From Kiritimatiellia bacterium (GTDB lineage Bacteria; Verrucomicrobiota; Kiritimatiellia; RFP12; UBA1067), in NCBI GenBank assembly GCA_017563185.1, contig JAFXIL010000196.1, positions 1 through 39,404 on the forward strand: 39,404 nt of DNA, given 5' to 3'. The notes beneath the pieces were generated by a model. The model worked only from the letters and a program-made list of their open reading frames with translations, made no database searches and was not told the origin of the DNA. Made by a program: the position numbers and the translations under genes. This document shows positions 1 to 39,404 of this stretch, piece after piece (positions within the stretch are counted from its first letter, which is position 1; every line of letters begins with the position of its first letter).

Positions 1-1295
1 ACGGTCTCTCACGCGCCGCATCGTGGCTCGTGCCGGCTCTCTTTGCCGTCACGCTCGGCACCTCGCCGATGTTCGCATTCTTCGCCACGGACTTCATCCA
101 GGAAACGCTTCTCGCATCGTTTTTCATGATGGCCCTCTGGACTGGCACGGAATACTTCACGGCAAGATCATGTGTTCCGCATGCGGAAGACCGGCAGACG
201 GCAGCAGCGGGCGTCCCTCATGCCCGCATGAAGCCAGGCACATGGGCGCTTCTCTTCGGCATCGCGTGCGGACTCATGTTCTCCACCAAGGAGACGTGCG
301 TCCTGTCGTTCGGCGCAGCGGGGCTTGCAGGCGCCCCGCTGCTGTGGCTCAACAGAAGAAAACTTGCAATCGAGACGAGAGACATGATACTCGCCGCTGC
401 TGGATTCATCCTGACTTCGGTTCTCTTCTTCTCTTCGTTCGCGACAAACTGGGCGGGCGTGTACAACGCGTTCATCGCGGCGCCCCTGTCATACCTGCAC
501 CGCGCCGCAGGCGACGCGGCATCCGAAGGCGCCGCATGGCACGTCCATCCCTGGTGGCAGTATCTCAAATGGCTGTTCGCGGGCAATGGCGCTTTGTGCT
601 TATTCACGGCACTCGGATTTCTCGCCGGGCTTTTCACAATCTGCTCGCGAAAGTCCACGACGCCTGCGGCGAGGCACGCCTTCGTCTTTCTTGCCGCCAG
701 CTCCGCGCTGCTGCTCTCGTTCTACTCGTTCATCCCGTACAAGACGCCATGGTGCGCAGTGCAGATTCTCGTGGCGATGGTTCCCGCCGCATTGCTGGGA
801 CTATACACCCTGTGTTCGTCATCGCGGTCAGGTGCAATCAAGTTGGCAGGGGCGCTCGTTGTGGCAGTTCTTGTGCTCTCGGGAAACATCCCCTCGCTCA
901 GGGCGATTTCTCGTGATCCTGATTCAAGAGACATTCCCTTCAACTACGCACACTCCTCGCCCGAGGTGAAGCAGCTTGCCTCTGTGGCTGCAGACGCGAT
1001 GCGCGCCGCCGAGAGGCAGCCGCGGGGGGAAGGACGCCAGCCGCCGTTCATCGCGGTTGCGCTTCCCCCCACCGACACTTGGCCCTTCCCGTGGTACAAC
1101 CGCGCGTTCGAGGCGAAGACCGGCTACTGGACGAAGTTCGAAGACCTCGTCGAGCTAGAGAAAAGCGGCAGCCGTCCCACAGTTGTGATAGTGCCGATGA
1201 CAGAAGGCCATCTCGCCCAGGCTCTTTTTCCGCACCTCAAGAACACCAGACGCTTCTACATCCGCCCCGGTGTGCGTGCGAGGGTGTTCTGGTGA
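1..1295 (+). CDS. Agl23-like (TIGR03663 type) multi-pass membrane protein, 5' end missing
   Basis: The reading frame is open at the window edge, so the N-terminus is missing; about 430 residues remain. Alternating hydrophobic helices and short loops with aromatic residues look like the TIGR03663 family, named for the flippase-associated archaeal protein Agl23 and resembling GT-C membrane glycosyltransferases. The short motif STKET after a helix (about residue 90 of the visible part) is typical of this family. A soluble C-terminal domain of about 130 residues follows the last helix. The likely role is cell-envelope glycan or lipid-linked sugar handling at the inner membrane, but no substrate can be read from the sequence. 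It converges on the next gene with a 23-base gap. Family placement is by sequence pattern only. Confidence 0.65.
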   Translation, partial: GLSRAASWLVPALFAVTLGTSPMFAFFATDFIQETLLASFFMMALWTGTEYFTARSCVPHAEDRQTAAAGVPHARMKPGTWALLFGIACGLMFSTKETCVLSFGAAGLAGAPLLWLNRRKLAIETRDMILAAAGFILTSVLFFSSFATNWAGVYNAFIAAPLSYLHRAAGDAASEGAAWHVHPWWQYLKWLFAGNGALCLFTALGFLAGLFTICSRKSTTPAARHAFVFLAASSALLLSFYSFIPYKTPWCAVQILVAMVPAALLGLYTLCSSSRSGAIKLAGALVVAVLVLSGNIPSLRAISRDPDSRDIPFNYAHSSPEVKQLASVAADAMRAAERQPRGEGRQPPFIAVALPPTDTWPFPWYNRAFEAKTGYWTKFEDLVELEKSGSRPTVVIVPMTEGHLAQALFPHLKNTRRFYIRPGVRARVFW

Positions 1296-1318
1296 TACGG
1301 CCTTCTGATCGCCCCACG

Positions 1319-2104
1319 TCACTTCACGGTAATGCGGTAGCGGTTCACGCAGGATTTGCCGCTCGGAATGCTCCACGGGCCGAGGATGCAGTGGCTGGGC
1401 GCCACGCCCAGCTGCCCGTCCACGCGCCATGGATTCGGGTAGCCCGGATTTCCGGGCATATCCTCGATGCGCACAACGCCGTTCCGCTCGCGCCCTTTGA
1501 TGGGCATGCTCACCTCAACCCATTCGGCCGGCTTCTGCTCTGCGGACGCATTGCGCTGGCCGCGCGAGTTGACGGCGAATTGGCGTGCGGCGTTTGAGGC
1601 GCGATACGGCATGCGGAGGAAGAGGCCGCCGTACGACCATTTGCCGAACGACACGTCGCCGAAGTCTGCCGATAGAGTCCATGTGAGATCCATCACGTAG
1701 TTCGTGCCGTGATCGATCAGCGTCCACTCCTGCGTCTCCGTGAGAACGGGCGCGCCGTCCGGCTTCGTCCAGCGCGTCTTCACCTTCCAGCTCGCCTTGT
1801 TTCCGTCAATGACTGGCTTGGCCACCGGCTCGGGATGGAACTGCCCCTTCTCCTTCTCCCAGAAGTTGATGCCGTTCACCGCATGGAGGCCAACGTAGAG
1901 GCCGTGCTGCCAGGGATGGTGCTTCGGCACGTTCTCAGTGTACACGCCATTGCCGTCGGGCGCCATGAGCGGATGGATGTACGCACGCTGATCGGCGGCG
2001 GCGTGCTGTTCTAGAAGGACAGTTCCATCCGCGCGCTGCACTCGCCATCCATCGGAAATCGGAACGGCGGTGAGCGCCGCGGCAAGAATGCTACACACGA
2101 ACAT
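1319..2104 (-). CDS. Secreted DUF6807 (PmoA-like) protein
   Basis: 261 residues. I chose the ATG at 2104 because GGAGG stands seven bases upstream; a longer open frame to 2236 encodes only low-complexity Arg/Ser/Thr sequence. The first 15 or so residues (FVCSILAAALTA) resemble a short signal peptide. The motif HHPWQHGLY near residue 60 matches the conserved His-rich segment of DUF6807, a beta-sandwich family often annotated methane oxygenase PmoA although no such activity is established. In PVC bacteria and Bacteroidota it commonly sits beside Gfo/Idh/MocA oxidoreductases and sugar hydrolases. Here its start overlaps by 14 bases the stub of such an oxidoreductase, and it probably uses that stub's promoter. 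Its biochemical role is unknown. Confidence 0.75.
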   Translation of the reverse strand: MFVCSILAAALTAVPISDGWRVQRADGTVLLEQHAAADQRAYIHPLMAPDGNGVYTENVPKHHPWQHGLYVGLHAVNGINFWEKEKGQFHPEPVAKPVIDGNKASWKVKTRWTKPDGAPVLTETQEWTLIDHGTNYVMDLTWTLSADFGDVSFGKWSYGGLFLRMPYRASNAARQFAVNSRGQRNASAEQKPAEWVEVSMPIKGRERNGVVRIEDMPGNPGYPNPWRVDGQLGVAPSHCILGPWSIPSGKSCVNRYRITVK

Positions 2105-2297
2105 CGTCGAGCCTCCATTCGTTCCTGTACGGGCGCACGCGCAGAAGCTTGTTCGCGTCCTCGTCGTTTGTGTAGCGCAGCGTCTTCGCGTCGAACTTGA
2201 GCTTCCTGCCGCGCATGATCGAGTGCAACGCGACAACCCTCCCCCTGCGCGGATTTCCCGTATGCAATTTTCCGGCGGATGCTTTTCCTGTTTTCAT
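2091..2297 (-). pseudogene. Gfo/Idh/MocA oxidoreductase remnant (start and C-terminal end only)
   Basis: A 68-codon open frame begins with ATG at 2297 behind AGGAAAGG. After about 15 residues it reads directly into the C-terminal signature of Gfo/Idh/MocA dehydrogenases: RGRKLKFD, then TNDEDANKLL, then YRNEW before the stop. Family members are normally 330-450 residues, so the NAD-binding and catalytic domains are gone. The frame is intact and has a promoter and ribosome site, so a short peptide may still be made. The simplest reading is an internal deletion that joined the original start to the last 50 codons. Its end overlaps the DUF6807 start by 14 bases, which fits an old operon of oxidoreductase plus DUF6807. 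Confidence 0.6.
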
Positions 2298-2343
2298 CGT
2301 TTTCTGCCTTTCCTGTTTGCGCTCTTTCTTCAAAAGTATCCAT

Positions 2344-2373
2344 ATTGTATCATTCCAGCTTCCAAGCGTTCAA
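2344..2373 (-). promoter_or_regulatory. Sigma-70-type promoter for the oxidoreductase stub and DUF6807 gene
   Basis: On the minus strand TTGAAC (2368-2373) and TACAAT (2344-2349) are 18 bases apart. They lie about 50 bases before the ATG at 2297 and in the AT-rich gap between the two divergent stubs. This is probably the ancestral promoter of the deleted oxidoreductase, now driving DUF6807. Confidence 0.5.
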
Positions 2374-2401
2374 CGCAAATGTACTACAAAATACGTGATG
2401 C

Positions 2402-2560
2402 ATGATTATGAAACATTCAGCTGTCATAACGTCCTCCGCCATGAGGAGAATTGCGTTACTGACTGAAACTTCCCGGGCATATGGCAGAAACCTGCTTAAC
2501 GGCGTCGCGCAGTTTGCACAGAATCAACACGACTGGCTCATGCGGACAAGGCGTGGAGTC
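2402..2560 (+). pseudogene. XylR-type sugar regulator, N-terminal fragment
   Basis: Translation from 2402 gives a short leader and then RRIALLTETSRAYGRNLL followed by NGVAQFAQNQHDW. This matches the N-terminal beta strand and first helix of the periplasmic-binding-protein-like sensor domain in XylR/AraC-type regulators of PVC bacteria. Those proteins are about 380-400 residues with a C-terminal AraC DNA-binding domain; here recognisable sequence stops after about 48 residues, near 2548. The frame then continues meaninglessly across the oppositely oriented Bat gene that ends at 2568. It is divergent from the oxidoreductase stub, the usual regulator/target arrangement. The 3' boundary given is approximate. 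Confidence 0.6.
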
Positions 2561-2567
2561 AGTCAGG

Positions 2568-3620
2568 TCAGCGAGTCCAGCCGATGGCGCGGGGCGTCTC
2601 GACGCGGCGCCAGCCATGCGAGCTGGAAAGCTCCTTCACAGGAGTGTCCGGCGGAAGCGTGGCAACGACGGGCGAAGAATCCGACGGCGCGAAGCGCAGC
2701 ACCAGCACTCGCCCCGCCTCACCCTGGCCGCCATCCTTGTTCTCGGACGTCGCGCCTGCGTCACCCGTCACCGCCACGCTCGTGTTCTCGGTACTGGCCG
2801 CCTCGGTGGATACGAACACCAGCTTCTTAGGCTGCGCCTTCGCCACTTCGTAGCGCCCAATCTGCGGATTGTAGTAGGTGAGCGCCACAAGCGCTGTGTT
2901 CGTGGCGGACGCAGTGCGCGGCACAAGCACCTGGGTCCACTTCACGCTGCGGTCCGTTCGCGCCACCTCCTTTAGCTCGTACGCCTTGAACTCCTTCGAG
3001 AGATGCTCTACGGTGGGGCAGGCGTTGGACGGACAGTAGCCGTCGAACCGCAGCTCGTACGTGGCGGTGATCAGGTCGCCGGGGCGCACATGGTCGGAAG
3101 AAAGCGTCTGCGCCATGCCGAAGCGCGTTCCAACGGCACCAGAGAAGTCGGACGGTCTGCCATCCTCCGGAAGCGGCTTCACGTTGATGCCGAACGGAGG
3201 CAGCGCCTTGCTGAAGTTCATGGAGAAGGACGACCTGAACGATGTTCCCGCACCATGCAGGACGGTCTGCATTCCCGAGACCGTGAGGTTCAGCGATCGT
3301 TTGCACGGCGCGAGAAAGCGCACCGGCAGACGGTACGTGCCGTCGGCGTACGGCTCAAGCTCGTTGGCGAGGTACTCCACGTCCCTGTCGGGCAGGCCGA
3401 TCACGCGCTGCACCTCGATCTGGTTCTTAGTGGTGAACTCGAAGACGAAATAACATGGTATTCCAACTACAGGGGCAGAAGGCTCAAGGCGCGCCTTGCC
3501 CGTGAAGTCGGGCAAGTTCTGCCCTCCTCCGATGTTGAACACGCGCGAGAACTGCGCCTCTGCGGCGAACGCCGCAAGCGCGAGAGCCGACACTACAAGA
3601 AGACGCCTAGCGGCCAGCAT
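2568..3620 (-). CDS. BatD-like secreted protein with C-terminal SH3-like segment
   Basis: 350 residues. A signal peptide covers about residues 1-22 (LLVVSALALAAFAAEAQ). Beta-rich segments follow, with the phrase VRPGDLITATYELR near residue 180 that is typical of BatD domains (DUF11/CARDB-like). After a Ser/Thr/Gly-rich linker (about 275-300) the end carries an SH3-like stretch with a W-R-R core finishing in GWTR. Bacterial SH3 domains usually continue several residues beyond this GW, so the end may have been clipped by the neighbouring deletion. The start at 3620 is well supported: GGAGGTGATC, nearly the full anti-Shine-Dalgarno complement, lies inside the last codons of the preceding gene, which it overlaps by 14 bases. 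Likely an envelope protein of an aerotolerance-type (Bat) complex. Confidence 0.65.
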   Translation of the reverse strand: MLAARRLLVVSALALAAFAAEAQFSRVFNIGGGQNLPDFTGKARLEPSAPVVGIPCYFVFEFTTKNQIEVQRVIGLPDRDVEYLANELEPYADGTYRLPVRFLAPCKRSLNLTVSGMQTVLHGAGTSFRSSFSMNFSKALPPFGINVKPLPEDGRPSDFSGAVGTRFGMAQTLSSDHVRPGDLITATYELRFDGYCPSNACPTVEHLSKEFKAYELKEVARTDRSVKWTQVLVPRTASATNTALVALTYYNPQIGRYEVAKAQPKKLVFVSTEAASTENTSVAVTGDAGATSENKDGGQGEAGRVLVLRFAPSDSSPVVATLPPDTPVKELSSSHGWRRVETPRAIGWTR

Positions 3621-5724
3621 AGATCACCTCCGCAGCAAGATGCTCGCCCGCAAACGAAATAGCGCATGATGTGGCGCATACGAGAAATGCCGTCGCGAAA
3701 AGCCACATGAGCGTCCTTCTCGCCCCAAAGCCGCGCGGCAGCAGCGCCGCAAGCCATGCAATCGCCCAGAACACCGCCGCGAGTAACAGGCGCATGTCGA
3801 GCGGAAGGCGCACATGCGGCGCGAACATTGCGCGGGCGAGCGGAGGATCGGCGCGCGGGTCGTTCTTGAGCCGCGCGACAGCCGCGCGCACGCCGCGGCA
3901 GGTTGTGGCGGTTTCGCCGCCCCTCCGCTCGGCGCAGGCAAACGCAGCCAGGGCGCCGCGCGCGTTACCGCCCATGAGAAGACACGAGCCGAGGTTGGAG
4001 AAAAGCGTGGGGTTGGAGGCGCCGTCCTGCGCGCACGCCACGTACGCCTGCGCGGCGGCGCGGAATCCGGCCTCGTCGGCCGCGCGCGTGGCGAGGGAGG
4101 ATGCGCGGCGATATGTGAACTCGGGAGAACCAGCAAAGAGCGAACACGAGGCTGCGCATACGGCAATGAGCGCCACAACTGTCTTGCGCACGGAGAAGTT
4201 CGTGCGGTCGGCCGCCGCAAGCGCATCCGCCACGGCCGCCACCTCCTCGGGAGAATAGTCGCCTGACATGAGCCGCCGGGCGTCAACTGCCGTTATCGCG
4301 GCTCCGTTCACGCCATAGCGCGTTTCGAAGAAGTCGCGTATCGCCTTCATGCGCTTCGCCTCGTCGCGGCTCGCAAGTGCGCGACGGCACACCTTGTACG
4401 CCGAGGCGCGGCGAGATGCTGCGCGGCTGGCGGAGATGTGGCGCCAGAGAGGAGGCGCAATGCGGGAGACGAGAAACACGAGCGGGGGCAGGATGAAAAG
4501 AAGCAGCGCGACGGCCAGGTGCGGCAGAAGCGGCTCGCGCGCCGCGCCGCGCGCATCTAGGTCTATGCCGTCCGGCAACGGAAAGGTCTCTTCGTCGTTG
4601 CCATCGTCCTCCATCATGCCGAGCGCTGCCTGCACGCCGGCCTTCACCTGCACGGGTATCGATGCCGTGCGGCATGTACGGTATGCGCGGCCCGAGGGAT
4701 CGTAGTATGAGATGGGCAAAGACGGGAACTCGACTGTTCCCGCCTTGAGGGCGCGTACATGCCACGTGAAGCGCCGCGATGCGGCAAGGGTCTCGGTGCG
4801 CAGCGAAGCCTCGTCGAGGCGGAACACTCCGCCCTGGTTAAGCTCGTCCGAGAAGGACGGCGCATGGACCGCCGAGAGATCCGTCGCACCGGAGACGTCG
4901 AGGGTAAGCACTAGCGGGTCGCCTGCCGTGCATACACTTGCATTGAGCGAGGATATGGCCACGAGGTTGGAGGATATGGCGCCGCAGTAGGCCACCGGTC
5001 GGCCTGCGGACGGCGGCTCCACCACCTCAATCGTCAAATCTGCGGTGCGCAGCGCCGTCTCCTGGATGGTTGGCACATATGCGGCGCGGCCAAACCGGTC
5101 GCGCGAAGAGCGCACCCCCGTGATGATCGGCACCTTCACGGAAACGCCGCCCAGCCGCGTCTTTCCAGGGGCTATTGCTCGGTATGGGATGGAGGAAGCA
5201 GTGAACTCCCATCCGTTCACGCCGTTTCTCTCCACGCGACGCGACTCGAACGGGAACGTGGCGCGGCGTGGGCCAAGCGAACGGCCGAAACCGAAGTCGT
5301 CGTCGTCAAAGAACGACGCAAACGGATCTCGCCGCCCGAACGAAGAGCGCATCATGGAGGCGATGCCGTCTGTGACATACTCATTGAGAGTGAATACCGG
5401 CGTGTCGCGCGAACGCGCCTCGCCGGCCACTGGCGGCGTGATCTTGGGATCGACGCTGGAAAGAGACGCCGATTTCCATGCCGGCTCCCAGAACGGCACC
5501 ACCATGTGCGGCGGACGCTGCGTCATCAACGGCGGGATGTTCGCAAGCTCGTCCTTGAGGGGCGGTAGCCACAGTCGCACCTTCACCGTGGTCTCCTCGG
5601 TGACGACGAGGTTCGTGGAAGTGGCCGTGAGCTCCACGACGGGCTTTGCTTCCCCTGCGGCGCGTGCATTCCACGCAGCCAGGCACGCCAATAACAGAAC
5701 AGAGCTTGCGATCTTCAGCTTCAA
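3607..5724 (-). CDS. BatD/BatE-like membrane protein (BatD domains plus TPR-like region)
   Basis: 705 residues. The start is TTG at 5724, chosen because GGGAGG stands six bases upstream and a signal peptide follows at once (KIASSVLLLACLAAWNARA). Residues 25-390 are beta-sandwich BatD-type sequence with a disordered Asp/Phe/Arg-rich insert near 130-160. A transmembrane helix lies near 400-420 and a cytoplasmic segment follows. Another helix near 510-525 precedes a TPR-like stretch (residues about 550-630, with NLGSCLLMGGNARGAL), then two helices end the protein. This joins BatD with a BatE-like TPR part in one chain. Bat proteins are usually encoded with MoxR, DUF58 and VWA partners; none is adjacent. 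It is the second gene of a three-gene minus-strand operon. Confidence 0.7.
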   Translation of the reverse strand: MKLKIASSVLLLACLAAWNARAAGEAKPVVELTATSTNLVVTEETTVKVRLWLPPLKDELANIPPLMTQRPPHMVVPFWEPAWKSASLSSVDPKITPPVAGEARSRDTPVFTLNEYVTDGIASMMRSSFGRRDPFASFFDDDDFGFGRSLGPRRATFPFESRRVERNGVNGWEFTASSIPYRAIAPGKTRLGGVSVKVPIITGVRSSRDRFGRAAYVPTIQETALRTADLTIEVVEPPSAGRPVAYCGAISSNLVAISSLNASVCTAGDPLVLTLDVSGATDLSAVHAPSFSDELNQGGVFRLDEASLRTETLAASRRFTWHVRALKAGTVEFPSLPISYYDPSGRAYRTCRTASIPVQVKAGVQAALGMMEDDGNDEETFPLPDGIDLDARGAAREPLLPHLAVALLLFILPPLVFLVSRIAPPLWRHISASRAASRRASAYKVCRRALASRDEAKRMKAIRDFFETRYGVNGAAITAVDARRLMSGDYSPEEVAAVADALAAADRTNFSVRKTVVALIAVCAASCSLFAGSPEFTYRRASSLATRAADEAGFRAAAQAYVACAQDGASNPTLFSNLGSCLLMGGNARGALAAFACAERRGGETATTCRGVRAAVARLKNDPRADPPLARAMFAPHVRLPLDMRLLLAAVFWAIAWLAALLPRGFGARRTLMWLFATAFLVCATSCAISFAGEHLAAEVIYAGR

Positions 5725-5740
5725 CGCCCGCCTCCCGCCG

Positions 5741-6142
5741 CTACTGTATCACCATCACGGCCACGTTCCTGTGCGCGCCGTCAGGCGTGCGCGCGCCAAG
5801 CCTGCCCGCCGCCGAGTTGGTAGGCGACGTGACATCCGCCAGATCCCCCAGCTGAGAAAGCGCTTTCGCGAGACGCTCCTCGCGCAGCTTCTGCTGGCGG
5901 CCATCTGCCACGGCCATGCCCGCAATGACGCCGCCGGCGAAGCACAGCATCGCAAGCAGAGCCACCGCGACAGCAGCCAGTGCCGGGTGACGCCTCGAGC
6001 GTTCCATTCGCTCCTCTGCCTCTGCGCGAGTGCGCGCGGCTGCAAGGCGCTCGCGCTCCACCGCAAGCGCCTCGCGTTCGAGCCGCAGGCGCTCTTCCGC
6101 AAGCGCCACCGCGTCAGTTGTCTCTTTTTCGCCTTCTTCCAT
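5741..6142 (-). CDS. Small coiled-coil single-pass membrane protein
   Basis: 133 residues from ATG 6142, which has AAGGAG six bases upstream; an earlier in-frame start at 6178 has no ribosome site. Residues 10-55 are a charged Glu/Arg/Ala-rich coiled coil (LRLEREALAVERERLAAAR). Residues about 60-80 form one transmembrane helix (AVAVALLAMLCFAGGVIAGM). The remaining 50 residues are soluble. I do not recognise a named family. It precedes the BatD/BatE-like gene by 16 bases and is probably co-transcribed with it, so it may act with the Bat-type complex at the inner membrane. Upstream, TATATT at about 25 bases before the start is a possible weak -10 box. Confidence 0.6.
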   Translation of the reverse strand: MEEGEKETTDAVALAEERLRLEREALAVERERLAAARTRAEAEERMERSRRHPALAAVAVALLAMLCFAGGVIAGMAVADGRQQKLREERLAKALSQLGDLADVTSPTNSAAGRLGARTPDGAHRNVAVMVIQ

Positions 6143-6209
6143 GGGATCTCCTTGATCGGACGCCTGATAATATAGCACCGTTTCGTTAGAGAACCATTAA
6201 AAATCCGCA

Positions 6210-8417
6210 CTACTTCTTAGCGTCCTTTGCTTCGTCTCCAGCGCCCTTTTTTACGCCCATGAAGCGGAACTCCTCCGAAAGATCCTCGCCCACGATCCTC
6301 GAAAGGCGTCTGCACCACTGCTCGCGCTTCTCGAGGTCGTTCTTTGGGCGTTCAGCAGGCGAAAGCGCACGGTATTCGGCGAAGAGCCTCTCGAAGGACT
6401 CCCATCCGTACTTCTCGATGAGGCGCGCAAAGAAATCGAGCGCGAGGAACGGGTCGGCACGCCACTTGTCGTACGGGCGGCCAGCAGCCCTCCACTCCTC
6501 AACGCGCCGCTTGAAGCCCTCGCCGCCTATCTTCCAGTTGTCGCGGATGCCGCGGCCGCATATCTTCTGCATGTTGTAGAGCGAGAAGAAGTTCACCGTC
6601 ACCTCGGTGGTGCCGTTGAACGTCCAGTCGTCGTTCTGGTGGTTGTGGCCCATCTCGTGGAAGAATCCCCACACGTCGTCAACCGCGCCCGCGCGTATCG
6701 TTGGCTCGCTCAGGAGGTTGCGCAGGCAGCTGGTGGGCATCATGATCGGATATCCCGCGTGCATATAGCCGGCGCAAAGCTGTACATCGGCGCAGATGCG
6801 CTCTGGCGACGCGCGCTTCACGGGAATGCCGGTGAGCTTCGCGTCGTTCGCCATTATCTCGCGCCACACCTGCAGAAGCGGACGTGGATCGGCGAGGTTC
6901 TGCACGCTTGCGTACGGAACAGTGATCACAAGGCACTCGCTCTCGAGCTCCACCATGGGCGCGCGCCTCTCGCGCAGCTGCGCCACCCACGTCTCTGGCG
7001 TGTCGACGCCGTCCACGAACCTCGCCGCATGGCACGCTGGGCCCACCTTCACGGACGTTCTGCCGGAGCGCCCTCCCGGCACCACGATGTACACCATGCC
7101 GCCAAATGGCGAGGCGAAGGTGGTCGTCTTCTTGACAAGCGGAAGCTCCATGTCCACCACCGGCGCGCGCATCCACTCGGCATGGTCGGTGACGCGGCAT
7201 GTCGTGGAGCCCACGCGCACGCGAAGGCCCAGCTTCTCCGCGCCGTCGGCAAGCGTGAGCGTGAGCGGCTCGCCAGCGCCCGCGAAGAGGCCGGTACCAT
7301 GCCAGCGCGGCACGGACATGTCAACCTCCACGTCGCGCGTCACGCGGCGCGCGTCCTTCGCCGGAAGGCCCGGATACGAAGCCGCCGCCGCGCTTGCGGA
7401 CCAATTCCGCTCCGGCCTGGCAAGCCATGCGTTCTGGAACAGCGTGTAGGCAAGGCGCTCGCGCACGCGCGTTCTGCGCAGCGGATGCGCAGGCGACGGC
7501 ACAAGGCCCGTCTGCGCCGACTTCGCGATCGCCTCAAGCCGCGGGCGCCACTTGATGTCGGTCGTCGACAGCGCCTCCGCAAGCGCCTCGAGCGTGAAGA
7601 GGCATCTCGCCCCAAGCGCGGGCGGAATCACCGAGCCCCTCTCGGCCAGCTCGATCGCGCTCTCGGCCGAGAGACCAGGCATATCGTCCGTCTCGGGCAC
7701 CTCGTAAAGGCCATCGTTCCCCGCGCCCGCGAAAGCGCCGCACGTATAGATTCCCGCCGGCCCCAGCGCCGCGTTGAAGGGGCTTTCCGTGAACGGACGC
7801 TCTCCCGACACCTGATGCCAGCCCCAGCCCACAACGACCGCCAGCACGCCGCCTCCGCCGCGGACGAACTCGGTGAGCTTCGCGGCGTCCTGAATTGAGT
7901 GCGAGTCGGGCATCGTGATGACGACGGAGCCCGCAGGCAGCGATGAGAGCGCGTCATATCCCGGCAGCGGCTTCATGCGCAGCCCCTTCACGTCCTTTAG
8001 CGCCTCCGCCGCGGCGGAGCCCATCGTGCCGCGGCCTCTGTCCACATAGATCTCGGCCGGGGGGAATCCACCCGCAAGCCACACAAGGCATTCGCGCATG
8101 AACGCCGCGTTTCCGCGCCTGCGCATCACCTCGCCCTCCATGAAGCCGTGGTGGGTCACGGCTACCGCGCGGCCCTTGCCGTACGTGGCAGTGGCGGCCA
8201 CGGGCACCTTCACGCCGTTTGCGCGGCCGAAGGCGATCGGGGACGCGTCTGCGCCAGCAACGACAACGCATCCGGGAATGGCGCCGGGGCCAAGGGCCAG
8301 GGACCGCGCCTTGCGCGACAGGTTGCCGCGCAGTGCGTCAACGCTGCGCGCAGCGCAGGAAACGGCAAGCACGGCGCAAACAGCCAATATAGCTCTTTTC
8401 ATGAATGGTGACTTCAT
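6210..8417 (-). CDS. Secreted M60-like (enhancin-type) zinc metalloprotease
   Basis: 735 residues with a signal peptide (KRAILAVCAVLAVSCAARS). The start at 8417 has GGAAG upstream. The catalytic site is HEMGHNHQ at residues 587-594, with a downstream glutamate in TTEVTVNFFSLY about residue 607, matching the HExxH(8-28)E signature of peptidase M60. The N-terminal third contains a class-I glutamine-amidotransferase-like fold region with nucleotide-like Gly-rich turns (VRGGGGVLAVVVGWGW), as in many large M60 proteins. Characterised members cleave mucins and other O-glycoproteins. It follows aconitase by 37 bases and may be read from the same promoter, although the two functions do not obviously relate. 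The family call is strong; substrate is inferred. Confidence 0.85.
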   Translation of the reverse strand: MKSPFMKRAILAVCAVLAVSCAARSVDALRGNLSRKARSLALGPGAIPGCVVVAGADASPIAFGRANGVKVPVAATATYGKGRAVAVTHHGFMEGEVMRRRGNAAFMRECLVWLAGGFPPAEIYVDRGRGTMGSAAAEALKDVKGLRMKPLPGYDALSSLPAGSVVITMPDSHSIQDAAKLTEFVRGGGGVLAVVVGWGWHQVSGERPFTESPFNAALGPAGIYTCGAFAGAGNDGLYEVPETDDMPGLSAESAIELAERGSVIPPALGARCLFTLEALAEALSTTDIKWRPRLEAIAKSAQTGLVPSPAHPLRRTRVRERLAYTLFQNAWLARPERNWSASAAAASYPGLPAKDARRVTRDVEVDMSVPRWHGTGLFAGAGEPLTLTLADGAEKLGLRVRVGSTTCRVTDHAEWMRAPVVDMELPLVKKTTTFASPFGGMVYIVVPGGRSGRTSVKVGPACHAARFVDGVDTPETWVAQLRERRAPMVELESECLVITVPYASVQNLADPRPLLQVWREIMANDAKLTGIPVKRASPERICADVQLCAGYMHAGYPIMMPTSCLRNLLSEPTIRAGAVDDVWGFFHEMGHNHQNDDWTFNGTTEVTVNFFSLYNMQKICGRGIRDNWKIGGEGFKRRVEEWRAAGRPYDKWRADPFLALDFFARLIEKYGWESFERLFAEYRALSPAERPKNDLEKREQWCRRLSRIVGEDLSEEFRFMGVKKGAGDEAKDAKK

Positions 8418-8454
8418 CGTCGCACTTCCTTACTTTGAATTCATCGTTGAACAA

Positions 8455-10425
8455 TCAATGTCGCCCTCCAAGCGAGGCCAAAAGGCCGCCGCAGAGCAGA
8501 AGCTCGCGCTCGCGTGCGGAGAGCGACGCGACAAGGACGATCGTTCCGCCGTTCTGGAGCTTCACGGCAAGGCGGCCATCGCCCGCAACCGCAGCCCTCA
8601 GCCCGGAAAGGTCGATTGCGTCACCCTGCTTGAGCAAGTCGTAGTCGCCGGGATCGTCGAAGACGAGCGGCACTATGCCGAAGTTGACGAGATTCGCGCG
8701 GTGTATGCGCTCGATGGACTTTGCGATCACGGCCTTGACGCCGAGGTACATGGGGCAGAGCGCGGCGTGTTCGCGGCTGGAGCCCTGTCCATAGCTCTCG
8801 CCGGCAACAATCACGTTCGCAAGGCCGCTCGCCTTGGCGGCGAGACACCTGTCGTGGAACGATGAATCGCACGGCTCGAACACGAACTTCGCGTATTCTG
8901 GCACGTTCGAGCGGAACTTGAGTCGCGCACCAGCGGGCATGATATGGTCCGTGGTGATTTTGTCGCCCACCTTTATCGCGACAACGCCCCTGCACTTCTC
9001 CGCAAGCGGCTCGCCCTTAGGCACAGGGGCGATATTCGGCCCACGCACGATCTCTGCCCTTCTCACGCCTCGGCTGGCGGTGTCGCGGTAGAGGAACATC
9101 GAGTCGTCAACCGGAAATTTCTTCGGCACGGGCACGGACGGGATCTTGGCGCCAATCGGCGAAACTACCTTGCCCTCGAGCGCGCTCACGGCGGCGGTCT
9201 CTGGAGAGACGAGATACACCTGCGCGCTCTTCGTGCCGCTGCGGCCCTCGAAGTTGCGGTTGTTCGTGCGCAGCGAGACGGCGCCCGTGCGTGGACTCAT
9301 GTGCGCGCCGATGCAGAAGCCGCATGCGTTCTCAAGTATGCGGCATCCGGCCTTGACGAGAATCGCGAGCGAGCCATCCTCGGCCAGCATGTTCACCACC
9401 TGACGCGAGCCGCACGCGATGCCCACCTCCACGTCGTCGGCAACGTGCTTTCCCTTCAGGATCAGCGCCACCGTGCGGATGTCGCGGTAGGAGCTGTTTG
9501 TGCACGAACCGATCATGATCTGGTTGACCTTCGCGCCCTTCATCGACTTCACCGTAACCACGTTGCCGGGCGAATGCGGCGCGGCCATCATCGGCTCGAT
9601 CGCCGAAAGGTCGATCTCGAACACGTCGGCGTATGCGGCACCCTTGTCGGCCACAAGCTCGATCCAGTCGCCCGCGCGCCCCTGCGCCTCTAGGAACTGG
9701 CGCGTGACGGCGTCGCTCGGGAACACGCTCGTCGTCACCCCGAGCTCCGCGCCCATGTTGGCGATGGTGGCGCGGCTTGGCACATCAAGCGTCTTCACAC
9801 CGGGGCCAAAGTATTCGAAAATCCAGCCCACGTTGCCCTTTGTGCCGAACTTCTCGAGTACCTTCAGGATCACGTCCTTCGCGCTGCAGCCTCTTGGCAG
9901 ACGGCCCGTCAGGCGGATTCCGCGCACCTTTGGGGACGGAATGTGGAATGCGCCGCCGGCCATCGCCACGGCGATGTCAATGCCGCCCGCGCCTATTGCC
10001 ATCATGCCGCCGCCGCCGCCCGTGGGTGTGTGGCTGTCGCTGCCGAGCAGGGTCTTGCCAGGTCGGCCGAAGCGCTCAAGATGAAGCTGGTGGCAGATGC
10101 CGTTGCCGCACTTGGAATAGATCACGCCGAACCTGCGCGCGACGGAGGCGAGGAAGTCGTGGTCGTCGGCGTTCTCGTAGCCGATCTGCACGGTGTTGTG
10201 GTCCACGTATGAAACTGCCAGCTCGTTGCGCACATGCGGCACGCCCATCGACTCGAACTGGAGATACGCCATCGTGCCGGTGGCGTCCTGCGTGAGCGTC
10301 TGGTCTATGCGAATGCCGACCTCGGCGTCCCTTGCAGGGTCGCCTTCCACAAGATGCGCGGCGAGTATCTTCTCCACCACATTCATCGGCGTCTTCGCGC
10401 TTTGCTTTCTACTGCTCTTCTTCAT
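8455..10425 (-). CDS. acn: Aconitate hydratase, single-chain 656-residue type
   Basis: Interconverts citrate and isocitrate in the cytoplasm. The [4Fe-4S] cysteines are visible in GSCTNSS (about residue 350) and in ENACGFCIG (about 412-418). GSDSHTPTGGG (about 128) and the swivel-domain motif YGQGSSREHAA (about 555) are also present. The length fits the compact putative aconitase group (TIGR01342 type) of Clostridia, Thermotogae and Chloroflexi rather than the roughly 890-residue AcnA. The first 13 residues are basic (KKSSRKQSAKTP) and probably a flexible tail. The promoter at 10513-10541 leaves a leader of about 80 bases with two small hairpins (10450-10470 and 10486-10501). No other citric-acid-cycle genes are adjacent. 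Confidence 0.93.
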   Translation of the reverse strand: MKKSSRKQSAKTPMNVVEKILAAHLVEGDPARDAEVGIRIDQTLTQDATGTMAYLQFESMGVPHVRNELAVSYVDHNTVQIGYENADDHDFLASVARRFGVIYSKCGNGICHQLHLERFGRPGKTLLGSDSHTPTGGGGGMMAIGAGGIDIAVAMAGGAFHIPSPKVRGIRLTGRLPRGCSAKDVILKVLEKFGTKGNVGWIFEYFGPGVKTLDVPSRATIANMGAELGVTTSVFPSDAVTRQFLEAQGRAGDWIELVADKGAAYADVFEIDLSAIEPMMAAPHSPGNVVTVKSMKGAKVNQIMIGSCTNSSYRDIRTVALILKGKHVADDVEVGIACGSRQVVNMLAEDGSLAILVKAGCRILENACGFCIGAHMSPRTGAVSLRTNNRNFEGRSGTKSAQVYLVSPETAAVSALEGKVVSPIGAKIPSVPVPKKFPVDDSMFLYRDTASRGVRRAEIVRGPNIAPVPKGEPLAEKCRGVVAIKVGDKITTDHIMPAGARLKFRSNVPEYAKFVFEPCDSSFHDRCLAAKASGLANVIVAGESYGQGSSREHAALCPMYLGVKAVIAKSIERIHRANLVNFGIVPLVFDDPGDYDLLKQGDAIDLSGLRAAVAGDGRLAVKLQNGGTIVLVASLSARERELLLCGGLLASLGGRH

Positions 10426-10512
10426 TCATCGCCCTATTCTTGTTTCGGATTCCGGTTTTCCTGGCCGGAAAATCCACCTGACTCCGCCTGACAGGGCAGG
10501 CAGCTGGGCCAT

Positions 10513-10541
10513 ATTATACCAAATGCGCATCCCTCCATCAA
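10513..10541 (-). promoter_or_regulatory. Aconitase promoter (TTGATG-17-TATAAT)
   Basis: On the minus strand TTGATG (10536-10541) is followed after 17 bases by a perfect TATAAT (10513-10518). The predicted transcript start near 10505 lies about 80 bases before the aconitase ATG. It is the only good promoter in the 156-base gap after the heparinase-like gene. Confidence 0.75.
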
Positions 10542-10581
10542 ACTCCGACGGCGGGAACGACCGCAAATCTGGCGAGGGACA

Positions 10582-12474
10582 TCACCTTCCTGCCAAATAC
10601 GTCATCGTGATCGCGGCCGTGGTGACGGGCTTCTCAAACACGAACGACAAACGCTCGGGCGACTGGCGCCCGGGGTTCTCGATCTTCTCTGACGAGAACT
10701 TTACCGGCGCAGAGGCGCTGACGGCCAGCTTCATCTTTCGAAAGCCGCTCGTCTTCTTGAACGAGAAGAGCATGCCCTTCTCGTCCTTCGTCCATTCGCG
10801 GTATGTGATCACGGGCACCTCGAAGGTGGTGGGCTCGGTGAACTCGGCCTTGTCGGTGACTGTGAAAGTGCAGTGTTCACGATCGAACACTATCGTGCGC
10901 CGAAGCGACTTGAGCGCGGGCACCTTGTAGGCGGCGGCGTAGTCTATCGTAATCGAGTCCTCCTTTTCGGTGAAGCGCGTCTCCACCACCTTCGCGGCGG
11001 CGGCGCGTCCGCCGCTCTGCAGCTTGCCGCCGATCACTGGCACGGGATGTCCATAGGAGTTGAGCACCTTGGAGTCGTAGCGGCGGCTGGAGAAGGTGCG
11101 GCGGGTGTAGATCTCGCCGCCTGGGTCGCCGGCCATCTCGCAGCCGTCCATCATCACCGTGTAGCTGCCAACGTCGTTGTGGTTGTGGAGTTCTGCGTTG
11201 TGCCCGCCCTTGAAGGCGGCGCTCCAGCGCAGCCCCCTTTCGCCGGGCTGCGCGTAGCGGGAAATGAGCACCTGGGCGTCCTTGAACCATGTGCGCGGCG
11301 GCAGCACGTCCATCGTGGGCTCGCTCCGCGGCGGCTCCTGGCCGAAGGCGCGCAGGGAGAACTGCGCGTAGCCGGAGGAGAGCAGAGGGAGGCCGATCGC
11401 CGGAGAGCTTGCGAGGTCCGGCCATATCTGGCGGCCGAGGGCGAGGTACACGGGCGAGGGATTGCCGCCGCCGTCGGCGAAGTGCGGCGACCTGCCCGGC
11501 TGGAGCTGAAAGCCGTAGGCGTACTTCATGACCGTCTTCGTCTTGGGGTTGGCGAAGAGATCGACTTTGCCGCCAGTCGCGGCGCGTATGGAAAGCCCCA
11601 TCATCAGGTGGTGCCCGTAGCCGTAGTTCCAGTAGCCCATGCCCTCGGAGCAGTAGCCGTCGTTGGTGTATCCGGCGAGCGCAGAAGGCACGCTGCCTTC
11701 GGCAAGCACCACGAACTCCGCGCGCAGGCGGCGGTCAGGCACGATCGCGAGCGCCGCCCTCACCACGCAGCAGTTGCACACGCTGTTCCAGTTGTTTCCG
11801 CCGTGGAACCACCAGTGCGCGCGGAGCGGCGCCTTGCCGCGCGCATGGTCGAGATGCGGGCGGAACGTGCGGCGATCGATCTCCGAATACACCTTCCTGC
11901 GCATCTCCGCAGGCAGCGCGTCGCCAAGCCACGCGAGGCAGTATGCGAGCCTGAGCGAGATTTCCGCGCTGCAGAGATCCACGTGCGGCGCGCCCTTGAA
12001 GCAGGAGAGGGACGCGTCGTGCGCGGGAAGGGTCCAGCTCTTCATCGCGCAGATCGCGTCGGCGTATTCAACGGTCTTGCCGATGAACCGGCCCCTGCGC
12101 TCGAGGCATTCCGCCGCGAACAGGCGCTCGAAGTTGGAGACGCGCCGGGAAAAGCAGCTCTCGTAGTTTCTGCGGTTGCCGTTCCTGGAGAATTCCAGGT
12201 AGAGCTCGTCCGGCGTGTCGGGAATCGGTTCGGAGAGAAGCCTCTCCGCCGCGGCGACGATCGACTTGCCCTCCTTCGTCTCCGCGAGGGGACCCCACTT
12301 CGCGCGGTCGCTCGCGGGCGCTCCGTCGGCGCACGGCTTCTCGGGCAGCGAGGCCGCCACCTCCGCGATTCGAGCCTCGAGTGTCTGCGCATGAGCGACA
12401 GGCCCATCAGCAAAGGCAGTTCCCGCCGCATACAACATTGCCAGGCTCAGGAACGTTCCGAACTGTGTTCTCAT
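10582..12474 (-). CDS. Secreted heparinase II/III-family polysaccharide lyase
   Basis: 630 residues. ATG 12474 is chosen because it overlaps the stop of the glycosyltransferase in an ATGA, and a signal peptide follows (FGTFLSLAMLYAAGTAFA). Residues about 40-330 form the all-alpha toroid typical of the family. The C-terminal beta-sandwich carries GGHNAELHNHNDVGSY (about 420-435), the signature around the catalytic histidine of heparinase II/III-like enzymes. Family members cleave uronic-acid polysaccharides such as heparan sulfate or alginate; which one is used here cannot be told. No sulfatase or uronyl hydrolase is adjacent. It is the last gene of the four-gene coupled operon; no clear terminator follows. 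Confidence 0.82.
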   Translation of the reverse strand: MRTQFGTFLSLAMLYAAGTAFADGPVAHAQTLEARIAEVAASLPEKPCADGAPASDRAKWGPLAETKEGKSIVAAAERLLSEPIPDTPDELYLEFSRNGNRRNYESCFSRRVSNFERLFAAECLERRGRFIGKTVEYADAICAMKSWTLPAHDASLSCFKGAPHVDLCSAEISLRLAYCLAWLGDALPAEMRRKVYSEIDRRTFRPHLDHARGKAPLRAHWWFHGGNNWNSVCNCCVVRAALAIVPDRRLRAEFVVLAEGSVPSALAGYTNDGYCSEGMGYWNYGYGHHLMMGLSIRAATGGKVDLFANPKTKTVMKYAYGFQLQPGRSPHFADGGGNPSPVYLALGRQIWPDLASSPAIGLPLLSSGYAQFSLRAFGQEPPRSEPTMDVLPPRTWFKDAQVLISRYAQPGERGLRWSAAFKGGHNAELHNHNDVGSYTVMMDGCEMAGDPGGEIYTRRTFSSRRYDSKVLNSYGHPVPVIGGKLQSGGRAAAAKVVETRFTEKEDSITIDYAAAYKVPALKSLRRTIVFDREHCTFTVTDKAEFTEPTTFEVPVITYREWTKDEKGMLFSFKKTSGFRKMKLAVSASAPVKFSSEKIENPGRQSPERLSFVFEKPVTTAAITMTYLAGR

Positions 12475-13661
12475 CTCGTTTCCTTTCGTGTAGTTAGTTG
12501 ACTTTTTTGGTTGAAGAAAAGCCCGCTCGCCCATGTCACGTATTCGCCATAGACGAAATCGGCGTCGAAGAGACGGGCGAGCCGGGCGGCGCCGGCGCGA
12601 AGGCGCGAGGCGTCCATGCGGCGCAGCCGTTCGAGGGCGCGCGCAAACGACTTCGCGTCGCCCGCGCTGTACGATGCACCAGCGCCGTTTTCGTCAATGA
12701 GGCGCGCCGTCTCGCCTTCCAGCGAATTAAGAACGGGAAGCCCTGCCGCAGCGTAGTCCGCAAGCTTGTACGGCACTCCCACGCACGACGCGGGAAACAT
12801 CGGCACGACAGCGGCGTTGGCGCGCGCGAGCATCGCGCACAGCTCTGCGTCGCCGACGTATCCGTGAAAGACTATGCGCCCGCATCCAGCGGCAAGCGCG
12901 CGCAAGCTGGGTTCCTGCGGACCCGTTCCCGCAAGCTCCAAACGCACGCCGTCCATGCCCTTCACTGCCTCGATCACGGTTGCGAGGTCGTACGAGGCGC
13001 TCATGCTTCCCGCGTATGCGATGGTGAAGGCGCCGTCGCCGCGAGTCTCGGCGGGCGGAGAGACGGCCGCCGCGCGGATCTCTATGCCATGGTAGAAGAG
13101 GCGTGCGGGCGCTGTGGCGCCGTAGCTGCGCACAAGGTCGATGTAGCGCTCAGAGACGGCCGAGATCGCGTCCGCGCCCATGTAGTTGGCGCGCGCCGTG
13201 CGGGCGAGAGGCGCGAGGAGAAGGCGCGGCGCGACGCGCTCGAACGTCTCCGGCCAGGCGTCCATAACATCCACGACGAACGGCACTCCGCGCGCCTTGC
13301 AGAAGCGGCGCGCAGCCGCGCAGAGAGAAAGAGGCGGCGACGAGGCGACCACAAGGTCGGGACGCTCCTCCGCGGCGGCAAGGCGCGCCCATCTGCGCGC
13401 CAGGACGAGATGCGACCACACGCGCGAAAGGCAGATGTTCGCGCCGTATGCGGGCGTAGGAACCGCCTTCACGCGGAATCCGGGATCCGGAAACGCAGGG
13501 TCCATCGCGCGTCTCGCCTTGCGCGAATGCGAGAAGTCGCTCGTCCACAGCGTCACGTCGTGCCCTGCGCGCGCGAACGCCGCGCTCATCAGCCAGTAGC
13601 GCTGCGGCCTGTTGCCTTCAGGCGGCAGATTGTCGAATGGATTGACCATCCACACTCTCAT
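12471..13661 (-). CDS. Family 4 glycosyltransferase
   Basis: 396 residues, soluble GT-B fold. The N-terminal half opens with MRVWMVNPFDNLPPEGNRP, a pattern shared with WbuB/WcaI-like GT4 enzymes that receive sugars onto envelope polysaccharides. The C-terminal half contains the nucleotide-sugar binding loop VPYKLADYAAAGLPVLNS (about 305-322), with a nearby acidic residue in LEGE. There is no signal peptide, so it acts in the cytoplasm or at the inner face of the membrane. Start and stop each share an ATGA with a neighbour (13658-13661 with the YibE/F gene, 12471-12474 with the lyase), which suggests translational coupling. Donor and acceptor are unknown. Confidence 0.82.
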   Translation of the reverse strand: MRVWMVNPFDNLPPEGNRPQRYWLMSAAFARAGHDVTLWTSDFSHSRKARRAMDPAFPDPGFRVKAVPTPAYGANICLSRVWSHLVLARRWARLAAAEERPDLVVASSPPLSLCAAARRFCKARGVPFVVDVMDAWPETFERVAPRLLLAPLARTARANYMGADAISAVSERYIDLVRSYGATAPARLFYHGIEIRAAAVSPPAETRGDGAFTIAYAGSMSASYDLATVIEAVKGMDGVRLELAGTGPQEPSLRALAAGCGRIVFHGYVGDAELCAMLARANAAVVPMFPASCVGVPYKLADYAAAGLPVLNSLEGETARLIDENGAGASYSAGDAKSFARALERLRRMDASRLRAGAARLARLFDADFVYGEYVTWASGLFFNQKSQLTTRKETR

Positions 13662-14779
13662 GCAGGCTCCTTCCGCGGAGCGAAGACGACGGCCGAGGCG
13701 AAGGCTGTGAACGGCGCCACTAGAACGAGGGAGAAGCTGCCGATGATCGTCTTCACGAGCTCGGCCGAGACCAGGGTGGAGTTCAGGAAGTCCGCCGGAT
13801 GCGTGCCCTGCGCGGCGAACGCCATCAGAAGCGTGATGTAGCCGCCTGAATAGGCGAGAAGAAGAGTCGTCGTCATGGTGCCCACGACGCTACGGCCGAT
13901 GCGCACTCCCGAGAGCAGAAGCTCGCGGCGTGGAAGCGTGGGATTGTGGCGCGCCACCTCTTCGACGCCGCTTGCGATGTCCATCGCAAGGTCCATCACG
14001 GCGCCGGAGCTCGCGAGCACCGTCGCGCCTATGAAGATGTCCTGCAGGTTGAGGAACTCGTAGCCGGAGTAGAGAAGCGTCTGCACATACGGCATCGTTG
14101 CGCCGTTTATGTGCATGAGGCGTCCGAAGGCGTGTGCCATGCCGAGTCCGGCGAGGATGCCGAGCGCGGTGCCCAGAAACGCCGCCACGCCCTTTCGCGT
14201 GAAGCCGGCCACAAGGTACATGATGACGGCGGAGAGCAGGCACACCGCCGCGAAGGATGTCCAGCTCGCGGGCCAGCCGCGCAAGGCAAGCGGGATAACG
14301 CCCTTCCACACAACGAGGCAGCTCAGAACGAAGCTGAAGAGAGCCTTCATGCCAGTCCAGCCGCCGAAGAGGCAGAGGAGGGCGCAGAAGCAGAGGAAAA
14401 GCGTGAGAGCCCATCCGAGGCGCCAGTGGTCGCGGGCCACAAGTGTGTCCGTATCCGGGTTCTCGCCGCCGCGTTCTATCACCACGGCCTCGTCGCCAGG
14501 GGCGAAGTGCTTGTCGAGGTCCATCTGCGCACGCAATTCGTTGACGGCGCGGAACGTCTTGCCGCTGTTGGGACCGCCCAGCATGCCCACGGTGAGGTGC
14601 TGCGTGCCGAACTTCATGACTCCGTGCAGCTCGATGTTGGAGTCGTCCACGGTCAAGACGCGCGCGCGGCGCGCGGTCCCTTCGCGTACTACAAGGGCGG
14701 GCGGCGACGGTGCGCGCCACAGCGCCACGCACAGGCAGGCGAGCAGCAGCACCGCCACGCTGTCGCCAAGGCGCTTCAT
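13658..14779 (-). CDS. YibE/F-like multi-pass membrane protein
   Basis: 373 residues. One N-terminal helix is followed by a periplasmic beta-rich domain (about 25-120), then about seven transmembrane helices. The phrase FIGATVLASSGAVMDLAMDIAS near residue 255 is characteristic of the YibE/F family. Function is not established in the family; members are suggested to be transporters. It is coupled by ATGA overlaps to the alkaline phosphatase upstream and the glycosyltransferase downstream, an unexpected combination. Confidence 0.82.
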   Translation of the reverse strand: MKRLGDSVAVLLLACLCVALWRAPSPPALVVREGTARRARVLTVDDSNIELHGVMKFGTQHLTVGMLGGPNSGKTFRAVNELRAQMDLDKHFAPGDEAVVIERGGENPDTDTLVARDHWRLGWALTLFLCFCALLCLFGGWTGMKALFSFVLSCLVVWKGVIPLALRGWPASWTSFAAVCLLSAVIMYLVAGFTRKGVAAFLGTALGILAGLGMAHAFGRLMHINGATMPYVQTLLYSGYEFLNLQDIFIGATVLASSGAVMDLAMDIASGVEEVARHNPTLPRRELLLSGVRIGRSVVGTMTTTLLLAYSGGYITLLMAFAAQGTHPADFLNSTLVSAELVKTIIGSFSLVLVAPFTAFASAVVFAPRKEPA

Positions 14780-16179
14780 TCGTAGAGGGCCTTGAGGCGC
14801 TTGGCGATGTCGGTGTTGTCAAGGAGTCCGGTGAACGCCTCCGCGCCCACGCCCTCGCTCGTGCTGAGAACAGGCAGCGCGGTGTGCGAGCCCGACGTCC
14901 AGCCCACTCCGGCCTTGGCGCTCATCACCTGCACGGCCGCGAGCGGCAGCATGTTGCGCTTGAAGGCGCCCTCTAGCTTCTTTATGTCGTGCTCGTTTAG
15001 CCAGATCTCGTCCTCATGGGCGGACTTCTCGCCGGCCGCGAACTTGCCGCCGGCCTTTTCGTCGCCCTGCTTGCGGCCCACCTTGCCGAAGTCGAACCCG
15101 AACCACTTCTCGAGAAGCGGCTTCGCGTCCTTGAACGTGAACTCGCGCCCTTCCGCCTTGGCAGCCTTCTTGGCGCTCTTGAGCTTGCGGCCGAACTCCT
15201 CCCACGAGCACTTCTGGCGGGCGAGGCGGCGCGTGTGGAGGGCGTAGCCGGTGCTCATGAAGCCCATGGTCATTCCGCCCGTCTCGTGGTCGCCAGTGGT
15301 GACGATGAGCGTCTCGTCTGGATGCTTCTCCATGAACGCCTTCGCGACGCGCGTCGCGTCGTCCAGCTCAAGCGTCTCGCGCAGGTTGGTGGCGGTGTCG
15401 TTTGCGTGGCCGGCGTGGTCGAGCTTGCCGCCCTCCACGAAGAGGAAAAACCCGGCGTCGCCGTCCAGAAGCTCGATGCCCTTCGCCGTGAGCTCGGCGA
15501 GCGTTGGCTGCGAGCCGTCGGCGTCGATCGCGTACTGCAGCTCGCCGTCGGCGCCGCGATAGAAGCAGCGCTGGCCGGGCTTGAAGGCGCGGAAGGCGGC
15601 AGTGTTGGTGGCCACAACGAAGCCGGCCTTCTCGGCGAGTTCGAGGAGGTCGCCCTTGTACTCGGGGTCCTTCACGTCGTTCTGCTTGCCGTCGAAGCCG
15701 CCGCCCGCGATGTACTCGTAGGGCGAGTTCACGATGTCGAGGCCGATCTGGTAGAGCAGGCCGCGGTGCTTGCGGTGCGCCACGAAGCCGGCGGGCGTCG
15801 CGTGGTTGATCGTCACCGAGGTCACCACGCCCACCTTGCGTCCGCTGCGGTGCGCGACTTCCAGGATGCTCTCCACGCGCTCGCCTTTCGAATCAACCCC
15901 CGCCGCACCGTTGCTGGTCTTGACGCCGCACGCAAGCGCCGTCGCTGCGGCCGCGGAATCGGTGATGAGCGAAGTCGCAGAGGCGGTGCGCGTTGTCGCG
16001 TGCATCTTGAAATGGTTGAGCGTGAGCGGACCATGCCCCGTCGCAAGCGCGAACTCCTCAGCAACCATACGCTGCGGCGTGGACATGCCGTCGCCGATGA
16101 ACAGAAACACATACTTCGGCGAAGCGGCCTGAATCGCCGCCGCCAGAAGCACAACCCCCATTGCACACCTTGTCTTCAT
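14776..16179 (-). CDS. Secreted alkaline phosphatase
   Basis: 467 residues from ATG 16179, which has GAGG eight bases upstream; the open frame to 16200 lacks a ribosome site. A signal peptide (residues about 2-20) precedes the mature start ASPKYVFLFIGDG, where D30 is a metal ligand. The catalytic serine is S75 in TDSAAAATAL, and TTGDHETGG (about 290) supplies further metal ligands. C-terminal Lys/Glu-rich insertions are seen near 330-390. It hydrolyses phosphate monoesters in the periplasm or outside the cell. It opens a coupled operon with YibE/F, a glycosyltransferase and a heparinase-like lyase. I saw no Pho-box-like repeats in the 24 bases available upstream. Confidence 0.92.
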   Translation of the reverse strand: MKTRCAMGVVLLAAAIQAASPKYVFLFIGDGMSTPQRMVAEEFALATGHGPLTLNHFKMHATTRTASATSLITDSAAAATALACGVKTSNGAAGVDSKGERVESILEVAHRSGRKVGVVTSVTINHATPAGFVAHRKHRGLLYQIGLDIVNSPYEYIAGGGFDGKQNDVKDPEYKGDLLELAEKAGFVVATNTAAFRAFKPGQRCFYRGADGELQYAIDADGSQPTLAELTAKGIELLDGDAGFFLFVEGGKLDHAGHANDTATNLRETLELDDATRVAKAFMEKHPDETLIVTTGDHETGGMTMGFMSTGYALHTRRLARQKCSWEEFGRKLKSAKKAAKAEGREFTFKDAKPLLEKWFGFDFGKVGRKQGDEKAGGKFAAGEKSAHEDEIWLNEHDIKKLEGAFKRNMLPLAAVQVMSAKAGVGWTSGSHTALPVLSTSEGVGAEAFTGLLDNTDIAKRLKALYE

Positions 16180-16202
16180 CGCTTCATCCTCTACTAACAC
16201 GA

Positions 16203-16224
16203 AACCCGCGCCGAGACGCGGGTT
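16203..16224 (-). terminator. GC-rich hairpin after tRNA-Cys
   Basis: Perfect 8-bp stem AACCCGCG/CGCGGGTT with a six-base loop, located 11 bases past the tRNA 3' end and 23 bases before the phosphatase start. Only a weak U-rich tail follows on the minus strand (TCGTGTT), so it may be a terminator or an attenuator that lets some transcripts continue into the phosphatase operon, for which no separate promoter is obvious. Confidence 0.55.
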
Positions 16225-16235
16225 CGCTTGTTCAA

Positions 16236-16309
16236 TGGAGGTGGGAAGCGGAGTTGAACCGCTGTGGACGGATTTGCAGTCCGTAGCCTAACCGCTCGGC
16301 CATCCCACC
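16236..16309 (-). tRNA. tRNA-Cys (GCA)
   Basis: Reading the minus strand, GGTGGGA pairs with TCCCACC to form the acceptor stem. The anticodon loop is CTGCAAA, giving anticodon GCA, and the T arm contains GGTTCAACTCC. Position 73 is U, the identity base of bacterial tRNA-Cys, and CCA is encoded at 16236-16238. The total is 74 bases with CCA. It lies 12 bases after the stop of a 32-codon gene and probably shares its promoter. Confidence 0.95.
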
Positions 16310-16321
16310 AGTTGCTCGACC

Positions 16322-16420
16322 TTAGTTGGTCTTCTTCGCCGCAAGAAGACGGGCATGGACGCGCTTGTTGTACGCCTTGCGCCGATTTCTCTTGGCACGT
16401 TTTCTAAGTTGTTGTCCCAT
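16322..16420 (-). CDS. 32-residue highly basic protein upstream of tRNA-Cys
   Basis: The peptide starts MGQQLRKRAKRNRRK and ends in KKTN; 13 of 32 residues are Lys or Arg. I do not recognise a named family. The size and composition recall small ribosome-associated proteins (bTHX or AURKAIP1/COX24-like), but this is only an analogy. The ATG at 16420 is preferred to the longer frame to 16609, because that frame runs over the promoter and the end of lnt. There is no Shine-Dalgarno; the -10 box TATACT ends seven bases before the ATG, so the transcript probably starts at or next to the A of the ATG (leaderless). The tRNA-Cys follows after 12 bases. Confidence 0.6.
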   Translation of the reverse strand: MGQQLRKRAKRNRRKAYNKRVHARLLAAKKTN

Positions 16421-16427
16421 GGCGTGT

Positions 16428-16457
16428 AGTATATCAAAAACCCCGGTTCGAATGCAA
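16428..16457 (-). promoter_or_regulatory. Promoter of the basic-peptide/tRNA-Cys unit (TTGCAT-18-TATACT)
   Basis: TTGCAT (16452-16457) and TATACT (16428-16433) are 18 bases apart on the minus strand, just after the lnt stop. The predicted start site falls at about 16420-16421, i.e. at the ATG of the 32-codon gene. Confidence 0.65.
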
Positions 16458-16476
16458 GCGCGAAATTTCAAAAAGT

Positions 16477-18153
16477 TCAATTCAGGGAGATGCGTACGGG
16501 AACGAAGAGGAAGGCGAGGCAAAGCGCAAAGAAAACGCCGAGCGGCCAGTCGCCGAAGCGCACGTACGGCGTGGCGCGCGGACGCGCCGGCACGGGCACG
16601 GTCTCGCACATCACGCCTGCGGCGTCAACGATCGCGCGCCCTTCGCCGTCCTCAAGCCACCGCGCGCGCCCCGATGGCGAGATCACACCCGTCACGCCTG
16701 AGTTGCCCACGCGCATCACGGGCAGACCAGTCTCGATCGCCCTCAGCACTGCCTGCGCCGCATGCTGCACCGGCTCTATCGAATATGAAAACCAGCTGTC
16801 GTTCGTCATGAGCACGATGGCCTGCGCGCCAAGGCGGGCGGCGCGGCGGGCGAGCACGGGGTCGGTGTCTTCAAAGCAAATGAGCGGCGCGAGCATGAAC
16901 ACGCGCCCGTCGTCGCGCTCAAGCCGCAGCACACGCGCCTCGCCGGGCCACAGTGACACTCCAATGGGCGAGAGGCGCTGAAGCGGAGTTATCCACTTGT
17001 CGAATGGAATATACTCGCCGAAGGGAACAAGGTGCTGCTTCCCGTACGCCTGCGCAAAAATGTTCGTGCCAGGGCCTGAATAGAGCGCGGCCGCGTTCTG
17101 CACCTTGCGAACGGGCCCATTCTCCGATTCGGTCATCTGCCACCAGTCTCCGCCGCTCATGAGCGCCGCACCTCCGGTGACGCCGGCGAAGTAGCGCGCC
17201 ACGTTCACCACCGCCGATTCGCCGTTCAGCGGAGTTCCAAACTCCGTCATCGCGCTTTCTGCCCACACAACAAGGTCCGGACGCGCCACCTTGGCCGACG
17301 CCATAAGACGGCCAAACGCCTCGTAGGGATTCTCCACTTTGTCGCGGCGGCTGAATATGCACGGCGCGTTGCGCTGCACCAGCATCACGCGCATGGGCGC
17401 CGCCTCGACACCGTCCGCCGATGAAGACGCGGCCGCGAAGTGGAACGCGAGCGCAACAACAAGCGGCAGAGCCGTCTGGAGCGGACGCATCAACCGCCCC
17501 GCCCTTCCCTCCGGCGCTCCCCACGCAGTCCACGCCCCTTCCTCCCTCGCGCGCATCTGCGCCACCAGTCGGCAGATGAGCGTGGCGAACACTCCGTTCA
17601 CAAGAACCACAAGCGCGCTCACGAGATACACTCCGCCGATTCTCGCCGGCGCCGCAAGGCGCGGCACCGCACCTACTGCCGTTCCAAGGAAGTTCCACGC
17701 AAATCCCGTGAAGAGCCATCCCCTCAGCCATTCCGTTCCCGCCCACAGCACAGGCTCCGCCACGACGATCGCGGCGACAGCCCACCAGCCGCTCCCCGCC
17801 GCGCGCACCTTCCGCCACGTCCTCGCGTGCAGCCACCCAAAGAGCGCAAAGTAGCCCGCGCAGAGCGCCGCAAGGCCGAACCATCCAAGTAGCACAAGCG
17901 GCAGCGGACCATTGTTCTTCACAATCGCCGGCATCCATGACAGCGTCGCCGTCCAGAACATCATTCCGCACGCGAACCACGTCCAAGCGCTTCGCTTCGG
18001 AGAGCACAGCCGCGATAGCGCCAGCATCGGCGCCACCGCGAACGCAACGGCGCACGTCTCGCCCGCCGGGGGAAAGGCCGCCCACAGAAGAAAGGCGCTC
18101 AGCGCGCACGGCACGGCGTGCGCGAAGAGCCGGAAAGTGAAAATCCGCCGCAT
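16477..18153 (-). CDS. lnt: Apolipoprotein N-acyltransferase
   Basis: 558 residues. It transfers the third acyl chain to lipoproteins on the periplasmic face of the inner membrane, the last lipoprotein maturation step in Gram-negative cells. About six N-terminal helices (residues 5-210) precede a nitrilase/CN-hydrolase domain. Catalytic residues are readable: Glu in VVWAESAM, Lys in YGKQHLVPFGEY, Cys in LICFEDTD. A final helix lies at the C-terminus (LGVFFALCLAFLFVPV). The ATG at 18153 is preferred, with GAGAGG upstream; the longer frame starts at a TTG (18186) that overlaps the sialidase. It starts 13 bases after the sialidase stop, so it probably belongs to that operon. Confidence 0.92.
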   Translation of the reverse strand: MRRIFTFRLFAHAVPCALSAFLLWAAFPPAGETCAVAFAVAPMLALSRLCSPKRSAWTWFACGMMFWTATLSWMPAIVKNNGPLPLVLLGWFGLAALCAGYFALFGWLHARTWRKVRAAGSGWWAVAAIVVAEPVLWAGTEWLRGWLFTGFAWNFLGTAVGAVPRLAAPARIGGVYLVSALVVLVNGVFATLICRLVAQMRAREEGAWTAWGAPEGRAGRLMRPLQTALPLVVALAFHFAAASSSADGVEAAPMRVMLVQRNAPCIFSRRDKVENPYEAFGRLMASAKVARPDLVVWAESAMTEFGTPLNGESAVVNVARYFAGVTGGAALMSGGDWWQMTESENGPVRKVQNAAALYSGPGTNIFAQAYGKQHLVPFGEYIPFDKWITPLQRLSPIGVSLWPGEARVLRLERDDGRVFMLAPLICFEDTDPVLARRAARLGAQAIVLMTNDSWFSYSIEPVQHAAQAVLRAIETGLPVMRVGNSGVTGVISPSGRARWLEDGEGRAIVDAAGVMCETVPVPARPRATPYVRFGDWPLGVFFALCLAFLFVPVRISLN

Positions 18154-18166
18154 GGCCTGCAACCTC

Positions 18167-19246
18167 TCAGCGCTGCGAGCTTGCAAGGTCCGAACGCGGC
18201 ACCACGACGAAGTTTATCGTCTTGTATCCCGCCCCTTCATAGATTATGCCAATGTCGCCGTTCGGGAGCAGCGTCATGTCGGAGTACGCGGCGCCTTCGG
18301 GCTGGACGCATATGCCCTCGTTCCAAGTGCGGCCGTCGTCGAACGACTCCCTGAGGAAGAGGCGCGCGCGGCGCTTGGGGCTGTTGCAGTTCGTGAAGAG
18401 AAGGGACTTGCCGAGGCGCATGATCTGAGCGTTGCACTGGGGGTCGGCGAGATTCCGGTCGTACCACGACTGCCATGTGGCGCCGCGGTCGCGCGAGACG
18501 TGTATCTGCCGCCCGCCGCCGCGCCAGCGCGAGTTGACCATCCACGCCCCGTCCGAAAGCTCCACCACCTTGCATTCGTCGCCGTTCGCCACCGGCTTGC
18601 CGACCGCGCGCCACGTCCTGCCGTGGTCTGTGGAGCCGAACAGGGCGTTCCCGTGGCCAACGCGCACGAGGGTGTGGAGAAGCGTGCCGTCCGACGCCGC
18701 GATGCCGGATCCGGACGAAATGAATATGTACGCGCCCTTCTTCTCGGCGCAGTTCTCGCCGAACGGCCACTCCGGGAACGCCACTTCCTTCGATATGTCG
18801 CGCGGCTTCGACCAGGTGCCGCCGTTGTCGGAGGACTCCTGCACGAAGAACTGGAACACGCCCTTCCGATTTCTGCACTCCCACACGTTGTAGAAGAGGA
18901 ATATCTTCTTCGCCGCGGGATCGACTATCAGCGAAGGGTCGGAGGCGGCCCACTGCTCGTCGTCGTTCCACTTCCACGTCCAGGTGTCAACGGGCCTCGT
19001 CCAGGTCTTACCGCCGTCTGCGGACCTCCTTGCGGAGATGTTTATCGGCTGGCACGAGTTGAGGTCGCCTGCGTGCCTCTTCCTCGCGTCGCACACCGCC
19101 ACCAGGTCTCCGTTCGGCGCCGTGCACAGCGCCGGGATGCGGTACACGGCCACTCCCCCGTCGCCCGCCTTCCACAGGCACGTCGTTCCCGCCGCCGCGG
19201 CAGACAGCTGAAACGCCGCCGCCGCAAATGCCATGATCTCTCTCAT
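18167..19246 (-). CDS. Secreted exo-sialidase (GH33, BNR-repeat)
   Basis: 359 residues. It should remove terminal sialic acids from glycoconjugates. The start ATG 19246 overlaps the stop of the solute-binding protein gene in an ATGA. A short hydrophobic start (MAFAAAAFQLSAAAAG) acts as a likely signal peptide. The RIP motif is YRIPAL (R36-I37-P38), whose arginine belongs to the catalytic triad. At least five Asp boxes follow: SADGGKTW, SSDNGGTW, STDHGRTW, SRDRGATW and SFDDGRTW, as in six-bladed sialidase propellers. No sialic-acid lyase, kinase or epimerase genes are in the window, so how released sialic acid is used cannot be seen here. Confidence 0.9.
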   Translation of the reverse strand: MREIMAFAAAAFQLSAAAAGTTCLWKAGDGGVAVYRIPALCTAPNGDLVAVCDARKRHAGDLNSCQPINISARRSADGGKTWTRPVDTWTWKWNDDEQWAASDPSLIVDPAAKKIFLFYNVWECRNRKGVFQFFVQESSDNGGTWSKPRDISKEVAFPEWPFGENCAEKKGAYIFISSGSGIAASDGTLLHTLVRVGHGNALFGSTDHGRTWRAVGKPVANGDECKVVELSDGAWMVNSRWRGGGRQIHVSRDRGATWQSWYDRNLADPQCNAQIMRLGKSLLFTNCNSPKRRARLFLRESFDDGRTWNEGICVQPEGAAYSDMTLLPNGDIGIIYEGAGYKTINFVVVPRSDLASSQR

Positions 19247-20775
19247 TTCGTTTCGTCCTTTATCCTGAAGTACTTCACCGTTCCGTGGTTGAAGTCGGTT
19301 GAGATGTAGTTCTCCAGCCTGTTCCAGCGAAGCGAATATATGCGCGGCGTGTGGAGGAATATCCACGGGCAGTCCTCGCGCACTATCTCCTGCGCCTTCC
19401 GCCAGTCCTGCGCGTCGAACGCGCGGTCGAACTCCGGGCTGGAGTAGCATCCGTGGTTGACGCCCGGCGCCGCGTTCTTGGTGTGGAGCAGCATGAGGAA
19501 GTTCTCGGGGTCCGGATAGTCGCCCACCCAGCCCGTGTTGAACAGCTGCACGCGCCCTTCGTTCATCGCCGAGAGGAACGCCTCCCACGTCATGTACTTC
19601 GCCGTGAGCTCCACGCCCACGCGGTCGTAGAACGCGGCCAGAAGCTCGGCCATCTCACGCATGTCCTGCGTGGCCCTGCCTATCGCGAGCTCGAGGCTGA
19701 GGCGTCTGCCGGTCTTCGGGTCCACGCCGCCTGGATAGCCCGCCTCGGCAAGAAGCCTCTTCGCCTTCTCCTCGTCGTACGAATACGCGAACGGCGTCTC
19801 GAGGCGGCCTGCCATTCCGATCGGAAGCGGTCCGTCGCACGGCAGCACGCGGTTGTTCATGAACTTCTTCCACGCGGGGAAGTTGAACGCGCAGTTGAGC
19901 GCCTGTCGCAGCTTGCGGTTAGGACCCACAACAGGGTCTTTCATGTTGAAGCCGATGAAGTAGATGGTCAGCGACGGCGACGAATTGAGCGTCATGCCCT
20001 TGGCGGCCAGTTCGGGGAGGAGAGTGCCGTCTGGGGCTATCACGGCGTCCCAGTTGTCGCGCGATATGCTGCTGAGGAAGTCGATCTCTCCCGAAAGGAA
20101 CATCAGCCACTGCGTGGAGAGGTCGTCCACGACCATGAACCTGACTTCGTCGATGTCCACCTTCTCGCGGTAGATTGGATTGCGCTCGAACACCATCTCG
20201 TGGCTCTTGCGCCACTCCCTGAGATAGTATGCGCCGGTGCCCGTGCCGTCCTCCGCCATCACGCCGGTGTAGGGCATGGCCATGAGCCACTTGAAGACGT
20301 GCTGCGGCTCCTTGAGCGTGACGGTGAAGGTGAGCTCGCCGGTCACGTCCACGCTCTTCACGTTGTGCATCAGCCACATGCCCGAGCTTGCGTTGCGCCT
20401 GTCGGCCAGCCTGTCGAGGCAGCGCTTGACGTCGGCCGCCTTCACCTGGGATCCGTTGCGGAACTTCACGCCGTCGATCACGCGGAAGGCGTACACGAGG
20501 CCGTCCGCGCTCACCTCGGGCATCTCGCACACGCACGGCCTGAGCTTGTATGGACGCGCGTAGTAGTCGATGTCCAGTATCGGCTCGTACTCCTGCGTGA
20601 TCACCTGCGAGGCGGCAGTGTCGCCCGCCTTGATGGGATCCATGCTGGCGACCATCGGCAGCGCCCTTCTGAACACCTTGCGCCCGGCCGCCAGCCCGCA
20701 TGCCGGCAGCGCGGCGACAACCGCGAGCGCGGCCATCGTCAGCGCCCCGCGTATGCTATGTACGTTTCTTCTCAT
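19243..20775 (-). CDS. Family 5 extracellular solute-binding protein (ABC transporter)
   Basis: 510 residues, SBP_bac_5 type, the periplasmic receptor of peptide or other ABC importers. A signal peptide ends in LPACGLAAG; the Cys could be lipidated, although Pro at -2 is not ideal for a lipobox. VSADGLVYAFRVIDGVKFRNG (shortened core: VIDGVKFRNG) near 115 and NRKLRQALNCAFN near 305 are the typical motifs of the family. No permease or ATPase gene is adjacent, so it is an orphan receptor in this window. Its partner, the next gene, is a sialidase coupled by ATGA. In Haemophilus ducreyi a family-5 protein (SatA) binds sialic acid, so the ligand may be sialic acid or a glycopeptide; this is inference. 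The ATG at 20775 has no Shine-Dalgarno. Confidence 0.85.
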   Translation of the reverse strand: MRRNVHSIRGALTMAALAVVAALPACGLAAGRKVFRRALPMVASMDPIKAGDTAASQVITQEYEPILDIDYYARPYKLRPCVCEMPEVSADGLVYAFRVIDGVKFRNGSQVKAADVKRCLDRLADRRNASSGMWLMHNVKSVDVTGELTFTVTLKEPQHVFKWLMAMPYTGVMAEDGTGTGAYYLREWRKSHEMVFERNPIYREKVDIDEVRFMVVDDLSTQWLMFLSGEIDFLSSISRDNWDAVIAPDGTLLPELAAKGMTLNSSPSLTIYFIGFNMKDPVVGPNRKLRQALNCAFNFPAWKKFMNNRVLPCDGPLPIGMAGRLETPFAYSYDEEKAKRLLAEAGYPGGVDPKTGRRLSLELAIGRATQDMREMAELLAAFYDRVGVELTAKYMTWEAFLSAMNEGRVQLFNTGWVGDYPDPENFLMLLHTKNAAPGVNHGCYSSPEFDRAFDAQDWRKAQEIVREDCPWIFLHTPRIYSLRWNRLENYISTDFNHGTVKYFRIKDETK

Positions 20776-20786
20776 TGCCGGGAGTT

Positions 20787-20816
20787 ATTTTACCATTTGC
20801 GACGGCAGAAGCGCAA
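20787..20816 (-). promoter_or_regulatory. Possible proximal promoter of the solute-binding protein gene
   Basis: TTGCGC (20811-20816) and TAAAAT (20787-20792), 18 bases apart on the minus strand. TAAAAT ends only 11 bases before the ATG, so the leader would be about five bases and lack a ribosome site. A second, stronger promoter lies upstream at 21052-21080. Confidence 0.4.
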
Positions 20817-20854
20817 CCGCATTTTTCTTATGGTCGACCGCCTTTTAGTCGCCG

Positions 20855-20863
20855 CCCCCCCCC
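20855..20863. repeat. Homopolymer of nine C (G on the minus strand)
   Basis: Nine consecutive C residues followed by five T. The tract lies in the leader of the solute-binding protein operon, between the distal promoter and the proximal promoter. Such tracts slip easily in replication and also in sequencing. Confidence 0.7.
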
Positions 20864-20902
20864 TTTTTATTGTTGAGGCAATTTCAAAGCCTCTGCGATT
20901 CT

Positions 20903-20922
20903 GGCCGGGACAGAGCCCGGCC
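20903..20922. repeat. Palindromic hairpin GGCCGGG/CCCGGCC
   Basis: Seven-bp perfect stem with loop ACAGAG on the plus strand. It may be part of the structured leader RNA, or one copy of a dispersed intergenic palindrome (REP-like). Only one copy occurs in this window. Confidence 0.55.
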
Positions 20923-20943
20923 CTCCCTTGGCTTCGGGCCTGT

Positions 20944-21045
20944 GGCGGGTACTATGTGCCGCCCTTCCACGCGCAGTCGCGTCGCGAAGAGCCGTACCCG
21001 CCGATGTCAAAGATCAGCTACGTTCTCGTCTTTGCTGAGCAGAAC
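20944..21045 (-). ncRNA. Candidate structured RNA or long structured 5' leader
   Basis: The 382-base gap 20776-21157 holds no gene. A strong promoter (21052-21080) would start an RNA near 21045. At 20944-21002 the RNA can fold into a long rod: GGCGGGTAC pairs with GTACCCGCC (9 bp), GCTCTTC with GAAGGGC (7 bp with one G-U), and ACGCG with CGCGT (5 bp) around a four-base ACTG loop, with small internal loops between. A second hairpin lies at 20903-20922, and a GAGGC/GCCTC pair near 20875-20896. No known RNA (SRP, RNase P, tmRNA, 6S) is recognised. It could be a separate small RNA or the leader of the solute-binding protein/sialidase operon; the 3' end is unknown. Confidence 0.45.
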
Positions 21046-21051
21046 GCGCAA

Positions 21052-21080
21052 AGTATATCGCATTTTCAATTCAGTTTCAA
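21052..21080 (-). promoter_or_regulatory. Strong promoter (TTGAAA-17-TATACT) facing the structured leader
   Basis: TTGAAA (21075-21080) and TATACT (21052-21057), spacing 17 on the minus strand. It lies directly after the terminator-like hairpin of the MBL gene and about 270 bases before the solute-binding protein ATG. Confidence 0.65.
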
Positions 21081-21104
21081 GCGACAGTTTTGAAAATTGG
21101 AAAT

Positions 21105-21144
21105 TTGGCCAGAATTGCACATCTTCAGCCCTGAATTCTGCCAA
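21105..21144 (-). terminator. Terminator-like hairpin after the MBL hydrolase gene
   Basis: On the minus strand TTGGCAGAATT pairs with AATTCTGGCCAA (11 bp, one bulged base) around a 17-base loop, starting 13 bases after the MBL stop. The sequence after it is moderately U-rich (ATTTCCAATTTTC). Confidence 0.5.
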
Positions 21145-21157
21145 GCACCGGAATGAT

Positions 21158-21787
21158 CTACTCCTGCATGAACGGATTGGACTCGACTTCGCGCGCGATC
21201 GTGGTGGCGGCGCCATGGCCCGGCACGACTTCGGTGGAAGGCAGAAGCGTAGCGAGGCGCTTCAGCGAGGCGCCCATATCCTTCATGCTGCCGCCGGGGA
21301 AGTCCGTTCGCCCGCACGATCCCGCAAAGAGCGTGTCGCCGGTGAGAATCAACTCCTCCCGCTCGAAGTGCAGGCACACGCTCCCCGGCGTGTGGCCGGG
21401 CGTGGAAAGCACCTTGGCGGAAAGCCCGCCGCATTCAAGCACGGCCCCTTCCACAAGGTCGGCGACGAGCGTCGCCGGGCGCGGCGTTGCGGAATAGTGC
21501 GGCGGCCACGCGTTGAGCGGCGAGAACGCGATCTTCTCGTCGGCAGGCGCAAGGTGCACCGCAAGGCCGGGCCACTTCGCCACGAGGCCCGGCACCGCGC
21601 CGATGTGGTCGAAGTGGCCGTGCGTGAGAGCCACAAGCCCCGGAACGAGCCCGCGCCTTTCGCAGAACCCGGCGATCGCCTCGGCGTCCGCGCCGGGATC
21701 GACGATCCACGCCTTCGCAGGATCGCTCCAGAGGATTATGCAGTTGGCCTCGATCGGTCCAAGCGGCAGCACTTCCTTTTCCATCAT
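21158..21787 (-). CDS. MBL-fold metallo-hydrolase (glyoxalase II-like)
   Basis: 209 residues, cytoplasmic. The zinc motif THGHFDH is at residues 55-61. Later ligands are in STPGHTPGS (about 128-136) and GDTLFAGSCGRTD (about 147-159), followed by VPGHG near 190. This pattern matches the short hydroxyacylglutathione-hydrolase-like group common in anaerobes, which often lacks the C-terminal domain of true glyoxalase II; the actual substrate (a thioester or lactone) is unknown. The ATG at 21787 is chosen because GGTAAGG lies just upstream; the frame to 21826 runs into the inverted repeat. It is probably monocistronic. Confidence 0.85.
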   Translation of the reverse strand: MMEKEVLPLGPIEANCIILWSDPAKAWIVDPGADAEAIAGFCERRGLVPGLVALTHGHFDHIGAVPGLVAKWPGLAVHLAPADEKIAFSPLNAWPPHYSATPRPATLVADLVEGAVLECGGLSAKVLSTPGHTPGSVCLHFEREELILTGDTLFAGSCGRTDFPGGSMKDMGASLKRLATLLPSTEVVPGHGAATTIAREVESNPFMQE

Positions 21788-21809
21788 TCGCACCTTACCT
21801 ATAAGTTCT

Positions 21810-21940
21810 GGAAACAACAAAAACAACGTGTAAAAACAACTTCCTCTTTCTCGCCGCGAAACTTCGCGGCGTTCCTGAATCGGCGGGCATGTTGCACGCC
21901 GTAAAAGAAGTTGTTTTTATCATTTGTCAATGTTGTTTCC
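21810..21940. repeat. 131-bp element with 34-bp imperfect terminal inverted repeats
   Basis: The left arm 21810-21843 and the reverse complement of the right arm 21907-21940 agree at about 27 of 34 positions. Both start GGAAACAACA and end AAAAACAACTTC, differing only in the middle. The 63-base interior contains a 9-bp hairpin CGCCGCGAA/TTCGCGGCG (21852-21871). No clear target-site duplication is seen. It fills almost the entire gap between the MBL gene start and the end of the glycosidase gene. It may be a miniature inverted-repeat element, a terminator array, or a regulatory site for the MBL gene. Confidence 0.6.
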
Positions 21941-21958
21941 ATGCCACTATATACTCAT

Positions 21959-24900
21959 TTACATTCCTGTACGCAGCGCGGGCGGCAGGCTTTCGAGTTT
22001 CACCGGGCCAATCAACCCCGACCTGCGAAGCGGGTCGGAAGGTCTGTGGGGATTCACGGTGGTGCGCGTGAGGCGCTTCTCCGCCGGCAGCGACGCATCG
22101 CCGATGAGCCTGTTCGCCCAGAGGTTGGCCACCTCGATCTCAAGAAGGTTCTCGCCGTCCTTCCACGCGTCTTTCGGCACCGCCACGCGCCACGGCCAGC
22201 ACCACACCGAGCCAAGGTCCTTCCCGTTCAGTTTCACCCGCGCGAGGTTCGACACGTCACCGAGGCTGATGTGCGTTGGCGCTTCCTTGCTCGTCACCGT
22301 TTTGCGGTACGTGGCAATGCCCGAGTAGTGCTGGATGCCCCATTCAGGTCTCTTCGTCCAGTCTTCAAGAGTCTTGAACTCTACTTCATCCTTCGGCCCG
22401 CCCCACGCAGGATCGAACGCCACCTTCCACGGACCTTCAATGACCAAGCTACTGGCAATTTCTTTGTTGTTGTACGCTTGCTGTCCCTGCGACGTACGGG
22501 GCGGCTCCTTCCCCAACACCACGAACCCGCTCTCGCCCGGGCCAAGCGTCAATTCCACTTCCGTCAAGAAGGGCTGCACACTCTTCCAACAGGATAACGC
22601 AAGCCTCTCGCCGTTGAGAGGATTCCACCACTCAACCGACTTTACGCCACCGACCCGGAATCTGCACGTAGCCTTCTGCAGTCTGTCAAGACGGTTGCCC
22701 ACGAAGTAGATGTCTTTCCCGTCGAGCCTGCGGTGGATGTAACGCAGGTCGCCCGTCGTCTCGAAGTCTGGAGGCAACCCGATGATATGCGACAGCAGGA
22801 CGTTCGCAGTAAAGCCGTAGGACGGATAAAGCTCCCGTTGCGAAGGACGCAACCTCCACGGGGCCATCGCATACGGCCCGAGCTCCTGCACGGATGCACC
22901 CTGCTCTCCAAACAACCCACGATTCCTGGTGCAAGTCCACGATGCGTCTGTCTTGAACGTGTCGATGCGACCGTCCACATAGCCGATTGCTCCGGCGGCG
23001 ATTAGCCCAGCCGGATTGGGCGAGTCGTCCCAGTTATCGGCAAGGACCTCAATTGTATTGAGGCCGGACTTGGCAAAAAAAGCCATCCGATGCTTCCCGA
23101 CTTTGTGGAAATCGATTCCGTCTCCGATTGGTGCGTCGTTGATGAACAGACGATATGCGTTGTCGGCGGCGATCGCGACGTATGCCTCCTTGACCTTTGA
23201 CATGTCGTCAATGGTGAACGTAGTCTTGAACCATCGCGATCCGTGTGGCTGTTTCATCACGTCCTTCTCGCCAGCGAACCATATCCACCTGGCTTCCCTT
23301 TCAAGTACGTCCTCTGCCATTGAAGAGACAATGCTCTCGCCTCCATAGCTATAATGTTTCGGCTCGATGCGATCTGCAAGCGCGGCGACTTCTTGGTCGC
23401 ACTTCGGATAGCCGGAAAGGCTGGGCGACTTGCGCGGCACTCCGCCGACAATCGGGACCCCCGCCTCCGCACATTCCGCAATCTTCTTCATCAGCGCAGG
23501 CGTCATCGCATCGACCTTCGGCAACACGAGAACGATGTACGTCGCGCCGCCTTCGAAGTCAATCTGCCCATTGACGAACTTCGCGCGCGACATGAATATC
23601 TCCGGCGAGCATCCGTCGAAGGAGTAGCCCTTCCTGTCTGGGAAGTCGCCGTCCATGAAGGCGTCCTTCGGCGGCTGGAACACCATCGGCGCGCCCTCGG
23701 GCAGGAGGTAGAGGATGTCCGCGACGGGACGCCCCTGGCGGAGCAGCCACTGGCAGCGCGTAAGGTAGCGGTGGTAGGAATCGACCATCGGCCACCACGT
23801 CTGGTTGCGGTGCCAGTTGACGCCGTAGTACCCGCACATCGTCATGCCGGGCTTGTCCGTGAGGCTCGGCTGGTGCTGGTACGTGTGGAACTTGAAGCAG
23901 TTGATGCCGAAGGCGAGCGCCCAGTCGCCCTGCGCCTTCATGGAACCGGGGTACTGCTTCCAGAATTCGGCGCTCGCGGTGAACGCCTCCGCGCCGACGA
24001 CGGGGCGGCCCATCGTGTGGGCGATGGAGACCGCCTCCAGACAGCTATACGTGGCATCGAAACCCATGCCCTTTGACCAGAACTCGCACATCGGCACATC
24101 GGCCACCGCGCCGGACGTGATGTCGCAGCAAGGATTCATGTCGTACGGCTCGCTCGACATCACGAGCCCCTTGCCATGCGCGTATTTTCTGATGGGCAGA
24201 AGCTGGTTCTCGATCACGAGCTCCTGCGCGGTGAGGCGCCAGTCGAAGAGGAAGCGCTCGGTGATTTCCGTCGAGCGCACAATGCGCCCGTTGATGGCGG
24301 GGATGAACGGGAGTGGGGAATATCCGCGGCGGCGCTCAAACTCCCTGAAGAACTCCGCAGAACCGTTCTGCGCGCTCATCTCCCAGCTGTCGAAGTGGAG
24401 CGTCGTAAGACCGCGTCCGGGACGACGCGGACCGGCGGCGGCGAGGATCTTGTCCGCATAGTCGCGCAGATGGCGTTCGATCGCGCCCTTGTCGAACTTG
24501 CTGGTCTCGAATCCCAGGCCGGGCCTGGGCGCGGGGCGCGTGGTCTGGCCGGTGAGGCGGCGGCCCACGCGCATGATCGTCCAGCGTCCTTCGGGCACGC
24601 GCCAGGTGAGCCGCCCGGAGGCGTCCATCTTCGCCGTGAGATCAACCACTCTGGCGGGATCGACGCACTTCGCCGGCGGCACCGCCTTGCGGGACGGCGG
24701 GAGGCGGGGCTTCACGCCGGGGCGGGAAGAAAACGGCGCGCGCTGGTAGATGGCCTTCTCGTCCGCGTCGGGCAGGCGCTCCGCGCCCTCCGGCTCGGGG
24801 AACGCAAGCACGGCGACGTCGCGGTAGTAGCTCTCCCAGTCCTTCTTCATCTCGGGCGTGAGCGTGCGTATGCCAAAGAACGGAACCCTCGGCCTGGGCA

Positions 24901-25357
24901 CCGGCAGGACATCGGAGAAGTCCGCAGGCCCCGTCACCGCCGTCTCGCTGGCGACGGTATGCTGCATCGCGTCCTCCGGCTTGACGGACTTTCCGCCGGC
25001 GCCGCACCAGCCGGGGCCAGTGCCCACGGCCACTTCGATGCCGAGGCGGTCGGCCTCCGCGATGGCGTAGCCGAAGAGCTCCAGCCACTTGGGGCTGAGG
25101 AACTCGACCGGGCCGCGCCGCACGCGGCCGCCCTCGACCTCGAGGATCAGCACGCCGCCGATGCCGGCCGCCTTCATGGCGTCGAGGTCCGCCTTCATAC
25201 CCTCGCGCGTGGTGTTGCCGTCCATGAAGTACCAGTAGACCCACGGGCGGGCGGAGCCCGGCGGATTCTCGAACATGTCTTCAAGCGGCTGGCCGGCGAA
25301 TGCCGGCCCAACCGCCAGCGCCGCACAGGCAAGGGCGCAGGCAATTTTCTTCTTCAT
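21959..25357 (-). CDS. Large secreted GH106-like glycoside hydrolase (alpha-L-rhamnosidase type)
   Basis: 1132 residues. ATG 25357 has AAAGGA eight bases upstream and a clear signal peptide (KKKIACALACAALAVGPAFA). The opening ENPPGSARPWVYWYFMDG, followed by TREGMKADLDAMKAAGIGG, is the hallmark of GH106/GH106-like enzymes (members cleave alpha-L-rhamnose from pectic glycans such as RG-II). A TIM-barrel core spans about residues 35-560 and includes LHFDSWEM near 325. Beta-sandwich modules follow, with a carbohydrate-binding-like fold at about 690-800 and another in the last 150 residues. Base composition drops toward the 3' half (see findings). It follows alr by 30 bases and may be read through from the rpoD operon. 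Confidence 0.8.
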   Translation of the reverse strand: MKKKIACALACAALAVGPAFAGQPLEDMFENPPGSARPWVYWYFMDGNTTREGMKADLDAMKAAGIGGVLILEVEGGRVRRGPVEFLSPKWLELFGYAIAEADRLGIEVAVGTGPGWCGAGGKSVKPEDAMQHTVASETAVTGPADFSDVLPVPRPRVPFFGIRTLTPEMKKDWESYYRDVAVLAFPEPEGAERLPDADEKAIYQRAPFSSRPGVKPRLPPSRKAVPPAKCVDPARVVDLTAKMDASGRLTWRVPEGRWTIMRVGRRLTGQTTRPAPRPGLGFETSKFDKGAIERHLRDYADKILAAAGPRRPGRGLTTLHFDSWEMSAQNGSAEFFREFERRRGYSPLPFIPAINGRIVRSTEITERFLFDWRLTAQELVIENQLLPIRKYAHGKGLVMSSEPYDMNPCCDITSGAVADVPMCEFWSKGMGFDATYSCLEAVSIAHTMGRPVVGAEAFTASAEFWKQYPGSMKAQGDWALAFGINCFKFHTYQHQPSLTDKPGMTMCGYYGVNWHRNQTWWPMVDSYHRYLTRCQWLLRQGRPVADILYLLPEGAPMVFQPPKDAFMDGDFPDRKGYSFDGCSPEIFMSRAKFVNGQIDFEGGATYIVLVLPKVDAMTPALMKKIAECAEAGVPIVGGVPRKSPSLSGYPKCDQEVAALADRIEPKHYSYGGESIVSSMAEDVLEREARWIWFAGEKDVMKQPHGSRWFKTTFTIDDMSKVKEAYVAIAADNAYRLFINDAPIGDGIDFHKVGKHRMAFFAKSGLNTIEVLADNWDDSPNPAGLIAAGAIGYVDGRIDTFKTDASWTCTRNRGLFGEQGASVQELGPYAMAPWRLRPSQRELYPSYGFTANVLLSHIIGLPPDFETTGDLRYIHRRLDGKDIYFVGNRLDRLQKATCRFRVGGVKSVEWWNPLNGERLALSCWKSVQPFLTEVELTLGPGESGFVVLGKEPPRTSQGQQAYNNKEIASSLVIEGPWKVAFDPAWGGPKDEVEFKTLEDWTKRPEWGIQHYSGIATYRKTVTSKEAPTHISLGDVSNLARVKLNGKDLGSVWCWPWRVAVPKDAWKDGENLLEIEVANLWANRLIGDASLPAEKRLTRTTVNPHRPSDPLRRSGLIGPVKLESLPPALRTGM

Positions 25358-25387
25358 GATCAGTGTCCTTTGTGGTGGTGTGGAATT

Positions 25388-26506
25388 CTACTGCACATAA
25401 ACGCGCTCTACACGGTTGCCGAGGGAGCAGATGATTTCATAGGCGTGGGTGCCCTTCAGCGCACCCCAGTCGTCGGGCGTGACCTGGAACTTGCCGGAGC
25501 GGCCGAGGCAGACGACTTCATCGCCAGGCGCGACGCCGGGAACATGCGAGACGTCCACTGTGGTGTAGTCCATCGAGATGCGCCCGATCACAGGACACGG
25601 CACGCCGCCGATAAGCACATGGCCGCGGTTCGTGAGAGCGAGCGGGAGTCCGTCCGCATATCCGGCCGAGATCGTGGCGACGCGAGTTGAACGGTTGAGG
25701 CACCAGGTGCGTCCGTAGCCGAGGGTGGTGCCAGGAGGAAGAGTGCGCACCTGGGCGACTCGCGTCTTGAGGGTGAGCACGCTCTCGAGCTTGAGAGCGC
25801 GGCGTCCGTTGGGGTCGAAGGATCCGTGCAGGTTGATGCCGGTGCGCACCTGCGTGAACGGCGGACGCGCCGCGCGGGGAAAGTTGTTTATCGCGTCCGA
25901 GGCTGCGATGTGCACGGTGCGGAACGTGATTCCGCGGCGCTTGAGCTCCGATAAGATCGAGCAGAAGAGGTCGATCTGGTCTTCCGTGAAGGCGTCCTCC
26001 GGATCGTACGCCATCGGGCAGTGCGAGAAGATGCCCTCGCAGTCGAGGGCGGGAAGGCGCTTGACGGCGCACGCCACGCGCACCGCGTCCTTCGCGAGAA
26101 TGCCGAGACGGCCCATGCCGGTGTCGAGCTTGAGATGCACCTTCGCGACGGTCTTGAGGCGGCGCGCGGCGGCGCTGACGAGGCGAGCGGTGGCAAGGTC
26201 GATGACGGGAAGAGTGACGCCGGCGGCGACCATGGGCTCGATCTCGTCGGGCAGCACGGACGAGAGGATCTGCACCGGCTTGCCGTGCCCGGCGAGCTGC
26301 AGAGCCTCGAAAGGCTCCGCCACTCCGAATCCCGCGCAGTCGGTGGAGGCGAGCGCCTTCGCGTACGGATCGACGCCGAGACCGTAGGCGTTCGCCTTCA
26401 TGACGCACAGCACCTTGGCGGGCTTGACGGCGGCGGCGATGCGGCGGTAGTTGGCGCGCAGGGTGCCGATGTCAATCTCCACCCACACTCTTCTTCTGAG
26501 GTCCAT
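25388..26506 (-). CDS. alr: Alanine racemase
   Basis: 372 residues. Interconverts L- and D-alanine with PLP for peptidoglycan synthesis. The PLP lysine is K37 in VMKANAYGLG, the C-terminal catalytic tyrosine is in ISAGYADGLP (about residue 258), and RISMD (about 305) is also conserved. The ATG at 26506 is chosen because it follows the aroKB stop by one base (TGACATG) with GGAG upstream. The longer frame to 26536 overlaps aroKB without need. Co-transcription with aroKB and rpoD is likely. Confidence 0.95.
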   Translation of the reverse strand: MDLRRRVWVEIDIGTLRANYRRIAAAVKPAKVLCVMKANAYGLGVDPYAKALASTDCAGFGVAEPFEALQLAGHGKPVQILSSVLPDEIEPMVAAGVTLPVIDLATARLVSAAARRLKTVAKVHLKLDTGMGRLGILAKDAVRVACAVKRLPALDCEGIFSHCPMAYDPEDAFTEDQIDLFCSILSELKRRGITFRTVHIAASDAINNFPRAARPPFTQVRTGINLHGSFDPNGRRALKLESVLTLKTRVAQVRTLPPGTTLGYGRTWCLNRSTRVATISAGYADGLPLALTNRGHVLIGGVPCPVIGRISMDYTTVDVSHVPGVAPGDEVVCLGRSGKFQVTPDDWGALKGTHAYEIICSLGNRVERVYVQ

Positions 26507-26507
26507 G

Positions 26508-28082
<1,575 letters not shown>

Positions 28083-28083
28083 C

Positions 28084-28566
28084 TCAGGCGTCTTCCTTGA
28101 TCGTGTTGCGCGCCTCGTTCACGCGCATCTTGCGGCCCATGAACTCTTTTTCGCTCATTGCGGCGATGGCGTTCTCCGCCTCGGGGCGGTTGGGCATCAC
28201 CACGAAGCCGAAGCCCTTCGAACGCTGGCCGTTCTTGTCGGTGACGATGCGGGCGGAGCCAACCGTGCCGAACTTCTCGAACTCCTTGCGGAGCTGGTCC
28301 TCGGTGAGCTCGTAGCTCAGGTTGCCCACGTATATCTCCACGCTGCCGGCGGGAATGGGCTGGCGGGGCGTGGATGACACCACACGCGCGGCGCGCTTCT
28401 GCTGCGCCTTGCCTCCCGAAGCGACGCGGCGGCCGATGAAGTATCCAATCAGCCCGCCTACCACAAGGGCGCCAGCGATTGCCGCTATTGCGTGCGGAGG
28501 GCAGCACTTGGAGCATTTTTCGGCTGTCTGCGTAGCCGCCTGCGCCAGAAACACCATGTTCATCAT
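28084..28566 (-). CDS. Membrane-anchored RRM-type RNA-binding protein
   Basis: 160 residues. The ATG at 28566 is chosen because the hydrophobic start and AAGAGAG ribosome-site-like purines fit; the longer frame to 29145 runs antiframe through rpoD. Residues about 22-50 hold a transmembrane helix with the glycine-rich face HAIAAIAGALVVGGLIGYFIG, followed by basic residues (RR, KAQQKRAAR) as expected for cytoplasmic orientation of the C-terminus. Residues about 74-155 are a full RRM: RNP2 is IYVGNL and RNP1 is KGFGFVVM. Bacterial RRM proteins (cyanobacterial Rbp type) are usually soluble. An RNA role near the membrane is inferred. It is encoded between rpoD and aroKB. Confidence 0.8.
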   Translation of the reverse strand: MMNMVFLAQAATQTAEKCSKCCPPHAIAAIAGALVVGGLIGYFIGRRVASGGKAQQKRAARVVSSTPRQPIPAGSVEIYVGNLSYELTEDQLRKEFEKFGTVGSARIVTDKNGQRSKGFGFVVMPNRPEAENAIAAMSEKEFMGRKMRVNEARNTIKEDA

Positions 28567-28601
28567 CTCTCTTCTTCTCTCTTTCTTCTTGTTTGCGCGC
28601 C

Positions 28602-30755
28602 TCAGCCCGCGAGGAAACCGTCGAGCTTCTTCAGGCGCGATGGGTGACGCAGCTTGCGCAGGGCCTTCGCCTCTATCTGGCGGATGCGCTCGCGCGTCAC
28701 GTTGAACTGCTTGCCCACCTCTTCCAACGTCCTGGAGAAACCGTCGGTGAGCCCGAAACGGTAGTCCAGCACCTGCCGCTCGCGGTCCGTGAGCGTTAAC
28801 AGGATTTCTCCCAGCCTCTCGCGCAGCATCGCGTACGCGGTCTGTTCGGAGGGGTTTTCCGCAGTCGTGTCGGGGATGAAGTCGCCGTACTTGGCGTCGT
28901 CGTTGTCGCCGACCTTCGACTGAAGGGAAATTGGCTGCTGCACCATGCGGTACACCTGGCGAACCTGGTCGGGACGCATCTCCATCTCCTCGGAGAGCTC
29001 CTTCTCGGTGGGCTCGCGACCAAGCTTCTGTATGAGCTTCTTCTGCACTCGCATGAGCTTGTTGATCGTCTCGATCATGTGCACGGGAATGCGGATGGTG
29101 CGTGCCTGGTCCGCAATCGCGCGCGTGGCGGCCTGGCGTATCCACCAGGTGGCGTACGTGGAGAACTTGTAGCCTCGCTTGTACTCGAACTTCTCCACCG
29201 CCTTCATAAGGCCGGTGTTGCCCTCCTGTATGAGGTCGAGGAAGCTGAGGCCGCGGTTGGCGTACTTCTTCACGATGGATATCACGAGGCGGAGGTTCGC
29301 CTCCACCATGCGCTGGCGCGCGTCGATTCCCTCGTAGAGTATCTTAAGCATGTAGCCGAAAGTCTCGAGGAACTCCTCGGGGGGCATGCCGAACTTCGCC
29401 TCGAGGTCCGCGATCTTCTTGCGGCAGGCGTCAAGGTCGGCCTCGCGCTTCTTGGACTTGGGCTTGCCGAGCAACGTCTGCTTCACGGCGAGCTCGTGCT
29501 TGTAGGGAAGGTATATCTGGTCCTTCGCCTCCATGCAGAGCGTCTCCAGCACCTTCTGCTTGAAATTGAGGTCGTCGAACGCCTGGCGCAGCTTGGCGCG
29601 CGCGTTCTGCACGGTCTTCTCGGCGCCGCGGATCTGTGCCTGAGTGGACTTGCGGTTGCAGGTCACGGCCTGATACTTGGCGTACGCGTCGGTCATCATG
29701 CGGCTCATTTCCGCAAGAATGCGCCGATAGGCGGGCAGCTGCTCCATGTAGGCGTCGCGGTTGTCCTCGTACTTGTCGGTCACGACGCGGTCGAAGCGCT
29801 CCTGCATGCCCTCGAGCTTGTCGAGAAGGCTGGAGTACATCGACGGGGCGAATGCGTAGCGGTTGAATATGTCCTTGGTCTTCGCCTCGGCCTCCTCGAT
29901 CTTCTGGCAGATGTCCACCTCCTGCTCGCGGGTGAGCAGCGGCACCTGGCCCATCTGGTGGAGGTACATGCGGATGGGATCGTCGAAAAGCTCCTGCGTG
30001 CGGGCGGCGGCGAAGCGGCTGTCTCCGCGCTTGTCCTTGTTGGCGATGTAGGCGTCGACCTCCTCAGCGCGGATCACCGCCACGTTGAGCTGCTGAAGGA
30101 TGGAGAGGTATTCGTCGGTGGTGTTCTCGTCCTGCACGGTGGCGGGCACGATCTGGTTGAGCTCGTCCCACGTGACGTAGCCGCCGTTCTTCTCGGCGCG
30201 CTGCTTCACCTCCTGGATGACGGCGTTGCGCTCCTCGATGCCGAGCACGCCCTGGCCCATGAAGGCAGTCATCTCCGAGGGGTCGAAGTCGTCGCCGTAT
30301 GCGGAGGACGGCATGGGCACGAGGTCGTCGAAGCCGAGATCGTCGATGTCGGCGGACTCCGGCACGTCTGCGGCGTCCGCCGGCGAGTGCTCGCCCACCT
30401 CCAGCTCGTCGGCAACCTTCTCTATGTCAAGATCGCGGGCCTCCTGCTCTGCGGCCTCCGCCTCTGCCTCGTCCTCCGGCGTCGCATCAACAAAACGGGC
30501 CTCGCGGCCGTCGTTGTCGTCGTCCAGCGATCCGTCCTCCAGACCGTCGCCCGCCAACAAGTCGTCGCGGCGCTCGTCTTCCTCCTTGCGCCCTGCGCGC
30601 TCGGCCTTCTTCTCCTTCTCGCCCTTCTTCGCCGGCTCCTTCACAGCCGCGGATGCCTTCTCCGCCTTCTGCCGCTTTGCGCCTCCGGACGGCGAAGAAG
30701 ACTTTTTAGCCCCCTTCGCGGATGCTCGCGACTGGACGTTTTTCTTAACTGCCAT
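28602..30755 (-). CDS. rpoD: RNA polymerase primary sigma factor
   Basis: 717 residues. Region 1.2 ([20 protein letters not shown]) is near 265-285, a non-conserved insert spans about 300-470, and region 2 begins [11 protein letters not shown] near 480 and includes the -10 recognition helix [11 protein letters not shown]. Regions 3 and 4 follow, with the -35 recognition helix in [15 protein letters not shown] near 690. The first 140 residues are exceptional: a Lys/Ala-rich stretch and then a long acidic stretch. The start at 30755 has AAGGAG, but 12 bases away and inside a small hairpin (30767-30779). It heads a likely operon with the RRM, aroKB and alr genes. Confidence 0.96.
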
Positions 30756-30787
30756 GATTGATCTAGACTCCTTCGGAGTACAATTCT

Positions 30788-30793
30788 ATTATA
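30788..30793 (-). promoter_or_regulatory. TATAAT box before rpoD
   Basis: A perfect TATAAT on the minus strand, about 33 bases before the rpoD ATG. A consensus TTGACA (30802-30807) lies only eight bases upstream of it, too close to be its -35 box; no good -35 is seen at 16-18 bases. The pair may be two overlapping promoters or a regulated site. Confidence 0.4.
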
Positions 30794-30847
30794 TGCTGGT
30801 TTGTCAAGAGGGTTAGTGTATCAATTTTTCGGTTTCTAGTCAAGGGG

Positions 30848-30876
30848 TTGATTTAGAAAAAAAATTTTGATATAAT
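30848..30876 (+). promoter_or_regulatory. purM promoter (TTGATT-17-TATAAT)
   Basis: TTGATT (30848-30853) and TATAAT (30871-30876) with 17 bases between them on the plus strand. The start would be near 30883, giving a leader of about 38 bases with AGGAG six bases before the GTG start. Confidence 0.75.
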
Positions 30877-30920
30877 TTGTGGACATTTCGACAAGATTGG
30901 AATCCCAAAAGGAGAACACC

Positions 30921-31988
30921 GTGACCACCCCTATGCAGCCCGCCGAGAAATCCGCTTACGCAGCAGCCGGCGTCAACATCGACGTCAAAATGGACGCCCT
31001 CAAGGCGATCAAGACGATGGTGAACGCCACAAAGACCGTGAACGTGGTGGGCGGCATCGGTTCCTTCGGCGGACTATGCCGTCTTCCCCAGGGCAGCCCC
31101 AAGGACACCCTGCTCGTCTCCTCCACAGACGGCGTCGGCACCAAGCTCAAGGTGGCCGTGATGATGAAGAAGCACGACACGGTCGGCCAGGACATCGTGA
31201 ACCACTGCGTGAACGACATCCTCGTGCAGGGCGCCCGCCCCCTCTTCTTCATGGACTACGTTGGCGCCTCGAAGATCGACGGCTCCGTCTTCCAGCAGAT
31301 CGTCGCCGGCCTCTGCAAGGCCTGCAAGGAGAACAACATGGCCCTTCTCGGCGGCGAAACCGCCGAACTCCCCGGCCTCTACCCCGCCGGAGAATACGAC
31401 CTCACAGGCACCATCGTGGGTACCGTCTCCCGCCGCCAGCTCGTATCCGGCCAGTCGATCCGCGCCGGAGACGTGGTGATCGGCCTTCCCTCCGGCGGAC
31501 TCCAGACGAACGGCTACTCCCTCGCCCGCAAGGTGTTCTTCGACATCTGCCAGATGTCCCCCTTCGACAAACTCCCCGGCACCAGTCAGACGATCGGCGA
31601 AGCCCTTCTCGCCGTCCACCGCAGCTTCCTCAAGCCCGTCGGCCGCCTCCTCGAGAACAAGATCAAGATCAACGGCATGGCCCACATCACGGGCGGCGGC
31701 TTCCAGGACAACATCCCGCGCGTCCTACCCAAGGCCACCATGTGCGAGATCGACCGCACAACCTGGGAAGTTCCCACCATCTTCAACTTCATCGAACGCC
31801 AGGGCAAGGTCGATCACGACGAAATGTACCGCGTGTTCAACATGGGCATCGGCTTCGTGCTCATCATGCCCAAGACCTCGCTCCTGCGCATGAAGACGGT
31901 CTTCCGCAACATCAAACAGCCGTGGTACCAGATTGGCGTCATCCGCGTGAAGAAGCCGAACATGCCTCAGGTCTATTTCTCCAAGTAG
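30921..31988 (+). CDS. purM: Phosphoribosylformylglycinamidine cyclo-ligase (AIR synthase)
   Basis: 355 residues. ATP-dependent ring closure of FGAM to AIR in purine synthesis. STDGVGTKLK near residue 74, GGETAELPGLY near 150, LPSGGLQTNGYSL near 193, and MAHITGGGF near 254 are the family landmarks. The start is GTG at 30921 with AAAAGGAG six bases upstream, preferred to an upstream ATG at 30879 that lies at the promoter. It is the only complete plus-strand gene in the window and stands divergent from rpoD. It converges with the Gly/Tyr-rich gene, leaving only seven bases; no strong terminator was seen there. No other pur genes are adjacent. Confidence 0.95.
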   Translation: MTTPMQPAEKSAYAAAGVNIDVKMDALKAIKTMVNATKTVNVVGGIGSFGGLCRLPQGSPKDTLLVSSTDGVGTKLKVAVMMKKHDTVGQDIVNHCVNDILVQGARPLFFMDYVGASKIDGSVFQQIVAGLCKACKENNMALLGGETAELPGLYPAGEYDLTGTIVGTVSRRQLVSGQSIRAGDVVIGLPSGGLQTNGYSLARKVFFDICQMSPFDKLPGTSQTIGEALLAVHRSFLKPVGRLLENKIKINGMAHITGGGFQDNIPRVLPKATMCEIDRTTWEVPTIFNFIERQGKVDHDEMYRVFNMGIGFVLIMPKTSLLRMKTVFRNIKQPWYQIGVIRVKKPNMPQVYFSK

Positions 31989-31995
31989 TTCGAAG

Positions 31996-32544
31996 CTACC
32001 AGCCGCAGTAGAACGCCGCCGGCGCGGCAACGGTCGTCGTGACCACGGGCGTGGTCACGACAGGGCTTGTGATCACCGGCGCAGTCACCACCGGGCTCGT
32101 CACCACGGGCGTAGTGACCACAGGCGCCGCATATCCGGCCGAATAGATGGTGGGCGCATAGTACCCGGAACAGTATCCGCCATAGTACGGGCTGTACCCA
32201 CCATAATACCCGCCATAGTAGCCGCCGTAGTAGGGTCTATAGCCGTATCCGCCATAATAGCCGTACCCGCCGTACCAGCCGCGCGCGAGCGAGCCAGCCA
32301 CAACGCCTGCGGTGAAGCCGCCCAGGCCCCACCCCCAACCGCGATGGCCCCACCCGCCATGGTGATATCCGCGATAGCGGAAGCCGCCACCATGGTGGAA
32401 GCCAATGCGCGGACCGCACCCGCGGAAACCGCCGCCGTGGAAGCCGCCACGAAAGCCGCCGCCGCCGCAAAGCCCACCGCGAGCGAATGCCGCTGTGCAC
32501 GCTGCCGCCGCGAGAACCATCACAAAAAGTCTCCTCATCTTCAT
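31996..32544 (-). CDS. Secreted Gly/Tyr-rich low-complexity protein with Val-Thr repeats
   Basis: 182 residues from ATG 32544 (AAGGAAG upstream). A signal peptide (RRLFVMVLAAAACTAAFA) is followed by a Gly/Phe/His-rich stretch, then a possible short helix (GLGGFTAGVVAGSLARG) at about 76-92. A Tyr-Gly region with YYGGYYGGYYGGYS repeats comes next, and the end repeats VVTTPVVTSPVVT-like units before finishing in YCGW. The composition resembles adhesive or surface-coat proteins. The HHGGGF/HGGWGHRGW stretch also recalls small DUF-type Gly/His proteins seen in many proteobacteria. No function can be assigned. It has no operon partner. Confidence 0.65.
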   Translation of the reverse strand: MKMRRLFVMVLAAAACTAAFARGGLCGGGGFRGGFHGGGFRGCGPRIGFHHGGGFRYRGYHHGGWGHRGWGWGLGGFTAGVVAGSLARGWYGGYGYYGGYGYRPYYGGYYGGYYGGYSPYYGGYCSGYYAPTIYSAGYAAPVVTTPVVTSPVVTAPVITSPVVTTPVVTTTVAAPAAFYCGW

Positions 32545-32647
32545 TTCACTTCCTTCTTTCCGTGCTTCTTGCACAACCGTGTAGGAGAAGGACTTGACTC
32601 GTTCTGACATTTCTTTTGAAAAAAAAAATCATGCCTGTCGCAATGGA

Positions 32648-33886
32648 TCATCTCAAGCATCCCGACTTCTCGGCTTCGATTAGGACAGACCTTGCAACAG
32701 GAAGAGCGGCCGATGCGCCGAAGCCACCATGCTCCACCACCACCGTCACCACGATGCGCGGCGTCTTCTCGGGCGCAAAGCACGTGAACCAGGAATGGTC
32801 CCTGCCCCGCTCCGTCTGCGCAGTGCCCGTCTTTCCGCACACGTCAAGACCGGCGACGTCGCACGCCTTTCCCGTTCCGCTCCTGACGGCGGCGCGCATC
32901 ATCGTCTTCATTCGCGCGGCGGCGGAGAATGTGAATGGACGCGCCCGCAGCACAGGCTTCGCACGCGGATCAAGCGTTGGTTCGAGCATGAGACCGTCGT
33001 TCGCCACCGCCGCCGTGAATAGCGCCACTCCAAGCGGCGTAAGATGCAGCGCTCCCTGGCCAATGGCCACAGGCGCAAGCGCGGCGCTGGAAAGCCCCTC
33101 CGGCACCCCGCCGCCAGCCGACTCCATGGCCGAGGTCTTCGATGCCAGCACTTTCGCACCATCGCGCAGACGCGCCGCGGAAACGGCATCCGCGAAACGC
33201 TCCGTGCCGAATCCCGCGCCCAGCTGGGCGAAGTACGTGTTGGACGAATGCGTCAGCGCCTGCCCCATCCCGATCTTTCCGAAGCCCTTCCATGTCCTGC
33301 CGCGGCGGATCGCATCGTACGCCTCTACGTCGCGGATCGGCGCGGTGCCGCGCGAAGGACGCCACCCCTCGGCAGGGCAGTCGAAAACCGGTTCGTATCC
33401 GGCGGATATCGCCGCGCCCCCCATGAACACCTTGAAAGTGGAGCCTGGCGGGTAGAGTCCGTTCAGCGCCCTGTTCAGATAGGCGGCGCGCGGAGACGAG
33501 ACAAGCGCGAGTATTCTTCCCGTCGAAGGCTCAAGCGCCACCACCGCGCCCACGCGCCCCTTCATCAGGGCGGCCGCGCGATTCTGCAGCCGCGCGTCGA
33601 TGGTGAGCGCTACGGCCTCGCCGCCGCGTTCGAGGGAGAGGTCGTCGAGCACGTGCTGGAACGTCGAGCCGGGCTCTGCTACGTCAAGCCGCTCGCCGCG
33701 CGCATCCACGGCAACACCATGCGGCGGAAGCATCTTCTCCACGTTGGGACGCCTGTCGTGGCGACGCATGAAACGCACGAAGCGAGGATCCTTCGTGGCC
33801 GTGAACAGCCAGCGCGCATGCACGGCCAGCAGCGCAAGAAGCGCCGCAAGCGGAAGAAACGCTAGTATGACGATGCGCCGGCGCAT
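32648..33886 (-). CDS. Penicillin-binding transpeptidase, short form
   Basis: 412 residues. One N-terminal helix anchors it in the inner membrane; the transpeptidase domain follows. Active-site motifs are complete: SxxK is PGSTFKVF (about 150), SxN is HSSNTYF (about 213), KTG is CGKTGTAQT (about 352). The pedestal between helix and catalytic domain is only about 90 residues, so it lacks the usual long dimerisation domain of class B PBPs such as FtsI or PBP2. It begins 16 bases after DUF1667, with weak ribosome-site sequence. After its stop a run of ten T (minus strand, 32619-32628) may serve as a terminator tail, but I see no convincing stem. Confidence 0.85.
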   Translation of the reverse strand: MRRRIVILAFLPLAALLALLAVHARWLFTATKDPRFVRFMRRHDRRPNVEKMLPPHGVAVDARGERLDVAEPGSTFQHVLDDLSLERGGEAVALTIDARLQNRAAALMKGRVGAVVALEPSTGRILALVSSPRAAYLNRALNGLYPPGSTFKVFMGGAAISAGYEPVFDCPAEGWRPSRGTAPIRDVEAYDAIRRGRTWKGFGKIGMGQALTHSSNTYFAQLGAGFGTERFADAVSAARLRDGAKVLASKTSAMESAGGGVPEGLSSAALAPVAIGQGALHLTPLGVALFTAAVANDGLMLEPTLDPRAKPVLRARPFTFSAAARMKTMMRAAVRSGTGKACDVAGLDVCGKTGTAQTERGRDHSWFTCFAPEKTPRIVVTVVVEHGGFGASAALPVARSVLIEAEKSGCLR

Positions 33887-33902
33887 ACGGCTGCGCCGTT
33901 CT

Positions 33903-34253
33903 TCAGCCCTGGTTGGCAGTGGCCACCACGTCCACCCCCGTGCCTGCCACGTCGGGGATTATGACGTCGCCAATGCGCACGGGAAGCTGCATGGTGGTCT
34001 GCGACAGAGCAGACAGCACGTCGTTGATCTTGCCGATGGGAACGGCGGTCTTCGTCTTGACGGGCAGCGGACGGCGCATTCCGGCCACGCGGACGAGTCC
34101 GGTGACCATGCGCGTGGGATTTTCGAACTCGGCCTTGCCGTAGGCGATGCCGCGGGCGCAGCTGTGGCCCTTCACCACAATCTCGCCCTCTTCGTTGCGG
34201 TCGACCTCGAGCTCGCAGCCGCGCGGGCAGTTGATGCAGATCATCCTCATCAT
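33903..34253 (-). CDS. DUF1667 cysteine-motif protein
   Basis: 116 residues, cytoplasmic. The first residues contain CINCPRGCEL and GHSCARG, the four-cysteine pattern of DUF1667 (COG3862), probably binding zinc or iron-sulfur. The family nearly always sits beside GlpA/GlpO-type FAD oxidoreductase genes, as here, and is thought to work in the same complex. The ATG overlaps the oxidoreductase stop in an ATGA at 34250-34253. Confidence 0.88.
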   Translation of the reverse strand: MMRMICINCPRGCELEVDRNEEGEIVVKGHSCARGIAYGKAEFENPTRMVTGLVRVAGMRRPLPVKTKTAVPIGKINDVLSALSQTTMQLPVRIGDVIIPDVAGTGVDVVATANQG

Positions 34254-36757
34254 CTCGCGTCCTCCGAAAGAGCGTATGCGGCCGCGCTCCTGCCTGCAAT
34301 CTCGGCGTCGCGGCTCACCCAGTCCACAAGGTCGTACACGCGCACAACGTTGCCCGCGGCGAAAACACCGGGCAAAGTGGTCGCCATCTCGGGCGTCACC
34401 TTGGGTCCGCGCGTGGCGGGGTCGATCTCGGCGCCGGCCTTGCGTGTGAGCTCGTTCTCGGGGATGAGTCCGCAGGAGAGGAGCAACGTGTCGCAGTCGA
34501 AGTGCATCTCGGTGCCGGGAATCGGCTTTAGATCATCGTCCACCTTCGAAACCTTCACGCCCGTCACATGGTCGCGTCCCTCTACGTCCGTCACCGTGTG
34601 CGAGAGGAGCAGGGGAATGTTGTAGTCGTTGAGGCACTGCACAACGTTACGCATGAGCCCCGAGCTCTTCTTCATGATCTCAACGCAGGCGAGCACCTTC
34701 GCGCCGGAGAACGTGAGGCGGCGGGCCATGATGAGGCCGATGTCGCCCGAGCCAAGGATCACCACGCGCCTTCCGGGCATGATGCCGTCCATGTTCACGA
34801 GCCTCTGAACGGTGCCGGCGGTGTAGACGCCTGCGGGACGCGTTCCGGGCGTCATCAGCGCGCCGCGCGGACGCTCCCGGCATCCCATGGCGAGAACCAC
34901 GCTCTTCGCCTTGTAAACCCTCAGGCCGCCCTTCGGGCTCATCGCCGTCACGTGTATCGGCAGTTTGCACGAAGTAGAGTCGGCCCTCATCGGCTGCACG
35001 TCGAGAACCATCGTGCCGCACACAAGCGGAATGTCAAGCTCCTCCGCGCGCTCGATGAAGCGGTACGCGTATTCGGGGCCTGTGAGCTCCTCCTTGAAGC
35101 GGTGGAGGCCGAACCCGTTGTGGATGCACTGCTGCAGGATGCCGCCCGGCGCGTCGTCGCGCTCAAGAACGAGCACGTTCGCGGCGCCCGCCTCCTTGGC
35201 GGCGATGGCGGCGGCGAGGCCTGCGGGGCCTGCGCCGATCACGAGAACGTCCAGCACTCCGCAGGCGTTCAGTGCATCGTATTTGCTGGAGGCGCCGAGC
35301 GCCTTGGGAGCGGTCTTGCGCGAGACGAGGAAGGCGTCCGGCGGCAAGCCCAGCTCCTGCGCGAGTATCTCGATCACGCGTGGCGTGCAGAACCCGCCCT
35401 GGCAGCGGCCCATGCCGCCGCGCGTACGGCGCTTCACTCCGTCGAGCGTGCGCGCGCCAACTCGGGCGCGAATCGCGGCGCGTATCTCGCCTTCGGTCAC
35501 GCCTTCGCAGCGGCAGATCACGCGCCCGTATGCGGGATCGCGCGCCACGAGCTCGCCGAGCTCGTCGGGGCGCATTTCGCGCGTCTTTGGCCACCAGCTG
35601 ACATCCTTCGAAATCTGATTGGGGTTCTTGCGCGAAACGCCAAGCCGGGCGGTGACCTTCTCGGCCATCCAGCGTCCGATCGCAGGCGCGGAGGTAAGGC
35701 CAGGCGATTCAACGCCCACGGCGTTGAAGAACATCGGCGCGTCCGGAGCTTCGCCGAGAATGAAGTCGCCCACCGTGGTCTCGTGCGCGCGGAGGCCCGA
35801 GAACTCTGTGATCACCTTGTTGAGGGGAAGAGCGGGATAGGTGCGGCGCGCGCCGGCCTTGACCTTCTCGAGTCCGGCGTAGGTGGTGGCCTTGTCCTCC
35901 TTGTCGGGGATGTCCTCGGCAGTGGGGCCAACGATCACCGTGCCATCGACGGTAGGCGAAACGAGGATGCCCTTGCCCATCTTCGAGGGCACCTGGAACA
36001 TCGTGGCGGAGAAAGTGCCGTCTTCGTCCTTGTCGAGCATCAGATACTCGCCACGGCGCGCCTCAATGTTGTATTTTGTGGCGCTAACAAGGTTGTTGAG
36101 CTCGTCGGAGTGAATGCCGGCGACGTTCACGACGGCCTTGGCCGCGAACTCGCGTCCATCGGCGCATGTCACGAACCAGCCATTGCCGTCATCTGCGCGG
36201 CGGATGTCCGTGACCTTGGCGTCGAAGGCGAACTCCACGCCGTTTGCGGCGGCGTTCTCGGCGGCGCGGAACGTGAGCTCGTAGGGGCAGCAGATGCCGC
36301 CCGTGGGGGCCCAGAGCGCGGCAACGGCCTCGGGGGAGACGTTCGGCTCGCGGCGGCGAAGCTCTTCCTGCCCGAGGATTTCCACGGGAACGCCGTTCTT
36401 CGCGGCCTTCTGCACTAGATCGCCGAGCGCGGCCTTCTCCTCGTCGTTGAAGGCGAGGACGAGCGAACCGTTCCTCACGAACGGCGCGCGAAGCTCGCGG
36501 CAGACGTCCTCGAATATGCGGTTGCCGAGCACGTTGAACTTAGCCTTGTTCGTGCCGGGCTTCGCATCGAAACCGGCATGCACAATGGCGCTGTTCGCCT
36601 TGGACGCGCCCTCCGCCACGTCGCTCCCAGCCTCGAGAACGCGCACGTTGAGGTTCCAGCGGCTGAGCTCGCGCGCTATGAAACAACCCACAACTCCAGC
36701 GCCCACCACGAGCACGTCGCTCGCGGCCGCGCGCTGCACGCCACGCATCGTCTCCAT
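34250..36757 (-). CDS. Fused GlpA/GlpO-like FAD dehydrogenase and NAD(P)/FAD oxidoreductase
   Basis: 835 residues from ATG 36757, four bases after the oadB stop, with AGAGG eight bases upstream. Order: a DAO-type FAD domain (VVGAGVVG about 17-24, body to about 390); a BFD-like [2Fe-2S] domain with cysteines 415, 417, 452 and 457 (CRC and CQGGFC); then a second flavoprotein with FAD motif GAGPAG at 508-513 and an NAD(P)-type motif GSGDIG near 670. In many anaerobes these are two separate proteins next to DUF1667, annotated as glycerol-3-phosphate dehydrogenase-like. Here they are one chain. Likely substrate is glycerol-3-phosphate or another hydroxy acid, with electrons passed from one flavin to the other; this is inferred from family knowledge. 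Confidence 0.85.
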   Translation of the reverse strand: METMRGVQRAAASDVLVVGAGVVGCFIARELSRWNLNVRVLEAGSDVAEGASKANSAIVHAGFDAKPGTNKAKFNVLGNRIFEDVCRELRAPFVRNGSLVLAFNDEEKAALGDLVQKAAKNGVPVEILGQEELRRREPNVSPEAVAALWAPTGGICCPYELTFRAAENAAANGVEFAFDAKVTDIRRADDGNGWFVTCADGREFAAKAVVNVAGIHSDELNNLVSATKYNIEARRGEYLMLDKDEDGTFSATMFQVPSKMGKGILVSPTVDGTVIVGPTAEDIPDKEDKATTYAGLEKVKAGARRTYPALPLNKVITEFSGLRAHETTVGDFILGEAPDAPMFFNAVGVESPGLTSAPAIGRWMAEKVTARLGVSRKNPNQISKDVSWWPKTREMRPDELGELVARDPAYGRVICRCEGVTEGEIRAAIRARVGARTLDGVKRRTRGGMGRCQGGFCTPRVIEILAQELGLPPDAFLVSRKTAPKALGASSKYDALNACGVLDVLVIGAGPAGLAAAIAAKEAGAANVLVLERDDAPGGILQQCIHNGFGLHRFKEELTGPEYAYRFIERAEELDIPLVCGTMVLDVQPMRADSTSCKLPIHVTAMSPKGGLRVYKAKSVVLAMGCRERPRGALMTPGTRPAGVYTAGTVQRLVNMDGIMPGRRVVILGSGDIGLIMARRLTFSGAKVLACVEIMKKSSGLMRNVVQCLNDYNIPLLLSHTVTDVEGRDHVTGVKVSKVDDDLKPIPGTEMHFDCDTLLLSCGLIPENELTRKAGAEIDPATRGPKVTPEMATTLPGVFAAGNVVRVYDLVDWVSRDAEIAGRSAAAYALSEDAR

Positions 36758-36761
36758 CGCG

Positions 36762-38327
36762 CTAGCCTCTGCAGAGGGTGTAGAGAACGCCGGCCACAAC
36801 GGCGGAGCCGATCACGCCCGAGACGTTCGGGCCCATGGCCTGCATGAGGATGAAGTTCGTGGGATCGTTGCCGAGCGACACCTTGTTCGAGACGCGCGCG
36901 GCCATCGGCACTGCGGAGACGCCTGCAGAGCCGATGAGCGGATTCACCTTCTCCTTCGAGACGAGGTTCATGAGCTTCGCCATCAGAACGCCTGCGGCCG
37001 TGCCCACGCAGAACGCGCAGAGGCCGAGCGCGAGGATGCCGAGCGTCGTCGCGGAGAGGAACTTCTCGCACGCAAGCTTCGAGCCCACGGAGAGGCCGAG
37101 CATGATCGTGACGATGTTGATGAGCGCGTTGGACATCGTATCGGAGATGCGCGCCACCGAGGGACCGGCCTCCTTTGCGAGGTTGCCGAGCATGAGCGCT
37201 CCGATGAGCGGCACGGCACTGGGCAGCAGCACGGCGCAGAGGAGGAGCACTATCAGCGGGAAGCAGATCTTCTCGATCTTCTTCACCTCGCGCAGCGGCG
37301 GCATCTTGATGAGGCGCTCTTCCTTCGTGGTGAGCGCGTTCATGATCGGGGGCTGGATGATTGGGACGAGCGCCATGTAGCTGTACGCAGCCACGGCGAT
37401 CGCGCCGAGCAGGTCCGGGGCCAGGCGGCTAGTGAGCCAGATGGCCGTGGGGCCGTCCGCGCCGCCGATGATGCCGATGGACGCCGCCGCCTTGAGCGGG
37501 GCCACGCCGAAGAAGTCGCTGCCGAACACCGCCGCGAGGCCGAGCGCGCCGAAGAGCGCGAAGAAGATGCCGAACTGGGCGGCGCCGCCGAGGAGCGCCA
37601 TCTTCGGATTGGCGATCAGCGGGCCGAAGTCGGTCATCGCGCCCACGCCCATGAAGATCATGATCGGGAACACGCCCGTGTCGATTCCGAACTTGAAGAA
37701 GTAGTAGAGGAAGCCGCCCGGCTCGATGATGCCGCCCGTCATCACCGGCACTCCGCTCGCAAGGAACGTTATCACGCCGTCATGCATCATCGCCGGAGCG
37801 GTGACGCCGGCGAGCGGACAGTTCGCGAGAAGTCCGCCGAAGCCGATCGGCAGCAGCAGCAACGGCTCGAAACCCTTCACGATCGCAAGGTACATCATCA
37901 CGAGACATAGCGGAATCATGATAAGCTGGCCAACGCCGTACGGCATGCCGAAGAGCGTCTTCACCTCATGTCCCTTGACGAATGCGCCTACGTCGTCGAA
38001 GTATCCGCCGATCCAGTCGCCCTTCTTAACGGGATGCTTCTCGGTGGAGAATGCCTTTATCTGATTCTCGTTGACAACCCAGAATCCGTTCTTGTTGGCG
38101 TATTCGGAGGCAGGAAGAAGTCCCCTGTTGAAGTCTGGCTTTGCCGGACGGTCCGACTCGGCGAAATTGCCGGTGATGTAGGCAGGTGCCTCCTTGCGGG
38201 CGAATCCGGCGATGCCGGTGTCGCCCGAGAGATCCTTGACCTTGCCAAGAGTCGTCTTCCAGTCGCCCTCGGCCTGCACGCCCAGCGCGCAGGCTGCAAC
38301 CACAAGAGCCATCAAGAACTTTTTCAT
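36762..38327 (-). CDS. oadB: Na+-translocating decarboxylase beta subunit with N-terminal extension
   Basis: 521 residues; family members are about 375-430. The core from about residue 125 is a multi-helix membrane protein that pumps Na+ using decarboxylation energy. [13 protein letters not shown] (about 290) and [20 protein letters not shown] (about 465) are the conserved ion-channel motifs. Ahead of it is a signal-like segment ([18 protein letters not shown]) and about 105 soluble residues that I do not recognise (with [16 protein letters not shown]). The ATG at 38327 has AGGTGA upstream, directly bordering a heptamer tandem repeat. Its neighbour oadA supplies the carboxyltransferase/biotin subunit; no oadG (gamma) gene is visible in the window. 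Confidence 0.9.
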
Positions 38328-38338
38328 GTCGTCGTCAC

Positions 38339-38367
38339 CTATTCACTATTCACTATCCACTATTCAC
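38339..38367. repeat. Heptamer tandem repeat CTATTCA, four copies
   Basis: Four 7-base units in a row (38339-38366), the third with one change (CTATCCA). On the minus strand the unit reads TGAATAG and the last copy runs into the AGGTGA ribosome site of oadB. The tract fills half of the oadA-oadB gap. Confidence 0.85.
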
Positions 38368-38376
38368 GCTCACGAT

Positions 38377-38394
38377 GATCGGCATTAGCCGATC
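38377..38394 (-). other. Hairpin over the oadA stop codon
   Basis: Perfect 7-bp stem GATCGGC/GCCGATC with loop TAAT, in which the TAA is the oadA stop. No U-tract follows, so it is more likely an mRNA stability or processing element between oadA and oadB than a terminator. Confidence 0.45.
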
Positions 38395-39404
38395 GTCGCG
38401 AGAACGTCGCCCGTGGCAACCTTGTCGGTCGCGTTCACCAAGACGGTGACGGTGCCGTCGCAAGGAGCCGTGACGGGCGTCTCCATCTTCATCACGTCCA
38501 TGACGAGGATTTCGTCGCCCTTGGAGATGGCGGAGCCGCTCTGGGCGGTGACGCGCAGCACGGTGCCAGGCACGGGTGCCTTGACTTCCTGACCGCCGGC
38601 AGGCGCCGCAGCCGCGGGAGCGGCGGCCTTGATGCCGGCTTCCGCCTTGAAGTCCACGCTCCTGCCGTTCACCACGGCCTTGCCGTCGCCCTTGATCTCA
38701 ACGCCGTACGCCTTGCCGTTGATCGTGACGGTGACAGGACCACCCTTGCCGCCTGCGGGCTTCGCCTCTTCGGCGAAGCGGCAGCCCATGGGGGCCTTGG
38801 ACGGATCCTTGAGGAAGAGGATGCCCTTCTCCTTGCAGGATGCGGCGATGAACACGTTCTCGTCCGTGACGGGAAGGCCGGCGTCCTCGAGCATCTTCTT
38901 TGCCACCTTGCCGCCCTTCTTCGGATCGGCGTCGTTCATTTCAAGCACGGTCTTCGTGGTGGGCTGGCTGTACGCCTTGTTGAGGTCGCTCGAAGCCATG
39001 AACTCGCTGGCCTTCTTCACGATCTCGGGATCCGGCGGAACGGGCGTCTTGCCGAAGTAGCCGAGCACCATCTTCGCATAGCCGGGCGAGAACTTCTTGA
39101 ACTTGCCGAACATGACGTTCTGGATCGCCTGCTGCGCGTAGAACTGCGAGACGGGCGTCACGGACGTGCCGAAGCCGCCGAGGCGCACGCAGTCGTACAT
39201 CTCGGCGATCATGTCGTCGTACTTGTCCATCATGTTGTTGTCGCGGAGCATCTGCGTGTTCGCGGTGAGCGCGCCGCCGGGCATCGGGCTCCACACGATC
39301 TGCGGGTTGACGCTCATCGCCTCCGGCGGGAGGAAGTACTTCGACATGGCGTTCTTGAAGGAGTCCTCCGCCTTCTTGATCTTGTTGATGTTGAAGTCGA
39401 AGCC
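38385..39404 (-). CDS. oadA: Oxaloacetate/pyruvate carboxylase-type alpha subunit, C-terminal part with biotin domain
   Basis: The frame is open to the window edge; 339 residues are visible and the catalytic TIM barrel is mostly missing. Residues GGALTANTQMLRDN and ARVGGFGTSVTPVSQ-like sequence (seen as RLGGFGTSVTPVSQ) belong to the PYC_OADA conserved carboxylase domain. After an Ala/Pro-rich linker comes a biotinyl domain; the biotin lysine is in DVMKMET, its codon at 38487-38489. The usual AMKM is VMKM here. With oadB it should form a membrane-bound biotin decarboxylase that exports Na+. Whether the substrate is oxaloacetate or another acid cannot be told from this part. Confidence 0.85.
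   Translation of the reverse strand, partial: GFDFNINKIKKAEDSFKNAMSKYFLPPEAMSVNPQIVWSPMPGGALTANTQMLRDNNMMDKYDDMIAEMYDCVRLGGFGTSVTPVSQFYAQQAIQNVMFGKFKKFSPGYAKMVLGYFGKTPVPPDPEIVKKASEFMASSDLNKAYSQPTTKTVLEMNDADPKKGGKVAKKMLEDAGLPVTDENVFIAASCKEKGILFLKDPSKAPMGCRFAEEAKPAGGKGGPVTVTINGKAYGVEIKGDGKAVVNGRSVDFKAEAGIKAAAPAAAAPAGGQEVKAPVPGTVLRVTAQSGSAISKGDEILVMDVMKMETPVTAPCDGTVTVLVNATDKVATGDVLATIG

Follow-up and report, generated by a model that had tools for sequence, protein, structure and literature searches.

The minus-strand segment 20903-21080 of the window (the whole 39,404-nucleotide stretch of DNA that was analysed) is probably the complete, undecayed promoter and first domain (R1) of a two-domain leader RNA of the Kiritimatiellae, split from its second domain (R2) and likely providing steady transcription of a transporter/sialidase operon. 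This reading draws on directly observed homology, a promoter, conserved and covarying stems, and the absence of R2. The leader and its promoter sit between a hydrolase gene and an SBP_bac_5 gene, all on the minus strand (Table 1). The first-pass annotation had described the segment as free of genes, and no conserved gene overlaps the leader; a plus-strand open reading frame across the region is a frame artefact. Within the operon, the true start of the BNR-repeat frame is probably nearer 19243 than the listed one, because the listed start overlaps the preceding SBP_bac_5 gene.

Table 1. Features of the leader and its neighbouring genes in the window
Feature	Positions	Strand	Remark
Metallo-beta-lactamase superfamily hydrolase gene	21158-21826	-	Upstream neighbour of the leader
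Sigma-70-type promoter, TTGAAA-17-TATACT	21052-21080	-	CGCTTGAAA context common to other copies
5' hairpin, GCGTTCT/AGAACGT	21020-21047	-	Missed by the first-pass annotation
Conserved linker, GATCTTTGACATCGG	21001-21015	-	Hardly varies across the 18 aligned copies
Rod, outer stem GGCGGGTAC/GTACCCGCC plus inner stems	20944-21002	-	
Conserved 3' part, ACAGGCCCGAAGCCAAGGGAG	20923-20943	-	From the 18-copy alignment
GC-rich hairpin, GGCCGGG-CTCTGT-CCCGGCC	20903-20922	-	
Dispersed repeat, GC hairpin plus GAGGC/GCCTC hairpin (20875-20893)	20874-20927	-	
Leader tail	20776-20873	-	Not common to other copies; without the R2 attenuator domain
SBP_bac_5 (family 5 extracellular solute-binding protein) gene	19243-20775	-	
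BNR-repeat (sialidase-like) open reading frame	18167-19588	-	Behind the SBP_bac_5 gene

Most of the anatomy proposed from the sequence held up. The promoter is the sole sigma-70-like site between 20200 and 21600 (10/12 matching, 0.1 expected), and its spacing and its distance to the domain (33-37 nt before GATCTTTGA) are the same in most copies of the genus. Transcription would start near 21045. The 59-nt rod lies exactly where it had been drawn and folds at -34 kcal/mol (z = -3.95), with 1 of 200 shuffles as good. The fold of the whole leader of ~270 nt is ordinary against shuffles (z = -0.8), so it is the rod, together with the comparison to relatives, that carries the case. The claimed 7-bp hairpin and the GAGGC/GCCTC hairpin are also present. 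A "terminator-like hairpin" reported behind the upstream gene (21104-21144) proved to be a weak 11-bp stem with no T run that is not scored as a terminator, and a scan of the region found no terminator-like site in the leader itself. The leader tail also carries a run of nine Gs (20855-20863, minus strand), a possible slippage tract.

R1 is a conserved RNA domain. A covariance model built from 18 copies, the window sequence among them, places the window copy at 20923-21015 on the minus strand with 112.9 bits, against 118.8 bits for the best known copy, and matches the window's own genome exactly once, at this copy. When the own genome and 59 relatives were searched at the DNA level, many of the genomes proved to carry copies of the region. 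R1 is present in 27 of the 97 genomes of the family (Kiritimatiellae), with up to 10 copies per genome, and was seen only there in a search that covered the family and its near relatives; the genomes compared are drafts and partly incomplete. The copies have in common a sigma-70-type promoter, a 5' hairpin, GATCTTTGAYATCGG, the rod, and ACCGGCCCGAARCCA, and the window has the promoter, the 5' hairpin, and the R1 domain with its stem between GATCTTTGAYATCGG and ACCGGCCCGAARCCA. In distant copies the rod is reduced to its outer stem.

Homologues thus retain the promoter, hairpin, and rod with compensatory changes, which was the outcome sought when a covariance check on relatives was suggested. 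The stem sequence of the 5' hairpin differs in nearly every copy yet remains paired: across 41 copies, pairing in cis scores 15.0 versus 11.8 +/- 0.5, and none of 3000 arm re-pairings was as good. Covariation in the rod and the other R1 stems is modest (three pairs with double changes) because these stems are GC-rich and well conserved. Both the R1 and R2 models were made from copies found by similarity, so E-values for the model copies are circular.

The earlier annotation had also held that palindromes scattered at unrelated loci would point to a dispersed repeat, and this applies to one part of the region only. The segment 20874-20927, with the GC-rich and GAGGC/GCCTC hairpins, has a 96% identical copy at G000:C121 and occurs without R1 in G013 and G008. 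Many host copies with no fixed gene orientation, the pattern of REP/MITE elements, characterise this segment and not R1. The conserved promoter-bearing element spans 20923-21080 and is distinct from the repeat. A selfish or REP/MITE-like DNA repeat with no function as RNA is thus quite unlikely as an account of the whole. R1 is multi-copy in relatives with differing neighbours, and the palindromes occur without it, but its orientation is fixed, running from promoter to gene, promoter position is conserved, its changes are paired, and the own genome holds a single copy. The GC-rich and GAGGC/GCCTC hairpins resemble REP/BIME-type palindromes in being scattered; R1 differs from these in being oriented, promoter-bearing, and linked to R2. 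In other R1 copies the GC hairpin is swapped for different perfect GC hairpins. Relatives have a series of these 3' of R1 with varying stems (GGTCGCG../CGCGACC, GGTCACGCG../CGCGTGACC, GGCCCGCTCGCCGAGCGGGCC), each preceded by GGTAGGG or GGGAGGG.

In most R1 copies the conserved sequence runs on into R2 and then to a start codon. R2 lies 100-300 nt downstream of R1 in about 33 testable copies, a tally that leaves out L010, L030, and L035, which reach contig ends. Its core consists of hairpins H2 and H7, and three helices link their loops: H3, KL (a kissing-loop helix), and H5. In 27 copies, a hand-written pseudoknotted structure has 96.4% of its cells paired, versus 87.3% when shuffled and 33-50% when slid, and 131 double-change cells against 40 in the shuffles. 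For H3 and H5, none of 2000 permutations paired as well as the arms do in cis, in three independent sets (family copies, IMG/VR contigs, and distant Verrucomicrobiota). KL is compensated between groups, with CGCCAA/TTGGCG, CGACCAA/TTGGTCG, ATCACCAA/TTGGTGAT, and ACCGCGAA/TTCGCGGT.

H3 and H5 also vary in an unusual manner. Among copies that are 94-96% identical elsewhere, they are only 50-65% identical, whereas the other helices reach 98%; in R2 alignment A4 (for example L008, L024, L028, and L057) the values are ~58% for H3 and ~65% for H5 where the remainder is ~94% identical. They are nonetheless complementary in cis in 28 of 29 copies, giving each copy a private code. One R2 copy in G023 (L062:1445-1606) is chimeric, with H3 and H5 both broken and a 3' half whose arms are those of L043, also in G023; R2 copies therefore recombine. 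Loop 2 of R2 is the reverse complement of loop 1, and for this reason R2 scores on the opposite strand too (20-44 bits). The loops change in a coupled manner, which templated correction of one by the other could account for.

R2 is arranged like a transcription attenuator. In all 65 copies examined the second hairpin is closed by H7, a T-rich tract follows it directly in 59, and in 58 one strand of H7 can instead pair in H6, a stem lying upstream. By this layout, complete copies would act as transcription attenuators. RNA polymerase would start at the R1 promoter and transcribe R1 and then R2, which would fold either the antiterminator stem H6 or the closing stem H7 that forms an intrinsic terminator with the T-rich tract. 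The choice would be coupled to the three-helix loop-loop complex of H3, KL, and H5, and its outcome would be read-through, or not, into the unrelated gene behind.

The start codon typically falls 25-75 nt behind R2 (median 63 nt, 69 of 70 copies with an open reading frame); it was chosen automatically and the distances are approximate. In rumen bacteria related to this one, the complete RNA precedes many different genes, and the genes behind R1/R2 copies belong to no common pathway. They are unrelated and accessory, and they include BspA-type leucine-rich repeat (LRR), FGE-sulfatase-like, protein kinase, FRG, DUF2971, HSDR_N, Sel1, response regulator, and HTH genes, as well as many without a family. 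In L220, L221, and L222, two weak tandem R2 matches ~240 nt apart precede one gene, as in tandem riboswitches. At G016:C115:6000-14000 (L223), an R1-only copy comes first and then a complete R1+R2 copy that precedes a DUF2971 gene; the locus adjoins a VapBC-like pair (PIN/Vap names assigned by eye).

R2 has no match in the window, at E-values up to 10, or in the whole own genome. Clear R1 copies without R2 are also found at G016:C115:7991, where the copy precedes a VapC/PIN-like gene, and at L029, L034, and L140. Such solo copies before different genes, and the compactness of R1 as a unit with its own promoter, are what a free small RNA would predict, with the transcript ending behind the GC hairpin and acting in trans and the gene behind it incidental. 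We regard this as unlikely, since R1 has no intrinsic terminator behind it in the window and most R1 copies continue into R2 and a start codon at short distance.

The transporter gene behind this leader is an additional copy specific to the lineage, with a widespread paralog elsewhere (C65 in the own genome), and its 90% ortholog in G013 (L154, L001) has no R1 upstream. In most relatives other genes, often biotin-ligase-like by translation, follow the hydrolase gene, and neither R1 nor the transporter gene ever does; the block therefore either came in or was rearranged within this lineage. This and the ortholog without R1 mean that the promoter-R1 module joined the operon in this lineage.

The first-pass annotation had suggested a leader that senses a sugar or peptide for the operon. 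Its structured leader RNA with its own promoter stands, borne out by the homologues; the operon-specific sensing is not supported. A structured leader with a promoter before a transporter gene does fit a riboswitch for the transporter/sialidase operon, but this reading is highly improbable: other copies precede unrelated genes rather than one pathway, the 90% ortholog lacks the leader, and the window has no expression platform, neither a terminator nor the R2 attenuator domain. Because it lacks R2, the most likely contribution of the window copy is a constitutive promoter with a stable, folded 5' end, and not a sensor. R1 is undecayed and no terminator remains, so the simplest reading is that its promoter is transcribed steadily. 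The promoter and R1 alone before the SBP_bac_5 gene would give steady transcription of the transporter and sialidase genes with a folded, stable 5' end. This role for R1 is deduced from sequence, and R1 could also carry regulation that is not visible there.

R2 occurs in 54 of 388 Verrucomicrobiota genomes, which span orders and classes, as well as on several dozen IMG/VR contigs, many of them redundant (L066, L068, L069, L072, L074, L075, L078-L080, L082-L084, L087, and L189-L218). On these contigs it precedes secreted, HTH, HSDR_N, and unknown genes, and the leaders bear TAnnTTTG promoter motifs. Such motifs are typical of Bacteroidota, and this promoter type points to Bacteroidota hosts for the contigs. 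Other matches were discarded as chance or coding: L091 and L092, two viral contigs that matched the 5'-domain pattern, and the 17-mer matches L067/L073/L077, L070, L071, L076, and L081.

Covariance models of Rfam 15 gave no credible match for the window, the complete copies, or the viral copies; the matches at gathering and relaxed thresholds were implausible eukaryotic ones only. Complete and viral copies gave no BLAST matches in phage or plasmid collections, and no description of the R1/R2 element was found in the open-access articles searched. R1/R2 looks like a widespread regulatory RNA that has yet to be catalogued.

Complete R1+R2 copies resemble known attenuating leaders and riboswitches in having a promoter, a conserved fold, two competing stems, a T-tract terminator, and a start codon close behind. 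They differ in the lack of a common pathway and in three loop-loop helices with copy-private sequences, and the window copy differs further in having no terminator altogether. In the HMP-PP (thiS) riboswitch the aptamer sits inside the terminator (PMC6478431). R2 is similar in that the conserved kissing loop b, H3b, and H5b lie within the terminator loop, and different in that it serves other genes and matches no Rfam riboswitch. R1/R2 also recalls integron attC sites as a structured element before unrelated accessory genes. Arrays of attC sites were rejected on anatomy: no RYYYAAC/GTTRRRY pair was seen by eye, and R1/R2 has its own promoter, a pseudoknotted core, and a terminator.

Tentatively, the complete element may be a new attenuator class that crosses phyla, occurring in Verrucomicrobiota and, judging by promoter type, in mobile elements of Bacteroidota. 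Termination would be controlled through the three-helix loop-loop complex, with a copy-private code orthogonal to that of paralogues, and R1 would be a portable unit of promoter and leader, able to join genes with or without the switch. The architecture of R2 is unusual: three covarying loop-loop helices lock its two hairpins together, and one of these hairpins would double as a terminator. In these Kiritimatiellae, the genes that such leaders precede are interchangeable accessory genes. The private code of H3 and H5 raises the question of whether paralogous leaders have been selected against cross-talk, and which signal they would be reading.
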